Shown here piece after piece: positions 1 to 61,206 of a stretch of 61,206 nt of DNA. The stretch's first letter is position 1, and the number at the start of each line of letters is the position of its first letter. Under the pieces are notes generated by a model, which ran no database searches, was not told the origin of the DNA, and worked only from the letters and a program-made list of their open reading frames with translations. Made by a program: the position numbers and the translations under genes. Origin of the DNA: a virus; IMG/VR virus record IMGVR_UViG_3300031857_000181, positions 1 through 61,206 of that record; one strand, given 5' to 3'.

Positions 1-1
1 G

Positions 2-100
2 GATAATCACGGAGAACCATTTGATGGTTATATGGAGGATGAAACAATGTTTAATCTAATAAAAGATATTATTGATTATGAACAAAGAACAAATGGATGA
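2..100 (+). CDS. 3' end of a gene cut by the window edge
   Basis: An open frame runs from the left edge to a TGA at 98-100, giving 32 residues ending IDYEQRTNG. Its last 23 bases lie inside the first copy of the gene-start repeat (78-121), so the C-terminal EQRTNG is encoded by the start of another gene read in a different frame. The end of this gene may therefore have been remodelled when the repeat copy arrived. No function can be assigned. Confidence 0.55.
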   Translation, partial: DNHGEPFDGYMEDETMFNLIKDIIDYEQRTNG

Positions 101-121
101 ATTCCTCCAGTTAATTGGGGG
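78..121 (+). repeat. gene-start repeat, copy 1
   Basis: This 44-bp copy differs by one base from the first 44 bases of the gene at 990. It carries the ATG and the codons for MNKEQMDEFLQ, then runs on into a short frame ending at 155. It is a detached 5' end of that gene. Confidence 0.9.
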
Positions 122-151
122 TAATTACATACTTATATATAAAAAAATACT

Positions 152-589
152 ATGAAATTAATAATAAGCGAAGAACAATTTAAAATGATTGTTGAAAATG
201 CAACCATTAAAAACTTAGAAGATTATAAAAAAGGTAAGAGTGGATATTTTGGATATAAAATTGGTAAAAAAGATCCAAATCCTGATGAAATACTGAGTAA
301 GATATCTTCTATTGATGGTTTTTTAGATTTATCATATAGTAAAGTTACTAAATTACCCAATAATTTAAAAGTGCGTGGGTATGTAGCTTTGGACAATACA
401 AAAATTGAAGTACTTCCCAATGGATTTGAAGTTGAAGGCGATTTGTCGTTAACTAATTGTCGTAATCTTATAGATATTCCAAATGATATAATTGTTAACG
501 GTAATTTGGTTTTAAAAGGTAAAAAATTTGAAAAAAAAGAACTTACTAAAAGGTTACCATTTGTTTCAAATATTATAATAATGACTTAA
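152..589 (+). CDS. leader protein with short LPX-type leucine-rich repeats
   Basis: The 145-residue protein starts MKLIISEEQFKMIVEN, the leader seen on many proteins here, with an I-V-E site at residues 13-15. Residues about 50-130 hold three to four 20-residue repeats of the form LP-N-x-L-x-V-x-G-x-L-x-L-x-x-T-x-I, like the short LPX leucine-rich repeats of bacterial effectors. It is a distant relative of the ten paralogues at 9814-16080 but lies alone, inserted between two copies of the gene-start repeat. Binding partner unknown. Confidence 0.85.
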   Translation: MKLIISEEQFKMIVENATIKNLEDYKKGKSGYFGYKIGKKDPNPDEILSKISSIDGFLDLSYSKVTKLPNNLKVRGYVALDNTKIEVLPNGFEVEGDLSLTNCRNLIDIPNDIIVNGNLVLKGKKFEKKELTKRLPFVSNIIIMT

Positions 590-602
590 CAAAACTTCTC
601 TT

Positions 603-652
603 AAACAAATGAACAAAGAACAAATGGATGAATTCCTCCAGTCAATTGGGGG
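603..652 (+). repeat. gene-start repeat, copy 2
   Basis: These 50 bases are identical to 984-1033. They comprise the upstream AAACAAA, the ATG and 14 codons of the gene at 990. In this copy the frame stops at once (TAA at 654-656), so only a 15-residue stub remains. Confidence 0.93.
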
Positions 653-696
653 TTAATAATATATTAATAATAAAACAAAATTTATACCTAATTATT

Positions 697-957
697 ATGG
701 ATCTTACTGGAGCATATAAACACTATAATGAAAGATTAAAAGAAAGATTTAACCTTGAAATTACTTATGATGATTTTTTAAATAAATATGTATTCAAAAG
801 AACATTAAAGAAGAAATATACTGGAAAATATGTGAATTATCTATTTGGTGATGATATGGTAAATGTTTATTATATAACCAAAAAATATGAATACCCTATA
901 ACTGTATATAAATTGGATAGATTTAATAAAGGACGAATATTGTGTGTATTTAATTAA
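697..957 (+). CDS. hypothetical protein, 86 aa
   Basis: I chose the ATG at 697 (MDLTGAYKHYNERLKERF) because the longer frame would begin inside the second repeat copy. The protein is small, tyrosine- and lysine-rich, with no signal peptide, membrane segment or leader. It is bracketed by repeat copies 2 and 3, so it can be read as an inserted cassette. I do not recognise a family. Confidence 0.7.
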   Translation: MDLTGAYKHYNERLKERFNLEITYDDFLNKYVFKRTLKKKYTGKYVNYLFGDDMVNVYYITKKYEYPITVYKLDRFNKGRILCVFN

Positions 958-983
958 ACATAACTAATCTATAACCCACAACA

Positions 984-1033
984 AAACAAATGAACAAAGA
1001 ACAAATGGATGAATTCCTCCAGTCAATTGGGGG
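984..1033 (+). repeat. gene-start repeat, copy 3 (the intact gene start)
   Basis: This is the version attached to a full gene (990-1367) and probably the source of the two partial copies upstream. Confidence 0.93.
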
Positions 1034-1367
1034 ACTTAAAAATGGTTTTAAATTGGAATCAAATCCAATCACAGATTCAGATTTCTTTGAAGTTGATTCA
1101 GGTTGGTTTCCACTAATCAAAGACCTTATCACCGACCTTATTGAACTTGGTTGGAATAAAGAAGTATGTCAAGTTAAAGAAAAGTTCGGAGGACTCAGAT
1201 TTTATATCAATGATGGATCAGATGAAGTATTCAACCGAATTCATAAAGCCGAAAAAGAAAGTTTGACAATTTGTGAAATTACTGGTAAGGTTGGGGAACT
1301 AAGAACCGACATTCCTTGGTTTAGAACATTGTCAGACGAAGAATATCTCAAACTAAAAAATAAATAA
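990..1367 (+). CDS. hypothetical phage protein with GWFPLIKDLI/KFGGLRFY motifs
   Basis: The 125-residue soluble protein has a GWFPLI motif (about 38-44), EKFGGLRFY (about 65-73) and a C-terminal CEITG...W..TLSDEEY stretch. This arrangement recurs in small phage proteins of unknown function; the family impression comes from memory, not a search. Its first 44 bases are duplicated twice upstream. It starts a run of tightly spaced leaderless genes (990-2767) likely transcribed together. Confidence 0.85.
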   Translation: MNKEQMDEFLQSIGGLKNGFKLESNPITDSDFFEVDSGWFPLIKDLITDLIELGWNKEVCQVKEKFGGLRFYINDGSDEVFNRIHKAEKESLTICEITGKVGELRTDIPWFRTLSDEEYLKLKNK

Positions 1368-1369
1368 CC

Positions 1370-1738
1370 ATGAAAAAATTAAAAAAGTTATTTGTTCCTT
1401 GCTCCCAATCACGCCAGTTAAAAGAACTTGGTTTTGATGAACCTTGTTTTGGTATCTTTATTGATGGAAATTTTAATTTAATATTTACAGATAGACAAGT
1501 TAGTGATAAAGTTATTTCAGCACCAACATTCTCACAAGCATTCAAATTTATCCGTGAGAAATATAATCTTATTGGACTAGTTGAGGGTGGTTATGATAAT
1601 GGTAAAAATATATTCACATATGTGATTTGGGAGGGATTCAAAGATATCATCACTGATGATTATTTTGAAACACCAGAAGAAGCTGAATTAAATTGTTTAA
1701 ATGAACTTATAAAAATGTTAAAAGAAAATGGAAAATAA
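1370..1738 (+). CDS. hypothetical phage protein, 122 aa
   Basis: It follows its neighbour by 2 bp. Recognisable stretches are FSQAFKFIREKYNL (about 54-67) and EEAELNCLNELIKML near the C-terminus, a pattern common in small accessory proteins of large phages. No catalytic motif or membrane segment is visible. It overlaps the next gene by 11 bp, which suggests coupled translation. Confidence 0.85.
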   Translation: MKKLKKLFVPCSQSRQLKELGFDEPCFGIFIDGNFNLIFTDRQVSDKVISAPTFSQAFKFIREKYNLIGLVEGGYDNGKNIFTYVIWEGFKDIITDDYFETPEEAELNCLNELIKMLKENGK

Positions 1739-1922
1739 ACAGACAGCTGTAGAATGGTTAGTTAAAAAAATAGAACTTACAGACTTTTGGAAAGAAGAAA
1801 TTCAACAAGCCTTGGAAATGGAAAAGGAGCAACACGAAGAAACATTTGAAGCTGGTTATGGTGATTTATATACATCTTTTGAACAATTTTATTTAGAAAC
1901 ATTGAAATCCAATAACACATGA
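1728..1922 (+). CDS. small phage protein of the TAVEWL type
   Basis: This 64-residue protein has an N-terminal TAVEWLVKKI helix followed by an acidic/basic helix with ALEMEKEQ. It is a paralogue of the next gene, which has TAVEFLVKEL and a MDAFQEGKWD stretch. The type is common in phages of Bacteroidota and its function is unknown. Its 3' end overlaps the next ATG by 4 bp. Confidence 0.85.
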   Translation: MENKQTAVEWLVKKIELTDFWKEEIQQALEMEKEQHEETFEAGYGDLYTSFEQFYLETLKSNNT

Positions 1923-2137
1923 CAGCAGTAGAATTCTTAGTAAAAGAATTATTAAAAAGAAGTGATGTAAAATATATCAATAATTTTAATACTTTAGTTG
2001 AACAAGCAAATCAAATGTTTGAGGAACAGATAATGGATGCCTTTCAAGAAGGTAAGTGGGACTGGAATGATCATTTACAAAATTTCACAATAACAAAAGA
2101 TCCTAAAGAATATTACAACGAAACTTATAAAAAATAG
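1919..2137 (+). CDS. small phage protein, paralogue of the preceding gene
   Basis: The 72 residues begin MTAVEFLVKELLKRSD and include ANQMFEEQIMDAFQEG, matching the helix pattern of the 1728 product. The pair looks like a tandem duplication that has diverged. It is coupled to its neighbour by a 4-bp ATGA overlap. Confidence 0.85.
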   Translation: MTAVEFLVKELLKRSDVKYINNFNTLVEQANQMFEEQIMDAFQEGKWDWNDHLQNFTITKDPKEYYNETYKK

Positions 2138-2142
2138 ATAAT

Positions 2143-2565
2143 ATGAATTCATTAAAATGGTTACAATCACAATTGGAAAACAATTACGGAAACCCAGACC
2201 AATGTGAAATAGAATGGAAAGACCTAGACAAACTATTCAAACAAGCTGAAAAATTTGACACCTTAAAAGGAAAAATATTTGAAGTCACAGAAGAACATCT
2301 AAAGTTACTTAAACATTCTCATGTTATGTGGAGAGCGTCAGAATATGGAGCACCAATGATTGATCCCAAACGACCTTATGGTAATACCTCAGTAGAATCC
2401 GATATAGCGGAAATATTGGGGTGGGAGGAATTAGATAGTCAAAGAGCTGAAAAACTTCACAGAGAACTTGAAATAGTCCTTCAGATAGTACTAGTAACAC
2501 AAACATTTCAAATAGGTATATATTACCTCGAAAATGAATATACAACAGACTGGATAAAATTATAA
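2143..2565 (+). CDS. hypothetical protein, 140 aa
   Basis: A soluble protein with LKGKIFEVTEEHLKLLKHSHVMW (start about residue 46) and an LHRELEIVLQIVL helix near the C-terminus. It carries no leader. The spacing (5 bp before, 1 bp after) places it in the same operon as 1370-2767. Function unknown. Confidence 0.85.
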   Translation: MNSLKWLQSQLENNYGNPDQCEIEWKDLDKLFKQAEKFDTLKGKIFEVTEEHLKLLKHSHVMWRASEYGAPMIDPKRPYGNTSVESDIAEILGWEELDSQRAEKLHRELEIVLQIVLVTQTFQIGIYYLENEYTTDWIKL

Positions 2566-2566
2566 T

Positions 2567-2767
2567 ATGATATTAGCACAAGTAATTTTTTTAATACACG
2601 ATATCAATGATAAGGAAATATACCTACCATTCCCCCCAAGAAAAGGTGAAACATTTGTATTCCCATTTGTAAAAACAGGTATAATGGATTTCAAAATCAA
2701 AGACATTGAATGGGTATTTGATGAATGTAATAAGTTCACCAAGATTAGAGTTTATTTGGAAGATTAA
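2567..2767 (+). CDS. hypothetical protein, 66 aa
   Basis: A small beta-rich protein (MILAQVIFLIHDIND..., ...PFPPRKGETFVFPF). No motif is recognised. It is the last gene of the run that starts at 990. The spacing to the next gene (57 bp) contains a TATTTATTA box. Confidence 0.75.
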   Translation: MILAQVIFLIHDINDKEIYLPFPPRKGETFVFPFVKTGIMDFKIKDIEWVFDECNKFTKIRVYLED

Positions 2768-2800
2768 AAAAAAGTAAATAGAAAATAGATGTGTTAATGA

Positions 2801-2809
2801 TATTTATTA
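2801..2809 (+). promoter_or_regulatory. TATTTATTA box (late-promoter candidate)
   Basis: A 9-base box 15 nt before the ATG at 2825. The same box in the same orientation precedes at least fifteen other genes here. Confidence 0.5.
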
Positions 2810-2824
2810 TTAAAATACACATCT

Positions 2825-3106
2825 ATGAAAAAAAAGTACTTCTTCATTGAAATGTTCAAAGACCAAAATGACATCAACGAAAAATCTGTTGTTGGTTTCA
2901 TTTCCTTTATGATGATGGTCATTGCGATGGGTGTTGATATTGTTACAGGTATCACTGGAAAAGAATTGTTAATCAATCAATTCATCTTCGATGGATTTAT
3001 GTATCTAACAATTGCTTCATTCGGTATTGCTTCAGTTGACAAATGGATTGTTTCCAAAAGAGGAGACAAATCAGAAACACCATCAGATCCAACATTACCA
3101 ATGTAA
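2825..3106 (+). CDS. small two-helix membrane protein (holin-like candidate)
   Basis: The 93-residue protein has hydrophobic segments at about 24-42 (VVGFISFMMMVIAMGVDIV) and 54-70, then a short charged tail. A basic/aromatic N-terminus precedes the first segment. Size and topology fit a holin, and a similar two-segment protein occurs at 43209. No lysis gene adjoins it, so holin is only a possibility. It has a TATTTATTA box upstream and a terminator downstream. Confidence 0.75.
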   Translation: MKKKYFFIEMFKDQNDINEKSVVGFISFMMMVIAMGVDIVTGITGKELLINQFIFDGFMYLTIASFGIASVDKWIVSKRGDKSETPSDPTLPM

Positions 3107-3130
3107 AAACAAAAAAAAACAACATTAGTG

Positions 3131-3161
3131 AAGGTGATAGGTTTATCTTATCACCTTTTTT
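3131..3161 (+). terminator. Rho-independent terminator
   Basis: AAGGTGATA (3131-3139) pairs with TATCACCTT (3149-3157), followed by T residues. It ends the 2825 transcript. Confidence 0.85.
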
Positions 3162-3163
3162 AA

Positions 3164-3172
3164 TATTTATTA
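3164..3172 (+). promoter_or_regulatory. TATTTATTA box before the leader operon
   Basis: The box lies only 3 nt before the ATG at 3176, closer than elsewhere. Either the mRNA is leaderless or a downstream start is used. Confidence 0.4.
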
Positions 3173-3175
3173 GTT

Positions 3176-3937
3176 ATGAAACTACATGAACAAATAAATA
3201 GAATACAAGAAATGATGGATAAAATCACCAATGAGGATTTTACCGATTATGGGGATATATCAAATCCTGACAAACTTGAAAAGGATTTTAATAAGTACAT
3301 CTCAACCCAAAACCCAAGAGGTGTTGGAAAAATACATCAAAGTATTGGGGATAATTTATCTGACACAATCAAAGTTCTTAAAAATGATTTTGGGTTTGAT
3401 AAAATTGAATATGCTGGTGAAGGACATTTCGGAATGGCATTCATTGTTAATGATGACAAGATACTCAAATTAACTAACAATGAAGACGAAATCAGAGGAA
3501 TTAAAAAAGTATTAAATAAAGATATTCCTGGTGTAATACATTATTATGATATAAAATACTATCCTGACTCAAATGTCTACGCTATTCTTATGGATAAAGT
3601 TGATTTATTATCACCAGAAGAGGAAACCGTTTATACCACAATGTATAATGAAGGATCAACCTTTTCTGATTCCGATTTTTGGGATGAATATGACGATGAT
3701 GATGAAATAAGAGATGAATTAATTGATAAATTACAAGATAGATTACAAAATCCTGAAGAAGAAGATGAACTTGAGTCTTATGACTTGGATTATGATGAAA
3801 TTGTTAATTATATCGAAAAATATAGAGAACTACTTAATAAACTTGAAGAAAATGGAGTACCAACAGCTGATTTACACGGAGGAAATATCGGAGTAAAAGA
3901 TGGAGAATTAATCCATTTTGATGTAATGGATTTTTAA
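3176..3937 (+). CDS. leader protein with a protein-kinase-like fold
   Basis: The 253-residue protein begins MKLHEQINRIQEMMDK, an amphipathic leader with I-Q-E at 10-12. The body shows a kinase-like order: glycine loop GEGHFGMAF (81-89), lysine in ILKLT (K98), acidic helix (E102-E105), hinge region about 136-141, catalytic-loop-like ADLHGGNIGV (D232, N237) and HFDV with D249 at the very C-terminus. An acidic insertion spans about 145-205. The chain stops right after the metal-binding Asp, so there is no C-lobe beyond it: a minimal kinase or a kinase-derived fold. I infer head-packaged cargo. Substrate unknown. Confidence 0.75.
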   Translation: MKLHEQINRIQEMMDKITNEDFTDYGDISNPDKLEKDFNKYISTQNPRGVGKIHQSIGDNLSDTIKVLKNDFGFDKIEYAGEGHFGMAFIVNDDKILKLTNNEDEIRGIKKVLNKDIPGVIHYYDIKYYPDSNVYAILMDKVDLLSPEEETVYTTMYNEGSTFSDSDFWDEYDDDDEIRDELIDKLQDRLQNPEEEDELESYDLDYDEIVNYIEKYRELLNKLEENGVPTADLHGGNIGVKDGELIHFDVMDF

Positions 3938-3948
3938 ATATTAATAAT

Positions 3949-4392
3949 ATGAAACTACAAGAACAAATACAAAGAATACAAGAAATGATGGGAAATAATA
4001 ACCCAAACTTTCAAAATGAAGCCTCTGACAAGTCTTTGGTTATGCAAAATAAGTATAATGAAGAAATTGAAAAAACACAACTTTACAATTATCTATTGAA
4101 TAGATATGAAATTCAAGAAATAGATGGTAGATATAAATTATTTGATAAAATTGATAATCGAAGTTATTTTACAAATAATAATCAATCAAATAAAACTATT
4201 GACTCGTTAATTTGGAATGTGGGGTTTGAAATAGACAAAATGGGTGAAAAAGAACTAATAAAAATATTCAAGTCATTTTGTAAAAAAATTAATTTGAATT
4301 GGGATTGTGATAGAGATAAAGAAACTATGTTTAATATGATGATTAGACAAGTGGTACACTACTTTTTTTTAAAAATTAGAAAAGAAATTTAA
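3949..4392 (+). CDS. leader protein, 147 aa, unknown body
   Basis: The leader MKLQEQIQRIQEMMGN matches those at 3176, 4394 and 4648. The remaining 130 residues are charged and helical with no motif I know. It sits 11 bp after the kinase-like gene and 1 bp before the next. Confidence 0.85.
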   Translation: MKLQEQIQRIQEMMGNNNPNFQNEASDKSLVMQNKYNEEIEKTQLYNYLLNRYEIQEIDGRYKLFDKIDNRSYFTNNNQSNKTIDSLIWNVGFEIDKMGEKELIKIFKSFCKKINLNWDCDRDKETMFNMMIRQVVHYFFLKIRKEI

Positions 4393-4393
4393 T

Positions 4394-4648
4394 ATGAACC
4401 TACAAGAACAATTAAATAGAATACAGGAAATGATGGGACTTATTATGGAGGATAAGACAATAACTTGTAAATGTGATCATTCTTGGAAATTATCTGATGG
4501 TGGGAATGACCCATATTTATGTCATAAGTGTGGTCACGATAACTCAAAGACAGAATTAACCGAAAAATGCTGGACAGGTTATACACAAAAAGGAATGAAA
4601 ACAATGTTCGGAAAAAGATACCCTAATTGTGTTAAAAAAACAAAATGA
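4394..4648 (+). CDS. leader protein with zinc ribbon and PNC tail
   Basis: After the leader MNLQEQLNRIQEMMG, the 84-residue protein has a zinc-ribbon-like CKCDH...CHKCGHD (about 25-49). A tail CWTGYTQKG..., ending GKRYPNCVKKTK, follows. A C-terminal CW-x-GY...PNC element of this type occurs on several phage proteins, possibly as a small capsid or packaging module. It overlaps the following ATG. Confidence 0.8.
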   Translation: MNLQEQLNRIQEMMGLIMEDKTITCKCDHSWKLSDGGNDPYLCHKCGHDNSKTELTEKCWTGYTQKGMKTMFGKRYPNCVKKTK

Positions 4649-5127
4649 TGAACCTACAAGAACAATTAAATAGAATACAGGAAATGATGGGGATAGATTC
4701 CGATAATGAAAAACGACACATTGATTGGAGTTCCTCCAAGATTGTAAAAAGAAATCCTGATTCCACCATCATATACCTGTCACCTGAAAAAGTATTGGGA
4801 AGAGTGGGAAAAGATATGGGTTCAGGATTTGATATTAGAAATCAAGGTGTTAGAATTGGTGATAGATTGGAAAAAGCTAAAGAATGGTTGAAAAATCGTG
4901 AAATCTCCACATACCAAGCAACGATGTTATATGTTGAACCTTGGTATTATGGTGATGATAATCAAATACATTATTATGATGAGCCCAAAATAGGAATATC
5001 AGATGGAAGACACAGATTACTAGCTGCTTATCAATTAGGTATTGAAGAATTTCCCTTTGAAATATTTAATAGGGATGAAGAACAACAAATAAAAGATGTG
5101 GAATACTTGGAATCAAATTTAAAATGA
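4645..5127 (+). CDS. leader protein with ParB/sulfiredoxin-like domain
   Basis: The start is ATGATG, so either M1 (4645) or M2 (4648) may be used; the leader MNLQEQLNRIQEMMG follows. Near residues 118-133 is ISDGRHRLLAAYQLGI, the signature of the ParB-like nuclease/sulfiredoxin fold. Upstream, YLSPEKVLGRVG fits the first strand and helix. Such domains act as DNA-binding CTPases, nucleases or kinases, and which applies is not evident. It overlaps both neighbours by 4 bp. Confidence 0.8.
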   Translation: MMNLQEQLNRIQEMMGIDSDNEKRHIDWSSSKIVKRNPDSTIIYLSPEKVLGRVGKDMGSGFDIRNQGVRIGDRLEKAKEWLKNREISTYQATMLYVEPWYYGDDNQIHYYDEPKIGISDGRHRLLAAYQLGIEEFPFEIFNRDEEQQIKDVEYLESNLK

Positions 5128-5789
5128 AAATAATAATATCAGAACAACAATTAAAGAATATCATTACAGAAGGGAGATATAGTCAAACCGTAAGACAAAT
5201 CAGCATGGATATAATGAAGGAAGTTATGACATTTATCAAAAGCGATGATGAAGATATGGAATGGGAGGATAGTTATACCCAAGAGACATTTCATGGTGAA
5301 GATGATGAAGAAATATTTAGTGTTAAACTTAATCTCATAAAGAATGATTCCGATTTACCTTTTGATATTGACGCAGCATATGATTTTGATGATGAAGAGG
5401 AATACATTAATTATTTAGAATTCAATGTTGATATCAACCCTGACTTATTCGTTGACAAACAAATTAATAAGTTTTTAGCTGAACTGAAAGATGCGATTAG
5501 ACATGAAATAGAACATTTATATCAATCTGAAAATCCTAATAAAAGAGTTAAACATAAAAAATCATCAACACTGGCACAAGAAGTATTAACGCCAAGAGAA
5601 CTACCAGCATATATCCAAGGTTTTTATACCCAAGCCAAAACAAGAAAAATGTATATGGATGATGTTATTGATGAATGGGCGGAAGAAAGAAAAAACAATT
5701 TCAAAAACAAAAAAGAAATAGATAAAGTTAAAAATAAATTAATCGAATTCGGAAAGAAATTATTACCGCAAGCAAAATGGAAAAACTAA
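5124..5789 (+). CDS. leader protein with HExxH zinc metalloprotease motif
   Basis: The leader MKIIISEQQLKNIITEG (I-T-E at 14-16) is followed by an acidic region and AIRHEIEHLYQ, with H127, E128 and H131. TPRELPAYIQ follows at about 156-165, where E159 could be the third zinc ligand. The gene at 23258 has the same order, HELKH then RPTELAAQIQ, so the two define one zincin type. I infer delivered protease cargo. Target unknown. It overlaps the next gene by 13 bp. Confidence 0.75.
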   Translation: MKIIISEQQLKNIITEGRYSQTVRQISMDIMKEVMTFIKSDDEDMEWEDSYTQETFHGEDDEEIFSVKLNLIKNDSDLPFDIDAAYDFDDEEEYINYLEFNVDINPDLFVDKQINKFLAELKDAIRHEIEHLYQSENPNKRVKHKKSSTLAQEVLTPRELPAYIQGFYTQAKTRKMYMDDVIDEWAEERKNNFKNKKEIDKVKNKLIEFGKKLLPQAKWKN

Positions 5790-6112
5790 TTAGAAGAATA
5801 TTGAGGGAAGAATTATTAAATGAATCAAATTTTTTTCGTAGAAGAATTGATTTAGACGAGTTTGAAAGATTACTTCCACTTAACGCACAACAAGTATTTT
5901 ACGAAACAAGAAATGTATTTAACGAAACAAGAAGTTACCAACAATTTAAATATGAATTAACTTTAAGAGCCGTGGAAGCAATAATGTGGAATGACTATGA
6001 ACTTGGGTGGGAAGATTTACCAGAACAAGAAGAAATTGATTTTGTTACTGAACTATCGGATATGTTTGAGAAAACAATTAAGCGACTATATAAAATCTAC
6101 CGTAATAAATAA
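5777..6112 (+). CDS. leader protein of the FRRRI family
   Basis: It begins MEKLIRRILREELLNES, a different leader class (L-R-E). The body, with FFRRRIDLDEFERL, then AVEAIMW and a C-terminal helix, resembles the three minus-strand paralogues at 8149, 8508 and 8858, which carry the MKIIITESQ leader. The same body on two leader types argues that leaders are swappable modules. Function unknown. Confidence 0.85.
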   Translation: MEKLIRRILREELLNESNFFRRRIDLDEFERLLPLNAQQVFYETRNVFNETRSYQQFKYELTLRAVEAIMWNDYELGWEDLPEQEEIDFVTELSDMFEKTIKRLYKIYRNK

Positions 6113-6459
6113 TGAACTTACAAGAATCCATAAGAAGAATATTGAGGGAAGAACAAAATAAAAAAGTGGACTTAACCCCATTATTTAAAAAACTATTAAA
6201 TAGAGAAATCGTTAAAGAAAACTCAGACATTTTGTGTGGGATTGAAGTTGTACATCCTGATAACAGAGAAAGTCTCATAGGAAATAAATTTGATAGATAT
6301 AAAATAACATTCATATTTATTGGTGATCCGAGATATCAAACATTGGTAATTAGAGATAGATATGAAACAATAATGAACGAAGCTTGGGATATAATCTATA
6401 GTTATACTTCACAAGCCGTTGACATGTACTCCAAAACTGTAAAATCCTGTAATGAATAA
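6112..6459 (+). CDS. leader protein, 115 aa, unknown body
   Basis: The leader MNLQESIRRILREEQ is nearly the same as that of the preceding gene, with a one-base stop/start overlap. The body has alternating beta strands and a C-terminal helix. No family recognised. Confidence 0.85.
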   Translation: MNLQESIRRILREEQNKKVDLTPLFKKLLNREIVKENSDILCGIEVVHPDNRESLIGNKFDRYKITFIFIGDPRYQTLVIRDRYETIMNEAWDIIYSYTSQAVDMYSKTVKSCNE

Positions 6460-7213
6460 TATAGAACAAACAATCAAAAGAATATTAATGGAGTCTCATA
6501 TACCTCCACCAATTTATCTTAGAAGAAGATTCTCAGAGGATGAATTAAATAAAATATTCAGAGATTCTGTTGACTATGTTCTTCAAAGTGAAGGATATAA
6601 ACATTTGGCGTTAAAAAGAAAAAAAGAAGTTGTCGCCGCTTATATGATGGATGATTTACATCCAGTACTTTCAAATAGTGGTACACAAGATTTTAATTAT
6701 GATGAAATATTTAATTACCTTGTTCATTACTATTCACCAAAAATAGAAAAAGTTTTGAATTTAAACGAACAAGTTGACAACTCAGCAAAAATCAAATTAA
6801 AAAAAATAATTGATAACCAAGGACTTCTTGATGTAATTAGAGCATTAGGATTAGAAAAAGTTTCAAAAATACTTCAATTAGAACCAATAGACATTGCTAG
6901 AGAATATTTTGAAAATAAAGTTTACTCCATACATGATTTTGGTGTCCGTACAGGATCATATGATTTCAGGTTCAAAATAACTGATATTATACGAAATGAA
7001 GGTGATGATGATACATGGTATGTATATGTAAAAATAGTAAATGGTACAGTTGATATAGATGGTGATGAAACATATGATTTATGGGATTCTGATTTATGGG
7101 AACAAGACTGGTGGTGGGAAATACAAAATGAAATTGGTGATATACTTTTCGATATATTATTTATAGTCAAGGGTGGAAACGCAGAAATAGAAATAGTACA
7201 CAACTTAAAATGA
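6452..7213 (+). CDS. leader protein, 253 aa, FRRRI-like N-terminal part plus acidic domain
   Basis: It begins MNNIEQTIKRILMES (L-M-E). Residues about 18-105 (IYLRRRFSEDELNKIF...) resemble the FRRRI family. The rest includes EYFENKVYSIHDFG and a tryptophan-rich acidic stretch (DLWDSDLWEQDWWWE). A second leader-like segment, LNLNEQVD, lies between the two parts, as if two cargo bodies were fused. Function unknown. Confidence 0.85.
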   Translation: MNNIEQTIKRILMESHIPPPIYLRRRFSEDELNKIFRDSVDYVLQSEGYKHLALKRKKEVVAAYMMDDLHPVLSNSGTQDFNYDEIFNYLVHYYSPKIEKVLNLNEQVDNSAKIKLKKIIDNQGLLDVIRALGLEKVSKILQLEPIDIAREYFENKVYSIHDFGVRTGSYDFRFKITDIIRNEGDDDTWYVYVKIVNGTVDIDGDETYDLWDSDLWEQDWWWEIQNEIGDILFDILFIVKGGNAEIEIVHNLK

Positions 7214-7608
7214 AAATACAAGATACACTAAAACAAATACTAAAAGAAGAATTATCTGAAGAGATAAAGGCTAACGAAGCCTACTCAGATTATAACTCAA
7301 TCAAAACAATTGTTGATGGAAAAAGAGATGTTGCATTTGTCAAAAAATCAACATACATCTATCTGTTAAGCAAATACCATGGACTCAAAGTAATTAAAGT
7401 TCCAAATTCAGATAATTATATCATTTATAAAAAAGGTGCAGAAGATCAAGCAAATGAACTTCTAAACATTGCAAACAAATATGGTGGATTTCTACACTGG
7501 CAAGCAACTGATGAAGACTCAAGAAGAATCGGACAACTACTAGGATATAATCAAGAGGATATAGAAGATTACATTAAGAACCGTAAGAAAAATAAACCTG
7601 AAGATTAA
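7210..7608 (+). CDS. leader protein, 132 aa, unknown body
   Basis: The leader MKIQDTLKQILKEELSEE carries L-K-E. The body has a DVAFVKKSTYIYLLSKYHGLKV segment and a C-terminal helix rich in D and K. It is the last gene of the plus-strand leader operon and meets the minus-strand operon tail to tail, overlapping it by 4 bp. Confidence 0.85.
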   Translation: MKIQDTLKQILKEELSEEIKANEAYSDYNSIKTIVDGKRDVAFVKKSTYIYLLSKYHGLKVIKVPNSDNYIIYKKGAEDQANELLNIANKYGGFLHWQATDEDSRRIGQLLGYNQEDIEDYIKNRKKNKPED

Positions 7609-8165
7609 TCTTCAGATTTCATTCTCTCATATTTCGGTAATAAAATTTCATACTGTTTCTCAATCATTTCATATGTTGTCGGTAAATACACTGATTCAAA
7701 CCATTCGACTAATTCGTCAACATTATTAAAACCATCAGGATTATCAAAAGACTCATAAGAATCGTCATCATTACGAGAGTCATAACTCCATTCACCATCA
7801 GTTGATGATAAAAAATCTGTTTGAACAGGAGTAGAATTACCCGCATGATATGGGGTGGAATAAGATAAAGTATCCAATTTTTCACCTTGATTATCCCAAA
7901 AACATACCCATCTCCCCCCGCCAGCATTATAACTTATATCACAATTCTTATATTTTTTGTTCATCTTAACTAATTCAGGAGTGAACATATATGCAGTCGC
8001 TTCATCCATATTATAAAAGTCATCCCCCTTAATTGGTATACCCAAAATCTGAGCCAATTTAATTTTACCAATACCCAAAGTATTTGATGTTTCATCAAAC
8101 CCTTCTTCCTGATACAACTTTTTGATTGTTTTAATAAATTTATCTTCACTAATTATTATCTTCAT
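7605..8165 (-). CDS. leader protein, 186 aa, with TLGI helix-turn-helix-like segment
   Basis: The leader MKIIISEDKFIKTIKKLYQEEG runs into ETSNTLGIGKIKLAQILGIPI, which resembles EASSTLGLPIQKIIDILDL in the leaderless protein at 57920. The shared segment looks like a small helix-turn-helix. The rest is aromatic and acidic. It is the last gene of the 15-gene minus-strand leader operon. Confidence 0.8.
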   Translation of the reverse strand: MKIIISEDKFIKTIKKLYQEEGFDETSNTLGIGKIKLAQILGIPIKGDDFYNMDEATAYMFTPELVKMNKKYKNCDISYNAGGGRWVCFWDNQGEKLDTLSYSTPYHAGNSTPVQTDFLSSTDGEWSYDSRNDDDSYESFDNPDGFNNVDELVEWFESVYLPTTYEMIEKQYEILLPKYERMKSED

Positions 8166-8511
8166 CTTCTAATATTTTCTTAAGTTTTTCTTTTATATAT
8201 TTACCATATTTCATTTTAATTCTATCTGTCATCTCATTAGTATAATCAAATAATCTATCATCTTCAGTTCCGCCCCACTCACTAGGAATTGTACTCCAAA
8301 CAACATGATGAATAATATCATTCATATGTCCTGCAAGACCGCGTGGATCATGTTTTAAAACCTTCGCAGTCCTATATCCAATTCTCTCATCAATATCACT
8401 CTTTATATTGATAAAATGGATTCTCCTACGAAAAAAAGGATCAAGCCCATCATAGACATCGTCAACCTTATTTAGTTCGTTATATTGAGATTCTGTTATT
8501 ATTATTTTCAT
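8149..8511 (-). CDS. leader protein of the FRRRI family (paralogue 1 of 3)
   Basis: It starts MKIIITESQYNELNKVDDVYDG, followed by FFRRRIHFINI and a C-terminal KYGKYIKEKLKKIL helix. It is nearly identical over its first 30 residues to the 8508 product. Overlaps with both neighbours suggest coupled translation. Confidence 0.85.
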   Translation of the reverse strand: MKIIITESQYNELNKVDDVYDGLDPFFRRRIHFINIKSDIDERIGYRTAKVLKHDPRGLAGHMNDIIHHVVWSTIPSEWGGTEDDRLFDYTNEMTDRIKMKYGKYIKEKLKKILEDEDNN

Positions 8512-8861
8512 TTTAATTTCTCGATAGTTTTTCTTTTTATTTCATCACCATACTTATCCATAATTCTATTACCCATTAAATCATCGTATTCGTCTATCTT
8601 ATCATAATCCCATTCAGGACTCCATACTCTCGATTCCCATATCAATCGTCTTACAATTTCTCTAATTAATTTAGCCAATTCTTTATCAGAGATAATATCT
8701 TTCACATAATAGTTTTTCAACACCCAATAAATCTTTTCATCGATTTTATCTGAAATATTTATCATTCTAATTCTTCTTCTATAATAAGGATCCAATCCAT
8801 CATAGACATCGTCAACCTTATTTAGTTCGTTATATTGAGATTCTGTAATTATTAGTTTCAT
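8508..8861 (-). CDS. leader protein of the FRRRI family (paralogue 2 of 3)
   Basis: It starts MKLIITESQYNELNKVDDVYDG, then YYRRRIRMINI; the C-terminal KYGDEIKRKTIEKL helix is conserved. The middle, including ELAKLIREIVRRLIWES, varies among the three copies. Confidence 0.85.
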   Translation of the reverse strand: MKLIITESQYNELNKVDDVYDGLDPYYRRRIRMINISDKIDEKIYWVLKNYYVKDIISDKELAKLIREIVRRLIWESRVWSPEWDYDKIDEYDDLMGNRIMDKYGDEIKRKTIEKLK

Positions 8862-9202
8862 ATATCCAATTTCTTTTTAACCAATCTTTTAATGTATTCA
8901 CCATACTTGTCCATTATATTAGCTGACATTATATCGTGATATTCAAATAACTCCATACTAGTATTATATCCCATTTCTGCTGGTATTGTTTCCCATACGA
9001 TAGCACTAATAATCCTTTTAACTAAATAATCTACACTAACTTTGTTTTCATAAAATCGGTGTAGATTATTCATTATTTGATTAATTGACTGGGGAATGTC
9101 AATAAACTCAATCCTTCTTCTAAAATAAGGACTTAATCCATCATAGACATCATCGGCCTTAGTTAATTCGTTATATTGGTCTTCAGTTATTATTAGTTTC
9201 AT
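8858..9202 (-). CDS. leader protein of the FRRRI family (paralogue 3 of 3)
   Basis: I chose the ATG at 9202, giving 114 residues starting MKLIITEDQYNELTKADDVYDG. A longer frame would run into the preceding gene. YFRRRIEFIDI and KYGEYIKRLVKKKL match the other two copies. Confidence 0.85.
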   Translation of the reverse strand: MKLIITEDQYNELTKADDVYDGLSPYFRRRIEFIDIPQSINQIMNNLHRFYENKVSVDYLVKRIISAIVWETIPAEMGYNTSMELFEYHDIMSANIMDKYGEYIKRLVKKKLDI

Positions 9203-9203
9203 A

Positions 9204-9797
9204 TTAATATCCCATTCTTTTTTTTCTTTCAACAGTATCAACAATATCCAAGTAAAAATCCTCAAGGTCTCTTTCACCCGACTCAATTTTGTTAATAATT
9301 TCTTTTCTATTATATCCTGTATTTTTATCAATGAAATCAATCATCTCCTCATCAGTTATACCTTCAGGTTTATTAGGTTCAGGACTACATTCATAATCAT
9401 TATCTCTAATATCAACGTCATTAATACTCAATTTAGACTCACCCACAATCGATTCAAATTTAGGTATCATTGTCTTTTCATACCAATCTTCAACAACATA
9501 TATCGCAAACGATTTTTTAATTGTGAATATTGATACAATATCCTTAATCAAACTTTTAGATATTAATAAAATACCATTCTTAAATGTACCATCATTAAAA
9601 TAATAATAGGCACTTATTTGTTCCAAACCATCAACACACCAATCCTCCCTAAGATTACCATAGTTACGAGATTTTTTTCCTATTTTTCTTGTGCCCTTAG
9701 AAATATATCTGTCCAGGTATTGTTCAATTGCCTTCTGTCTTCCTAGGTTCTCTTTTATAAGACTTTTAAATTGTTCTTCAGTTATTATTAGTTTCAT
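9204..9797 (-). CDS. leader protein, 197 aa, unknown body
   Basis: The leader MKLIITEEQFKSLIKENLG carries I-K-E. The body has a basic segment (KGTRKIGKKSRNYGN), a YYYFNDGTFKNG strand pair and an acidic C-terminal third. No family recognised. It follows the leucine-rich-repeat genes in the same operon with a 16-bp gap. Confidence 0.85.
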   Translation of the reverse strand: MKLIITEEQFKSLIKENLGRQKAIEQYLDRYISKGTRKIGKKSRNYGNLREDWCVDGLEQISAYYYFNDGTFKNGILLISKSLIKDIVSIFTIKKSFAIYVVEDWYEKTMIPKFESIVGESKLSINDVDIRDNDYECSPEPNKPEGITDEEMIDFIDKNTGYNRKEIINKIESGERDLEDFYLDIVDTVERKKRMGY

Positions 9798-9813
9798 ATA
9801 TAATAATTATTTT

Positions 9814-10410
9814 TTAGTTCCCATATGGGGATTTACTAAGCCAATTATGTTTTATTTTATCAATCTGTTCATCAGAAAGACCTGTTCTATGTATCATTAA
9901 AAAATCAGTAACATATATCTTAAATTTTTCTTTAGAAAATTCTGGACTGACATCACCCAAAGATTTTAAATTTGGGGTATATCTTAAATCCAAAGACCTA
10001 CCAACTTGATTCAAATAACCCAAATCCTCAATATTAGAATTTATTAAAGCAAAATCAAAACCAACATATCTCAAATTACCCAAAGATTTTAAGTTCTTTG
10101 TATCAGATAAATCAAACTCACCAGTAACCTTCTTTAACTTACCCAAACTCTCAATCACAGAACCCCTAGCTTTTAAATGTCCCTTAACTCTAACAAGATG
10201 TTTAAATTCTTTAACCGAACTATCCCTAATATCAATATTATCATCAATATAATATCCATCGTAAATTCCACCTTTCTTCTGATTCATAAACTCAAACATA
10301 TCATCCCATTTAATTGGATCAACATCAACAAATGGTGTGAAATCCAAAAGATTTTCACCCTTATTCTCAATTATCAACCTAAGTTGTGATTCATTAATTA
10401 TTATTTTCAT
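9814..10410 (-). CDS. leader LRR protein 10 (last of the tandem family)
   Basis: The leader MKIIINESQLRLIIEN is followed by a cap containing KWDDMFEFMNQKKGG and DGYYIDD, then about five 20-residue repeats. The C-terminus (HRTGLSDEQIDKIKHNWLSK) differs from the TPLSK...EELR tail of most paralogues. This suggests recombination of ends or divergence at the edge of the array. Confidence 0.88.
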   Translation of the reverse strand: MKIIINESQLRLIIENKGENLLDFTPFVDVDPIKWDDMFEFMNQKKGGIYDGYYIDDNIDIRDSSVKEFKHLVRVKGHLKARGSVIESLGKLKKVTGEFDLSDTKNLKSLGNLRYVGFDFALINSNIEDLGYLNQVGRSLDLRYTPNLKSLGDVSPEFSKEKFKIYVTDFLMIHRTGLSDEQIDKIKHNWLSKSPYGN

Positions 10411-10934
10411 AAAAATATAGATCCTTTAACATTTATTTGTTTTCTTAATTCTTCATTAGTTGTGCTATAAGATAATGGGGTATATTGTAAATTAAGAAAA
10501 TCCCCAACATAAGATAACATGGGTAATGATTCAATTTTGGTTCGGTCTAAATCCAAACTACCGCCAACATATTCTAACACCGGTAATGATTCAATTGGTG
10601 CATATCTTAAATCCAAACTCGCACCAACATATTTTAACATCGGTAATGACTTAATTGGTGTTCGGAATAAATCCAAAGTATCACCAAGCTTAACCAAATA
10701 TTTTAATTCGGTTACATCAGAGTCATATAATTCAACATACTCATCAATATAATAACCATCATATGTTTTATCACCCTTCTTCTCCTTCTTTTCCTTTAAT
10801 AATAAAAATATATCATCCCATTTATTAGGGGAAACTCCTGATTCATAAACACCAGTTAAATCAATAAGATTCTTATTCTTATCTTCATTCTCAACAATCA
10901 ATTTTAATTGTGATTCATTAATTATTATTTTCAT
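10407..10934 (-). CDS. leader LRR protein 9
   Basis: The leader MKIIINESQLKLIVEN carries I-V-E. A KWDDIF cap precedes four repeats of the form SLPML-x-YVG-x-x-L-x-L-x-x-T-x-I. The tail is TPLSYSTTNEELRKQINVKG. The 20-residue LP-containing unit resembles LPX repeats of secreted effectors, which bind proteins. It is joined to both neighbours by ATGA overlaps. Confidence 0.9.
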   Translation of the reverse strand: MKIIINESQLKLIVENEDKNKNLIDLTGVYESGVSPNKWDDIFLLLKEKKEKKGDKTYDGYYIDEYVELYDSDVTELKYLVKLGDTLDLFRTPIKSLPMLKYVGASLDLRYAPIESLPVLEYVGGSLDLDRTKIESLPMLSYVGDFLNLQYTPLSYSTTNEELRKQINVKGSIFL

Positions 10935-11602
10935 ATAAATAATTTACCTTGTACACCAAATTTATCATTTATTTCCACGTTAGTCATACCTGACGCATTT
11001 AATTCCTTACCAAGGGGAGAACCCCCCAAAGATAAACTACCATTCACATATTTCAAACTTGGCAATTCAGTTATACCACTTCGCCATAATGTTAAATCGT
11101 CACCATACAATTCATCATCATTATCTGCACCAACACTCTCCAATTTAGGTAAATATTTAATTCCTGACACATCACCATTTACCCCACGACCAACACTTAC
11201 CAAATTCGGAATACTAATAATATCACTATCTCTAAAATAAAAATTCCCATCAACCCTCTCCAATAATGGTAATGTTTTAATCCCTGTCTCAGCTAAATTT
11301 AAATCACCACCCACTTTAATCAAATTAGGTAACGATTTAATTTGGCTAATTTCTAAATCCAAATAACCACCAACCTTAACCAAATATTTTAATTCGGTGA
11401 CATCAGATTTATACAAATTAACATCCCCATCAATATAATATCCATCATACTTACCACCCTTCTTATTATTGATATGTTCAAACATTCCATCCAATTTATT
11501 AGGAGAAACTCCTGATTCATAAACATCAGTTAAATCAATAAGATTCTTGTTTTCATTCTCAACAATCAATTTCAATTGTTCCTCAGTTATTATTATTTTC
11601 AT
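10931..11602 (-). CDS. leader LRR protein 8
   Basis: MKIIITEEQLKLIVEN leader and a KLDGMFEHINNKKGG cap; about six repeats with one irregular longer unit around DNDDELYGDDL. The tail (GSPLGKELNASGMTNVEINDK) is only loosely like the common tail. Confidence 0.9.
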   Translation of the reverse strand: MKIIITEEQLKLIVENENKNLIDLTDVYESGVSPNKLDGMFEHINNKKGGKYDGYYIDGDVNLYKSDVTELKYLVKVGGYLDLEISQIKSLPNLIKVGGDLNLAETGIKTLPLLERVDGNFYFRDSDIISIPNLVSVGRGVNGDVSGIKYLPKLESVGADNDDELYGDDLTLWRSGITELPSLKYVNGSLSLGGSPLGKELNASGMTNVEINDKFGVQGKLFI

Positions 11603-12048
11603 AGATATATGTTTTCTTTAACATTTATTTGTTTTCTTAATTCTTCTCTATTAGTAGTCCTAGATAATGGGGTATTAAATAAATCCAAATAACCCCCAAC
11701 ATAAGATAACATCGGCAATGACTTAATTGAGGTATACGATAAATCCAACCAACCCCCAACATATGATAACATTGGCAATGATTTAATTTGGGAATATCTT
11801 GAATACAAACGACCCTCAACTCTAACCAAATAATTTAATTCGATTACACCATAGTCATATAATTCAACATCATCATCAATGTAATAACCATCATATCTCC
11901 CACCCTTCTTTTTATTAATATGTAAAAACATATCATCCCACTTATTAGGAGAAACCCCCGATTCATAAACACCAGTTAAATCAATAAGATTCTCACCCTC
12001 ATTCTCAACAATCAATTTCAATTGTTCCTCAGTTATTATTATTTTCAT
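11599..12048 (-). CDS. leader LRR protein 7 (shortest)
   Basis: The 149-residue member has the common leader and KWDDMFLHINKKKGG cap. Only three repeats are present before the TPLSRTTNREELRKQINVKE tail. It shows that repeat number varies while the caps stay fixed. Confidence 0.9.
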   Translation of the reverse strand: MKIIITEEQLKLIVENEGENLIDLTGVYESGVSPNKWDDMFLHINKKKGGRYDGYYIDDDVELYDYGVIELNYLVRVEGRLYSRYSQIKSLPMLSYVGGWLDLSYTSIKSLPMLSYVGGYLDLFNTPLSRTTNREELRKQINVKENIYL

Positions 12049-12887
12049 AGATGTATTTCTCCCTCAACAGTTATTTTACTTTTTATTGATTCTTTTGTAA
12101 TAAAATCTGACAACGGTGTATTTCTTAAATCCATTTCACCACCAACATATGTTAAAGATGGGAATTGATTCATTCCATAAATATGTTTATTTGAATACAA
12201 TTCAAATTCACCCTCAACACGAGTTAATTTTGGCAAATCTGATACCGAACTACGTGTAAGCCTTAAATTTGGTTCAAAACTATCCTCACCATAGTTATCA
12301 GAATATTTAATCTCCACCAATTCTGGCAAACTTTTAATATTCTTACATTCATTCAAATTTAAAAACCCGGCACGAACCAATTTTGGCAATTCCTTGATAC
12401 CTGATTTATGTAAGACAAGTTCAGCACCAACCTCAACCAACTCTGGCAAATTAACCTCATATGAATATTGCAATAAACACCATTCATCAATCTTAACCAA
12501 GGATGGGAAATTAACCAAACCTGAAGAATTTGTCCCATCTAAAGCCCCAAGTCGTATTATCTTGGGAAATGATTTGAATCTCTGATCTGTTATATCAAGA
12601 GTACCTGTCACAATAACTAATTCATTAAAGAATTGTTCAGCTACTGACATTAATATATCCCATTTCTTTTTCATCTCAAGATGTTTGGTTTCAAGCCCAT
12701 AATCAGATGTCCATGCAAGTATATTCAAATCACCAATAAATTTAATCCCTGACTTGCCCGACTTTCTATACAATCCCATCACTCCATCAAAACCAAATTT
12801 CTCCAACACATCTTCATTTATAATATATAAACTTGATCTGTCCTCAACAATCAATTTTAATTGTTCCTCAGTTATTATTATTTTCAT
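12045..12887 (-). CDS. leader LRR protein 6 (longest)
   Basis: The 280-residue member has the MKIIITEEQLKLIVED leader but a different cap (VLEKFGFDGVMGLYRKSGKSG...IGDLNIL). About seven repeats use LPELVEVG/LPKLVRAG forms. The tail TPLSDFITKESIKSKITVEG is recognisable. It belongs to a cap subtype shared with 13450 and 14220. Confidence 0.9.
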   Translation of the reverse strand: MKIIITEEQLKLIVEDRSSLYIINEDVLEKFGFDGVMGLYRKSGKSGIKFIGDLNILAWTSDYGLETKHLEMKKKWDILMSVAEQFFNELVIVTGTLDITDQRFKSFPKIIRLGALDGTNSSGLVNFPSLVKIDEWCLLQYSYEVNLPELVEVGAELVLHKSGIKELPKLVRAGFLNLNECKNIKSLPELVEIKYSDNYGEDSFEPNLRLTRSSVSDLPKLTRVEGEFELYSNKHIYGMNQFPSLTYVGGEMDLRNTPLSDFITKESIKSKITVEGEIHL

Positions 12888-13453
12888 AGATATATTTCTG
12901 CTTCAACATTTATTTGTTTTCTTAATTCTTCCTTAGTGGTTGTCTTAGATAATGGGGTATTTGTTAAATACAAATCATTACCAACATATTCCAATTTTGG
13001 TAATGATTCAATTTGTGAATTATATAAATCCAAATCAATGCCAACATATTCCAATTTCGGTAAGGATTCAATTTGTGAATTATATAAACTCAAATTACTC
13101 CCAACATATTTTAACATTGGTAAAAATTCAATTTGAGAATGTCTTAAAAATAAACTACTCCCAACATATTTTAACATTGGTAATGATTCAATTTGTGAAT
13201 TATATAAATTCAAATACCCCCTAACTTCAACCAAATATTTTAATTCGGTGACATTAGATTTATGTAATTTAACATCACCATCAATATAATAACCATCGTA
13301 TTTATCACCCTTCTTCTTATTAAGACGCTCAAACATTTCATCCCATTTAATTGGATTAACATCAACAAATGGTGTGAAATCCAAAAGATTATCATCCTTA
13401 TCCTCATTCTCAATTATCAACCTAAGTTGCGATTCATTAATTATTATTTTCAT
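12884..13453 (-). CDS. leader LRR protein 5 with near-identical repeats
   Basis: The leader MKIIINESQLRLIIEN and KWDEMFERLNKKKGD cap are followed by five repeats. Four are nearly identical in protein and DNA (YNSQIESLP-K/M-LEYVG). The high DNA identity indicates recent repeat duplication. The tail is TPLSKTTTKEELRKQINVEA. Confidence 0.9.
   Translation of the reverse strand: MKIIINESQLRLIIENEDKDDNLLDFTPFVDVNPIKWDEMFERLNKKKGDKYDGYYIDGDVKLHKSNVTELKYLVEVRGYLNLYNSQIESLPMLKYVGSSLFLRHSQIEFLPMLKYVGSNLSLYNSQIESLPKLEYVGIDLDLYNSQIESLPKLEYVGNDLYLTNTPLSKTTTKEELRKQINVEAEIYL
12977..13215 (-). repeat. 60-bp tandem repeats inside an LRR gene
   Basis: About four copies of a 60-bp unit containing CCAACATATT...GGTAATGATTCAATTTGTGA. 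The period equals 20 codons, so copies can be gained or lost without a frameshift. Confidence 0.85.
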
Positions 13454-14223
13454 AGATATATGTTTCCTTTAACTTCTATTTTATTTCTTAATTCTTCCTT
13501 GGTTGTTGATTTAGATAGGGGAGTATTTCTTAAATACAAACCATCACCAACATATTCTAACATTGGTAAAGAACTAATTTTAGAATTCAATAATGTCAAA
13601 CCACCCTCAACATAAGATAACATCGGTAATGATTTAATTTGACAATTACCCAAATCCAAATCCCCACCAACAGATTTTAAGTTGCCCAAATCCGCAAGTG
13701 GGCTATCATTTAAAAACAAATACCCACCAGTAGATTCTAACTTTGGTAATGATTCGATTTTACTATGACTTAAATACAACCCACCACCAACAGATTCCAA
13801 TTCTGGTAATTCACTAATCTTACTTCCTTTTAAAGTCAAATTACGCCCAACATACCTTAATTCAGGTAATGAACGAACATCAACCATTGATAAAAGCATA
13901 TCACCTGTCACCTTCCTTAATTTGGGGAAACCAACAATGTAATTATTAACAACCCTCAAATCCCCATCAACCTGAACCAAGTTATTACAAAAATCAATCA
14001 ACTCAGATGATAACTTACCACCCAATACACCAATCAAATTGAAATCACCAATTACCTTTATCCCAACGTAATTCTTACTCTCCTTGTTATCTTTGTATAA
14101 CTTATACATTTTGTAAAAAGAATCCTTATCCTCCAATAATTCACCAGGGACATTAAATACTCTATCCCTAATGCCATTCTCAACAATCAATCTTAATTGA
14201 CTCTCAGTTATTATTAGTTTCAT
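13450..14223 (-). CDS. leader LRR protein 4
   Basis: The 257-residue protein has the MKLIITESQLRLIVEN leader, an alternative cap with PGELLEDKDSFYKMYKLY and VIGDFNL, about seven repeats, and the TPLSKSTTKEELRNKIEVKG tail. One repeat (SPLADLGNLKSVGG) interrupts the LPxL rule. Confidence 0.9.
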   Translation of the reverse strand: MKLIITESQLRLIVENGIRDRVFNVPGELLEDKDSFYKMYKLYKDNKESKNYVGIKVIGDFNLIGVLGGKLSSELIDFCNNLVQVDGDLRVVNNYIVGFPKLRKVTGDMLLSMVDVRSLPELRYVGRNLTLKGSKISELPELESVGGGLYLSHSKIESLPKLESTGGYLFLNDSPLADLGNLKSVGGDLDLGNCQIKSLPMLSYVEGGLTLLNSKISSLPMLEYVGDGLYLRNTPLSKSTTKEELRNKIEVKGNIYL

Positions 14224-14873
14224 AAACGTATTTCTCCTCCAACATCTATTTTATTTCTTAATTCTTCCTCGGTTGTTGTCTTAGATAGTGGGGTATTACT
14301 TAAAACCAATACACTATCAACATAGTTTAATTTGGGTAACGACTCAATTTTTGTACCTCTTAATGCCAACATGGAACCAACATATTCCAATTCAGGTAAT
14401 GAATTAATATCACTTAAAGTTAAAAATAAGTTACCCCCAACCTCTTTAAGTTTGGGCAACTCTTCAATACCTGAACCATTTAAACCTAAATCACCATTAA
14501 CATACTCCAATTCAGGCAATGAAATATTCCATACATCAGTTCCCCTCAAGTCACCCTCTATTACTTTCAATTTATTAAAACTATTTTTATAATCACCAAC
14601 AGGCAAAACTAAATCACCAGTAACATATACAATTTCATTAAAGAACAACTCAATGTCACTTAATAAATCATACTCCATATCAAAATAATACATATCACCA
14701 ACAATCTTAATCCCATCCCACCCCTTTATATCTTTTTTGTCATTATAAACCTTTAATGCCTTTCTCACACCACCAGCAATTTTTAAAAAATCATTAGGAA
14801 CAGGAAATAATTTAAGTTTATCCTCATTCTCAACAATCAACCTAAGTTGTGATTCATTAATTATTATTTTCAT
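14220..14873 (-). CDS. leader LRR protein 3
   Basis: The MKIIINESQLRLIVEN leader is followed by a PNDFLKIAGGVRKALKVY / IVGDMYYF cap of the 13450 subtype, about five repeats and the TPLSKTTTEEELRNKIDVGG tail. It has ATGA overlaps on both sides. Confidence 0.9.
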   Translation of the reverse strand: MKIIINESQLRLIVENEDKLKLFPVPNDFLKIAGGVRKALKVYNDKKDIKGWDGIKIVGDMYYFDMEYDLLSDIELFFNEIVYVTGDLVLPVGDYKNSFNKLKVIEGDLRGTDVWNISLPELEYVNGDLGLNGSGIEELPKLKEVGGNLFLTLSDINSLPELEYVGSMLALRGTKIESLPKLNYVDSVLVLSNTPLSKTTTEEELRNKIDVGGEIRL

Positions 14874-15379
14874 AGATTTATTACTCCTTCAACATATATT
14901 TGTTTTCTCAATTCTTCTTTAGTTGTAACCTTAGATAGTGGGGTATGTCTTAAATCCAACCAAAGACCAACATAGTTTAACATTGGTAACGATTTAATTG
15001 GTGTTTCAGATAAATCAAACCAACCCTCAACATAAGATAACATTGGTAATGATTGAATTGAGGACGCATCTAAATTCAAATCACCCCCAACATAGTTTAA
15101 CATTGGTAATGATTTAATTTGGGAGTTATGTAAATCAAACCAACCCTCAACTCTAACCAAATATTTTAATTCGGTAACATCGGACTTATATAAATCAACA
15201 AAACCATCAATATAATACCCATCATATTTCCCGCCCTTCTTTTTATTAAGACGCTCAAACATTTCATCCCATTTAATTGGATTAACATCAACAAATGGTG
15301 TGAAATCCAAAAGATTACCATCCTTATCTTCATTCTCAACAATCAACCTTAACTGACTTTCATTAATTATTATTTTCAT
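14870..15379 (-). CDS. leader LRR protein 2
   Basis: A 169-residue member with the KWDEMFERLNKKKGG cap and four repeats, all SLPMLNYVGG-like. It has the tail TPLSKVTTKEELRKQIYVEG. It is closest to 12884 in its cap. Confidence 0.9.
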   Translation of the reverse strand: MKIIINESQLRLIVENEDKDGNLLDFTPFVDVNPIKWDEMFERLNKKKGGKYDGYYIDGFVDLYKSDVTELKYLVRVEGWFDLHNSQIKSLPMLNYVGGDLNLDASSIQSLPMLSYVEGWFDLSETPIKSLPMLNYVGLWLDLRHTPLSKVTTKEELRKQIYVEGVINL

Positions 15380-16080
15380 AGATATATGTCTCCTTTAACA
15401 TTTATTTTACTTCTTAACTCTTCCTCAGTAGTGGCTTTAGAAAGGGGTGTGCTGTATAAAAACAAATCGCCACCAACATACAAACCATTAGGTAATGATT
15501 CAATTGATGAATAACTTAAATCCAAGTTAGTCCCAACATATTTTAACATCGGTAAGGATTTAATATTAACTCCAGATAAATCTAAAAATTTCCCAACTTC
15601 TGATAACATTGGTAATGATTTAATTCTATAATCATTAGTGTGATTCAGTTTTAAACCCCCACCAACCTCAACCAAATTGGGGATTGTACCAGAATCTAAA
15701 TCAGATGTATTAATGATTTGTAAAAGCACTCCTTTAAATGAATGTAGATTATCCAAGTTTTTTATTCTCCCAAAACGAATTATTTCCAAATTAGGCATTT
15801 TAAATAAAATGTCAGGGACTGATTCGCGATAAAGATAAGTATTAGTACGACTCCCCATTTTAATTAAATTAAGTTTACTAGGCTTTAATTTAAAAATCTC
15901 AAACAACTCTTTATATTCATCCAATATAACACTCTGCTTAATCTTCATCCCTTTCATAATCTGAAAGGCCATATCAATATTATTAGGGTCAAATGTATTA
16001 ATCAATTCCTTAATGGAATTAATATATTCCTCATTCTCAATTATCAACCTTAATTGTTCCTCAGTTATTATTACTTTCAT
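15376..16080 (-). CDS. leader LRR protein 1 (first gene of the operon)
   Basis: I place the start at the ATG at 16080 (MKVIITEEQLRLIIENEE), since the longer frame would need a TTG. The cap is unique (INTFDPNNIDMAFQIMKGMK). About five repeats and the TPLSKATTEEELRSKINVKG tail follow. It heads a 15-gene minus-strand operon running to 7605, in which every product has a leader. Confidence 0.9.
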   Translation of the reverse strand: MKVIITEEQLRLIIENEEYINSIKELINTFDPNNIDMAFQIMKGMKIKQSVILDEYKELFEIFKLKPSKLNLIKMGSRTNTYLYRESVPDILFKMPNLEIIRFGRIKNLDNLHSFKGVLLQIINTSDLDSGTIPNLVEVGGGLKLNHTNDYRIKSLPMLSEVGKFLDLSGVNIKSLPMLKYVGTNLDLSYSSIESLPNGLYVGGDLFLYSTPLSKATTEEELRSKINVKGDIYL

Positions 16081-16108
16081 TGTCAAATTATATTATCCAT
16101 ATAAATAC

Positions 16109-16236
16109 TATAATGTAATAATAATATACTCACTCACCTCCATTCTCCATCCATTTTCCCCCTCACTCCCGTTCAGGGTAAACCACTGCGTTATGTATGT
16201 CAATTCCCCTCGTTCATATATTATTATTACATTATA
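16109..16236. repeat. 20-bp inverted repeat around a pyrimidine-rich loop
   Basis: TATAATGTAATAATAATATA (16109-16128) is perfectly complementary to 16217-16236. The 88 nt between are unusually C/T-rich for this genome. It lies in the region upstream of both the LRR operon (minus) and the GIY-YIG gene (plus). It could form a cruciform or long RNA hairpin. Role unknown. Confidence 0.9.
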
Positions 16237-16334
16237 TTCCCTAACCTAAAAATTTGTTTTTTATATGTAATTAGTTGTTTTTTTTAATACCATAAGTATA
16301 TTTATTAATAAATGAACTTAAAACATATAATTTA

Positions 16335-16865
16335 ATGAAAACAAATATAGTATATGTATTAAATTGTCCCATAACAAAGAAACCTGTGTATGTGGGTAAA
16401 TCAACTCAAGGAGTAGAAAGACCATTCACACATATAGCAGAGAAATCACATTCAGATAAAGTGAATAGGTGGGTAAAATATCTAAAGGAAATGGGTAAAC
16501 AACCACAAGTGTATTTGGTGGAGAATGATGTAGATGATAAACTATTACATGCTAAAGAAACATTTTGGATTAACTACTATATAACCAAAGGTAATTTACT
16601 ATTAAATCAGGTAGGTATTGACCCCGCATTATTACTTAATTATCATGAAGCATTTGATGTGGACGACCCTTTAAGTGATATTCGTTCCTACATTATAAAC
16701 AGAAGAAAACAATTCAAGTTAACACAACCACAATTGGCTGAAAAGGCAGGTGTTGCATTAACGGTGATAAGAAAAATAGAACAAGGAAAAAATAATTTTA
16801 ATATGGAATTATTATTCAAGGTATTAAAATTATTAGGTAATGTTAAAATAGGGATAATAGATTAG
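16335..16865 (+). CDS. GIY-YIG nuclease domain fused to XRE-type helix-turn-helix
   Basis: The 176-residue protein has a GIY-YIG-type N-terminus: YVLN (7-10), VYVGKS (18-23), R29, and a glutamate in AKETFWINYY near 75. Residues about 117-170 (RRKQFKLTQPQLAEKAGV...IRKIEQGKNNFNMELL) are a clear XRE helix-turn-helix. Phage GIY-YIG proteins are often homing endonucleases; an XRE module suggests sequence-specific DNA binding or autoregulation. It borders the operator-rich region 17.5-18.65 kb and is a candidate for the protein that binds there, which is inference. Confidence 0.82.
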   Translation: MKTNIVYVLNCPITKKPVYVGKSTQGVERPFTHIAEKSHSDKVNRWVKYLKEMGKQPQVYLVENDVDDKLLHAKETFWINYYITKGNLLLNQVGIDPALLLNYHEAFDVDDPLSDIRSYIINRRKQFKLTQPQLAEKAGVALTVIRKIEQGKNNFNMELLFKVLKLLGNVKIGIID

Positions 16866-16941
16866 AATGTGAAACCAATTCACTCACTCCATAGGTGTCT
16901 ACTTCGTGACACCATTCCATTCGTTCATTCCTTTCACATTC
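16865..16941 (+). other. nested hairpin after the GIY-YIG gene
   Basis: GAATGTGAAA (16865-16874) pairs with TTTCACATTC (16932-16941). Inside it, GGTGTC (16894-16899) pairs with GACACC (16908-16913). There is no T-run, so it is not a standard terminator; it could be a structured 3' UTR or part of a DNA element. Confidence 0.6.
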
Positions 16942-17509
16942 CCCCACTTATATGGGGTCTTTAGTAGTCCATATTATATTCCACTCAAGTCCATTATCTA
17001 ACCCCCTTACATATAATCGTCACCTCATAACCCTCACATTCCCTCCACACAACACTTTCTTATATGTCTCCGACTCCTAATATGGTAAGTGATTCAATCT
17101 CCCCATACATGGTAATTTATCGTCAGTATCAACGATATATCAGACTATCGTCTATTTCAATGATATTATAGTAAATTATATATGGTGGGTTATATGAATG
17201 ACGATTACATAATGCACAATTATACACACATAAGTAACCCATTTGCACAATCATTTAAACATTATCATATCCATCAAAGATGGGGTTGAAGTATTATTCC
17301 TAAGACACTAAAGTGTCCCACGCTACTATTAACCACATCATTCATTTTTAGCTGGGTTTTATATGTAGTAAAAAAAATACCCCTAATGATAGCGTCAGAC
17401 ACAAAAAAGTGTGTTTTTAATAGTCTGGACGATGATTATAGGTGGGAAGAAGTGGAGAATAGTGGGAAGAACACTATTCAAATGTGGGTAAAGGGATTGT
17501 CCCCACCAC
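16942..17509. other. gene-free stretch
   Basis: I see no coding frame of plausible quality here. It contains a palindrome GACACT-AA-AGTGTC (17304-17317), many CCCC/CCCAC runs, and ACACAAAAAAGTGT near 17400. The base composition differs from the surrounding phage genes. Confidence 0.6.
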
Positions 17510-17547
17510 CTGACACATTGACATTTCCAAATTTTTAACTAATTTTA
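17510..17547 (+). promoter_or_regulatory. promoter overlapped by an operator
   Basis: TTG (17518-17520), 19 nt, then TAATTTTA (17540-17547) fits the Bacteroidota -33/-7 form with one mismatch. The operator-like CTGACA-CAT-TGACAT (17510-17524) covers the -33 element. A perfect operator lies just downstream at 17564. This would drive the gene at 17611. Confidence 0.55.
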
Positions 17548-17563
17548 ACATAAAAAATATCAC

Positions 17564-17578
17564 CTGACACTATGTCAG
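17564..17578. promoter_or_regulatory. operator CTGACA-CTA-TGTCAG
   Basis: A perfect 6-3-6 dyad, identical in half-sites and spacing to the one before dnaK (41220-41234). It sits between the predicted start of transcription and the ATG at 17611. Confidence 0.65.
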
Positions 17579-17610
17579 ACACATAATTATCAACAAACTT
17601 ATCAACATTT

Positions 17611-17898
17611 ATGAAGTATTTAACAGATATCACCCACCATATAGAACATGACAATAATGACAGGTACGTTGTGGTATATACAAAAGATAATAAGAAGGGA
17701 ACATGTATATACCAAATATCAAAACCCCTATCGAGATTTCAACAGAAGAATACGATAATTCAGATGATACAATGTAATATGTCAGATATCATCACCACCA
17801 TAAACAACAAATCCCCTCTAAGCGAAGGGGACTTAATTAATCTTCAAATGGAAATCAGAACCGACTCCCTTAGTAAATTAAGAGATTATCTATCATAA
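17611..17898 (+). CDS. hypothetical protein, 95 aa
   Basis: A soluble protein (MKYLTDITHHIEHDNNDRYVVVY...) with no leader and no motif I know. It converges with the small membrane gene at 17886, overlapping by 13 bp. Its promoter carries two copies of the CTGACA dyad, so it is likely repressed under some condition. Confidence 0.75.
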   Translation: MKYLTDITHHIEHDNNDRYVVVYTKDNKKGTCIYQISKPLSRFQQKNTIIQMIQCNMSDIITTINNKSPLSEGDLINLQMEIRTDSLSKLRDYLS

Positions 17899-18044
17899 GG
17901 GTCGTCATTACTCATATAACGACGCCACCATCTAACAAACCATGACTGTGGGGATAGTCTAGCAACAATGAACTCCCCAACACCAAATAATATTATACAT
18001 ATGGTGGGGATTATTAAAAACATATATAAAAACAATCCAATCAT
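17886..18044 (-). CDS. small membrane protein, 52 aa
   Basis: The frame starts MIGLFLYMFLIIPTICIILF, one transmembrane helix. A short tail with RWWRRYMSNDDPYDR follows. The ATG is 1 nt after the stop of the 18046 gene, so translation is coupled and this is the second gene of a minus-strand pair. Small size and topology resemble regulatory or toxin-like membrane peptides, but nothing proves a role. Confidence 0.7.
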   Translation of the reverse strand: MIGLFLYMFLIIPTICIILFGVGEFIVARLSPQSWFVRWWRRYMSNDDPYDR

Positions 18045-18045
18045 T

Positions 18046-18435
18046 CTACTTAAAGGTAAATGCGTTTATCCTAATCTCAGTATTTCTACATAACATAGTA
18101 TAACAATCTCTATAAAAATATGTAGAGAACAATGGAGCGAACCAACTATTCATATCATTCCTAACAATTAATCTACAATCATTGTAATCCCACTTACGTG
18201 CTCTACCTCCCAATTGAAATATATTATACTCACCAACAGGAGTGTTACCATAGTTATACTTCCTACGACAATCAATTATCTTGATATTCAAATCAATATA
18301 AGCAATCTCAGATGTACCATATGAGTTCATCTTCTTCTTCACATTAACATTAACCTTATAGGTAACTACCATACCCATCCCTTCAACAACGTGGGTCTTA
18401 TTCTTAAGGTGCTTCTTGATAACATTCTCAATCAT
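18046..18435 (-). CDS. hypothetical protein, 129 aa
   Basis: Beta-rich, with four cysteines (CRRKYNYG, DCRLIV, DCYTMLC). There is no signal peptide. It is transcribed from a clear Bacteroidota-type promoter (18464-18495) preceded by operator-like dyads, and is followed by the small membrane gene. Function unknown. Confidence 0.78.
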   Translation of the reverse strand: MIENVIKKHLKNKTHVVEGMGMVVTYKVNVNVKKKMNSYGTSEIAYIDLNIKIIDCRRKYNYGNTPVGEYNIFQLGGRARKWDYNDCRLIVRNDMNSWFAPLFSTYFYRDCYTMLCRNTEIRINAFTFK

Positions 18436-18463
18436 ATCTGTATGGGTTTAATTGTGAGGAACA

Positions 18464-18495
18464 CAAAGATAATATATTATATCATCACCACCAAA
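18464..18495 (-). promoter_or_regulatory. Bacteroidota-type promoter
   Basis: On the minus strand, TTTG (18495-18492), 20 nt, then TATCTTTG (18471-18464) matches TTTG-N19-21-TAnnTTTG exactly. Transcription would start about 20 nt before the ATG at 18435. Confidence 0.75.
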
Positions 18496-18515
18496 CATTC
18501 CCCATTATATTTTAT

Positions 18516-18647
18516 CTGTCATCTTGTCATCATGTATACGTTAATCATTTCAACCATATACGTAATACATCCCCTGACATCTTGACAGTGGATAACTTGT
18601 TCATATCCCCACAATATACGAAAGGGTTCTACTGACATCCCTGTCAT
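18516..18647. promoter_or_regulatory. cluster of three CTGACA-type dyads
   Basis: CTGTCA-TCT-TGTCAT (18516-18530), CTGACA-TCT-TGACAG (18574-18588) and CTGACA-TCCC-TGTCAT (18632-18647) lie just upstream of the minus-strand promoter. Each deviates from the perfect dyad at 17564 by one or a few bases. Confidence 0.5.
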
Positions 18648-18710
18648 GTGGTTATATGGTTATCATTTGACTTGTAATGATATCAGGAGGGAGTGGGTAA
18701 TACTTTATAA

Positions 18711-18825
18711 CCCCCTGTGGGATATTCCCCCTACTACACCCCCCATTACCCCATATACCCCCCTCCTAGGTATCCCCCCTCCCCCTAAATTGTCGTATTT
18801 GTCGTAAATAGGGGGGACAATCCCC
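18711..18825. other. C-run tract, G-quadruplex-capable on the minus strand
   Basis: Seven runs of 4-6 C lie within 75 nt (18711-18785), followed by a 6-G run at 18811 and CCCC at 18822. TTGTCGTAT and TTGTCGTAA form a tandem pair between them. In a genome this AT-rich the tract is striking. The 18648-18978 interval holds no gene that I can support. Confidence 0.7.
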
Positions 18826-18957
18826 TTTGCAATGTATATACAAAAAAATTCTGGAAAAAATTTTGACGAAAAAGTAAGTACCCCCCTTATATAAGTGAAA
18901 ATGAAAAAAAATATTTTTGGAAAAATTTTGGGAAAAGGGGGAGTTTTGGTTATAATA

Positions 18958-18966
18958 TATTTATAA
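18958..18966 (+). promoter_or_regulatory. TATTTATAA box (late-promoter candidate)
   Basis: It lies 12 nt before the ATG at 18979. Equivalent boxes occur at 20401, 21396, 22647, 24487, 26929, 27519, 28299, 32077, 36065, 44443, 48214, 50040 and 55657 on the plus strand. They also appear, on the minus strand, before 34374, 36017, 43505, 44141 and 47899. Confidence 0.55.
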
Positions 18967-18978
18967 TAAAAATTACAT

Positions 18979-19839
18979 ATGAAAATTATAATTACGGAGA
19001 GACAATTAAATGAATTAATGTCATTGGGGAATTACGATGCTGTTAGATTTATAACAAATAATTTAATTAATGAATTAGATAAATTATTAAAATTACTTGT
19101 AGATGATAAAGGAAAATTTATTTATGATGACTCAACAGAAAGAGAAATAATTTATAAAGTTACCAAAGTTATTGTTAATTTAATTATCGAATTTTATGGA
19201 TTGGAAGATAATGAGGTGAATAGAAAAAAGATTAATTCGTTATTTTATTTGGATTACGATCGTTTTATGAAACTTCAATTAAATATTAAAAACAAGAAAA
19301 TATATTTTGATATTATTATTGTTGATTTTAATCATAGACTTATATTTTATAGTACTATTGGAAAAATGGTAGGTGATTTGGTTGAGTTATTGAAAAAGAA
19401 ATATCCTAAGTGGGGTGAGGTAGGTGATTTCAAGAAGGAAAAGATATTACCATATAAGAAGACACCATTTGAGGGTGATGAGTTAAGTCGTGGTATATAT
19501 GATTGGAATGTAACCTTTGATACATTGGAGAAGTTATTTTATGATTTCTTATTTGAGAATTTGGAGGATGCTGAATATGAGAAATATAAAACGATTATTG
19601 GTAGAAACTTGGATAAGTTAAAAGAGTATGTTGGGGAGAATAATTATAAAACTCACATCTCTTATGTCAAGATGTATCCTAATGTAATGATTAGTACATT
19701 GGAACAAGATAAGGTATATGATAAAAAATATCTTTTGAATTATATTGAATCGTTGCGTGACATTGGAATTGAGAAGAAATTATTTGATAGGGATTTCATT
19801 AATTTCTTGTTTGCGTTTAATAAGTTTATAAAGGGGTAA
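18979..19839 (+). CDS. leader protein, 286 aa, helical
   Basis: The leader MKIIITERQLNELMSLG precedes a long, mostly helical, lysine- and leucine-rich body without cysteines or known motifs. GNYDAVRFITNNLINELDKLL begins the body. It stands alone with its own upstream box. Cargo of unknown function. Confidence 0.85.
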   Translation: MKIIITERQLNELMSLGNYDAVRFITNNLINELDKLLKLLVDDKGKFIYDDSTEREIIYKVTKVIVNLIIEFYGLEDNEVNRKKINSLFYLDYDRFMKLQLNIKNKKIYFDIIIVDFNHRLIFYSTIGKMVGDLVELLKKKYPKWGEVGDFKKEKILPYKKTPFEGDELSRGIYDWNVTFDTLEKLFYDFLFENLEDAEYEKYKTIIGRNLDKLKEYVGENNYKTHISYVKMYPNVMISTLEQDKVYDKKYLLNYIESLRDIGIEKKLFDRDFINFLFAFNKFIKG

Positions 19840-19861
19840 TATATAATTTTCCTCGTTACAC

Positions 19862-19890
19862 TCGTATTCAATCCCCAGCCCCTTTTTTAT
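19862..19890 (+). repeat. short intergenic repeat, copy 1
   Basis: TCGTATTCAATCCCCAGCCC followed by T residues. A matching element lies at 21359-21389 (TCGTATGGAATCCCCAACCG then CCCTTTTT). Both follow a gene end and precede a TATTTATA box. Confidence 0.65.
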
Positions 19891-19961
19891 TTATCTTTGT
19901 TGGAACTATTGTTAATGTCATATGGTTATATTAATATTGAATCACATTAAAATAAAATTCT

Positions 19962-20366
19962 ATGATTGCATTAATTGTGTTGGTTGTTATAATCTTGGGC
20001 GTATTTTTATTCAAGAGATTTTTGGATAAGCATGGAAAGTATGTTCCATCTTCATTATTGATGATGTTTTTAAAACAGGTTAAGGATATTGAGGATAGTG
20101 GTAATGGGAGGATTATTGTAACTAGGCGAGGTGATTACGAGGTAATTGTATTGGTTGAGGGTGAAAGGTCTGTTGATGCTATTAGTGTGGATATGGCAAC
20201 TAATAAGATTTATTCTGGTGTGGTTAAGGATAATAATCCTAGTTTTGGTAATTTATTGGTTCCGATTAGAATTCCATTTTATTCTAATGACGTTGATGGG
20301 TTAATTGAGTTGGAGGATAAGTTGATTGATGAGGTTATTGAAATTATTGTTAAGTATAAAAAATAA
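19962..20366 (+). CDS. membrane-anchored protein, 134 aa
   Basis: One N-terminal transmembrane helix (about 2-18, IALIVLVVIILGVFLF) is followed by a basic linker and a roughly 100-residue cytoplasmic or periplasmic domain with alternating strands. There is no leader. Unknown function. A hairpin terminator follows immediately. Confidence 0.8.
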   Translation: MIALIVLVVIILGVFLFKRFLDKHGKYVPSSLLMMFLKQVKDIEDSGNGRIIVTRRGDYEVIVLVEGERSVDAISVDMATNKIYSGVVKDNNPSFGNLLVPIRIPFYSNDVDGLIELEDKLIDEVIEIIVKYKK

Positions 20367-20371
20367 ATGTG

Positions 20372-20402
20372 TATCCCCATGTCTAAATAAGGTATGGGGA
20401 TA
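20372..20402 (+). terminator. hairpin, likely terminator
   Basis: TATCCCCAT (20372-20380) pairs with ATGGGGATA (20394-20402). The loop, GTCTAAATAAGGT, is almost identical to that of the hairpin at 21310. Its 3' end overlaps the TATTTATAA box of the next gene. Confidence 0.7.
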
Positions 20403-20419
20403 TTTATAATTAAAAATTT

Positions 20420-21301
20420 ATGAAAAAATTAATTATAACAGAGAATGACAAGGAGTACATAAAATCATTATATGGAATATTAAATGAACAAAAAACTCCA
20501 CAAGTCTCAAATGATTCAGGTTTGTTCTCAAAAATGAAAGCAAGTAATAACTATTATTGGGAACAGGCTTATAGTAACACTAACGAAACGGACGAAAAAA
20601 AGATTGAGGAGGCAAAACAATTAAGTTTAAAAGCATTATTTAATCAATTAAGTTCAAATAAAGATAGATATAATGAATCTGGTGTATGTTATATTATAAC
20701 TAAATTAGAAGGTGGTAGATATAAATCGGTGGCTTATATACATAAAGATTCCATTGATGGTGTTAATCATGGTTGTTTTGATGAAAATGCACCTAAGGCT
20801 AGTACCGAAAAATTAATACCTAAATCAACAACTACAACAACCACTATACAGAGTCCAACTACCCCAAAATTAAACAAAATTGATTGGAATAAAATACCAG
20901 ATTGGTTAATTGGAACTCCTATGAATTTTTATGAAAAGAAAGAACAAACAGATGATTATCCACATAATACCAAAATAACAAATATCATTAGTTATGACCC
21001 AACAGCGGGACGATATAGATTTGGTATGAGTGATGTTTCTTGGAGTAAATTGAATTCTGATAGATATTACAAATTTAATGAGTTAGATTTTAGTTGTCGT
21101 GAGCAGAATGAAGAATTAGGATCGTTTACTTTTATTGACAATCAAAAACGTATTGGGCAAACTTTTTGGAATAAAACAATTGCGGAGAAATACTTTGCCC
21201 CATATTTTTGTTCAAAAAATAGTCAAGGTAAATGGGTGCCTAAAGTAGAAAATCCTGACTTTGGTCAAAAAGATATAAATAAACAACAAAAATTTGTTTA
21301 A
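20420..21301 (+). CDS. leader protein, 293 aa, with TTT linker
   Basis: The leader MKKLIITENDKEYIKSLYGILNEQ carries L-N-E. A first domain to about residue 130, a threonine-rich linker (STTTTTTIQSPTTPK, about 136-150) and a C-terminal tryptophan-rich domain (NKIDWNKIPDWLIGTPM...) follow. The linker suggests a two-domain protein. No catalytic motif is evident. Confidence 0.85.
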   Translation: MKKLIITENDKEYIKSLYGILNEQKTPQVSNDSGLFSKMKASNNYYWEQAYSNTNETDEKKIEEAKQLSLKALFNQLSSNKDRYNESGVCYIITKLEGGRYKSVAYIHKDSIDGVNHGCFDENAPKASTEKLIPKSTTTTTTIQSPTTPKLNKIDWNKIPDWLIGTPMNFYEKKEQTDDYPHNTKITNIISYDPTAGRYRFGMSDVSWSKLNSDRYYKFNELDFSCREQNEELGSFTFIDNQKRIGQTFWNKTIAEKYFAPYFCSKNSQGKWVPKVENPDFGQKDINKQQKFV

Positions 21302-21309
21302 TTAAAAAA

Positions 21310-21347
21310 ATCCCCATGTCTAAATAAGGTGTGGGGATATTTTTTTT
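21310..21347 (+). terminator. Rho-independent terminator
   Basis: ATCCCCA (21310-21316) pairs with TGGGGAT (21332-21338), followed by a long T-run. The loop matches the 20372 hairpin. Confidence 0.8.
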
Positions 21348-21358
21348 TCTCATTTCAT

Positions 21359-21389
21359 TCGTATGGAATCCCCAACCGCCCTTTTTAAT
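21359..21389 (+). repeat. short intergenic repeat, copy 2
   Basis: See the copy at 19862; the two share TCGTAT-N2-AATCCCCA-R-CC and a T-run. Confidence 0.65.
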
Positions 21390-21415
21390 TTGATATATTT
21401 ATAAATAAAATTGGT

Positions 21416-22204
21416 ATGAAGAGAATCATAAGATTAACTGAGGGGGACTTGGTTAAATTAATTAAGAGGGTAATCAATGAGGGTGAGATAGATGAGATTG
21501 ACATTGAGGGGACATATTTGGAAAAACCGAATAACGACTATTATAGGATGAAGAAATTGGATGATACTTTTGTAAAGGATTATGGTAATGTTTTCAAGGA
21601 TGAGCCGATTACTCGTAGTAAGCCGTATGGATTGAAGTTCATAAATAGGGGTAACAATTTATATGATGTTATATTCCCCCCAAATTTTGGGGTTAAGCAT
21701 TTTCCATCTAGGGTTGATTTTGGTGATGGTGGTTTATATGGGAATGAGCATTATGGTTTGGAGATTCCCGCAATGAAAAAAACAAATAGGGGGGTAATAA
21801 AGACTGTTGATGAGATATTGAATGATTGGGGTGTTGTGATTGAAACTGAGGGTGAACCTGGAAATAGGATACATTTTATTGGTGGGTTGCCATCAATTTT
21901 AATGGGAACTGGATTGGGATATTTGATATATCAGGAGTTCATAAAACATTTGGGATGGGGTAGTTCAACTTCCAATGTCAGCGCGGAGTCTCAAAGAATT
22001 TGGACAAAACTTATTAAAGATCCTGATTTTTATAGTTTTTATATTGATGGTGAGAATTCATCAAGAATATTTGCGATATATAAGGGTACTGATAAAGACA
22101 TTGTTAAAATTGTTGGTGATAATTATTATGATGTTAAATCAATTAAATTCAGTCAAGACGTATTAAACGATTATCCTGAATTGATAAAGTATAAAAAAAA
22201 TTGA
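21416..22204 (+). CDS. leader protein, 262 aa
   Basis: The leader MKRIIRLTEGDLVKLIKRVINEGE is of the IRLTE class with I-N-E, the same class as 24511, 26955 and 33889. The body contains a glycine-rich middle (FGDGGLYGNEHYGLEIP) and a hydrophobic stretch around GGLPSILMGTGLGYLIYQEF. It has no known catalytic motif. It is followed 1 bp later by another leader gene. Confidence 0.85.
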   Translation: MKRIIRLTEGDLVKLIKRVINEGEIDEIDIEGTYLEKPNNDYYRMKKLDDTFVKDYGNVFKDEPITRSKPYGLKFINRGNNLYDVIFPPNFGVKHFPSRVDFGDGGLYGNEHYGLEIPAMKKTNRGVIKTVDEILNDWGVVIETEGEPGNRIHFIGGLPSILMGTGLGYLIYQEFIKHLGWGSSTSNVSAESQRIWTKLIKDPDFYSFYIDGENSSRIFAIYKGTDKDIVKIVGDNYYDVKSIKFSQDVLNDYPELIKYKKN

Positions 22205-22205
22205 T

Positions 22206-22646
22206 ATGAAAATAATAATTACGGAATCACAGTTTGAAAAAATATTATCATCAGGGAAACATAAAAAAGCTTTGATGAATATGATTGAAGATGAGGGGAT
22301 ATATTTTACATCAAAAAATTTTGGTGTGAGTTATAAAGATTTAATTGATGAAATTTTTGGTGAGTTTGATGATGAGAAGGTTATTAACTTAATTAAGTTT
22401 TATATTTCAGATAAATTACGTCAGGTTTACCACTTCCTTTATGATTGTGAACTTTATTCCGATTCTAATGAATTTTTCAATGTTGTTGCTGAATCTATCG
22501 TTGAGTATTGTTATAATAATTATTATGCTCGAATGATGGATGATGATTCAATTGAGTTTGGGAATATATGGTTAAGACTTAATCGATACATCGAATTAAA
22601 TTATGAGATGGAAATAAAAGATTGGTATAATAAAAATTGTGGTTAA
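22206..22646 (+). CDS. leader protein, 146 aa
   Basis: The leader MKIIITESQFEKILSSGKH precedes an acidic helical body with several tyrosines (VEYCYNNYYARMMDDDS). Function unknown. It is grouped with 21416 and the lysozyme gene. Confidence 0.85.
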   Translation: MKIIITESQFEKILSSGKHKKALMNMIEDEGIYFTSKNFGVSYKDLIDEIFGEFDDEKVINLIKFYISDKLRQVYHFLYDCELYSDSNEFFNVVAESIVEYCYNNYYARMMDDDSIEFGNIWLRLNRYIELNYEMEIKDWYNKNCG

Positions 22647-22663
22647 TATTTATAGATAAAAAT

Positions 22664-23254
22664 ATGAAGATTATTATTACAGAATGGATATTTAATGATT
22701 TAGTTAATAAAATATTAGGTAAGTCCGATCAACAAAAATCATCAACTGGTAAACAGAAGTACGATGGTTCAACATTAAGTGTTAGTGCTAATATATGGCC
22801 GTTTTTGAGGGAATGGGAAGGTGACCCAAAGAATAGAAAGAATGGGGTTAAAGAACCTAAATATAAGGCTTATAAGGATGCTGTTGGTGTTTGGACAATT
22901 GGATATGGTCATACGTTAAATGTTAAACCCACGGACAGATTAAAATCCAAGAAGGAGGCTGATGATTTATTGGTTCAGGATGTTAGGGAGAATGCTAATT
23001 ATGTGAGAAAAATATTATCTGATTGGAAATCAAAAAAAATTCCTGGACATATGATAACTCAAGGACAATTTGATGCTTTGGTTTCATTATCATTTAATTC
23101 GGGTATTGGTAATTTGAGAAAATCACAATTGATACAAGCATTAAAAAAGGGAGATGATAAAAAAGCTGCCGAGTTGTTAAAAACATATAATACTGTTGGT
23201 TTATCTGGAGTATCTAAACGTAGGGAAGGAGAATTAAAATTATTTCAATCATAG
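22664..23254 (+). CDS. leader-bearing T4-type lysozyme (GH24)
   Basis: I start at 22664 (MKIIITEWIFNDLVNKIL), which gives 196 residues and leaves the TATTTATAG box upstream; the longer frame would overlap the previous gene. After a linker, WPFLREWEG carries the catalytic Glu (E52), followed by D72 and TIGYGHT (T78). These form the E-D-T set of GH24 muramidases, which cut the MurNAc-GlcNAc bond of peptidoglycan. The leader is unusual for an endolysin and suggests packaging in the virion. The usual C-terminal lysozyme helices are present (QFDALVSLSFNSGIG). Confidence 0.9.
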   Translation: MKIIITEWIFNDLVNKILGKSDQQKSSTGKQKYDGSTLSVSANIWPFLREWEGDPKNRKNGVKEPKYKAYKDAVGVWTIGYGHTLNVKPTDRLKSKKEADDLLVQDVRENANYVRKILSDWKSKKIPGHMITQGQFDALVSLSFNSGIGNLRKSQLIQALKKGDDKKAAELLKTYNTVGLSGVSKRREGELKLFQS

Positions 23255-23257
23255 AAA

Positions 23258-24484
23258 ATGAAAAAAAGAATTCATGAATCATTGGGGGTTCCTGAAAATA
23301 TTATTGATAGTTCAATTAAATTGTATGAATATATTTCAGCGTATGTATCAGGTTTAAGAAATATTGAATCTGAGGATGTTCATAAAATCCAAATCATTGG
23401 TGATTTTAGGATATCTGATATGAACTTAAAAAAAGTTAATTTAAAAGTTGAGTTAGATAAAAATAAAATAGATAGTTTTATTTTATTAAGTATGGGACAA
23501 TCCAGTGAAAATGTTATTAACTCCATGTTTGAAATGAAAGCAATTATTAATCCCGATGAGATTGACATGAGTATTGAAATTGCAACTCCAGAACAATTCA
23601 AAGATGAAGAATTATCTGAGTTTATTCGAAGCAACAAAAAATATTTAATTCCAATTATTGCTCATGAATTAAAACATGGGTATGACATATTCAAGAAAAA
23701 CACTTATAATTTATATAAGAAGGTGGAGTATAATGTTTTTAGTTCAAATAGTTTTGGAAAAATAAAACCTCTAACTGAGGTTTTATTTAACTCTTATTAT
23801 ATTCATCATATTGAGAATTTGGTTAGACCGACAGAATTGGCGGCTCAAATTCAATTAGAAAAAATAACTCCCGAACAATTTAAGAATTTTTTCTTGGAAA
23901 ATAAGATATACCAAACTTTGAAAAAAATTCAGAATTTTACAATTGAGGGATTAAAAAATGAATTAGAGTCATATATTACAGAAATTAATGATTTATTGGA
24001 TCACATTGGTGAAAATTATGTATCCGAACAAGAAAAAATTGATAGAGTTTTGGAATTATTTTATATTAACATTACAAACTGGAAAAATGAAAAAATCATA
24101 AACTATATTTATCCTTTTGGTGTTAATAATCCATTATTTGCATTTATGCAAACACCAGAAAAAGATAATTATTTGGATGAATTTTTCAAAAAAAGTGGAA
24201 AATTTGATGGTAATTATTTATCATTCTTTAAGAATGAAGAGAAATATCAAAGATATACAGCATCGAATATGATAAAGAAACTTGCTAGACTATATGAATT
24301 GACTTATAAAAATATTGAAGAACCAAGAAAACCTAAACCTATGTTACCTGAAAATAAATCAATATGGAATTGGGATTTGTACCAAAAGATTAAAGGTGGA
24401 AACAGTTCAATAACCAATAAGATAATTACTAAAGAAGAATTTTTATCAGATATTGCGAATAAACTAAATAATAAGATTCGGTAG
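23258..24484 (+). CDS. HExxH zinc metalloprotease, 408 aa
   Basis: IPIIAHELKHGYD (H136, E137, H140) followed by RPTELAAQIQ (E193) gives a zincin pattern shared with the leader protease at 5124. The start MKKRIHESLG is a weak leader. The C-terminal 200 residues are helical. It is placed 3 bp after the lysozyme, so the two are probably co-expressed. Substrate unknown. Confidence 0.75.
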   Translation: MKKRIHESLGVPENIIDSSIKLYEYISAYVSGLRNIESEDVHKIQIIGDFRISDMNLKKVNLKVELDKNKIDSFILLSMGQSSENVINSMFEMKAIINPDEIDMSIEIATPEQFKDEELSEFIRSNKKYLIPIIAHELKHGYDIFKKNTYNLYKKVEYNVFSSNSFGKIKPLTEVLFNSYYIHHIENLVRPTELAAQIQLEKITPEQFKNFFLENKIYQTLKKIQNFTIEGLKNELESYITEINDLLDHIGENYVSEQEKIDRVLELFYINITNWKNEKIINYIYPFGVNNPLFAFMQTPEKDNYLDEFFKKSGKFDGNYLSFFKNEEKYQRYTASNMIKKLARLYELTYKNIEEPRKPKPMLPENKSIWNWDLYQKIKGGNSSITNKIITKEEFLSDIANKLNNKIR

Positions 24485-24510
24485 AATATTTATTATAAAA
24501 ATATTCAGTA

Positions 24511-25983
24511 ATGAAAAAAATAATAAAGTTAACGGAAAACCAATTAGCTAAATTGGTTAGAAATATAATCAAGGAAGATGAGGGATTACCAAATAAAGTA
24601 ATTCAGGGGATTGGTAAGGATAATTATGATTATAAGAGAGAAAATGGTAAATATTATACTAAATTGAAAACCTCTAATAATTGGATTAATGTAACAGGAA
24701 CAAAATACGAAGAAAATATTAGAAAATTAATTTTCAATGATTATGCAAATTCCCCATCCTCATCCCCGTCCCAATCATCGACAATTTCAAAAACAGTACC
24801 ATTTAAGAACACTACTGAAGGAAATGAATTTAGAAGTTGGGTTATTAAAAATTATCCCAATGTTGCTGCTGCGACAAGTTTAAGTCCAACAGGTGAGTAT
24901 AATAATAGTTATATAACAAACGCTTGGAATTATAAAGTCGGAAATGAAAGTGTTGGGGGAAAATTTTTATCTCATAAAAAAACTAATTCAAGTAACACTT
25001 CTAAAGGTTCTAATTTGTATGGTGTTGACCCATCATCAAGTAAAATATATAGTTCAAAATCAACTGAGTCCGAAGAAGATTGGTTAGGAATTAAGGGTTA
25101 TCAAAAACGTTCAATTGAATTAGCACCATTAGAATCAATTCCTCAAGTACTGAAGGGAGCTGCTGGTGATAGGATGAATAGAGAAATTCATTACATTAAT
25201 CAGAGATCTGAATATAAAGGGAAACCTTTTTTCATTATTGACCCTAGACTTAAACTTGTAGCGGCATTTGACGAATCACATAAATTTATAAGATTATCCC
25301 AAACCGTGGAAGGTGAGGATAAACAACCGACAAAACCTGTTACCTACCGTGAGTGGTGTGAAACGGCAGGATTCAAATGTAAGAATCCATCAACTAAATT
25401 GGACTGTTTTTGTTCTGGCGATTTGACTAAACAATATTATGTTTTATCAAAGATAGGTAAAAGGTCACTAAGTGCTGGTATTTATAAGGCTGGTGGTACA
25501 AGTTATCAATCTCATTATACCGGAGCCAAAAATGTTGATAATGTGATTAAAATAAAAACTCAATCAGGTCTTGAATTACCTTCAGCAATTCATGCTTTAG
25601 TTCCCATTTCAAATAGAATAGAGGCTGATGCAGAATTAAAAAAATATTTAGGGGATGCACAAAAAACCGGTAAAATTCCACAACAATATAATGACCTTAT
25701 TAATAATATGATTGGTAGTAAAAAATACGACTTATCTACAGGTTGTTTTAATGTTGACGCATCATTTGCAAATGATAGTAGAGTATTAGATATCGCCAAA
25801 AAAGGTGCGATGATATTTGTTATGTCTGAAGATAAAGATTATTATTTAGTACAAATGGATAACTCACAAGGAGCCGAATTCTTCAATGAACTTAAAGGAG
25901 AAAATGGATTCTGTAAAAAACCAACGTCAATCGCAACTCAAGTAGGTGGAGAACCTATTGATATAAGAAAAACAACTGCATAA
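24511..25983 (+). CDS. leader protein with L,D-transpeptidase-like catalytic domain
   Basis: The leader MKKIIKLTENQLAKLVRNIIKED carries I-K-E. A Ser/Thr-rich linker (about 80-95 and 158-190) leads to a domain at about 235-480 with SAIHALVP (H361) and STGCFNV (C412). This is the His...S-x-GC arrangement of L,D-transpeptidases and the related murein transpeptidase catalytic-domain family, which remodel peptidoglycan cross-links. The gene at 26013 has the same domain behind a signal peptide, and the two converge. Packaged wall enzyme is an inference. Confidence 0.75.
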   Translation: MKKIIKLTENQLAKLVRNIIKEDEGLPNKVIQGIGKDNYDYKRENGKYYTKLKTSNNWINVTGTKYEENIRKLIFNDYANSPSSSPSQSSTISKTVPFKNTTEGNEFRSWVIKNYPNVAAATSLSPTGEYNNSYITNAWNYKVGNESVGGKFLSHKKTNSSNTSKGSNLYGVDPSSSKIYSSKSTESEEDWLGIKGYQKRSIELAPLESIPQVLKGAAGDRMNREIHYINQRSEYKGKPFFIIDPRLKLVAAFDESHKFIRLSQTVEGEDKQPTKPVTYREWCETAGFKCKNPSTKLDCFCSGDLTKQYYVLSKIGKRSLSAGIYKAGGTSYQSHYTGAKNVDNVIKIKTQSGLELPSAIHALVPISNRIEADAELKKYLGDAQKTGKIPQQYNDLINNMIGSKKYDLSTGCFNVDASFANDSRVLDIAKKGAMIFVMSEDKDYYLVQMDNSQGAEFFNELKGENGFCKKPTSIATQVGGEPIDIRKTTA

Positions 25984-25988
25984 AAAAA

Positions 25989-26012
25989 AACACCACATTG
26001 TGGTGTTTTTTT
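25989..26012. terminator. bidirectional terminator
   Basis: AACACCACA (25989-25997) pairs with TGTGGTGTT (25999-26007), with A- and T-runs on both sides. It serves the convergent genes 24511 and 26013. Confidence 0.88.
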
Positions 26013-26849
26013 TTATTTGACTAAATAATTATTTGTATTTTCACCGATAACAAAAACTAATGAATTAACTGATTCATTTTTAGTTAGTTCTATAAATTTT
26101 TCGGGTACATTAATACAACCGAAAGAATTGTTAAAAGTACCGTTATTAATATTGTTTAGAACAACATTTCTAAAAGAATTAGGTACATTAATTTCATCAA
26201 AATTATTCCCAACTAACGATACTAGATTATTCATATTTTTAATTCTGTATTCACTTTTGTAAAGACTATGTATTGCTAATGCTAAATTTTTACCATCTAA
26301 GGTATTAATATTAAAAGTATTTTCACCTTTTCCTACGAATCCGTTGCTATGAAATTTTTTTGTAATCTGATAAACCCCTTTTGGAAAAAATCTACATTGA
26401 GTTTTTGCTAAATGAGTATATACCAAACTATTAGAATAATGTCTTTTTTTACCTGTTATATCGACATACTGTTTTTTATTATCGTCCCATTTAAACCCAA
26501 TGTCAATTACGTGTTCATACCATGTCTTTAAAGAACCATCAATCTTACTTTCATTTTGTTTATCAAAACCATCGATTGTTGGTGATTTTGCAACAAAATC
26601 ACCTTTTTTATCAAAGAAGAAAATCAGATTTTCTCTTGTATCCACAATAAAAAAAGATTTATTTTGATATTTTTCAGATTTTCTAACAAGAATATATTGA
26701 TTAGTAATTCGTTCAGGCATCCCTAATTTAATCAAAGAATCTCTATTTATGTTTGGTTCAACAAAAGTTAGTTTGTTGATTACCCCATTAATTTTTATTG
26801 TATAAAAAGAGATAGATAAAACACTCAGGATTAGAAGTAATTTACTCAT
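26013..26849 (-). CDS. exported L,D-transpeptidase-like protein
   Basis: An N-terminal hydrophobic segment (SKLLLILSVLSISFYTI) acts as signal peptide or anchor. The domain matches that of 24511: FFIVDTRENLIFFFD corresponds to FIIDPRLKLVAAFD. LAIHSLY carries H194 and NSFGCINV carries C245. It would act on periplasmic peptidoglycan during infection. The neighbouring twin with a leader instead of a signal peptide suggests one form made in the cell and one delivered by the virion. Confidence 0.78.
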   Translation of the reverse strand: MSKLLLILSVLSISFYTIKINGVINKLTFVEPNINRDSLIKLGMPERITNQYILVRKSEKYQNKSFFIVDTRENLIFFFDKKGDFVAKSPTIDGFDKQNESKIDGSLKTWYEHVIDIGFKWDDNKKQYVDITGKKRHYSNSLVYTHLAKTQCRFFPKGVYQITKKFHSNGFVGKGENTFNINTLDGKNLALAIHSLYKSEYRIKNMNNLVSLVGNNFDEINVPNSFRNVVLNNINNGTFNNSFGCINVPEKFIELTKNESVNSLVFVIGENTNNYLVK

Positions 26850-26954
26850 GGTTATTGTGGTTTTAAATGTACCTTACAAAGGTAAATAGATTTTATCAAA
26901 TAAAAAAGGATAATAATTTTTTTCTAAATATTTATTAAAAATAAAAATAATCAC

Positions 26955-27350
26955 ATGAAAAAAATAATACGATTAACGGAAACTGATTTAATTAAATTAG
27001 TAAAAAGAGTTATTAGTGAACAACCTAGAGCTTATAATGACCCTGCTCTTTTAAATGTTGAAAACGAATTGTTAAATTTAGGGTTTAAATATAAACGTGA
27101 TAGATCATCACACAAATTTGAATATATTTTAGGTCAAAATCTTATTAGAGTAATTGTAAATACTAGTGAGAAAAACCCATATTCTGTATTATCAATAATT
27201 ACTAACTCTAATTATATACCAAAACCAGGGTATGAAAAAGATAGTTGGGATGAAACAATTACCGATATAAATAAAGAATATTCTGAAAATGAATATAAAC
27301 AACTTCTTTCCGATGTCTCAAAATCAAAACAAAAAATTAAGACAGCGTAA
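26955..27350 (+). CDS. leader protein, 131 aa
   Basis: The leader MKKIIRLTETDLIKLVKRVISEQ carries I-S-E, the same class as 33889. A body with DPALLNVENELLNLGFKYKRD and an LIRVIVNTSEKNPYSVLS strand region follows. No family recognised. Confidence 0.85.
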   Translation: MKKIIRLTETDLIKLVKRVISEQPRAYNDPALLNVENELLNLGFKYKRDRSSHKFEYILGQNLIRVIVNTSEKNPYSVLSIITNSNYIPKPGYEKDSWDETITDINKEYSENEYKQLLSDVSKSKQKIKTA

Positions 27351-27374
27351 GAATGACTTTAAATAATTAAAAAA

Positions 27375-27485
27375 ATGGCGAAGAACAGAAGAAATACAAG
27401 ATCATTTGTAAAAAGTAAAAAGTCTAGAAATAAAACCTATAAGATGATGAATAAAAATCGAGAGGTTTTAAAAAGTTGTAACTAA
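27375..27485 (+). CDS. very small basic protein, 36 aa
   Basis: The frame ATG...TAA encodes MAKNRRNTRSFVKSKKSRNK followed by 16 more residues, strongly basic. It follows 26955 by 24 bp and precedes a hairpin. Nucleic-acid binding is plausible from charge alone. Confidence 0.55.
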   Translation: MAKNRRNTRSFVKSKKSRNKTYKMMNKNREVLKSCN

Positions 27486-27487
27486 AT

Positions 27488-27522
27488 AATATCCCCCATT
27501 TGATTTACATTTGGGGGATATT
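27488..27522 (+). terminator. hairpin, likely terminator
   Basis: AATATCCCCCA (27488-27498) pairs with TGGGGGATATT (27512-27522). The 3' arm carries the TATTTATAT box of the next gene, as at 20372. Confidence 0.65.
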
Positions 27523-27540
27523 TATATAAAAAAGATAAAA

Positions 27541-27876
27541 ATGAAATATATTATAACTGAGAATAAACTTCATAGTTTAATTACGAAGGTATTAACCAAA
27601 GAATTTCCTGAAATTGTCGAGATTGACTTTGGCAGTAAAAAGGTAATGTTGGCATCCAAAACAGAAAAATTTAACCCTGGGGACACCATAGAAGTGACTA
27701 TAATAAAGGTTACGGTGGATAATAGAGACAGACGGATTATGTTCAGTGATTTGAAAGAGATGTATAGTGATATTAGAAAATCAGTTGATTCTTATTTTAC
27801 ACTCGGCATGGAGGAATATGGTTCACCATATGATCTTGAATTATACGTTTTGGAAAAAAATAAAAAATTCGGTTGA
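27541..27876 (+). CDS. leader protein, 111 aa
   Basis: I chose the ATG at 27541 (MKYIITENKLHSLITKVLTKE), because upstream codons lie in the hairpin and promoter box. The body has two strand-rich segments (EIVEIDFGSKKVMLAS, DTIEVTIIKVTVD) and a helical end. Unknown function. The next gene starts 1 bp after its stop. Confidence 0.82.
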   Translation: MKYIITENKLHSLITKVLTKEFPEIVEIDFGSKKVMLASKTEKFNPGDTIEVTIIKVTVDNRDRRIMFSDLKEMYSDIRKSVDSYFTLGMEEYGSPYDLELYVLEKNKKFG

Positions 27877-27877
27877 T

Positions 27878-28267
27878 ATGAGAATAGAAAAAACCATTAA
27901 AATAATTTTGAGGGAAACTATGGAAGAAAAGTTACAGAAACTTTTTGATGATTATATTAGTGAATATGAGAATTTAATTCAAGATGAAAAAGAATATGAG
28001 GATGAGGATTATGATATATATACCTCTCTTGTATTTTTTAAAAAAAATGAAGATGGTGAAATTGATGATGATGACTGGGAGGATGACAATTATGTGCTCA
28101 AAATAATTCCTATTGATAAATGGGGTGAAAAATTCAATTTAGAATATAGTACATGGGAATTAAAAGGTGGATTATCTACCTTTGGGAAAAGAATTTTTGA
28201 AAAACATTTGAAACCTTGGTTTGAGAAAACATATAAAATCAAAGTTGAAAATGTTTATCCTGTTTAA
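27878..28267 (+). CDS. leader protein, 129 aa
   Basis: I chose the ATG at 27878 (MRIEKTIKIILRETMEEKL), which restores the IILRE leader and removes overlap with the previous gene. The body is very acidic. Unknown function. Confidence 0.82.
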   Translation: MRIEKTIKIILRETMEEKLQKLFDDYISEYENLIQDEKEYEDEDYDIYTSLVFFKKNEDGEIDDDDWEDDNYVLKIIPIDKWGEKFNLEYSTWELKGGLSTFGKRIFEKHLKPWFEKTYKIKVENVYPV

Positions 28268-28354
28268 TTGTTTTGTGACTTTACTTATTCGTCCAAGATA
28301 TTTATAATGTAATGGGGCGGAATGAAATAGGGAAAGAAAAACAAAAAAACATCT

Positions 28355-28957
28355 ATGAGAGCATTATTATTAGTAGTAGTGTTGTGTTTAATAGTATCAG
28401 GAGACACTAGTTATCCACAAACATTACAAAAAGAAAATGATATTCCAGAGGTTACAAATGAAACTTTTGCAAAACAAATATCTAACAATTATAATCCAGA
28501 AACAGAACATCCATTTGTTGAGTTTTGTGATAAACACCAAGAAATTGCAATATACTATCATATAGAGTGTGGGATTCCTGTAAGTATTCAATTAGCTCAA
28601 GCCATTACTGAAAGTGGTGGAGGTAATTCAGAATTAGGAAAAGTCGCGAATAATCTATTTGGTATGAAATATTATAAGGAATTATTCAAAGGAGATTTTT
28701 ACACATCACCTGGTGGGACTCAATGGAGAAAATATGACTCATTTGAGGAATCATTCGAGGATCATGCAAATTTCTTACATACGTATTATGGGCATGCGGT
28801 TGGTAAGAATTGGTTATATTGGGTGAATCATTGTGGAGGTTATGGTGGACCTGGATATTGGAAACATATTGGTAATGTTATCGAAAAATATAAATTATAT
28901 GAGTACGATAATATTGTTGATTTTAATATAAAAAACAAAAAAACTTATAATTTATGA
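28355..28957 (+). CDS. exported glucosaminidase (GH73-like)
   Basis: A signal peptide (RALLLVVVLCLIVSG) is followed by a domain with IQLAQAITESGGGNSELG (E86) and NNLFGMK. These are the signatures of FlgJ/GH73-type N-acetylglucosaminidases, which cut peptidoglycan glycan strands. The later DSFEESFEDHANFL stretch is also typical. At 200 residues it is a single catalytic domain. It likely acts in the periplasm at lysis. Confidence 0.88.
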   Translation: MRALLLVVVLCLIVSGDTSYPQTLQKENDIPEVTNETFAKQISNNYNPETEHPFVEFCDKHQEIAIYYHIECGIPVSIQLAQAITESGGGNSELGKVANNLFGMKYYKELFKGDFYTSPGGTQWRKYDSFEESFEDHANFLHTYYGHAVGKNWLYWVNHCGGYGGPGYWKHIGNVIEKYKLYEYDNIVDFNIKNKKTYNL

Positions 28958-29139
28958 CAGAACAACAAAAAGCAACATTATACGGTAATCTGTTAAATGA
29001 GCACACAAGACTTTTTAACCAAATAAGTCTCATTAAGAGTGAAAATTTGGAGATGAATCCACAACAGATGAAACAGGTGAGAGAATTGGAGATGAAACAA
29101 GCTCAAATTATGGAACAGGTAAGAAAAATGTTTAACTAA
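28954..29139 (+). CDS. small coiled-coil protein, 61 aa
   Basis: An all-helical protein rich in Gln, Glu and Met (MTEQQKATLYGNLLNEHTRL...). It overlaps the glucosaminidase stop by 4 bp, so it is co-translated. It may be a partner or regulator of lysis, by position only. Confidence 0.75.
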   Translation: MTEQQKATLYGNLLNEHTRLFNQISLIKSENLEMNPQQMKQVRELEMKQAQIMEQVRKMFN

Positions 29140-29141
29140 AT

Positions 29142-29169
29142 AAAAACCCCTCTTTTATGAGGGGTTTTT
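29142..29169. terminator. bidirectional terminator
   Basis: AAAAACCCCTC (29142-29152) pairs with GAGGGGTTTTT (29159-29169). It lies between convergent genes. Confidence 0.9.
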
Positions 29170-30000
29170 TTATGAGATTTCTCCTGTTATTTTTTTATAA
29201 TATTGTTTTGCTTTTTCTCTTTTCAGAGGAATTCCGGTTACGGCAACAGGATTAGTACTGTTAGCGTAATATTCCCAACTATGTCCAGGTCCAGCATTTT
29301 GTCTAAACGCTTCTTGAAATGCTTTTTCAAAGTCACTGATATCCTTTATTTTTTTAAAATAACAAGATAATGCTTTGGCGGCGTTTGATGGATCTTCCAT
29401 TAGTTCAGGATTTGACACAAAACTAATACCTGTACAATCTTGGGCGGCTTTATAATTTCCTTTGAAGGTAATTCCGTTGAATCCTCTGCCAACATACAAG
29501 TATCCTTCGTCAGGAGCATTTCCATACATTCCACCATATACAGCATCGAAAAACAATTTATCTGATTTTTTTATTCTGTTTAATTGACTATCTGACATCT
29601 TACCTAATTTGGATGGGAAAATTGCTCGTATTCTACCATTTGAGGTGTTCTTATAACTAGCTTCCTTAAACGTCTTGAATCCGCTTTCACCACCAACAAC
29701 ACCCATCACACCAGCAGCGGCTTCATCCGTGAATCCATCTTCTTTAAGTTGTTCAAAAACGATTTGTTCATTTGTATTTAATCCTTTAACGTCTGATACT
29801 GAAATTTTCTTTTTTTCATCTTCAGAGTCTTCAGTATCTGAAGATTCACTGTCAGTTGATTCGTCATCTTCTTTTTCTTTTTCTATAGGTAAAAATAAAT
29901 CTATAGCCCTTTCTAATTTTGACATAGATTCATCTTCTGATAACAAATATAATTTTCTGATGTGTTTTTTATCTTCTTCAGTAATAATAAATTTTTTCAT
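29170..30000 (-). CDS. leader-bearing phage tail lysozyme-like protein
   Basis: Starting at the ATG at 30000, the leader is MKKFIITEEDKKHIRKLYLLSED (L-S-E). A highly acidic Ser/Asp/Glu linker (about 44-65) leads to a lysozyme-like domain with DEAAAGVMGVVGGESGFK (E105), as in phage tail lysozymes and related muramidases. Later motifs include GYLYVGRGFNGITFKGNY. It probably opens the wall during entry or lysis. The leader again suggests virion packaging. Confidence 0.8.
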   Translation of the reverse strand: MKKFIITEEDKKHIRKLYLLSEDESMSKLERAIDLFLPIEKEKEDDESTDSESSDTEDSEDEKKKISVSDVKGLNTNEQIVFEQLKEDGFTDEAAAGVMGVVGGESGFKTFKEASYKNTSNGRIRAIFPSKLGKMSDSQLNRIKKSDKLFFDAVYGGMYGNAPDEGYLYVGRGFNGITFKGNYKAAQDCTGISFVSNPELMEDPSNAAKALSCYFKKIKDISDFEKAFQEAFRQNAGPGHSWEYYANSTNPVAVTGIPLKREKAKQYYKKITGEIS

Positions 30001-30032
30001 TAAACTATTTTTATAATAAATATCATATAAAA

Positions 30033-30060
30033 AAAAAGGTGTTCGATAGAACACCTTTTT
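30033..30060. terminator. terminator
   Basis: AAAAAGGTGTTC (30033-30044) pairs with GAACACCTTTTT (30049-30060). It ends the 30064 minus-strand gene. Confidence 0.88.
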
Positions 30061-30063
30061 AAA

Positions 30064-31290
30064 TTATTTAATGATTTTATACGTTTCAGTATTTCCATTG
30101 GTTTTTATAACTGCGTTATACATTCCAGGACTCAGATTTTTTGTATTAATTTCAAATTTATTAGTAATACCGAATTGGAATGAGTTTGATAAAACTTCTT
30201 TACCTATACTATCATAAATTTTTAATTCACAAGGTCCGAAATAATCCCCAAGATTTTGAATTTTTATAAAATCATTAAATGGGTTCGGATGTAGAATAAT
30301 TTTATTAATATAATCTTTAACCTGTACTACTGAGATATTAGAATAATGATGATTATCAAGTTCAACCATCTTTAACCTGTAGTAGGTGTATCCATTATAA
30401 ATAGGTGATTCGTCAACAAATTGGTAATCATATGTTCCGATTTCGGTGGGATAAACAACACCTATTGAATCAAAATTATATGCGTCAGTTGATTTCTCAA
30501 TAATAAAATATTCACCAGGTAAGGTAGTATTTGCTCTCCAACTAACTATTACGTCTTTATTATTTTTATCGTATTCAGTTCCAAAATAGATGAGTTGGAT
30601 TGGGAAAATGGTACAATCATAAATTTCTTCAAGTAGTACGTTATCTATCCACCACTCTTCACCTGCTGAATTTACACGACAAAGTATATCAACAGCGATT
30701 TGAGTTGGTCCAGGAGGAATTGTTAACTGTATTACAGAAAATCCATCACCAGTTGCAGTTCTATTACCTCCAGCGACTGGTGTGTAAAAAGTGGCAACCC
30801 CATTTGCGGTTTTACTTGCAACACCTAAAGTATTATAATCCCAAGTTGCATTACCAAAACCACGAATACGCATTTCACCAAAATATGTTATTCCACCATC
30901 TGTACTTAGTTGAACTTCCACAAAATCTGTATTATCAACACCTCGTGTTGTTGCAGTGGGTCCTGAAAATACATAAGACGCTAATCTAAAAGAGAATCTA
31001 TGGGTTGAAGTTGGGTTGAGTCCGTTAATGTTTGGCATAACATACCAATCTTGTTCTAAACCCGAAGTACCGTTACCTGCGCCATAGATTACAGCACTAA
31101 GATTTGGTGATACTGAAGCGTTATTAAAAAAACCAGTATTAGTGGTTGTGGTATTTGGAGGGGTTCTCCACCAATCACCACTCCAATTAAAAGTTTCCAT
31201 ATTATCAAAAGCGATAGTATCAATACAAGTTTGAGACTTTCCAAAGAAACTTGTTAAACATAAAAGTAATAAAAGGATTGTTTTTTTCAT
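30064..31290 (-). CDS. secreted protein with type IX secretion sorting domain
   Basis: A 408-residue protein with a signal peptide (KKTILLLLLCLTSFFGKSQ), a beta-sandwich region resembling cell-surface adhesion or choice-of-anchor domains (about 20-220), and a fibronectin-like segment with ANTTLPGEYFIIEKS (about 250-330). The C-terminal 75 residues (ILHPNPFNDFIKI...GMYNAVIKTNG...YKIIK) are a type IX sorting domain. Such proteins cross the inner membrane by Sec and the outer membrane by the host type IX machine. A phage-encoded cargo of this kind would be displayed or released by the infected cell. Confidence 0.85.
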   Translation of the reverse strand: MKKTILLLLLCLTSFFGKSQTCIDTIAFDNMETFNWSGDWWRTPPNTTTTNTGFFNNASVSPNLSAVIYGAGNGTSGLEQDWYVMPNINGLNPTSTHRFSFRLASYVFSGPTATTRGVDNTDFVEVQLSTDGGITYFGEMRIRGFGNATWDYNTLGVASKTANGVATFYTPVAGGNRTATGDGFSVIQLTIPPGPTQIAVDILCRVNSAGEEWWIDNVLLEEIYDCTIFPIQLIYFGTEYDKNNKDVIVSWRANTTLPGEYFIIEKSTDAYNFDSIGVVYPTEIGTYDYQFVDESPIYNGYTYYRLKMVELDNHHYSNISVVQVKDYINKIILHPNPFNDFIKIQNLGDYFGPCELKIYDSIGKEVLSNSFQFGITNKFEINTKNLSPGMYNAVIKTNGNTETYKIIK

Positions 31291-31301
31291 AAGTTAGTTT
31301 T

Positions 31302-31727
31302 TTAATAAATATTAGTAACTTCCACTTCAAAAATTAACTTTTGTCCTGCTAGTGGGTGGTTGGCATCAATAGTTACAGTTTCCTCATCAACTTCCCATAC
31401 TTTTACAATTATAGGACCTCTTGATGAGTTACCTTGTAGGGTTTCACCTACTTGTACATTTTCGGGGAATTGATTTTTATTAACTTTAGTTCTAAGTTCA
31501 GGGTTATATTCACCATAAGCGTGTTCTGGATCAATTTCAATTACTTTTGATTCTCCAGTACTCATTTCAAGTAATCCGTTCTCAAATCCTGAAATTAGTT
31601 GACCTTCACCTAATTTAGCTTCTAATGGTTCTCTTCCTTCGGTAAGAGATGTGTCGAAAATTGTACCATCTACCAATTTTCCTGTGTAATTGACTGTAAC
31701 GGTGTCACCAAGTTTAACTTTTCTCAT
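31302..31727 (-). CDS. FKBP-type peptidyl-prolyl isomerase, SlyD-like
   Basis: Residues 1-70 hold the FKBP core (VTVNYTGKLVDGTIFDTS, GEGQLISGFENGLLEMS). The inserted flap domain (about 70-125) and return strand (HPLAGQKLIFEVEV) define the SlyD type. The protein has 141 residues and lacks SlyD's metal-binding tail. It catalyses proline isomerisation and acts as a folding helper, probably for phage proteins, as does the DnaK encoded here. Confidence 0.92.
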   Translation of the reverse strand: MRKVKLGDTVTVNYTGKLVDGTIFDTSLTEGREPLEAKLGEGQLISGFENGLLEMSTGESKVIEIDPEHAYGEYNPELRTKVNKNQFPENVQVGETLQGNSSRGPIIVKVWEVDEETVTIDANHPLAGQKLIFEVEVTNIY

Positions 31728-31765
31728 TTTTAATAATTTTTAAGTTTAATAATAATTTGTTTTTT

Positions 31766-32041
31766 TTAGTTAGTCAAATCAAAAGATGTTTGTAACATAA
31801 AACTTTCATTTCTGAATCCAAAACTAGACCAAGCATCTTCGAACATATAAAAAATACCACTAGATCCAACTTCTTCAAATAAATTCAAGTCCCCGACATA
31901 TATTTTACAACTGATAATATACATTTTTTTATTTGTACTGAAAATTATGTTTTCAACATCGACATAACTACCATTACCATAAAGGATTTCCAAATCTTTT
32001 TTGAATAATTTATTTATATAAATGATAAACCCTTTCTTCAT
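31766..32041 (-). CDS. hypothetical protein, 91 aa
   Basis: It starts MKKGFIIYINKLFKKDLEIL; strands alternate with short helices. There is no leader with an (I/L)xE site. It lies 38 bp upstream of the FKBP gene on the same strand. Function unknown. Confidence 0.75.
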   Translation of the reverse strand: MKKGFIIYINKLFKKDLEILYGNGSYVDVENIIFSTNKKMYIISCKIYVGDLNLFEEVGSSGIFYMFEDAWSSFGFRNESFMLQTSFDLTN

Positions 32042-32087
32042 GTGAAAAAAATATATAAATTTGTTGATAACATCAATATTTATAAAT

Positions 32088-32390
32088 ATGAAACGAATAA
32101 TAATAACCGAATCACAAAAAGACGAGATTCTAAAAAAATACAGTGAAGCTGACGATAAACTTATGATTTATCTAAGAAGAAATTTTCCTGCCGTTGAACA
32201 TCCTGAACATATACAAGATATAATGGGTAAATATAGAATAATGATTAGTGATAAGTCTTATCCCGTTATTAATAACTTTGGTTATATAGTTAAAAAAATA
32301 GACAGTTATATCATACATGAATTTCCGGATTTGGATGACAAAAAAAGAAGACAAACGATAAAAAAATACGTAAAACATTTTGAGTATTAA
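32088..32390 (+). CDS. leader protein, 100 aa
   Basis: I chose the ATG at 32088 (MKRIIITESQKDEILKKYSEAD), 2 nt after a TATTTATAA box. The body contains IYLRRNFPAVEHPEHIQDIM and a basic C-terminal helix. Function unknown. Confidence 0.82.
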   Translation: MKRIIITESQKDEILKKYSEADDKLMIYLRRNFPAVEHPEHIQDIMGKYRIMISDKSYPVINNFGYIVKKIDSYIIHEFPDLDDKKRRQTIKKYVKHFEY

Positions 32391-32450
32391 AATTTAAATC
32401 CTATTTTTGTGTCACAATCATTAGTTCACAACATAAATCTTATACCAACT

Positions 32451-32702
32451 ATGAAAAGAGATTCTTTGGATCAGTACACTTGGCTTATGAAAGTTCTTGA
32501 TTCTTGCGAAAATACGGCTCAGATTGAAACTTCTGAGAGACTTTTTGAGTTGTATATGAAAAAGTGGAAAAATGACATAAGTGAAAAGAATGTAATCCTC
32601 CTTTCAAACAACTTTGAAAAAGAAAAGAAGGGACAACTTTCAAAAGTAACAAGAAAGAATAAGTCATTTTTCTCAAAAATGTCACAATTTTTCTTATTCT
32701 AA
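32451..32702 (+). CDS. hypothetical protein, 83 aa
   Basis: I prefer the ATG at 32451 (MKRDSLDQYTWLMKVLDSC) over a GTG at 32409, since the residues between look unlike a protein start. It is helical, with a basic C-terminus (KKGQLSKVTRKNKSFFSK). It lies 9 bp before the next gene. Function unknown. Confidence 0.65.
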   Translation: MKRDSLDQYTWLMKVLDSCENTAQIETSERLFELYMKKWKNDISEKNVILLSNNFEKEKKGQLSKVTRKNKSFFSKMSQFFLF

Positions 32703-32711
32703 TACAAATAT

Positions 32712-33269
32712 ATGAGTTACAATTATACTTGGTATGGTAGATTATGTTCATACCTATTTAGAGACTTACCCAACTTTTTAAAAAACATTTGGAAGTTCAG
32801 AAAAGCCTTATGGAGTCATCATTGGTGGGATTCTTATGGTACTTTATTCTTTATTGAGATTGGTGTTGAAGATATATCCAAAAATCTTGAAACCAAAGGG
32901 AATGAAGTTGAACATAGTAGACTCAAGAAAGTTGAAAAAATGAGTAGGGTTGTTGAAATCCTTAAAAATATCCGTGATTATAGATACCATGATATTGTTG
33001 AGATTGAATTGGGTCGCAAATATGATACAGAAAATATAAAATTTATTCCGTTTGAAGGGAACTCAGAGTTACATGAATTGGTTGATTATAATAATGAAGA
33101 ACAAAAAGAGTTCAACAGAAAATTTTTCAAAAGGGTAACTGAATTGGAAGAACAAGAATGGGTTGAACTTTGGACGATAATGAAAGGACAAGATTATACA
33201 ACCTTTGATAAGGAAAAAGATTTTGATGAACAATTTGACGGATCTGGTTTAAGAGGTTGGTGGGATTAA
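32712..33269 (+). CDS. conserved phage protein ending in GSGLRGWWD
   Basis: The 185-residue protein is aromatic-rich at the N-terminus (YNYTWYGRLCSYLFRDLPNF) and helical in the middle, with a distinctive FDGSGLRGWWD end. I recall this end from hypothetical proteins of large phages. It has no leader and no membrane segment. Role unknown. Confidence 0.82.
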   Translation: MSYNYTWYGRLCSYLFRDLPNFLKNIWKFRKALWSHHWWDSYGTLFFIEIGVEDISKNLETKGNEVEHSRLKKVEKMSRVVEILKNIRDYRYHDIVEIELGRKYDTENIKFIPFEGNSELHELVDYNNEEQKEFNRKFFKRVTELEEQEWVELWTIMKGQDYTTFDKEKDFDEQFDGSGLRGWWD

Positions 33270-33298
33270 AATTTTTTTAAAAAAAGTGATAGTATTTT

Positions 33299-33328
33299 TT
33301 TGATTTAATTAAAAAGTCTATATTTTTG
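33299..33328 (+). promoter_or_regulatory. Bacteroidota-type promoter
   Basis: TTTG (33299-33302), 18 nt, TATTTTTG (33321-33328). It is followed 43 nt later by the ATG at 33371. Confidence 0.6.
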
Positions 33329-33370
33329 TAATTGTAATAAGAATTCATCACAACTTAAAAACACAATATT

Positions 33371-33850
33371 ATGAGAAATCTATCAATTTTAATGTTCGTT
33401 TTATTTGCGATAAATCTTCACTCACAAAGTCAAGAGGTAATAGATTCACTATTACTTGATTCAATTTTATTCTATGACCCATCAATGTATGAAAATAAAA
33501 TTGACTTGGTTGAAAATCGAAAGGATACCTTAACATCATATTTTATGAATAAAAATGTACAATATGAGATATACCAAGTTGATAACTCTAAAAATATTAT
33601 CGTCTTTGATGAATTAGAAAATTTATTAATCATCGAAAATGAAAAATCACTTAAACCTAATTTTTTATTTCTAGAGTTTGTCGGCGAATTGGGTAATAAA
33701 AACTCAGTGGAAAAATACTATCTAACAAAAAATAGTGACGTTGTTACATTGTTCTATAAAATAAAAGAAAACAAATTAAATCTTTCTGGTGTTAACATAG
33801 AAATGATGGATAATTCATATATTCAATATTGTTATTACAATAGAAAATAA
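33371..33850 (+). CDS. exported protein, 159 aa
   Basis: The N-terminal signal peptide (RNLSILMFVLFAINLHSQSQ) is of the Bacteroidota kind, ending S-Q-S-Q. The mature part is a soluble, strand-rich periplasmic or secreted protein with no recognised family. Its host-type promoter suggests early expression, unlike the leader genes. Confidence 0.8.
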   Translation: MRNLSILMFVLFAINLHSQSQEVIDSLLLDSILFYDPSMYENKIDLVENRKDTLTSYFMNKNVQYEIYQVDNSKNIIVFDELENLLIIENEKSLKPNFLFLEFVGELGNKNSVEKYYLTKNSDVVTLFYKIKENKLNLSGVNIEMMDNSYIQYCYYNRK

Positions 33851-33856
33851 TAATAA

Positions 33857-33885
33857 AAAAAACCTCTTATAAAAAGAGGTTTTTT
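33857..33885. terminator. bidirectional terminator
   Basis: AAAAAACCTCTT (33857-33868) pairs with AAGAGGTTTTTT (33874-33885), between convergent genes. Confidence 0.9.
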
Positions 33886-33888
33886 TTA

Positions 33889-34374
33889 TTATAAAGAAAT
33901 ATCTAATTTAGAACCATCAGGTAATTCCACCATAGCGTTCCTCAATTTTGAATTTCCACAATCCTCAATTCTTTGATCACAAGTATTCAAAAAACCATTT
34001 TTAATAACTGGCAGACCATTAATTTTGAATTCTTTCATTACTTGAAAAACGGGTCTTTTTTGTTCAGTGGATGCTGAGACACCCTGTGTACCAGGACGTT
34101 CTTGACCTTGTCGAACCACACTAGTGTCATCGAGATAAATTGCTTTTAGATAACCAACATGTTTATTTTGAATTAAGTTGTTATATAAATTTTGTGCCTC
34201 AAGAAGAGTCATTCTTGGTCCTTTAAAAAGATTTTTATAATTTGTTGCAGTTGCAGGTATTTTAATTACATCTGTATTTGGGTTGGATGGAAAGGAATCA
34301 GTTGTTTGTTCACTGATAACTCTTTTCACTAATTTAACTAAGTCACTCTCAGTTAACCTTATAATTCTTTTCAT
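33889..34374 (-). CDS. leader protein, 161 aa
   Basis: The leader MKRIIRLTESDLVKLVKRVISEQ carries I-S-E, almost identical to that at 26955 although the bodies differ. The body has a proline/threonine spacer and a GFLNTCDQRIEDCGN cysteine pair. Function unknown. Confidence 0.85.
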   Translation of the reverse strand: MKRIIRLTESDLVKLVKRVISEQTTDSFPSNPNTDVIKIPATATNYKNLFKGPRMTLLEAQNLYNNLIQNKHVGYLKAIYLDDTSVVRQGQERPGTQGVSASTEQKRPVFQVMKEFKINGLPVIKNGFLNTCDQRIEDCGNSKLRNAMVELPDGSKLDISL

Positions 34375-34459
34375 ATTTGTTAAATTTTTGATTTTATCTG
34401 TTTTATTTTACAATAAATATATCTATCTTATAAAAAATTAGTAAAAACATAGTTAATTA

Positions 34460-35179
34460 ATGAAAATAACATTTATATCCGATACTCATAGTAAACATAA
34501 ACAAGTTGAAAAGGACTTACCAGGAGGTAACCTATTGATTCATGCCGGTGATATGTCTTCAATGGGTTACAAACAAGAAATACAAAACTTCTGTCAATGG
34601 TTTGATGGGTTGGATTATGATTTCAAAGTATTCATTGCTGGTAATCATGATTGGGGTTTCATAGATAGAGAACCATTCTTTGTTCATGGGAGTGTTCTAA
34701 TTCCCAAATCTACCGAAGAAATATTAAATACCTATAAGAACTTTGAATACCTAAGAGATAGTTCAGTAGAAGTACAAATTGGTGATGAAAAACCTGTGAA
34801 AGTATATGGCAGTCCTTGGCAACCAGAATTTTATGATTGGGCATTTAACTTACCAAGAAAAGGCGAGGAACTAAAACGTAGATGGAATAATATTCCGACT
34901 GATACTGACATCCTTATCACTCACGGACCTGCTTATGGTTATGTTGATCAAGTTATTGGTAGAACTGAACATCTAGGTTGTGAACTATTGGCTGACAGAA
35001 TCAAAGAAATCAAACCAAAGATTCACGTTTGTGGTCACATTCATACTGGTTATGGTTATACTTTTGATGGTGATACTCATTATATTAATGCTAGTGTTCT
35101 TAATGAACAATATGCTTATGCGAATAAACCATTAATTGTGGATTGGAATCAAGAAACCAATGAACTTGTATTCTTATAA
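34460..35179 (+). CDS. calcineurin-like metallophosphoesterase
   Basis: All metal-binding blocks are present in order: SDTH (D8, H10), HAGD (D31), GNHDW, a THGP block and CGHIHTGYG near the C-terminus. The 239-residue length is normal for the small phosphoesterase family. It could hydrolyse phosphodiesters such as cyclic nucleotides or nucleic-acid ends; the substrate cannot be told. Intracellular phosphoesterases in phages can counter host nucleotide signals, but that is speculation here. Confidence 0.9.
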   Translation: MKITFISDTHSKHKQVEKDLPGGNLLIHAGDMSSMGYKQEIQNFCQWFDGLDYDFKVFIAGNHDWGFIDREPFFVHGSVLIPKSTEEILNTYKNFEYLRDSSVEVQIGDEKPVKVYGSPWQPEFYDWAFNLPRKGEELKRRWNNIPTDTDILITHGPAYGYVDQVIGRTEHLGCELLADRIKEIKPKIHVCGHIHTGYGYTFDGDTHYINASVLNEQYAYANKPLIVDWNQETNELVFL

Positions 35180-35182
35180 TAA

Positions 35183-35209
35183 AAAACCCCTCTTTATCGG
35201 AGGGGTTTT
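35183..35209. terminator. bidirectional terminator
   Basis: AAAACCCCTC (35183-35192) pairs with GAGGGGTTTT (35200-35209). Confidence 0.9.
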
Positions 35210-35213
35210 ATTT

Positions 35214-36017
35214 TTAAACTAACAATAGTTTTTCAAATCTTTTAAATTCGTGTTTTCTGTGATCTAAACCATTATAACCACCATTTACTCTTTTACTTAC
35301 TTTTGTTACAACTTCTTCAGACGCACCTTCATCACATACATTCCAAAGGCTTGTGTTGTTAAAGAAGAACGCCGCAGAACCTAGAGGATATTTTGTAGCA
35401 ACCAAATCAGGGTTTGCGACACAATCTTCGCCAATAAAACCAGAGAAAACTTGATAGTTTTGTTTTCCTGTTAATTGGATATAACCGCGACCACGGAATT
35501 TCCATCCTTCTTTGGTTGTTTCATCGCCATTACCCAATCTACTACCATAAACACGAGAAGCTATCTTCTCAGGTTGGTGAGCGTATGACTCGGCTAGTGT
35601 ACCCGGAAAATACTTAGGAAAAATTCTTAACAATCCATCTTTAGAATAATTAAGGTTTTCAGAAACAGCTTTGAAATTACCTGATTCAGTTGAACATTGT
35701 GCCAAAAAGTGACATAATCTCAAATTGGTGATAATTCCAAATTTATCAGCAATCATTGCGATTTCAGAAATTACCACATCAGGTATTTGACCTTTTAGTT
35801 TTTCTAATTTTAATGTCTCTTTTTCGACTTTTGGAAGAGATACTCCCATTTTTTCGAGTGTCGCAGGACCTGCAATACCATCGGCAACTAAACCATTTTT
35901 AGTTTGCCATTCTTTAAGTGCTTTGTCAGTACCAGGACCGAATGCACCATCGGCAGTAATGCCTAATTTTGTTTGGAGTTGTTTAACTAATTCTCCTTGT
36001 GAACCGATTTTTAACAT
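35214..36017 (-). CDS. endolysin: peptidoglycan-binding domain plus GH19
   Basis: Residues 1-57 are a type 1 peptidoglycan-binding module (GSQGELVKQLQTKLG, DGAFGPGTDKALKEWQ, DGIAGPATL). Residues about 85-267 form a GH19 chitinase/lysozyme domain with CHFLAQCSTESGNF (E111), ENLNYS (E120) and GWKFRGRGYIQLTGKQNY. The enzyme cuts glycan strands of peptidoglycan. It has no leader and no signal peptide, so it probably reaches the wall through a holin. Likely the main lysis enzyme. Confidence 0.92.
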   Translation of the reverse strand: MLKIGSQGELVKQLQTKLGITADGAFGPGTDKALKEWQTKNGLVADGIAGPATLEKMGVSLPKVEKETLKLEKLKGQIPDVVISEIAMIADKFGIITNLRLCHFLAQCSTESGNFKAVSENLNYSKDGLLRIFPKYFPGTLAESYAHQPEKIASRVYGSRLGNGDETTKEGWKFRGRGYIQLTGKQNYQVFSGFIGEDCVANPDLVATKYPLGSAAFFFNNTSLWNVCDEGASEEVVTKVSKRVNGGYNGLDHRKHEFKRFEKLLLV

Positions 36018-36092
36018 AGTTTTATAGTTTTTTTTATAAATACCAATTAACTAATTTAAGTTAGTATTTATATAGAAAAAAAGTTATCAAGT

Positions 36093-38216
36093 ATGTCAAT
36101 CAAGGTTAAAATTTCTATTTACTTTTCAGTTTTAATTATGTCAATTTTCTTTATAATGAAGATGATCTCATTATTTTTTATAAATGACGCACCACAATTA
36201 ATCAAAATAATTGAGTTATCTTGTTTTATTATTTTTTTACCATTTTTTTCAATTTTAGTGAAAGAATATTATCACAAATTAAAACATAATATAAAATTAA
36301 CAAAATACTCCAAAAAACTTAACAAAGTTCTTATTTCACAATCACACAATTCATTATTTTATCAAGGAAATGTAAAGGATGGGGCAAAAACTTTAACAAA
36401 AGAAGTTACAGAATCAATCAATACTGATAGATGTTCAATTTGGTTATATAATTCAGATAAAACCTCAATTATTTGTCAACAACTTTATATTAAAAAAGAA
36501 GATGAATGGTATAGTGGTGTGGAAATGTTTAAAAAGGATTTCAGTTCTTATTTTGAACATTTAGAAATTGATCCGATTATTATTGCTAACAATGCGGAAA
36601 CTCATACCGCAACATCTTGTTTTTCGGAAGGATACTTAAAACCACTTGGTATTAAATCAATGTTGGATGTACCAATTATGTATAAAGGTGATATAATTGG
36701 TGTTGTTTGTATTGAGAGTGAAACCCCAAGGGAATGGATTGAATTAGAAGTTAACTTTGCTCAAATGTTATCATCACTATATTCTTTTGCTTATTCAGTT
36801 AAAGAAAGTAATATTTTGAAGGATAACTTATATGAGTTTGAAAAGTTTGTCGATACGTCTGTTTTAGTCTCTAAAGCTGACAATAAAGGTAAAATAACAT
36901 ATGTGAATAAAAAGTTTGAGGAGGTGTCTGGGTGGTGTTTAGATGAAGTAAGAGGAAAGGATCATAGTATTGTTAATTCAGGTAGACATCCAAAGGAGTT
37001 TTGGGTTAATATGTACCGAGAAGTGGTAGTTGAGAAAAAGATTTGGAATGAGGTTGTAACCAATAAATCAAAAACTGGGGAATTATATTGGGTTGATTCT
37101 TATATAAAGGGGGATTTCGATGAAAATGGTAAGTTTTTGGGTTATATGTCAATTAGATATGATGTTACTGATGTAAAGAAAAAAGAAATTGAGATTCGAA
37201 ATAGAATGACGGCAATTAACACATCCAATATGGTTATTGAGTTTGACTTGGATGGTAAAATTATGTTTGCTAATAATTTATTCTGTGAAAAAATGGGATA
37301 TACAGAAAAAGAATTGAAAGGTAAACATCATAGAATTTTTGTTTCGAAGGAATATTCAAAATCACCTGAATATAAAGAATTTTGGAAATTGTTGAGAAGT
37401 GGTGTTTATGTTACTGATGAGTTTTTAAGGTTTACTAAAGATAAAAAACAAGTTTGGATTCAAGCCTCATATAATCCAGTATTTGGAGTTGATGGTAAAG
37501 TACAAAGGGTAATGAAAATTGCAACAGATATAACTGATAGAATCACACAATCTATTGAGATTGAGAAAAAGAACACCTATTTAGAACACGCTGCTAAGAT
37601 TTTAAGACACGATATGCACTCAGGTATTAATACATACATACCTAGAGGTGTTAGCTCTTTAGAACGAAGATTAACACTTGAACAAATAGAGGATTTAAAA
37701 ATATCTGCACCATTTAAAATGATTAAAGATGGATTAGCTCATGCACAAAAAGTTTATAGAGGTGTTTATGAATTTACAAACTTAGTTAAAAAAGATGTTG
37801 TATTAAATAAAACAGAATGTAATTTAAAAAGTATTTTAGAAAGTTACTTAGCAACAACTTCATACAAAAGTCAGGTTCATATCGATGAACTAATAACTAA
37901 AGATGTGAACGAGTCATTGTTTTGTACCTCCATTGATAACCTGATAAGAAATGGTTTGAAATATAACGATTCTGACACAAAATTTGTTAAGATATTTATG
38001 GAGGGTGATATTTTAATAATACAAGATAATGGTAGAGGAATCACTCAACAAGATTTTGACCACTTATCAAAACCATACACAAGGAAAGAAGGACAAAAAG
38101 AGAGTGGTTCTGGATTGGGTTTGAATATTTGTGTTGCAATTTTAGAAGAACACGGATTTGAGATTACTTGTGAAAAAAATGAAATTGGTACTAAAATGAA
38201 AATAAACATAAAATAA
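36093..38216 (+). CDS. membrane sensor histidine kinase
   Basis: The 707-residue protein has two transmembrane helices (about 8-29 and 38-56), a GAF domain (about 75-240), and two PAS domains (about 250-365 and 370-490). The kinase core contains LRHDMHSGIN (H506), N-box NLIRNG (N616-N620), DNGRGI (645-650) and GSGLGLNI (from 672). It should autophosphorylate and pass phosphate to the response regulator encoded 13 bp downstream. Full two-component systems are rare in phages. Host-derived origin is likely. It has a TATTTATAT box upstream. Confidence 0.9.
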   Translation: MSIKVKISIYFSVLIMSIFFIMKMISLFFINDAPQLIKIIELSCFIIFLPFFSILVKEYYHKLKHNIKLTKYSKKLNKVLISQSHNSLFYQGNVKDGAKTLTKEVTESINTDRCSIWLYNSDKTSIICQQLYIKKEDEWYSGVEMFKKDFSSYFEHLEIDPIIIANNAETHTATSCFSEGYLKPLGIKSMLDVPIMYKGDIIGVVCIESETPREWIELEVNFAQMLSSLYSFAYSVKESNILKDNLYEFEKFVDTSVLVSKADNKGKITYVNKKFEEVSGWCLDEVRGKDHSIVNSGRHPKEFWVNMYREVVVEKKIWNEVVTNKSKTGELYWVDSYIKGDFDENGKFLGYMSIRYDVTDVKKKEIEIRNRMTAINTSNMVIEFDLDGKIMFANNLFCEKMGYTEKELKGKHHRIFVSKEYSKSPEYKEFWKLLRSGVYVTDEFLRFTKDKKQVWIQASYNPVFGVDGKVQRVMKIATDITDRITQSIEIEKKNTYLEHAAKILRHDMHSGINTYIPRGVSSLERRLTLEQIEDLKISAPFKMIKDGLAHAQKVYRGVYEFTNLVKKDVVLNKTECNLKSILESYLATTSYKSQVHIDELITKDVNESLFCTSIDNLIRNGLKYNDSDTKFVKIFMEGDILIIQDNGRGITQQDFDHLSKPYTRKEGQKESGSGLGLNICVAILEEHGFEITCEKNEIGTKMKINIK

Positions 38217-38229
38217 AAATTAGAAAAAA

Positions 38230-38664
38230 ATGATTGAAACGTTAATGTTGGTAGATGATGAGGACTTGTTCCATTTAGTATTTGAAGACGCTTGTTCTTT
38301 ATTAGATATTAGTCTTTCACTAAAATCTTTAAATAGTTCTGATGAAGCGGCAAAACTATTTCAAAAATGGTTACAAGGTGATTTTTCAGATAGACCTGAG
38401 TGCGTATTCGTTGATTTAAACATAATTGGTTCTTCCTTTGATGGTATAGAATTGATTAGAAAAATTAACTTTGAGTATGGTAATAATGTGGTTATAGGGA
38501 TTATATCATCGTCTAATGAACCTGAAGAACAAGCAAAGGCAGTTCAAGCTGGAGCTCAATTTTGGATTATAAAATCTGATGATATTGAACCTAGGCTAGA
38601 AGAATTCAAAAAAGATTATGAAGGCTATAAAAAAAGAACCGCGCCATTTAAGGTATATAAATAA
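38230..38664 (+). CDS. single-domain response regulator
   Basis: A 144-residue receiver domain with acidic pocket D9/D10, phospho-acceptor D62 (VFVDLNI), switch Ser near 93 (ISSS) and K115 (WIIKSD). There is no output domain. It follows the kinase by 13 bp and overlaps the next start by 1 bp, so it is presumably the kinase's partner and may signal by protein binding. Confidence 0.9.
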   Translation: MIETLMLVDDEDLFHLVFEDACSLLDISLSLKSLNSSDEAAKLFQKWLQGDFSDRPECVFVDLNIIGSSFDGIELIRKINFEYGNNVVIGIISSSNEPEEQAKAVQAGAQFWIIKSDDIEPRLEEFKKDYEGYKKRTAPFKVYK

Positions 38665-39341
38665 TGAAATTTAATAAGGATACAAAACAAGAGTTAATAG
38701 AATTACTCGAAAAGAAAAATATTGGGTTAGAAGGAAATATTTTGAAGATAATCGATTCTTCAGATGATCCTGATTTTACCAAATATGTGGAGAATTGTAA
38801 GGAAAAGGATAAAGAAACAAGAAAAAAAAGGTTAGAAATAACAAAACAAGTTCAGGAAAAGAACAAAGAATTGATTGAGGTTAATGGTGAAAATCAAAGG
38901 ATAATGGAGGAACTCCAAGAAACCTTGAAAGAGGTTGAAGATTCTAAAATTACCTTTGAAGTTCAAAATAGAGAACTGATAGCATGGAAACAAGATAACG
39001 AAAGAATTAGTATCGAACTCCAACAAGAGATGGCTAAGTCAGAAATGGCTAGAATTGAGGCTGAAAGTGCTAAAATGTCAGCGATTAATGATTTGGATGT
39101 ATTACAAAAGAAAACCCAAACAGAATTAATTGGTAGCATTGTAAAAATTGCTTTGGGTGTAATAATATCTATTGGTATAATTACAACATTTATGTATATT
39201 TTAGCTTTAGTTGTTAATAAAGACACTCAAATGATAGGTTCAACATGGTCTAATATGTTGGGTATATTATTAACAAATGCTTTTAGTATAATTGGGACAA
39301 TAATGGGGGTTAAATACTCAGGAAAGGGAGATAAAGAATAA
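38664..39341 (+). CDS. coiled-coil membrane protein, 225 aa
   Basis: Residues about 45-150 form a long coiled coil rich in E/K/Q. Two transmembrane helices follow (about 159-184 and 199-221). It overlaps the response regulator stop, forming a three-gene unit with the two-component system. It may be its membrane effector or a scaffold, by position only. Confidence 0.82.
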   Translation: MKFNKDTKQELIELLEKKNIGLEGNILKIIDSSDDPDFTKYVENCKEKDKETRKKRLEITKQVQEKNKELIEVNGENQRIMEELQETLKEVEDSKITFEVQNRELIAWKQDNERISIELQQEMAKSEMARIEAESAKMSAINDLDVLQKKTQTELIGSIVKIALGVIISIGIITTFMYILALVVNKDTQMIGSTWSNMLGILLTNAFSIIGTIMGVKYSGKGDKE

Positions 39342-39351
39342 TATTTAAATA

Positions 39352-39963
39352 TTATTGTTTTAGATGATTCATTAAAACCCCGCCTAGTGTTCCTGCATAA
39401 ACTAACAGGTGATTTATTGTTTCTGAGTCTAATTTTGTTTTTCTTTTTGTGTAATCAACACCTAAAACACCGATAAATTTGTTATCAATTGTTTTAATTG
39501 CAAAACTATATTGTGACTTACATCCAGTTTCTTCGGCCAGATATTTTAGTCCGTGAGTTGCAATAGTTTCATCTTTAAAATCGGATATTTCAATAATGTC
39601 TTTTTCCAACAAATGATTAATTGATTTACTAAATAAATTAACAGGAATATTTTGGAAGTTAGTTTGTTTTGAATGGGTATTAGTCCCCACAACTTCATAA
39701 ATAATACTAAATTTAGCCATTGATTTTCCTGTAGGATAGAAATTACCTCCATTGTGGAATTGTGATATCCATACACGATCACAATGTAGTTCATCTCTAA
39801 GGTCTTCAATTTTTGATGTCACTAGTTGACTAATTTTTAAAGTTTCTTTCACCATATCTGGTTTTTTACTCTTACTAAGTTTGTTTTTTGCGTATAAAAT
39901 ACTTAGTGGACCAACAACCCCCATAACACCAGTTATAAAAGCGACAATAATTTCAGTTGACAT
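39352..39963 (-). CDS. membrane-anchored GAF-like protein
   Basis: One N-terminal transmembrane helix (about 6-25) is followed by a GAF-like domain (about 45-200) with DRVWISQFHNGGNFYPTG and FAIKTIDNKFIGVLGVDY. GAF domains bind small ligands or serve in signalling. Its position next to the GAF-PAS kinase operon suggests a related sensory role. It converges with 38664. Confidence 0.75.
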   Translation of the reverse strand: MSTEIIVAFITGVMGVVGPLSILYAKNKLSKSKKPDMVKETLKISQLVTSKIEDLRDELHCDRVWISQFHNGGNFYPTGKSMAKFSIIYEVVGTNTHSKQTNFQNIPVNLFSKSINHLLEKDIIEISDFKDETIATHGLKYLAEETGCKSQYSFAIKTIDNKFIGVLGVDYTKRKTKLDSETINHLLVYAGTLGGVLMNHLKQ

Positions 39964-40012
39964 TTACTATAATTTATAAATTTATTTTATGATTATAAAT
40001 ATTATAATAATT

Positions 40013-40042
40013 AAAAAAGGGGTCTAATTCGACCCCTTTTTT
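40013..40042. terminator. terminator overlapping a stop codon
   Basis: AAAAAAGGGGTC (40013-40024) pairs with GACCCCTTTTTT (40031-40042). It includes the 3' end of the 40024 gene. Confidence 0.85.
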
Positions 40043-40209
40043 AATTTACTGAATTTTGGCTCTCCTTTGTAAATGTTTTCAACCTCATAAGCATTTTTAC
40101 CATATTTTTTGTCATATCTCCATATTTGGATTATATCTCCACAATCAAGGACATATTCATATTTGGTACTTTCTGTTTTTGGTGTTTCCACATTTTGTTT
40201 CTTTGCCAT
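40024..40209 (-). CDS. small hypothetical protein, 61 aa
   Basis: The N-terminus is AKKQNVETPKTESTKYEYV, then a strand-rich part with CGDIIQIWRYDKKYGKNAYEV. It starts 2 bp after the stop of the synthetase-like gene, so it is co-transcribed. Function unknown. Confidence 0.75.
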   Translation of the reverse strand: MAKKQNVETPKTESTKYEYVLDCGDIIQIWRYDKKYGKNAYEVENIYKGEPKFSKLKKGSN

Positions 40210-40211
40210 AA

Positions 40212-41045
40212 TTAAGCTACTTCTGTACTAAGTTTTTTTTGAAGATTCAATTCATACGCTCTTGCCAATCTGGTCATACCACAACCCCAACCAAATCTTG
40301 GGAAGAAGTCCAAAGATAAGAATTCTTCCAATTCTTTTTCTACTCTTTCCTTACCAAATAATTCAAAAAGTTTAGCTGAATAGTTTCCTCCTTCAATTGT
40401 GTAGAACATTTCCTTCATTCCTTCTTTGTCACAAGAACGTTCAGCTGAACCAATTGTCTCTTGTCCGAATAAGATAACATCAACCTTTTGGAATTTGTCA
40501 CCTTCACCCTTTTGCATATTCCAGAATGGGTTTGTTCTTAGTGGGAAGTTCTGAAGTGAGATTGAATCACCGATTTCATTCCACATTTTTGTTTCGTGTT
40601 CAGCTTCAAGGATTTCTGTTCCGTATTTTTCACAAAGTTCATTGTAGTCGGCAACAGTCGGAACATCAAAACCAAGATATTCTAACATTTCTGCTTGAAG
40701 TTTAACCATATCTTCTTTTGTACCTTTAGTTTCCACTTCAAACATCGGGAAGATTAAATCATGACGACCAGGGATTGGTGTTTTCTCTTGTCTATAAGAT
40801 GTTGAGATACAATACACACCAGGATATTCAGGGTTTTTAAGTAGTTCATACTCCAACCACATTTGACCTGTTTGAGGTAAAGGCCAAATCTGTCCTGAAT
40901 ATTCAAATTTAGTGATTGAGTGTGGGTTTTCACACGCTGCAAGGATTGACAATCTTGATTGTGTTGGTACTTCCAAGAATCCTTTTGATTGGAAGAAGTT
41001 TCTCATTTTCTGAACTAACTCGTTGTAGATTTTTGTGTTTTTCAT
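40212..41045 (-). CDS. core-only class II aminoacyl-tRNA synthetase relative (Asp/Asn type)
   Basis: The 277 residues are just a class II catalytic core: motif 2 TSYRQEKTPIPGRHDLIFP (start about 82) with MFEVE, and motif 3 GWGCGMTRLARA (R259) at the C-terminus. It resembles the AspRS/AsnRS subclass but has no N-terminal anticodon-binding domain. It could therefore be a free-standing ligase acting on amino acids, like the known archaeal asparagine synthetase derived from this subclass, or it may modify tRNA or peptides. The window also encodes tRNA-Asn. Its reaction is unproven. Confidence 0.82.
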   Translation of the reverse strand: MKNTKIYNELVQKMRNFFQSKGFLEVPTQSRLSILAACENPHSITKFEYSGQIWPLPQTGQMWLEYELLKNPEYPGVYCISTSYRQEKTPIPGRHDLIFPMFEVETKGTKEDMVKLQAEMLEYLGFDVPTVADYNELCEKYGTEILEAEHETKMWNEIGDSISLQNFPLRTNPFWNMQKGEGDKFQKVDVILFGQETIGSAERSCDKEGMKEMFYTIEGGNYSAKLFELFGKERVEKELEEFLSLDFFPRFGWGCGMTRLARAYELNLQKKLSTEVA

Positions 41046-41082
41046 TTTTTAATTTTAATGTTTATTGGTTAATTATAAAAAA

Positions 41083-41107
41083 AAATCCCCCTAATGACAA
41101 GGAGGAT
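41083..41107 (-). terminator. terminator-like hairpin in the leader of the synthetase-like gene
   Basis: On the minus strand, AATCCTCC pairs with GGGGGATT with one mismatch, followed by a nine-T run, about 38 nt before the ATG at 41045. It could end a short leader transcript (attenuation) or an upstream transcript. Confidence 0.5.
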
Positions 41108-41217
41108 TAGATTTATCTTTTTAATATGTTGTATAAGTTGATGTCCATTATTTTTACTTTTAGGAATAAATACAAATAAATTTTAAAAAAGACATAATTT
41201 AACTAAAAATTTAATAA

Positions 41218-41259
41218 AACTGACAAATTGTCAGTTAAATTTTAATTGGTTTAATTTTT
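41218..41259 (+). promoter_or_regulatory. operator and candidate promoter of dnaK
   Basis: The perfect dyad AACTGACAA-A-TTGTCAGTT (41218-41236) contains the same CTGACA-N3-TGTCAG operator as 17564. Its TTG (41228-41230) lies 21 nt before TAATTTTT (41252-41259), a weak -33/-7 pair. A repressor bound here would block it. The 41108-41333 interval otherwise holds no gene. Confidence 0.5.
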
Positions 41260-41333
41260 ATCAATTGTTTTATGAATTATGGATTGACACCATAAGAAAT
41301 AAAACATATAATTAAACAAAAAACATTTAAATT

Positions 41334-43193
41334 ATGAGTAAAATTTTGGGTATAGACCTAGGGACTACAAATTCGTGTGTAGCAATTATGGAAAATGGTG
41401 AACCAGTGATTATCACCAATTCAGAAGGTAAAAGAACTACCCCATCTATTATTGGATTTATAGATGGTGGTGAAAGAAAGGTGGGGGATCCTGCAAAAAG
41501 ACAATCAGTAACAAATCCTGAGAAGACAATCTATTCAATTAAACGATTTATGGGCTCAAATTATGACGAAATTAAGTCTGAGGTTAAGAGAGTACCATAT
41601 AATGTCACAAAAGGGAAAAATAACACTCCTAAAGTTAAGATTGATGGTAAGGAGTATTCCCCGCAAGAACTTTCGGCTATGGTTTTACAGAAAATGAAAC
41701 AAACTGCTGAGGATTACTTGGGTCAAACTGTAACTGATGCGGTTATTACAGTACCCGCATACTTCAATGACGCTCAAAGACAAGCAACAAAGGAGGCTGG
41801 AGAGATTGCAGGACTAAATGTTAAACGTATTATCAATGAACCAACCGCAGCCGCATTAGCTTACGGACTTGATAAGAAGAATAAAGACTCCAAAATCGTT
41901 GTTTTTGACTGTGGTGGTGGTACTCATGACGTTTCTATCCTTGAATTGGGTGGAGGTGTGTTTGAAGTATTGTCAACAGATGGGGATACTCACCTTGGAG
42001 GTGATGATTTTGACAATGCAATCGTTGATTGGTTGACATCTGAGTTCAAAAATGACAATAATGGATGGGTTGAGGATTCTATGGCGATTCAACGACTTAG
42101 AGAAGCATCTGAAAGGGCTAAAATTGAACTTTCATCATCTCAAAGTACTGAAATCAACTTACCTTACTTTATGGTAATTGAAAATCAACCAAAACACTTA
42201 GTTAAAACACTAACAAGATCCAAATTTGAACAATTAATTGACAAATTGGTTGAAAGAACAATTGAACCTTGTAAATCAGCACTAAAAAACGCTGGATTAA
42301 CAACAAAAGATATCGATGAGATTATTTTGGTTGGAGGTTCAACAAGAATTCCCGCAATTCAAGAAGCGGTTAAGAAATTTTTTGGAAAAGAACCATCAAA
42401 AGGAGTAAATCCTGATGAAGTTGTGGCTTTAGGTGCTGCTATTCAAGGTGGGGTGTTAGCTGGTGATGTAAAAGATGTCCTTTTATTGGATGTTACCCCA
42501 CTTTCACTAGGTATTGAGACAATGGGAGGTATTATGACTAAATTAATCGATGCAAACACAACAATTCCAACCAAAAAGTCACAAATTTTCTCTACTGCCG
42601 TAGATAATCAACCATCTGTTGAAATTCACGTATTACAAGGGGAAAGACCAATGGCGAAAGACAATAAAACCATTGGAAGATTCCATTTGGATGGTATTCC
42701 GCCATCAATGAGAGGTATTCCACAGATTGAAGTGACATTCGATATTGATGCAAACGGTATTATCAATGTATCGGCACTAGATAAGGGTACAAATAAACAA
42801 CAAACCATCAGAATTGAATCATCTTCAGGTTTATCCCAAGAAGAAATCGATAGAATGAAGAGAGAGGCTGAAGAAAACGCTGAAAGTGATAAGTTGGTTA
42901 AAGAAAAAGTTGAGAAAATCAATGAAGCTGATAATGTAATATTCAATATTGAAAAGACATTAAAAGATTTGGATGAAAAAATTGGTGAACCTCAGAAGGA
43001 TGAAATAAAAAGTGGTATTGAGCTACTAAAAGAAGCTAAAAATTCAGGGGATGTAACCAAAATAAATGAAGCTCTTGATAATGTTAATACTAAAATGCAA
43101 CAAGTTACTCAGGAACTCTATAGTAATGTAGGACAGACTGAAAACAGTGAAGGATTTACAGGTTCAGACGTTGAATTTGAAGAAGTTAAATAA
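41334..43193 (+). CDS. dnaK: molecular chaperone DnaK (Hsp70)
   Basis: A full-length 619-residue Hsp70: [10 protein letters not shown]-type phosphate 1 loop ([12 protein letters not shown]), an [15 protein letters not shown] segment, [14 protein letters not shown], a [12 protein letters not shown]-like interdomain linker ([13 protein letters not shown]) and a substrate domain. The C-terminal lid ends in DVEFEEVK, as in Bacteroidota DnaK. The phosphate 2 loop reads [14 protein letters not shown] where most DnaK have VFDLGGGTFDVSIL. No full DnaJ or GrpE is in the window, so host partners may be used. It likely folds phage proteins. Confidence 0.96.
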
Positions 43194-43198
43194 ATAAA

Positions 43199-43225
43199 AA
43201 ACCCTCAACTATTCGTTGGGGGTTT
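43199..43225. terminator. terminator after dnaK
   Basis: AAACCCTCAAC (43199-43209) pairs with GTTGGGGGTTT (43215-43225) with one G-T pair. It also serves the convergent gene. Confidence 0.82.
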
Positions 43226-43505
43226 CTTCTTTTTGTTCCTCAGTTTTCTTTTCTTTTTGTATTTGGTGTATAATGTACCCTGAAATTGCGAATTCAACTC
43301 CCGCCCACATAATTAAATCAGTCATAGTCAATGATGAATGTTTTTCTAAAAGGAAGAAAATCATACCCCATTGAGCGACAGCAAATGCAACACCTGACTC
43401 AATTCTTTTTTTAGAAAAGAATGATGGTTTTGTAGAATACATATTTGTAATTTCTTTGAAAAACCATTTAATGTTTTCCCATCCGAAGAATAGTTTAGTT
43501 TTCAT
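43209..43505 (-). CDS. small two-helix membrane protein
   Basis: The 98-residue protein has hydrophobic segments at about 38-54 (GVAFAVAQWGMIFFLL) and 62-80 (DLIMWAGVEFAISGYII), then a charged C-terminal tail. It recalls the 2825 product in topology and is a second holin-like candidate. A TATTTATA box precedes it on the minus strand. Confidence 0.78.
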   Translation of the reverse strand: MKTKLFFGWENIKWFFKEITNMYSTKPSFFSKKRIESGVAFAVAQWGMIFFLLEKHSSLTMTDLIMWAGVEFAISGYIIHQIQKEKKTEEQKEETPNE

Positions 43506-43535
43506 TGTGTTTTTATTATAAATACCTTAAAAAGA

Positions 43536-43563
43536 AAAAGAGGACGTAGCGATGTCCTCTTTT
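43536..43563. terminator. bidirectional terminator
   Basis: AAAAGAGGAC (43536-43545) pairs with GTCCTCTTTT (43554-43563). Confidence 0.85.
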
Positions 43564-43613
43564 TTTGTTACCATAACTAGTAACGGTCCTAAAAGTCCTC
43601 CTAAGAGGTTAGA

Positions 43614-44141
43614 TTATTCTCCTTTAACTAAAGCTAAGCATCTTTTTAGATATTCTTTAGTTCTTGGGGATGGAGTGTATTCATCATCTTTTGTTTGAAG
43701 ATTTAAAACTCTTTCAATATCTTTAACAAGTTCAGTTCCATGTTCATTTTCTTTGTAAAGTTCGATGATTTTATCCATGGCTTTATTACACTGTCCTGAT
43801 GTCTCATCATAATAGTTTTTATTTCTGAACTTATCCAAATGGTGCATCATATTATAAGCCAAATGTGCTCCACCGTCTTTAACATCTTTAAATAATCTTA
43901 TGTTGTTAAGAATTCCCAAAGTATCAACCATTGAGTTTACCCCAAGTTTTCTCTTATTAACACCTGGAGCATAATCAATATATTCATCGGCAGTTCCGAC
44001 TATTTCATCCAACGGAATTACATTTCCTGCAACACATCTTGGTTTGTTTTTTTTCTCATCAATTTCAGGACTCATGTCCTCGTTTACAATCCTTCTAAGT
44101 GTTTTACGTATTTCAGATTCTTTCACGATAATATTTTTCAT
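43614..44141 (-). CDS. leader protein, 175 aa
   Basis: The leader MKNIIVKESEIRKTLRRIVNED ends V-N-E. The body has a PRCVAGNVIPLDEIVG segment and a helical C-terminal half with MDKIIELYKENEHGTELVKDI. Conserved-looking but unassigned. It has a TATTTATAA box upstream on the minus strand. Confidence 0.85.
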   Translation of the reverse strand: MKNIIVKESEIRKTLRRIVNEDMSPEIDEKKNKPRCVAGNVIPLDEIVGTADEYIDYAPGVNKRKLGVNSMVDTLGILNNIRLFKDVKDGGAHLAYNMMHHLDKFRNKNYYDETSGQCNKAMDKIIELYKENEHGTELVKDIERVLNLQTKDDEYTPSPRTKEYLKRCLALVKGE

Positions 44142-44181
44142 AAATTTTTTTCTTTATAAATATGTCGTAGAGGAATAAATT

Positions 44182-44406
44182 TTACTGTAGAATATCATTA
44201 TCATTTGGTTTATTTTCTTGATTTGTTTTTTTATCTGGTAACATTTGTAATAACCATATGTCAAATATCAAAAAATAAATCCACCATGTTAACAAACTTA
44301 CATCATGGGATTCAGGATATTGTGATGTCATAATGAATAGATAGAATATTTTTGAGAATACAAATATTCTTATTAATGTATAAAAAATTGCATAAATGTA
44401 GTACAT
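44182..44406 (-). CDS. small membrane protein, 74 aa
   Basis: Two hydrophobic segments (YYIYAIFYTLIRIFVFSKIFYLFIM and LLTWWIYFLIFDIWLLQML; starts about 2 and 38) precede a polar Asn/Lys-rich tail. Unknown function. It is divergent from the 44465 gene. Confidence 0.72.
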   Translation of the reverse strand: MYYIYAIFYTLIRIFVFSKIFYLFIMTSQYPESHDVSLLTWWIYFLIFDIWLLQMLPDKKTNQENKPNDNDILQ

Positions 44407-44464
44407 ATTATTTTTAGATGGTTTTATATTAATGATAGGTAATATTTATAAAAAAAGAAAAGAT

Positions 44465-45091
44465 ATGGAACAAAATATAGATAGATTAATAAAAAAAGTT
44501 CTCAAAGAAACAGTAAACCCATCAATGAAGTTAACCGAATCTTGTTTGATTTCTGAGGATTTAAAATATCATTTGGAAAATAGAATACCATTAAATGAAA
44601 ACATATTTAGAATATACTCAGACAAATACTTCAAGCTTATTAATGAAGTGAGAAATTTATTTAATGAAGGTAAAATACGATTAAATGATGAAGATATTTG
44701 GTTAGTAGAATCCGATTTAGGTAAAAAGGTATTATTGGAAAATGGTGATGAAGTTTGGTTAGATGCTCCAATGTATGAAGAAGAAGTTGAGGAATTATTG
44801 TCTGAAGCTAAACATAGAGGAAAAAATGTTAAATTAAATTCACCATTCAGAACACCTGGAGGTCCAAAGAAATTTGCAGTATATGTTAAAACACCAAAAG
44901 GGACAATCAAGAAAGTTACATTTGGTGATCCCAATCTTAAAGTAAGAAATAGAAATCCTAAAGCGGCAAAATCATTTAGGGCGAGACATAATTGTGCCCA
45001 AAAGAAAGATAGAACTATGGCTGGGTATTGGAGTTGCAATGTGGGGAGACATGCTAAGAAATTAGGGCTTAAAAGTTCAAAATCTTGGTAA
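44465..45091 (+). CDS. leader protein with FRARHNC-type C-terminal domain
   Basis: I chose the ATG at 44465 (MEQNIDRLIKKVLKET), giving the IKKVLKE leader. A middle acidic part is followed by a C-terminal domain (about 125-208) with SPFRTPGGPKKFAVYVKTPK, KVTFGDPNLKVRN and SFRARHNCA...YWSCNVGRH. I recall this domain from T4-like phages, often near head genes. It may be a virion component or maturation-related. It overlaps the next ATG by 1 bp. Confidence 0.8.
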   Translation: MEQNIDRLIKKVLKETVNPSMKLTESCLISEDLKYHLENRIPLNENIFRIYSDKYFKLINEVRNLFNEGKIRLNDEDIWLVESDLGKKVLLENGDEVWLDAPMYEEEVEELLSEAKHRGKNVKLNSPFRTPGGPKKFAVYVKTPKGTIKKVTFGDPNLKVRNRNPKAAKSFRARHNCAQKKDRTMAGYWSCNVGRHAKKLGLKSSKSW

Positions 45092-45360
45092 TGGAAAACC
45101 TACCATATCAACAACAAATAATTGACAATAAAAAACTAAGAATATTCTCTCCAAACGTTGATTCAGACGAACTGAAATGGCATCGTGACAGAGAGAATAG
45201 ACTTGTTGAGGTATTGGAAGGGGAAAATTGGTATCTACAAATGGATGATGAACTACCTAAGAGGTTGACAGTTGGAGAAAAATATTATATACCGATAGGG
45301 GTTTATCATAGAGTAATAAAAGGTGATTCTAATCTTAAGGTTCTGATTTCCATATTATAG
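45091..45360 (+). CDS. small cupin-like protein, 89 aa
   Basis: I place the start at the ATG at 45091 rather than the upstream TTG. The fold signature is WHRDRENRLVEVLEGENWYLQMDDELP then GEKYYIPIGVYHRVIKG, a cupin barrel with His ligands. The type is common in large phages and its ligand is unknown. It converges with the zinc-finger gene, overlapping by 26 bp. Confidence 0.82.
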   Translation: MENLPYQQQIIDNKKLRIFSPNVDSDELKWHRDRENRLVEVLEGENWYLQMDDELPKRLTVGEKYYIPIGVYHRVIKGDSNLKVLISIL

Positions 45361-46171
45361 TTAAATTACTATACGGTGTTATATTCAATTTCGGATTTTG
45401 TAATTCAAATTCAAAAACAAATTCACCGTCTTCCCTATCAACATGAAAATCATAATCGGAATAATCCTCAACTGAATTTAAAAGTATTACTGAGTCACTA
45501 ATATACATGATGTCCAATAATGATTCGTCAAAAACATCCCCTTCTTCCATTTTTTTCATTTTATCAATAATTTCAGGATTATAGGTTAAATAATTTTGTC
45601 TTTCGATTAAAACAGTATCGGTGGTTTCAATATTACCTGAACCACCACATTCATCACAAGAGATGTAACCATTATCACAATATTGACAATGTTCATCACC
45701 AGTACCGTGACAAGTGTCACATTCTAAAGTTCCACCACCTTGACAGGTATCACAAGATTCACCTTCGGAATCTTCACCATCACCACCACAATCATCACAA
45801 TCAGTATTACCTTTACCACCACAATCACGACAAGTTTCTTCCCCAGTTCCGTGACACACATCACAATTAATTAAACCATCATCACATTGATCACATTTTT
45901 TTGTTGGATTATGTTCTTCGATATACGATAATCTAAACGCAGTCAAAAATTTATTTACCGCATCATATAAGTCCTCAATATTTGGATTTTCTTTGAATTT
46001 TGGAACCAAAAAACTATATAACGCAATATCCTTACCTTTTAACATTGAATTAAATGCCGGCCTCATTTCAGGATTAGTTATTAATGCGTAATAAACATCT
46101 TTAGGTGTTGCATTACTCGAATAAAACTTATGTGTTTTTTTGATAAAATTTAATAATCTTGATTTTTCCAT
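45335..46171 (-). CDS. DnaJ-type zinc-finger protein without J domain
   Basis: The central part (about 88-186) has at least eight CxxC knuckles, many of the CxxCxGxG form (CDVCHGTGEETC, CRDCGGKGNTDC, CDTCHGTGDEHC), like the DnaJ zinc-binding region but longer. There is no HPD-bearing J domain. Flanking helical N-terminal and strand-rich C-terminal parts are not recognised. It may bind unfolded protein with the phage DnaK, or act as a thiol protein. Confidence 0.8.
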   Translation of the reverse strand: MEKSRLLNFIKKTHKFYSSNATPKDVYYALITNPEMRPAFNSMLKGKDIALYSFLVPKFKENPNIEDLYDAVNKFLTAFRLSYIEEHNPTKKCDQCDDGLINCDVCHGTGEETCRDCGGKGNTDCDDCGGDGEDSEGESCDTCQGGGTLECDTCHGTGDEHCQYCDNGYISCDECGGSGNIETTDTVLIERQNYLTYNPEIIDKMKKMEEGDVFDESLLDIMYISDSVILLNSVEDYSDYDFHVDREDGEFVFEFELQNPKLNITPYSNLTIIWKSEP

Positions 46172-46188
46172 ATTTTTTTTTTGATATG

Positions 46189-47220
46189 TTATTTATAATA
46201 CCTATTCAAAGCATTCTGTGTTATAAATACATATTCTGTTTCTTTAAATTCTTCCAAAGTTCTTGAGTTGGTATAAGACATTGCTGACTTTAAGTAGTCT
46301 TCAAAGTTTTCAATCCATTTTTCCATTGTATATTCAACCTTATTATACTTAACAATACCCTCCGATGTTGTTAATTTCTGTTTCCCCCACTTTTTCTGAA
46401 CTTCTTTGGTACTCATACCCCTGAATTTCTTAAACATAAATCTCCTCAAAAATTTAAGGTTATCCCACATATATTTTGACGTTGATTTATTCAATGGAAT
46501 TAGTTTTCCAATATAAACTGGGGAACAAGATTCAAGGGATTTGTTTAAAACCCCACCTAACATTACATAATCAGCACCTAGTGCCAATGCTTTGATTATA
46601 TCATCATAATTTCTGAACCCACCATCGGCAATAATGTTAGTATGGTAGTTTCTTTTCTTTTTGATTTGATAACATTCTGAAATTAGGGAAGCCATTGGGT
46701 AATGTATTCCGGTATTTGCTGATGTAAGACAACCAGATCCTCCACCAATACCAACTCGGACATAATCAACCCCCAATTCAGCAAACTTTTCATAGGTTGT
46801 GGGATTAGCGATATTCCCAACCATCAATTTATGATTTGTTTTGATTTCATTAACAAAATATTTGCATAAATCATATAATTTTGTCATATGACCATTGGCA
46901 ATATCAACCAATATTTTGGTTTCAATGGGTTCTACTTCAAAATGTTTGTGTATCCTAACCATTGACTCAAATTCTGTCAAAGATATTGATATAAACCCAT
47001 CATATTCATTTGGAATTAATCTTTCGTTTCTTGGTAAACACACTTCCATTTTCATATCTGAGAATACGGAATAGTTACTATAATCAATAACCGTGTCCAT
47101 TGGACTAACAATTATTGGTAATTTGTTGTTTGAATTTTTAATATCAATCTCATTTCTTGATGAAATTGAGGAGAGGGTTTCAGGGACTAATGTAATGTCT
47201 TTAAAATCGAATTTTCGCAT
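46189..47220 (-). CDS. GMP reductase / IMP dehydrogenase family enzyme
   Basis: The 343-residue barrel has an N-terminal FDFKDITLVPE, SPMDTV, a phosphate loop GIGGGSGCLTSANTG with catalytic C164, IIADGGFRNYDDIIKALALGADYVMLGG, and FRGMSTKEVQKKWG. There is no CBS insertion, which favours GMP reductase. The enzyme would convert GMP to IMP with NADPH, feeding nucleotide interconversion for phage DNA synthesis. Confidence 0.88.
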   Translation of the reverse strand: MRKFDFKDITLVPETLSSISSRNEIDIKNSNNKLPIIVSPMDTVIDYSNYSVFSDMKMEVCLPRNERLIPNEYDGFISISLTEFESMVRIHKHFEVEPIETKILVDIANGHMTKLYDLCKYFVNEIKTNHKLMVGNIANPTTYEKFAELGVDYVRVGIGGGSGCLTSANTGIHYPMASLISECYQIKKKRNYHTNIIADGGFRNYDDIIKALALGADYVMLGGVLNKSLESCSPVYIGKLIPLNKSTSKYMWDNLKFLRRFMFKKFRGMSTKEVQKKWGKQKLTTSEGIVKYNKVEYTMEKWIENFEDYLKSAMSYTNSRTLEEFKETEYVFITQNALNRYYK

Positions 47221-47275
47221 AAGATTATTGAGGTTTGTTTACAACAATTTAAAGAAAAAAAACAACTAAGACAAA

Positions 47276-47899
47276 TTATTTCTTAAACCTTTCTGATAAC
47301 TTAATTAATAAATTTTTAATCAGAATACTACCGATGGTTAATCCACCAAAACCAGTTATCATGGTTACAATTTCATCTAAATCAACATTTTCAAACATTC
47401 CTGTTTTTATTGATTCATATAACATTGGTAAAATGGGTATAATGAATGTATAACTCATCATATTAACCATAGAATGACTTGTTGTCGCCAAACTTTTGAT
47501 AAATTCACTGAAAACATTATAAAACTCATCGCTTTTCTTCAGTATTTTCTCAAAATATTTACCTAAACCCTGTTCTTGTATTTTATTATATAAATTGTTA
47601 AGAACTTTTTTATTATTTGTGTAATATGTTGCAATTAACGATGTAATAATTAAACTAAGTTCAATATCATTTAAGTCAGGAAATTGTCCTTTTATATATT
47701 CGGTGATTGGTCCTATAAAACCAGCTATACCTGCCCCCCACGTCATCATAAATTGGAGATTCATTCCAATCTGTTCTGATGCTGACTTGATAATTTCTTT
47801 TATATTTTTCAAACTGTCTTTGAAAAAAATTCCGATTTGTCTCAAAACATTTTCGGTTATTAATATTTTAGTTTGTGATTCTGTAATTATTATCTTCAT
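47276..47899 (-). CDS. leader protein with several membrane segments
   Basis: The leader MKIIITESQTKILITEN carries I-T-E. It is followed by hydrophobic segments near 55-70 (WGAGIAGFIGPITEYI), 80-95, 145-162 and 182-200. A leader on an integral membrane protein is odd; if it is head cargo it could insert into the host membrane after ejection. It has a minus-strand TATTTATTA box upstream. Confidence 0.82.
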   Translation of the reverse strand: MKIIITESQTKILITENVLRQIGIFFKDSLKNIKEIIKSASEQIGMNLQFMMTWGAGIAGFIGPITEYIKGQFPDLNDIELSLIITSLIATYYTNNKKVLNNLYNKIQEQGLGKYFEKILKKSDEFYNVFSEFIKSLATTSHSMVNMMSYTFIIPILPMLYESIKTGMFENVDLDEIVTMITGFGGLTIGSILIKNLLIKLSERFKK

Positions 47900-47933
47900 A
47901 ACGTATAATTATTATTAATAAATATTCAAACTT

Positions 47934-48206
47934 ATGGAAAGTCCAAAATTAAAAATCGGTGATATAATAATGTTAATATACATGGAAGATCCAAACCCTG
48001 TTGATACGATGAGTCTTGGTGTGGTTCGTACAGGAGCTATATCCGTATTTGGTGATGATCAATATGATGTTAATTGGGAAGACGGAAGAAAATTGGCGAT
48101 AATATCAGGTGTTGATAGGTGGGAAACTGAAAAAAGTTTAATAGATAAAGGAAATGAAAAATTACTTAGAGTTATGAGAAGAAAACTTGAGAATTTTAAT
48201 AAATAA
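47934..48206 (+). CDS. DUF4314-like protein, 90 aa
   Basis: KIGDIIMLIYMEDPNPVDTMSLGVV...FGDDQYDVNWEDGRKLAIISGVDRWE matches the DUF4314 pattern, a small SH3-like beta barrel of phages and plasmids with unknown function (start about residue 7). There is no leader. It is divergent from 47276. Confidence 0.78.
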   Translation: MESPKLKIGDIIMLIYMEDPNPVDTMSLGVVRTGAISVFGDDQYDVNWEDGRKLAIISGVDRWETEKSLIDKGNEKLLRVMRRKLENFNK

Positions 48207-48237
48207 ATAAAGATATTTATATAAAAACAACAAAATT

Positions 48238-48666
48238 ATGAGTGCATATTTTTTTAAGGTAACACCTGAAGACAGAACAAATATTTTAGATCAACATAAA
48301 CAAGTGTATGATGGGTTTGTCACATCATATGGACAACAGATTAATCAACAACCATTATATGTCCAAGATTATGCTAATGATAAAGGTGGTTTGGTTCTTA
48401 ATAATAAAGGAGAAGTTAAACTATATTCCAATATGAATATTAATGAATCAATGGAATATAATGAGGAAGATGAATTTGATTTAACTGATAAAATTGCTGA
48501 TGGTGATGACGATTTTGAACATGGCACATTTGAAGATGAGGATGAATCCGAATTTGGTGATATTAATCTTTTTGGTTTAGAGGGAATTGATGAAGAAGAA
48601 ATGGAACCTCTACAAGAACAACTTAATAAAACATTGGATATGTTTAAACGCTTTAAAAATTACTAA
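48238..48666 (+). CDS. acidic protein, 142 aa, possible cargo or scaffold
   Basis: The N-terminal helix MSAYFFKVTPEDRTNILDQH is leader-like. A strongly acidic middle (about 78-115) and a C-terminal MEPLQEQLNKTLDMFKRFKNY helix follow. It opens a run of six leader or leader-like genes (48238-53711) with a TATTTATAT box. Acidic helical proteins of this kind occur in prohead cores, but this is only a suggestion. Confidence 0.75.
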   Translation: MSAYFFKVTPEDRTNILDQHKQVYDGFVTSYGQQINQQPLYVQDYANDKGGLVLNNKGEVKLYSNMNINESMEYNEEDEFDLTDKIADGDDDFEHGTFEDEDESEFGDINLFGLEGIDEEEMEPLQEQLNKTLDMFKRFKNY

Positions 48667-48672
48667 TTACAA

Positions 48673-49473
48673 ATGGTAAGTAATAAACCATATACTATAA
48701 GTAAGAGTAAATTATTGATGTTATTGGGGGAACAACAATCTCAAGATATACAGTTTGTTGATGAATGCGGGAAATCAAAGGTTTTAAAATCAAATTCTTC
48801 AGAGTATCAAAAATTATATTATAGTTCAGAATTCAAAAAATATGAGTGGAAGAATGGTAAGTACGTTGTCAATAATACAAAGATTTGGCCTGAGTGGAAT
48901 AATTTAACTCAAACACAAAAAGACCTTAAATTAAGGGCTAGATGTTCAGGAAAATATTCAGAAGAACCAAATTTAATATCGACAGGGGTATCAGAATTAA
49001 TAGGTAATGCTAGTGAATTTTTACACACATTCGGAGACTATTTATCGATTGCTGCTGACTTTATAATACCAGGATCTGGTGCGGTTATAGATGCTTTGAA
49101 TACATTAGCATATTTGTTCGAGGCTAGTTTAGCGACAGATTCTCAAAAACAAAATGAGTTATATCTCATGGCGGCAGTTGCTGGAGTTTTTATAGTTTTA
49201 CCTGGACCTGCTCAATCATTTGCACCTGCGATTAAAAAATACATAAAAACAAAAGTGATGACTAAATTAGTTGAGGGTGCGTTAAGATCGTTATTCGGAT
49301 ATGTTGATAGAATGGTTATTGGATTACAAACTGCGGTATCAAATGCTGTTAAATCCCCATTAGCGAAAACAATATTGGGTAGTTTCTCATTGAATAGTAT
49401 CAATAACGTAATAAGTAATTTATCAACTACGGTTAAAAATATAATAAACAGAGTTTTACCTAAAACTAATTAA
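48673..49473 (+). CDS. leader protein with pretoxin-like hydrophobic module
   Basis: The start is PYTISKSKLLMLLGEQ (L-G-E), a leader variant. Residues about 120-190 (FGDYLSIAADFIIPGSGAVIDALNTLAYLFEA) form a hydrophobic, glycine-rich module. Modules of this type are seen before toxin domains in polymorphic toxins and in large phage proteins. The C-terminal part is helical. It may associate with or cross membranes. Confidence 0.75.
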   Translation: MVSNKPYTISKSKLLMLLGEQQSQDIQFVDECGKSKVLKSNSSEYQKLYYSSEFKKYEWKNGKYVVNNTKIWPEWNNLTQTQKDLKLRARCSGKYSEEPNLISTGVSELIGNASEFLHTFGDYLSIAADFIIPGSGAVIDALNTLAYLFEASLATDSQKQNELYLMAAVAGVFIVLPGPAQSFAPAIKKYIKTKVMTKLVEGALRSLFGYVDRMVIGLQTAVSNAVKSPLAKTILGSFSLNSINNVISNLSTTVKNIINRVLPKTN

Positions 49474-49489
49474 TATATTTAAATATATC

Positions 49490-49780
49490 ATGGAAATTAT
49501 AGAATTAGTATTATTCCATATTAACTATTTTTCAAATGTTCTGGAAGTATCGTTCAGGATGAATATGGATACTGAAGATGAAATAAGATACGACAAAATA
49601 TATTTTGATGAAATTAAGGATTTTGGATTTGATTTTATTCCTGAATCTAATGAGGAGTACGATTTAAATGGTGATTACTATGAAGAAGATGATAAAATCG
49701 ATGAAGATGAAATCATAACGTTTTTAAATGAATATTATGTTGTATTTCCGGATAAATTACCTAAAACAGAATTTTATTAA
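49490..49780 (+). CDS. acidic protein, 96 aa
   Basis: It starts MEIIELVLFHINYFSNVLEV and is very acidic in the second half (EEYDLNGDYYEEDDKIDEDE). It overlaps the next gene by 1 bp. No family. Confidence 0.75.
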   Translation: MEIIELVLFHINYFSNVLEVSFRMNMDTEDEIRYDKIYFDEIKDFGFDFIPESNEEYDLNGDYYEEDDKIDEDEIITFLNEYYVVFPDKLPKTEFY

Positions 49781-50034
49781 TGAAATTAGATATTGATTCC
49801 ATTATGGATTTAATGAGGGAATATACACCCAAAAAAGATGTTGATGGCGAACTTGATGAACAAGACGCAGCACCTGCCGGAGGAGCCGATTCAGGTGGTG
49901 GCGATAAACCTGAATATCCCACGGTAACAAAATGGGAAACTGGGGTAACAAGAGGTCCTGCAAATCAAATTGGTTTAACTAAATGGAGAGATATTGTAAA
50001 AATAACTAGAGGTAAAGCAAACACTTTACTATAA
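49780..50034 (+). CDS. leader-like small protein, 84 aa
   Basis: MKLDIDSIMDLMREYTPKKD is leader-like, and an acidic Ala/Gly linker (DEQDAAPAGGADSGGGD) separates it from a basic C-terminal part with TKWRDIVKITRGKANTLL. The layout, helix-linker-basic tail, resembles small packaged proteins. Confidence 0.75.
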   Translation: MKLDIDSIMDLMREYTPKKDVDGELDEQDAAPAGGADSGGGDKPEYPTVTKWETGVTRGPANQIGLTKWRDIVKITRGKANTLL

Positions 50035-50059
50035 TGAAATATTTATTAATAAAAGTAAA

Positions 50060-51268
50060 ATGAATGATAAAATAAATAGAGCAAAATTTTTAATGTCGTA
50101 TGATAATAAAACGACTCTAAATGAAAATGCTCAATTGTTTGAGATGAATGATTCTCCTGTCATTACGGATTGGTTGTCTCCTGATGAAAAATATGTGATT
50201 TTCTTGGATGAACTTTACGACATCGAAAATAAAACCAAAATTGGTAATATTTGGGAAAACTTCGATAATTTCAAAATATTTTTAAGACATTCATTCAATA
50301 CCGCAACAAATATTCCTCAACAAATAAAAGAATCCTATCTTGATAGATTAGATAATCAACTTTTGATTGAAAGTAAAACAAATTATTCATGTTTAAAACC
50401 TGTTTTCAGGCAGATAATGAATGAGGAATCTTGGTCTGAATGGGGATGGAACAAATTAAAGGGCTGGGGTAACTGGGCGGCTGAAAAGGGAAAGGAAGCT
50501 GTTAAAGGGGTAACTGATTTTGTCGGTACAACCTATCAAGGTGCTAAGGATTTACTTGGACATATATCAAGAGGTGAGTGGAATGAAGTTGTAAATTTAC
50601 TTGGAGCAGGTGCAAAATATTTTGCTAGAAGATTAAGGGATGCCATGTATCATCCTGTCGGAATGATACTTGATATTATGTTAGTTGCATCAGGAATTGG
50701 TAAAACGGTTCAATGGATTCCATGGGCGATAATTGTAGCATTAGACATTTATGAAATAGTTGAGAACGATTTTGAGACACCGATAGAAAAAGGAATGGAG
50801 TGGACAAGATATCTGTTTTTAGGATTAGACATTATTGGATTAGTTACATCGGCTGGTGTAGTAAGTTCAATTAGAACTGCGTTAACAGGTGCTAAGACAG
50901 AAGCACAAGTAATAGAAGCGGTAGGACGTGAAAATTTAAAAATCATGGCTAAAGCGGCTAAAGATGCTCCTGGAATGTTAACACGAGCGTCAGAATGGTT
51001 GGCGACTAGATTTCCTGCTGGTGGAACTTTTATAAAAGGAATTTTAGGTTCAGGTCAAAAAATAATAAACACATTACTTTTTTATCTCAAAAAACTTTTA
51101 TCCCCCAAATCAATTGCTTCAGGAACTCTAGCATCAGGATTAATATATAGTACGGAAAAAGGTATAGATAAACTAAGTAAATCCTTTTCAGGTGGACAAT
51201 CTGGTGTACCAGGTGGGGATATGCCAATTCCTAATTTAATGTCGGGAGAAGCAGAATACACAGTTTAA
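50060..51268 (+). CDS. leader protein, 402 aa, with membrane module
   Basis: The start IxRAKFLMSYDNKTTLNEN is shared with the next gene (LLSKYDNKKTLDEN), defining another leader class with L-N-E. Residues about 130-190 carry amphipathic WGNWAAEKGKEAVKGVTDFVG. A hydrophobic module at about 195-280 (MILDIMLVASGIGKTVQWIPWAIIVALDIYEIV) follows. Likely head-delivered and membrane-active; no enzyme motif seen. Confidence 0.75.
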   Translation: MNDKINRAKFLMSYDNKTTLNENAQLFEMNDSPVITDWLSPDEKYVIFLDELYDIENKTKIGNIWENFDNFKIFLRHSFNTATNIPQQIKESYLDRLDNQLLIESKTNYSCLKPVFRQIMNEESWSEWGWNKLKGWGNWAAEKGKEAVKGVTDFVGTTYQGAKDLLGHISRGEWNEVVNLLGAGAKYFARRLRDAMYHPVGMILDIMLVASGIGKTVQWIPWAIIVALDIYEIVENDFETPIEKGMEWTRYLFLGLDIIGLVTSAGVVSSIRTALTGAKTEAQVIEAVGRENLKIMAKAAKDAPGMLTRASEWLATRFPAGGTFIKGILGSGQKIINTLLFYLKKLLSPKSIASGTLASGLIYSTEKGIDKLSKSFSGGQSGVPGGDMPIPNLMSGEAEYTV

Positions 51269-51282
51269 ATTTAAAAAATAAA

Positions 51283-52587
51283 ATGGACAAGATATTAAAA
51301 GAAGAAATAGAAAGATTTCAATTATTATCAAAATATGATAATAAAAAAACTTTAGATGAAAATTATAACAATGTTCTAAATGAACAAAGTATATTAGGTA
51401 ATTTGTTTAAATGGGGTGGACGTGAAGCGGGAACTTTATCTAAAACCGCTCTTAAAGAGGTTGAGGAATTATTCAGATTGATACCAACTGAGATGAAAAA
51501 ATTTGGTGTTGATGCCGCTGAAGTAACCGCAAAACTTGAGGCTAAATCATTTACTAGTTCAGAACTTGGGTCGTTTAGAAAGACAGTATTTAAAAATACT
51601 CAAAATGCCGAGACAAGAAAAGAACTAGCTGACGATATGGTTAAGAGTAAAGCATTCCAAGATTTTTTCACTTCAACAAAAGAAAAAAAGATAGTAGATG
51701 ATTTGATTTCTAAAGGTTATAGTGGTGACGATGCTAAATTCTTGATTGATAGATATAAGAGAACTGGCGGTAAATTTTTGGATGATATTAAATCAACTGT
51801 AAAACCAAAAGCACCAAAACTAACAAACACTCAAAGGATGTCGGCACAGAGTCTTGGGAGTACATCCGCAAGAAAAAGTTATGCTGAAATTGCTTGGGAA
51901 ATACTTCAAGCTCCGTTTAGGGTTGGTGGTTTTATTATTAGTAATTTTTGGAAGATTTTTTGGTTGGCGGGTAGTATTGGTGTTGCATATTACTTATGGA
52001 ACAATTTAAATCAAAAAATTAAGAAGTATCCGAAATGTTTATATAGAGGTCAAAGTCCTGATGATTTTAAAAAAATGTATGAGGAAAAACTTGAGTATAT
52101 TATAATTACTGAAACAGGTAATGAATTTATTGATGAAAATGGTGGTGGTAGATTTTATATTGATAATACATTTGAAACTGATAATCGAAAATATAAAGGA
52201 AAATGGAGTGATGAGGATGATTTAGATATTCTTGTAACATTAAGTGGCGGGGAAGAACATTCTCTACCATGTAGTAACATCAGTGATTTTGAAGATGAAA
52301 CAGACATCAGAGAAAAAGAAACATCGGTACAAACGGAAAAACAAAAAATAATTTCAAGTTGGGATGGAAAGTATGAAAAGTGTGATGACTTCCCTATGTC
52401 AATTGGATGTATTAATGATGGTGTAATTGGAACGGTACAAATTTGTTTAGGTTTACCAAAGGATGGTAAGTTTACACCAAAAGTTTTAGACGCATTAGAA
52501 AAAGAAGGATATGGTTTTGAACTAACCTTTGATATTTATAAAAGAATTCAAAGTAAATGTGGAATGAGTTCATCAATAGCTATTTGA
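51283..52587 (+). CDS. leader protein, 434 aa, with membrane helix and C-terminal binding-like domain
   Basis: The leader ends KTLDEN...NVLNEQ (L-N-E). One transmembrane helix lies at about 213-240 (FRVGGFIISNFWKIFWLAGSIGVAYYLW). The C-terminal part GTVQICLGLPKDGKFTPKVLDAL resembles a peptidoglycan-binding type 1 repeat. It might bridge membrane and wall during genome entry. Inference only. Confidence 0.72.
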   Translation: MDKILKEEIERFQLLSKYDNKKTLDENYNNVLNEQSILGNLFKWGGREAGTLSKTALKEVEELFRLIPTEMKKFGVDAAEVTAKLEAKSFTSSELGSFRKTVFKNTQNAETRKELADDMVKSKAFQDFFTSTKEKKIVDDLISKGYSGDDAKFLIDRYKRTGGKFLDDIKSTVKPKAPKLTNTQRMSAQSLGSTSARKSYAEIAWEILQAPFRVGGFIISNFWKIFWLAGSIGVAYYLWNNLNQKIKKYPKCLYRGQSPDDFKKMYEEKLEYIIITETGNEFIDENGGGRFYIDNTFETDNRKYKGKWSDEDDLDILVTLSGGEEHSLPCSNISDFEDETDIREKETSVQTEKQKIISSWDGKYEKCDDFPMSIGCINDGVIGTVQICLGLPKDGKFTPKVLDALEKEGYGFELTFDIYKRIQSKCGMSSSIAI

Positions 52588-52613
52588 TTAACATAATTTA
52601 AAATAAAATTAAA

Positions 52614-53711
52614 ATGAAAAATATAATTAAAGAACAATCCGAAGATTTATATAAAAAACAGCAAACAAAACTATGTAGTCAAGTTATAGACCCATTTTTA
52701 AATCAAGCCTGTGTCGCAGATTGTTATAGACGAGGTTTCGTACCTAATGTTCCTGTTCCTGATTTCCCTGAATTAAATGCTATTCAGGAAGTAGCGGAAG
52801 AAGATGGAAAAAAAATGTTCGCATTCCATACTAGTGTGGACTCAAAAAAAATACCAGGACGTAAAATGACTTATTTATATACTGGTACGCCAGAAAACTA
52901 TACCTTCGTAAAAGCAGTTGCTTATAGATGTGAAAAATTGGAAAAATTAAAAAACCCAACAAATTTAACAGGATATGCAAAATCACTTTATGATTTCGTT
53001 ACTAAACCAGTTTCTGAAAATGGTTTAGGATACCGAGGGGTAAGTGATGTTAATGATTCAGAAATCGGAGACTGGGAATTAGTTAATTTAAATACCGATA
53101 AAGATATTAAAGAAGGTGGGTTATATTGGGATAAAATCAAAGGTGTAGCATCATGGATTGAGACAATTAATAATCAACTTATCAATATATACGCATATAA
53201 ACCTAGAAAAGGTACTGCTTCCGTTTTTGACATCACTAATAAAAAAAAGGAAGTATACGAATACTTTAAATCGAAAGATTATACACAATGTGCTCAAGGT
53301 GACTTTGAAGATGGTACTGTGGCTAAAGTAGATTTGTATAAAATTTATGGATCTACTTTTGAACAAGGTACTTTTGTTTGTAAACCATGGACTAAAATAA
53401 GCACATCAAAATCAGATTGTATTACAGCAATTGATTCTTACTATGAATTAATTCAACAATATTCAAATGTAGAGGGAAATATACCTGTTGAAAAAAGAGA
53501 TTTAGTTATGATGAAAAACCAAGTAAATAAGTGTATGGCGGAATGGTATAATGAGAAAGGATTTAAATCATTAGGAAGAAGAAATAAAATGGAATTTTTA
53601 AAATCACTTAGAGCTAGTTCTCCTTTTTTCTTAAGGGAATCTACTGATAGATTGACAAATATAATTAGAGAAAGTTTATCTATCGTAAAGATGCGTAAAA
53701 ACTCTATTTAA
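52614..53711 (+). CDS. leader-like protein, 365 aa, cysteine-containing
   Basis: A short start MKNIIKEQ (I-K-E) precedes QTKLCSQVIDPFLNQACVADCYRRG, a cysteine-rich helical region. The middle has a YLYTGTPENYTFVKAVAYRCE segment and a CAQGDFEDGTVAKVDLYKIYG segment. No known family. It is the last gene of the 48238-53711 run and is followed by a structured RNA element and terminator. Confidence 0.78.
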   Translation: MKNIIKEQSEDLYKKQQTKLCSQVIDPFLNQACVADCYRRGFVPNVPVPDFPELNAIQEVAEEDGKKMFAFHTSVDSKKIPGRKMTYLYTGTPENYTFVKAVAYRCEKLEKLKNPTNLTGYAKSLYDFVTKPVSENGLGYRGVSDVNDSEIGDWELVNLNTDKDIKEGGLYWDKIKGVASWIETINNQLINIYAYKPRKGTASVFDITNKKKEVYEYFKSKDYTQCAQGDFEDGTVAKVDLYKIYGSTFEQGTFVCKPWTKISTSKSDCITAIDSYYELIQQYSNVEGNIPVEKRDLVMMKNQVNKCMAEWYNEKGFKSLGRRNKMEFLKSLRASSPFFLRESTDRLTNIIRESLSIVKMRKNSI

Positions 53712-53712
53712 A

Positions 53713-53770
53713 GATACCTGCGAGGTAGGACTTGCATGGGATAAACTCGACTAAAAGAAAGGGAGGTATC
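53713..53770 (+). ncRNA. candidate structured RNA with possible pseudoknot
   Basis: GATACCT (53713-53719) pairs with AGGTATC (53764-53770). Inside, CGAG (53721-53724) can pair with CTCG (53746-53749). GGTAG (53724-53728) is complementary to CTACC just outside (53777-53781). A terminator follows at 53782. It may be a 3' UTR regulatory RNA or a processed small RNA. Confidence 0.45.
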
Positions 53771-53781
53771 CAACATCTACC

Positions 53782-53805
53782 AAAAGGACGTTTTTACGTC
53801 CTTTT
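53782..53805. terminator. terminator
   Basis: AAAAGGACG (53782-53790) pairs with CGTCCTTTT (53797-53805), between convergent genes. Confidence 0.88.
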
Positions 53806-53809
53806 GTGT

Positions 53810-54301
53810 TTAGTAGAATGTCGTTTTGAAATCTTCCCATAAATCACCAACTGAAGAATTAATTATTTCTGAGAATATATTTGGTTCATAGGGAAGAATA
53901 TTCATTTTCATATTTGCTTGTTCTGGTGTTCTATCATCTTTTAATCTATTACATGGAGAACAACAAGTTATTAAATTCATCCAGGTATTTTGTCCTCCCT
54001 TTGATTTTGGGATGATGTGATCAATGGTTAGATTTTTCTTACTACCACAATATGTACATTCATGACCATCTCTTCTGTATAATCTGTGTCTGTTAATCTT
54101 CAATTTATTAACTCTGAACTTAACAAAGTTTAATAAACGGATAATTAAGGGACGTACAAATTCTTTGACTCCTGTACATAATGGCTTGTTACTTGCCTTC
54201 AAGATTTCAGCCTTTCCTTTGTTAACCAAGGTAAATCCTTTATATACTGAGGTTACATTTATTGGGGTGAAATCAGCATTTAATACTAATACTTTTTCCA
54301 T
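53810..54301 (-). CDS. HNH endonuclease
   Basis: I use the ATG at 54301 (MEKVLVLNADFTPINV). The HNH domain has CTYCGSKKNLTIDHIIPKSKGG, then NTWMNLITCCSPCNRLKDD: a zinc-binding CxxC pair framing D-H-I, N and H/N metal residues. At 163 residues it matches common bacterial and phage HNH proteins that nick DNA or help packaging and homing. A palindrome lies 44 bp upstream. Confidence 0.9.
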   Translation of the reverse strand: MEKVLVLNADFTPINVTSVYKGFTLVNKGKAEILKASNKPLCTGVKEFVRPLIIRLLNFVKFRVNKLKINRHRLYRRDGHECTYCGSKKNLTIDHIIPKSKGGQNTWMNLITCCSPCNRLKDDRTPEQANMKMNILPYEPNIFSEIINSSVGDLWEDFKTTFY

Positions 54302-54344
54302 AATTTTTATTTTTTGTTCTAAATAAATAGAAGAAAAAATACTC

Positions 54345-54362
54345 ATTGTCAATTTTGACAAT
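54345..54362. promoter_or_regulatory. palindrome ATTGTCAA-TT-TTGACAAT
   Basis: A perfect 8-2-8 dyad upstream of the HNH gene. On the minus strand, TTGACA then 17 nt then TATTTA could be a -35/-10 pair overlapped by it. The half-sites are TGTCA/TGACA in the opposite order to the CTGACA operators. Confidence 0.5.
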
Positions 54363-54371
54363 ACATTAATA

Positions 54372-55031
54372 TTATGGTTTAATATCGGATTTCAAAGATT
54401 GGTAGAATAAAAATGATTCATTGTCTATTATTGATTTAATAAAATTATCATCAAAATCATTTTCTTTATATTTCGGCCAATTTATAGGATGACCTCCTCC
54501 ACCTGTTTTACCTATACCGTGTTTTAAACCTAAATGATAAAATTTTAGCTCATTTATGACTTCCTTTTTATTAATCTGTTTCCATATCTCAATATCTAAA
54601 TAAGGATATGAATCATCAGGAAATTTAATATTTAATATTTCTTTTGTAACCGCGGTACAACAAGCGGATGCCCTATCAGGATGATTAACAATTAAATATT
54701 TTTTTGTGAACAAATGATAATATATTGTTTTACCAAATCCAATTACATCAGGTTTATTTATTTTCCAAGTATTGAAAACTTTTTCAAGATAATTGGGGGC
54801 GTACCAATCATCATCTTCCCAAAAAACTACTAAATCACATTTTTTGTTGATAAATAACGATTCACATCCTAATCTGTATCTTTTTGTGATATCAACCTTA
54901 TCATCAGTAGGATTAAAATCTACGATGAGTATTTCATCAGGCTGAATTGATTGATTTGATAGTAATTTTTTTGCGTGACTAAGAAATTTATCTCTATCAC
55001 CTCTTGTCGGTATTAATACTCCTAATTTCAT
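54372..55031 (-). CDS. glycosyltransferase, GT-A type
   Basis: The 219-residue protein has an N-terminal LGVLIPTRGDRDKFL nucleotide-binding strand, DEILIVDFNP, and a DxD-like metal motif in VVFWEDDDWYAPNYL (about 70-84). It would transfer a sugar from a nucleotide donor, to phage DNA, tail or host surface glycan. Overlaps its upstream partner by 4 bp. Confidence 0.85.
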   Translation of the reverse strand: MKLGVLIPTRGDRDKFLSHAKKLLSNQSIQPDEILIVDFNPTDDKVDITKRYRLGCESLFINKKCDLVVFWEDDDWYAPNYLEKVFNTWKINKPDVIGFGKTIYYHLFTKKYLIVNHPDRASACCTAVTKEILNIKFPDDSYPYLDIEIWKQINKKEVINELKFYHLGLKHGIGKTGGGGHPINWPKYKENDFDDNFIKSIIDNESFLFYQSLKSDIKP

Positions 55032-55639
55032 AGATTATATCCCCATTTAGAACAAGTCCCTCTGATTCTTAAATTCACATAATTTTCAATATTAAAATTA
55101 GAGAGTAAGTTTATTTTATTTTTATTATATATGTCAATCATTGATTCAATACAAGGTGCCCCATGTTTGATAAAGGGTTTAAATTCTAAGTAAGAATTTC
55201 TATTGATTAACATGCAATAAGGGTGTATATATGAATATATAAAATTATTGTCACCCTTATAATTTTTTTGAGTTTTTTCATACCCACTTGAATTTAAAGT
55301 CAGAAGTTTCCCCACCGAATAACCTTTAAATTCTTTTATCATATCCTCAATTATTGGTTTTATTAATGTTACATCACTATCAATTATTAATAAATAATCT
55401 TTGTTTGATGTTTTAATTCCATAATCCATTCCAGGTCCATGATGTATATTGTATCCAAATCTCTCTGTAACAAAATTCACATCTTTTTTTTCTAAATCTT
55501 CAAAATATCTTTCACCATTGTCACTCCCATCAATTACTCTATAATTTATATTCGGATAAAAGTTTCTAACTGATTCGTATTGTTCATAAATGTATTCCGG
55601 TGTTTTATAGTGAACTGATATTATTTCTATATTTTCCAT
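55028..55639 (-). CDS. glycosyltransferase, GT-A type
   Basis: IEIISVHYKTPEYIYEQYESV and YLLIIDSDVTLIKPIIEDM (DSD motif, about 93-95) give the GT-A pattern, with HHGPGMDYGIKTSNKD before it. At 203 residues it is a compact catalytic domain. It is coupled to the 54372 gene by an ATGA overlap. Confidence 0.82.
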   Translation of the reverse strand: MENIEIISVHYKTPEYIYEQYESVRNFYPNINYRVIDGSDNGERYFEDLEKKDVNFVTERFGYNIHHGPGMDYGIKTSNKDYLLIIDSDVTLIKPIIEDMIKEFKGYSVGKLLTLNSSGYEKTQKNYKGDNNFIYSYIHPYCMLINRNSYLEFKPFIKHGAPCIESMIDIYNKNKINLLSNFNIENYVNLRIRGTCSKWGYNL

Positions 55640-55680
55640 AAAAAAATTTTAAAATATATTTATCAATAAATACTAATCAA

Positions 55681-57261
55681 ATGAATATTAAAAAAAAATA
55701 TTTCAGTATCATCATCCCAACAATGTGGAAGAGTGATAAAATACATCAAATGTTAGATGTGTATCAAAAAAATGAGCTAGTTAAAGAAATTATCATTATT
55801 GATAATAACCCATCAGAAAAACCAAACTTAGAAAAGTACTCAAAAATAATATATTATACTGAAGGTAAAAATTTATATGTAAATCCTTCATGGAATATTG
55901 GTGTTTCGTTATCAGGATATCAAATAATATTAGCTAATGATGATATTTTAATTCGTGATTTGACAAAAATATTAAAATCAATATTACTAACAGAATTTGA
56001 TATTATTGGTACTCAATTAGGAGAAATTAATGATAATTTTAAAATAGATTCTGTAAACAAATTTCCTAGAAACTGTTATGGTGTGTTTATGTATATTAAA
56101 AAGTATACTTATATACCTGAACAAATTAAAATATGGGCTGGTGATAATATATTATTTGATAAGTCAAAAAATAGAGGGGTATTCAAAAATGCTGGAATTA
56201 TTAATGATAATGGTAACAAGATAATTGATGGTGATACAGTAAGACATGTTCGAAATACTATGGGTGATGACATTTTGTTAACAGATAGAGTACATTATAA
56301 TAATTTAAATTATAATGAGGAAATTTTTAATATTATAGTTAGAACTTCAGGTAGAAAAAACTATTTTAAAAATTGTATCAATAGTATCCGTAAATTTTAT
56401 CCGACAGCTAAAATTCATGTTACTATTGATGATGAATCTGATTTGGAATATGTTAGAGAAAGTATGGGAAAATTAAATTGGACATATTATCTTATTAATA
56501 AAAATACTGTATCTAGAATTACAAACAAAATAAAATTAAATAGGGATTTGAAATTTGTTTATAATTATTATTTTAATATTGTGAAGCCATTTCTTAGTGG
56601 GTGGGTTATGTACTTAGACGATGATGACGCTATGATACAGACACCTATGTTTGATTGGGTTATGAAAGATGTTATTAACATATATAAAGCACAATTATAT
56701 AAGAAAATAGTACCGTCAATACAAAATTTCGGTAAAACCCCGAAACTAAATGACATTAGTACTCTTTGTATTATAGTTCACTCAAAAAATTTAATTGATT
56801 GGGTTCCAAATCGAGGTGGAGATTATGATTTTATAAGTGAGTTATGTAACAAACATCATGTTATTTGGTACGATACAATTAATTGTAAAATTCAAAACGT
56901 TGAAGGGTATGGGATTAGGAATGATATATCAGAAAGTGAGGTGATTAATTATGATTTTAATACTATTGATGACAACCAAAACGATGAAAAATTTTTAAAT
57001 CAATTTATTCCACAAGAAACTAATTTAGAAAAATTAAAGAAATTAATGAACTTAACGGAAAGAAAAAAGGTTGAGATAAATTATGAGAACATTAATAACG
57101 CTTTAAGTAAAAAAGAAAATTTTTACAAAACAAATAGTAGTCTCAAACCGTTAAGAGAGAACATCCCTCAAAACCGAAATGAAATAACCCAGCTTAAAAA
57201 AGATTCATTAACTAAAACGTCAAGAGATTTATTTAGTAAAGGGAAAAAATATAAGGGTTAA
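55681..57261 (+). CDS. two-domain glycosyltransferase
   Basis: The first domain (1-210) has FSIIIPTMWKSDKIHQML, IIIIDNNPSEKP and ILANDDILI. The second (about 215-420) has FNIIVRTSGRKNYFKNCINSI, HVTIDDESD and WVMYLDDDDAMIQTP. Both are GT-A-like with acidic metal motifs. A basic Lys-rich tail ends the chain. It may synthesise a glycan with two alternating linkages or have one inactive domain. It has a TATTTATCA box upstream. Confidence 0.8.
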   Translation: MNIKKKYFSIIIPTMWKSDKIHQMLDVYQKNELVKEIIIIDNNPSEKPNLEKYSKIIYYTEGKNLYVNPSWNIGVSLSGYQIILANDDILIRDLTKILKSILLTEFDIIGTQLGEINDNFKIDSVNKFPRNCYGVFMYIKKYTYIPEQIKIWAGDNILFDKSKNRGVFKNAGIINDNGNKIIDGDTVRHVRNTMGDDILLTDRVHYNNLNYNEEIFNIIVRTSGRKNYFKNCINSIRKFYPTAKIHVTIDDESDLEYVRESMGKLNWTYYLINKNTVSRITNKIKLNRDLKFVYNYYFNIVKPFLSGWVMYLDDDDAMIQTPMFDWVMKDVINIYKAQLYKKIVPSIQNFGKTPKLNDISTLCIIVHSKNLIDWVPNRGGDYDFISELCNKHHVIWYDTINCKIQNVEGYGIRNDISESEVINYDFNTIDDNQNDEKFLNQFIPQETNLEKLKKLMNLTERKKVEINYENINNALSKKENFYKTNSSLKPLRENIPQNRNEITQLKKDSLTKTSRDLFSKGKKYKG

Positions 57262-57265
57262 AGTT

Positions 57266-57295
57266 TTTGGAATTGTAGAATTAGTTTTATTTTTG
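57266..57295 (+). promoter_or_regulatory. Bacteroidota-type promoter
   Basis: TTTG (57266-57269), 18 nt, TATTTTTG (57288-57295), placed 33 nt before the ATG at 57328. Confidence 0.65.
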
Positions 57296-57327
57296 TCTTA
57301 TTACTTCACAAGTTAAAAACAATCGAC

Positions 57328-57918
57328 ATGAGATCATTAATCGAACTTTTCATCATCGCAGTAATTGTCATCTTTTTATATGAAAAATATTTTGACAATC
57401 TTCCATCGATTCAATTTGATATGAACCCAAAAAATTCAACATCAAAAAACAATCAATCCAAAGACAATCATATTGACTTTTATATCAGACCCTTGGGTGA
57501 TGTCGATTATAGTGATTTAACGGACGCATTAAAATATATCGAAGATTTCTATGGTTATAACTGTAAAATCAAACCAGGTTTTGAAATCAATGATAATATG
57601 AAAATCGATGGTACTGATGATATTCTGAACGCAAAACAAACCATTGAAGAATTAAAAGAATATAGAAAAACAATTTTCATTGTTGACAAAAAACTGTGGT
57701 ACTTCAATGATGAACTTAAAGGTTTTACTAACGGAAAAACTATTTTGGTTCAAGGTGAAAAGGAATGGTTGAAAGAAACTGTTATTCACGAAATTGGACA
57801 TACTTTAGGTTTGAAACACTGTGATGATTTATCCTGTATCATGGCTTTGAATAACGACGCATATGAAACTGGTAAATTTTGTAATAAATGTCAAAGAAAA
57901 CTTAATCAAAATAAATAA
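57328..57918 (+). CDS. archaemetzincin-like membrane-anchored protease
   Basis: An N-terminal transmembrane helix (about 5-19) is followed by a metalloprotease domain with VIHEIGHTLGLKHC (H154, E155, H158, H164, C165), C170, M172 and CNKC (C185, C188). This is the archaemetzincin signature of a long zinc motif plus four structural cysteines with a Met-turn. The spacing between Met and the last CxxC is shorter than in textbook members. It is probably anchored in the inner membrane, orientation unknown, and expressed from a host-type promoter. Confidence 0.85.
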   Translation: MRSLIELFIIAVIVIFLYEKYFDNLPSIQFDMNPKNSTSKNNQSKDNHIDFYIRPLGDVDYSDLTDALKYIEDFYGYNCKIKPGFEINDNMKIDGTDDILNAKQTIEELKEYRKTIFIVDKKLWYFNDELKGFTNGKTILVQGEKEWLKETVIHEIGHTLGLKHCDDLSCIMALNNDAYETGKFCNKCQRKLNQNK

Positions 57919-57919
57919 A

Positions 57920-58288
57920 ATGAAAGATAAACTTAAAAGTGTTGTTAATAAGTTGGGATTGATTGAAGCAAGCTCAACATTGGGTTTACCAATTCAAAAA
58001 ATCATAGATATTCTTGATTTAAAATTTAAAACATTTGATGATATTGAATTCAAACACCACCCTTTAGGTAATGGTATTCAAGGTGCTATTACCTTTGATA
58101 ATGGTTATGGTGCTTCAGTTGTACGTCATGAATATTCTTATGGGGGAAAAAAAGGACTATATGAATTAGCCGTACTTGACAAAGATGGAGAACTTACTTA
58201 TGACACACCAATTACAAGTGATGTTATGGGTTACTTATCACCAAAAGATGTGACTGAAATATTAATTCAAATACAAGATTTAAAATAA
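57920..58288 (+). CDS. hypothetical protein, 122 aa, with TLGL helix-turn-helix-like segment
   Basis: I use the ATG at 57920 (MKDKLKSVVNKLGLIEASSTLG), right after the protease stop. EASSTLGLPIQKIIDILDL resembles the segment in the leader protein at 7605. The rest is strand-rich (AITFDNGYGASVVRHEYSYGG). This is the leaderless version of a body also found with a leader. Confidence 0.8.
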   Translation: MKDKLKSVVNKLGLIEASSTLGLPIQKIIDILDLKFKTFDDIEFKHHPLGNGIQGAITFDNGYGASVVRHEYSYGGKKGLYELAVLDKDGELTYDTPITSDVMGYLSPKDVTEILIQIQDLK

Positions 58289-58293
58289 CCCTT

Positions 58294-58322
58294 GACAACC
58301 CCAATCTAATATTCTATACTTT
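58294..58322 (+). promoter_or_regulatory. sigma-70-like promoter TTGACA-N17-TATACT
   Basis: TTGACA (58294-58299) and TATACT (58317-58322) with exactly 17 nt between, 24 nt before the ATG at 58347. This differs from the Bacteroidota consensus seen elsewhere. Confidence 0.5.
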
Positions 58323-58346
58323 CAAAACAAATTAAATAAAAAGATT

Positions 58347-59750
58347 ATGAACTTCTTAGACGCATTACAAACAGAGGATACATTTACAGAAAATGGTATG
58401 GTCACAAATTCATCAACTCTTAACGAGTGTGTGAATTTATTCTTCACCATTGGAGCAATGAGAGGACAAGACAAACAAAGATTGTTGAGTAATTTCTCAA
58501 AGGCATTTAATGAAAACCCATTGACTGCGATGCGTATTCTATTTTGGTCAAGAGATGTTCGTGGAGGTGCTGGTGAAAGACAAATATTCCGTGATATAAT
58601 CCAATTCTTAGCAGAAACGGATTCAGAAGTATTGGCAAAGAACATTAAGTTCATCCCAGAATTCGGTCGTTGGGACGATTTAACCGTCCTATTCAACACA
58701 AAAGTGAATAACGATGCGATGGCGACAATAATCCAGGGATTAGAATCCCGTAATGGATTGTGTGCAAAGTGGATGCCAAGAAAAGGGGTTATTTTTAACT
58801 CCATCAGAAAGGCTATGGGTCTGACACCAAAATCTTTACGTAAAATGTTGGTTGAACTTTCCAACACCGTAGAACAAAAGATGTGTGCAAATGAGTGGTC
58901 AAATATTGAATACTCTAAAGTACCATCTTTGGCTATGGGAAGATATTCAAAAGCGTTTCCAAAACACGATAGTCTTGGGTTTGGTCAATATATTCTCGCC
59001 CTTAAAAATGGTGAGACAAAGGTAAATGCAAGTGCAGTTTATCCTTATGATGTTGTCAAAACCTTGAACTTAGGTGGTAGAGAATTAGCTATTGAACAAT
59101 GGAAAGCTCTTCCAAATTTTATGGAAGGATGTACCGAAAGAATACTACCTGTTGTTGATGTTTCAGGATCTATGGGTTGTAGTGTTGGTGGAAACGCCAA
59201 TGTTACTTGTATGGATGTTGCAATATCATTGGGATTGTATATTTCTGAGAGAAATGAGGGTGAATTCAAAGATAGTTTTATTACTTTCTCTGAAAAACCT
59301 CAACTTCAAAAACTAAGTGGTGATTTATATAATAGATATACACAACTTAGTAGTTCTGATTGGGGTATGAGTACAAACCTCGAAAGTGTGTTTAAACTCA
59401 TCCTTCGTCAGGCAAAGAAACATAATGTCTCTCAGGATAAAATGCCAACAAAAATCCTTATCTTGTCTGATATGGAATTTAATCGGGCGACAAACCTACC
59501 TTTAACTGCAATGCAGATGATTCGTAGGGAGTATGAATCTCACGGATATACTTTACCTAGTATCGTTTATTGGAATATTCAATCAAGAAATAAGAACTTC
59601 CCAGTTCGTTTCGATGAAAAGGGAACAGCATTGATTTCTGGTTTGAGTCCTGCAATAATGAAATCAGTTTTGGTAGGAAATATTGATTCTCCGGAACATA
59701 TTATGAATATCACAATTGATTCAGATAGATACAAGATGATAGTAGTCTAA
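58347..59750 (+). CDS. TROVE-like / DUF2828 protein with von Willebrand A domain
   Basis: The N-terminal 240 residues are helical-repeat TROVE-like: FWSRDVRGGAGERQIFRDII (start 67), FIPEFGRWDDL, AKWMPRKG, INASAVYPYDVV-like KVNASAVYPYDVV. Residues about 265-467 form a von Willebrand A domain with a complete metal site start DVSGSM (D271, S273, S275). Ro60/TROVE proteins are rings that bind small Y RNAs and misfolded RNA. DUF2828 proteins look like the same architecture. Three structured RNAs and a tRNA cluster follow directly, so RNA binding is a strong inference. Confidence 0.88.
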   Translation: MNFLDALQTEDTFTENGMVTNSSTLNECVNLFFTIGAMRGQDKQRLLSNFSKAFNENPLTAMRILFWSRDVRGGAGERQIFRDIIQFLAETDSEVLAKNIKFIPEFGRWDDLTVLFNTKVNNDAMATIIQGLESRNGLCAKWMPRKGVIFNSIRKAMGLTPKSLRKMLVELSNTVEQKMCANEWSNIEYSKVPSLAMGRYSKAFPKHDSLGFGQYILALKNGETKVNASAVYPYDVVKTLNLGGRELAIEQWKALPNFMEGCTERILPVVDVSGSMGCSVGGNANVTCMDVAISLGLYISERNEGEFKDSFITFSEKPQLQKLSGDLYNRYTQLSSSDWGMSTNLESVFKLILRQAKKHNVSQDKMPTKILILSDMEFNRATNLPLTAMQMIRREYESHGYTLPSIVYWNIQSRNKNFPVRFDEKGTALISGLSPAIMKSVLVGNIDSPEHIMNITIDSDRYKMIVV

Positions 59751-59756
59751 CAATAT

Positions 59757-59897
59757 GGAAAAATTGGTTTATAAGGAATGATTCCTGCAAACCTAACTAC
59801 AATTACAATTCAATAACAAGGATAGAGTCGGTCAAACTCACTTCTCTCACAAGGAGATAAATTTTTAACCAAACCCCATTCTGAAACCAATTTTTCC
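59757..59897 (+). ncRNA. structured RNA element 1 (Y-RNA-like candidate)
   Basis: GGAAAAATTGGTTT (59757-59770) is perfectly complementary to 59884-59897 (14 bp). Then comes an asymmetric internal loop ATAAG / TG, then stem GAATG (59776-59780) with CATTC (59877-59881). Six bases later comes GCAA (59787-59790). A GAGT/ACTC hairpin lies inside (59825-59839). It starts 7 nt after the TROVE-like stop codon, so it may be processed from that mRNA. Confidence 0.75.
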
Positions 59898-59907
59898 TAT
59901 TTTTTTC

Positions 59908-59938
59908 TTGACTTAATGAAACTTTTTATCTAATTTTA
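59908..59938 (+). promoter_or_regulatory. candidate promoter for RNA elements 2 and 3
   Basis: TTG (59908-59910), 20 nt, TAATTTTA (59931-59938), like the promoter at 17518. Transcription would begin within a few bases of element 2 (59947). Confidence 0.5.
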
Positions 59939-59946
59939 CGTTATAT

Positions 59947-60015
59947 ATTGTACAAGGGATATTTACAGCAACTCCAAATCAAATTATGGAATTTTGAAAA
60001 AACTATCCTGACAAT
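59947..60015 (+). ncRNA. structured RNA element 2 (Y-RNA-like candidate)
   Basis: A 69-nt element: ATTGT (59947-59951) pairs with ACAAT (60011-60015). The internal loop is ACAAG / TG. GGATA (59957-59961) pairs with TATCC (60004-60008). Six bases later comes GCAA (59968-59971). The second stem differs from elements 1 and 3 by two compensating base-pair changes. TCCA/TGGA can pair in the apical part. Confidence 0.75.
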
Positions 60016-60019
60016 TTAA

Positions 60020-60088
60020 TGGTTATAAAGAATGAGTTCAGCAAGCTAAACAAAATTGCAACTTTGGAAAAAAAATCATTCTGAACCA
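60020..60088 (+). ncRNA. structured RNA element 3 (Y-RNA-like candidate)
   Basis: Also 69 nt: TGGTT (60020-60024) pairs with AACCA (60084-60088). The internal loop is ATAAA / TG. GAATG (60030-60034) pairs with CATTC (60077-60081), extendable by one A-T pair. Six bases later comes GCAA (60041-60044). It aligns base for base with element 2 without gaps in the conserved parts, and lies 4 nt after it. Confidence 0.75.
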
Positions 60089-60131
60089 AACTTTTAAATA
60101 AATTACAAATACTTATAAACAAATACAAATA

Positions 60132-60227
60132 ATGAAACGCTCGAATAAACATAATGTAATATCAATTCAACCGCAATTTAGCAATTGTTGGATTGGTACT
60201 ATCTATGGTTCGGGTATAGTAAGTTAA
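60132..60227 (+). CDS. possible 31-aa peptide
   Basis: ATG...TAA encodes MKRSNKHNVISIQPQFSNCW followed by 11 residues. It lies between the RNA elements and their terminator. Coding status is uncertain; the stretch could equally be untranslated RNA. Confidence 0.3.
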   Translation: MKRSNKHNVISIQPQFSNCWIGTIYGSGIVS

Positions 60228-60253
60228 TTTTACATTTTATTATTTTTCATAAT

Positions 60254-60289
60254 AAAAACCCTGAACCGAAAAAGTTCAGGGTTTTTTTT
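60254..60289 (+). terminator. Rho-independent terminator of the RNA locus
   Basis: AAAAACCCTGAAC (60254-60266) pairs with GTTCAGGGTTTTT (60274-60286), followed by more T. Confidence 0.92.
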
Positions 60290-60318
60290 GTTCATTGACA
60301 TCGTTGGTAAAAATATAA

Positions 60319-60391
60319 TCCCCCTTGGTATAAAGGTTTATTACATCAGATTTTGATTCTGAAAATGGTGGTTCAATTCCATCAGGGGGAA
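60319..60391 (+). tRNA. tRNA-Gln (TTG)
   Basis: Acceptor TCCCCCT/AGGGGGA, D-stem GTA/TAC, anticodon stem TCAGA/TCTGA with loop TTTTGAT (anticodon TTG), T-arm GGTGG-TTCAATT-CCATC. CCA is not encoded. Confidence 0.88.
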
Positions 60392-60397
60392 CAATCT

Positions 60398-60421
60398 AAA
60401 GTGGTAGAATTTGACCACTTT
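60398..60421. other. hairpin after tRNA-Gln
   Basis: AAAGTGGT (60398-60405) pairs with ACCACTTT (60414-60421), then an A-run. On the minus strand it would read as a terminator; on the plus strand it may protect the tRNA precursor end. Confidence 0.5.
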
Positions 60422-60442
60422 AAAAAAAAACTTACAAAGGTG

Positions 60443-60473
60443 TTTGGAAATTAAAAAACAAATTGTATCTTTG
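60443..60473 (+). promoter_or_regulatory. consensus Bacteroidota promoter
   Basis: TTTG (60443-60446), 19 nt, TATCTTTG (60466-60473). Transcription would start at about 60478-60480, at the first base of the stem described next. Confidence 0.8.
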
Positions 60474-60477
60474 TTGA

Positions 60478-60543
60478 AGAGTAAGGAAAGGTCGTAGGTA
60501 GCATTGTCCACAACTAGCCTTAAACGTGGTGGATACTTACTCT
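60478..60543 (+). ncRNA. structured 5' leader RNA
   Basis: AGAGTAAG (60479-60486) pairs with CTTACTCT (60536-60543). Inside, AAGG can pair with CCTT, and TCCAC is complementary to GTGGA near the 3' arm, which would form a pseudoknot. It occupies the very start of the transcript that carries the 55-aa gene and the tRNAs. It could be a riboswitch-like leader or a stable small RNA. Confidence 0.5.
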
Positions 60544-60573
60544 AAATTTTTAAACAATAAAATTTAAATAACT

Positions 60574-60741
60574 ATGAAAAAATTGAACGAACTTAAAGAA
60601 ATGGGTGTTAAAGTAGTAATACTTAATGGATTCAAAGAAAGTTTGTCTTATGTAATGTCTTTATCCAAAGTAATTTATAATGGTGAGACAATCAAGAGTT
60701 ATGATGGTTATAGTGAATATCATTGTTTTGAGACTGAATAA
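60574..60741 (+). CDS. small protein, 55 aa
   Basis: The frame MKKLNELKEMGVKVVILNGF... ends ...YSEYHCFETE. A plausible compact fold of helix-strand type. It lies between the structured leader and the tRNA cluster, 7 nt before tRNA-Phe, so the mRNA is probably released by tRNA processing. Function unknown. Confidence 0.65.
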   Translation: MKKLNELKEMGVKVVILNGFKESLSYVMSLSKVIYNGETIKSYDGYSEYHCFETE

Positions 60742-60748
60742 TTTTTAT

Positions 60749-60824
60749 GGTGATGTTGCCAAGTTGGTCAAGGCGAACGACTGAAAATCGTTTAATATTG
60801 GTTCGATTCCAATCATCACCACCA
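60749..60824 (+). tRNA. tRNA-Phe (GAA)
   Basis: Acceptor GGTGATG/CATCACC, D-stem GCC/GGC, anticodon stem AACGA/TCGTT with loop CTGAAAA, T-arm ATTGG-TTCGATT-CCAAT, ACCA encoded at the end. Confidence 0.93.
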
Positions 60825-60833
60825 AACTATATG

Positions 60834-60906
60834 TGGTATGTACCCCAATTGGTAGGGGACATCATTGTGAATGATGAATGTGTGGGTTCGAGTCCCATCA
60901 TACCAA
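60834..60906 (+). tRNA. tRNA-His (GTG)
   Basis: Acceptor TGGTATG/CATACCA with a G just before it (60833), as tRNA-His needs; anticodon stem CATCA/TGATG with loop TTGTGAA; T-arm GTGGG-TTCGAGT-CCCAT. The base opposite the extra G is A, not the usual C. Confidence 0.9.
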
Positions 60907-60916
60907 CAAACAATAT

Positions 60917-60999
60917 GGAAAGGGACCGAATGGACGAGGGCACTATCTTGAAAATAGCCGGGCTTAATCGCTTTGGGGGTTCGATTCCCCCTCTTTCCG
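60917..60999 (+). tRNA. tRNA-Ser (TGA)
   Basis: Acceptor GGAAAGG/TCTTTCC with one G-T pair, anticodon loop CTTGAAA (TGA), and a long variable arm (about 60956-60975) as in class II tRNAs. T-arm GGGGG-TTCGATT-CCCCC. Confidence 0.88.
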
Positions 61000-61009
61000 C
61001 CCTTTAAAT

Positions 61010-61081
61010 GTCTCTATGGTGAAAAGGCAATCACACTTGACTGTTAATCAAGTATTCCTGGTTCGAGTCCAGGTGGGGACG
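61010..61081 (+). tRNA. tRNA-Asn (GTT)
   Basis: Acceptor GTCTCTA/TGGGGAC, anticodon stem CTTGA/TCAAG with loop CTGTTAA, T-arm with TTCGAGT loop. It may be linked to the Asp/Asn-type synthetase relative at 40212. Confidence 0.92.
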
Positions 61082-61089
61082 CAAACAAT

Positions 61090-61164
61090 GACCCTGTAGC
61101 TTAGTTGGTTTAAAGCACAATACTTTTAATATTGGGATCGTGGGTTCAAGTCCCACCAGGGTCA
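61090..61164 (+). tRNA. tRNA-Lys (TTT)
   Basis: Acceptor GACCCTG/CAGGGTC, anticodon stem CAATA/TATTG with loop CTTTTAA, T-arm GTGGG-TTCAAGT-CCCAC. Confidence 0.92.
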
Positions 61165-61170
61165 CAAATT

Positions 61171-61206
61171 ACTCTCTTAGCTCAATGGATTAGAGTACCT
61201 AAATAC
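61171..61206 (+). tRNA. tRNA cut by the window edge
   Basis: A 7-nt acceptor strand ACTCTCT, TA, then D-arm GCTC-AATGGATTA-GAGT is the 5' half of a tRNA. The anticodon lies at or beyond the edge, so identity cannot be read. Confidence 0.7.

What the first reader, a model, noticed from the sequence alone, without database searches (positions are those of the whole stretch)
59757..60088. Three tandem Y-RNA-like structured RNAs directly downstream of a TROVE-like/DUF2828 gene
Elements at 59757-59897, 59947-60015 and 60020-60088 share one architecture: closing stem, asymmetric internal loop (ATAAG, ACAAG, ATAAA on the 5' side; TG on the 3' side), a 5-bp stem, six bases, then GCAA. The second stem is GAATG:CATTC in two elements and GGATA:TATCC in the third, two compensating changes. 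The closing stems also differ but stay paired. Elements 2 and 3 are both exactly 69 nt. TROVE proteins bind small Y RNAs closed by an end-to-end stem with a loop or bulge. I know of no described RNA partner for the DUF2828 branch, so this may be a new phage Y-RNA family.
Basis: partly seen in the sequence, partly recalled or inferred. Interest (0 to 1): 0.95.

Follow-up and report, generated by a model that had tools for sequence, protein, structure and literature searches.

The report
Y-RNA-like partners of phage Ro proteins
Next to a phage gene for a ring-shaped RNA-binding protein related to the human Ro60 autoantigen lie small RNAs of a family that recurs beside the same gene in many phages and in bacterial chromosomes, and whose signature matches the 'Class I RNAs' of social amoebae, long thought unique to those amoebae.

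Summary
The three elements are real and sit where stated. The neighbouring DUF2828 protein is predicted to have the Ro60 fold (Z 20.4 over 408 residues). The RNA core is AA - 6-bp stem of free sequence - about 3 nt - CAGCAA - variable insert - stem - UG(U). Such modules cluster beside DUF2828 genes. In viral relatives 120 lie within 500 nt downstream on the gene's strand, against 4 on the other strand. In bacterial chromosomes 119 lie within 500 nt upstream, against 4. A covariance model built only from bacterial modules finds exactly elements 2 and 3 in the 61-kb window. It hits 11 of 11 phages with DUF2828 and 0 of 7 without. Among 147 bacterial genomes it hits 6 of 8 with DUF2828 and 2 of 139 without (p = 6e-8). 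Some inserts are tRNA-like, including permuted tRNAs as in bacterial YrlA Y RNAs. The Rfam model of Dictyostelium Class I RNA, below its cut-off, hits the same modules; 27 of 42 hits lie within 700 nt of DUF2828. I read these as Y-RNA-like partners of DUF2828 Ro proteins. Phage and bacterial Y RNAs were known; new are this signature, its breadth and the Class I link. Binding and transcription are untested.

The parts
58347..59750 (+). DUF2828 / Ro60-fold protein gene (467 aa; helical ring domain plus vWA domain with DVSGSM MIDAS motif)
   Evidence: Pfam DUF2828 3e-34 and DUF7788 1e-50; AlphaFold model pLDDT 83; Foldseek Ro60 1yvr E 2.4e-9; Z 20.4 to Ro60 2i91
59757..59897 (+). Element 1: module with 14-bp closing stem, stem GAATG:CATTC, CUGCAA, and a ~90-nt insert carrying its own hairpins
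   Evidence: fold z -2.95; outer stems invariant, inner helix with compensating changes in 8 relatives
59908..59938 (+). Promoter-like TTG-N20-TAATTTTA ahead of elements 2 and 3, conserved in relatives
   Evidence: pattern scan; columns almost invariant in alignment A3
59947..60015 (+). Element 2: Class-I/Y-RNA-like module, core 59955-60012, CAGCAA at 59966
   Evidence: model R1 E 0.0076; RF01414 21.1 bits
60020..60088 (+). Element 3: Class-I/Y-RNA-like module, core 60028-60085, CAGCAA at 60039
   Evidence: model R1 E 0.0014; RF01414 16.7 bits
60254..60286 (+). Intrinsic-terminator-like hairpin downstream of the array
60319..61165 (+). tRNA gene cluster (Gln, Phe, His, Asn, Lys) following the array; such modules elsewhere also lie in tRNA clusters

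Best explanation
The elements are small noncoding RNAs that work as Y-RNA-like partners of the DUF2828 Ro-fold protein encoded just upstream. Shown: the protein's predicted Ro60 fold; the RNA core (AA-stem-NNN-CAGCAA ... stem-UG) with a stem free to vary in sequence; strand-specific clustering beside the gene; co-occurrence across genomes; tRNA-like inserts in some members. Inferred: the ring protein binds the closed stem and the single-stranded CAGCAA next to it, so one recognition handle can carry many inserts (short A/U-rich loops, permuted or acceptor-less tRNA mimics, large folded domains in Bacteroidota phages). By analogy with Ro60 and Y RNA, the RNA would gate the ring or tether it to other RNA enzymes, steering handling (decay, protection or repair) of structured RNA, tRNAs above all, during infection. 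Confidence is 0.85 that they are the protein's RNA partners and about 0.4 for the tRNA-handling role.
For: Ro60 fold. Same-strand clustering near the gene: viral 120 vs 4 (other strand) vs 2 (reversed); bacterial 119 vs 4 vs 0. Near-gene CAGCAA has a helix of 6 bp or more ending in UG in 74% of bacterial and 83% of phage cases, against 0-3% with the 3' side shuffled and 13-16% of other CAGCAA. 60 distinct modules have 55 different 6-bp stems, with all four Watson-Crick pairs at five of six positions; the 3-nt gap in 48 of 60 and the AA upstream were not selected for. The bacterial-only model finds elements 2 and 3, 11/11 vs 0/7 phages and 6/8 vs 2/139 genomes, p 6e-8, with no hit in TROVE loci. 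tRNA calls in 20 of 230 doubled modules vs 0 of 230 shuffled, 11 of them only when permuted. Isolated modules lie among phage tRNA genes.
Against: No binding or transcript data for these RNAs. In Listeria phage CKA15 the most transcribed unannotated region (26,236-26,727; PMC12282133) does not hold the modules, which lie at about 25,2xx-25,6xx. Pfam TROVE does not match the protein. Rfam YrlA is never reached at its cut-off. Window elements 2 and 3 are not tRNA-like. Two DUF2828 genomes gave no model hit and two genomes without it did.
Confidence: 0.85

Rival explanations
1. The modules are processing or spacer elements of phage tRNA operons and have no tie to the DUF2828 protein.
For: Distal modules sit a few bases ahead of tRNA genes in several phages; some inserts are made of tRNA parts; the window's array precedes a tRNA cluster.
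Against: Most viral and bacterial modules lie beside DUF2828, not tRNA genes. Phages lacking DUF2828, T4 among them, gave no model hit. Co-occurrence with DUF2828 in bacterial genomes, p 6e-8.
Confidence: 0.07
2. They are cis-acting 3'-UTR or leader elements that control the DUF2828 mRNA (feedback by the protein) and not free small RNAs.
For: They abut the gene, downstream in most viral loci and upstream in bacteria.
Against: Several tandem copies, a promoter-like sequence between elements 1 and 2, position both up- and downstream of the gene, and copies far away in tRNA clusters. Cis and trans roles do not exclude each other.
Confidence: 0.08
3. The likeness to Dictyostelium Class I RNA is a coincidence of a short motif in A/U-rich sequence.
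For: All RF01414 hits are below the cut-off; chance hits occur (36.8 bits in a genome without DUF2828; a T4 coding region); spacing between stem and CAGCAA is one base shorter than in the Rfam consensus.
Against: 27 of 42 hits lie within 700 nt of DUF2828 on the same strand, expected fraction 0.006; among all Rfam families it is the best non-tRNA match for the modules or just behind YrlA. Shared features besides CAGCAA: AA before the stem, CUG(U) after it, 6-bp free stem, about 56-60 nt.
Confidence: 0.4

Closest known systems
Bacterial Y RNAs, YrlA (Rfam RF02553; Chen et al. 2014, cited through PMC12282133)
   Same: Encoded beside a Ro60-fold protein; closed by a stem; some carry a circularly permuted tRNA-like domain; one phage locus matches YrlA at 34.5 bits.
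   Different: Below the YrlA cut-off (69 bits) everywhere. The partner is DUF2828 and not Pfam TROVE. A CAGCAA signature next to the stem, which I do not recall from YrlA. Many members, including window elements 2 and 3, have no tRNA-like part.
Dictyostelium Class I RNA (Rfam RF01414; Kjellin et al. 2021, PMC7919456)
   Same: AA ahead of a 6-bp free-sequence stem, an 11-nt motif containing CAGCAA directly after the 5' strand, CUGU at the 3' end, about 56-60 nt, many loci with different sequences.
   Different: Below the Rfam cut-off (best phage hit 32 of 41.5 bits); the stem-motif spacing is usually 9, not 10 nt; eukaryotic promoter element (DUSE); the reported partner is the RRM protein Rnp1A, with no Ro protein described; tRNA-like inserts are not described there.
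Ro60 / Rsr protein (1yvr, 2i91, 2nvo; phage phiLo Ro60 9l5y)
   Same: Predicted full-length fold: helical-repeat ring plus vWA domain with MIDAS.
   Different: 10-16% identity; own Pfam families DUF2828 and DUF7788; ring size and RNA surfaces not tested.
Abundant unannotated RNAs near the Rsr-like gene of Listeria phage CKA15 (PMC12282133)
   Same: Same protein family; the authors guessed Y RNAs; three CAGCAA modules lie right before that gene.
   Different: The most abundant region they name (26,236-26,727) does not contain these modules.

Membership tests
Bacterial Y RNA / YrlA | Gene next to a Ro60-fold protein gene | tested here: met
   DUF2828 protein has the Ro60 fold; modules adjacent
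Bacterial Y RNA / YrlA | Stem closing the two ends of the RNA, with an adjoining loop or bulge | tested here: met
Bacterial Y RNA / YrlA | tRNA-like domain in at least one Y RNA of the species | tested here: inconclusive
   Found in 20 of 230 modules of the family, 0 of 230 shuffled; not found in window elements 2 and 3; element 1 relatives have only a T-arm-like hairpin
Bacterial Y RNA / YrlA | Score at or above the Rfam RF02553 cut-off (69 bits) | tested here: not met
   Best 45.9 bits, and such hits can also span neighbouring tRNA genes
Bacterial Y RNA / YrlA | RNA is bound by the Ro protein | not testable with these tools
   needs pull-down or binding assay
Dictyostelium Class I RNA | AA-G start, 6-bp stem of variable sequence, CUG(U) end | tested here: met
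   one search compared with PMC7919456; G opens the stem in only part of the modules
Dictyostelium Class I RNA | 11-nt motif with T3, C6, C9, A10, A11 (CCUUACAGCAA) | tested here: met
   ATTTACAGCAA in element 2; element 3 (GAGTTCAGCAA) lacks T3
Dictyostelium Class I RNA | Score at or above the Rfam RF01414 cut-off (41.5 bits) | tested here: not met
   best 32 bits in phages, 21.1 in the window
Dictyostelium Class I RNA | DUSE promoter and Rnp1A partner | not testable with these tools
   eukaryotic features
TROVE/Ro60 protein | Ro60 fold: helical ring plus vWA domain with MIDAS | tested here: met
   DxSxS motif invariant
TROVE/Ro60 protein | Match to Pfam TROVE PF05731 | tested here: not met
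   Window protein hits only DUF2828 and DUF7788; 9 of 10 DUF2828 genomes hold no TROVE match

The most novel reading that the evidence does not exclude
DUF2828 Ro proteins and CAGCAA RNAs form one ancient ribonucleoprotein lineage spanning phages, bacteria and amoebae, so that the long-orphan Class I RNAs of Dictyostelium, one of which is needed for normal multicellular development, are Y-RNA-like partners of a DUF2828 Ro-fold protein.
Probability: 0.45. Interest if true: 0.95.

Novelty: new variant of a known kind. Interest (0 to 1): 0.82.

Why it matters
It gives the large, uncharacterised DUF2828 family (682 of 50,697 phage records, plus bacterial chromosomes) an RNA partner defined by a simple searchable signature. 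It makes the phage Ro particle testable in laboratory phages (felixounavirus relatives on E. coli K-12, mycobacteriophages on M. smegmatis). It also offers a concrete protein class and mechanism for the Dictyostelium Class I RNAs, whose mode of action has been open since 2004 and which were held to be unique to social amoebae.

Tried and rejected
Folding energy of elements 2 and 3 alone: not significant, so not used as proof. Rfam at gathering cut-offs: only tRNAs and a tmRNA. The idea that CKA15's most abundant RNA is this module: rejected, the region holds no CAGCAA module. The strongest bacterial RF01414 hit (36.8 bits): read as chance, no DUF2828 match in that genome and no hit with the bacterial model. 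The T4 hit: inside coding genes. A 6-bp helix within 450 nt as a test: too permissive, chance is about one half, so replaced by helix plus UG with a shuffled 3' side. YrlA hits inside tRNA clusters, including window 61030-61149, mostly bridge two neighbouring tRNAs and are not counted; 10 of 14 control genomes ring too. Literature: Chen 2014, Sim and Wolin 2018 and Sim 2020 are not held, so how far they covered DUF2828 loci could not be checked; no held paper links Class I RNA with Ro. Presence of DUF2828 in dictyostelids could not be tested; no eukaryote genomes are held.

Full report
1. What is there. They follow a 467-aa gene at 58347-59750 whose product matches Pfam DUF2828 (3e-34) and DUF7788 (1e-50) and PHROG 850 'RNA-binding protein' (5.5e-152). 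An AlphaFold model made from 26 relatives (pLDDT 83.2, pTM 0.83) matches Ro60 over nearly its whole length: Foldseek 1yvr E 2.4e-9; Z 20.4 with 408 residues to 2i91, the best entry without the Ro60 fold having Z 11.0. The vWA MIDAS motif DVSGSM is conserved. Nine of ten genomes with DUF2828 hold no Pfam TROVE match.

2. Recurrence. I fetched 80 viral and 80 prokaryotic-genome loci and ten named phage records, plus CKA15. Scanning for CAGCAA with a 6-bp partner gave, within 500 nt downstream of the viral genes, 120 hits on the gene's strand, 4 on the other and 2 in the reversed sequence. Within 500 nt upstream of the bacterial genes the numbers are 119, 4 and 0. Many loci are related, so these counts are not independent events. 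Because a 6-bp partner is easy to find by chance, I tested the stem separately. Near bacterial genes 74% of CAGCAA sites have a helix of 6 bp or more ending in UG, against 3% after shuffling the 3' side and 13% for CAGCAA elsewhere; for named phages 83%, 0% and 16%. For the viral set the figure is 28% against 7%, in part because many viral modules have long inserts or end in AGG. Sixty distinct modules from 40 loci have 55 different stems. Unselected features agree: 3 nt between stem and CAGCAA in 48 of 60, A at 70-76% just before the stem, U in 55% after UG.

3. Independent model test. A covariance model (R1) was built from 35 modules of prokaryotic-genome loci only. In the window, both strands, it finds two matches down to E = 5: element 3 (E 0.0014) and element 2 (E 0.0076). 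In 39 other loci it hits DUF2828-linked and tRNA-linked modules and none of the TROVE loci or the chance loci included. In named phages it hits 11 of 11 with DUF2828 and 0 of 7 without. In 147 genomes of one bacterial order it hits 6 of the 8 that have DUF2828 and 2 of 139 that do not, Fisher p = 6e-8. The hits in those six lie about 0.1-2 kb from the gene, and no training sequence occurs in those loci.

4. Relation to Y RNAs. Some inserts are tRNA-like. Doubling each module, which turns a circularly permuted tRNA into a normal one, lets ARAGORN call a tRNA in 20 of 230 modules and in 0 of 230 shuffled ones; 11 need the permutation (T arm, acceptor, loop, acceptor, D arm, the YrlA order), while 9 do not, mostly tRNA-like pieces whose acceptor is replaced by the module stem. 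Examples: mycobacteriophage Lewan (L085), SUSP1 (L084), Cronobacter phage S13 (L090), Blautia (L137). The Rfam YrlA model matches a module in a jumbo-phage tRNA cluster at 34.5 bits, E 7.5e-6, but never reaches its cut-off. In Bacteroidota-type phages the second module encloses a domain of about 230 nt; the whole ~300-nt RNA has 11 of 28 predicted pairs with compensating changes.

5. Relation to Dictyostelium Class I RNA. Among 4227 Rfam families, the best match to elements 2 and 3 is RF01414, below its cut-off; apart from one ordinary tRNA the same holds for Aeromonas phage LAh_9, whose upstream array gives four hits at E 0.0036-0.14. Searched over 40 phage records, 27 of 42 hits with E up to 0.05 lie within 700 nt of DUF2828 on its strand, expected fraction 0.0057, p about 2e-50 (records are partly related). 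Most of the inspected distal hits are modules in tRNA clusters. The published features of Class I RNA (AAG start, 6-bp variable stem, 11-nt motif with T3 C6 C9 A10 A11, CUGU end, about 60 nt; PMC7919456) are those of the phage modules, apart from a spacing one base shorter. The authors searched one bacterium (Myxococcus) and, as far as the text shows, no phages, and concluded that the class is unique to dictyostelids; they name an RRM protein, not a Ro protein, as partner. Caution: RF01414 gives chance hits, one of 36.8 bits in a genome without DUF2828 and one in a T4 coding region.

6. Mechanism. Best reading: the closed stem plus CAGCAA is the handle by which the DUF2828 ring holds the RNA, and the insert is the variable working part (tRNA mimic, small hairpin or large domain). 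Shown: fold, signature, position, co-occurrence, tRNA-like inserts. Inferred: binding, gating or tethering, and a role with structured RNA or tRNAs. Supporting circumstance: modules among phage tRNA genes, RNA ligase genes nearby in two phages, and detection of the CKA15 protein in purified virions (20 peptides, 57% coverage; PMC12282133), which raises the possibility that the particle is delivered at infection.

7. Novelty. Y RNAs near Ro60 in bacteria and phages are known as a kind (Chen et al. 2014, through PMC12282133; original not held). New here, as far as the held literature shows: the CAGCAA signature, its tie to DUF2828 across phages and bacteria, and its agreement with the Class I signature. 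Hence 'new variant of a known kind', with high interest.

Noticed in passing
window 60478-60543: A ~66-nt, almost invariant structured RNA (AGAGTAAGGAAAGGTCGTAGGTAGCA...GTGGATACTTACTCT) with a TTG-N19-TATCTTTG promoter-like sequence ahead; present in relatives L003-L015 in changing neighbourhoods near tRNAs; no credible Rfam match.
   Followed up: partly
L016 5241-5700, L023 6417-6900, L077 6372-6900: In another phage group the region after DUF2828 holds a long, highly conserved, apparently structured RNA of about 500 nt beginning with the same module; no Rfam match at cut-off in L016 or L077.
   Followed up: no
L205 425-1500 (minus strand): One jumbo-phage tRNA cluster holds several modules: a Class-I-like one ahead of tRNA-Ala, one with a permuted leucine-like tRNA, and one matching YrlA at 34.5 bits.
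   Followed up: partly
L087 3737-4228 (CKA15 26,236-26,727, minus strand): The most abundant CKA15 unannotated transcript comes from a region without CAGCAA modules: a separate unknown RNA.
   Followed up: no
L139 genome (G035): One bacterial chromosome carries two DUF2828 genes, each with its own upstream modules.
   Followed up: partly
window 57328-57918: Predicted metalloprotease (zincin, HEIGHTLGLKHC motif; Peptidase_M54 4e-10) two genes ahead of DUF2828.
   Followed up: no
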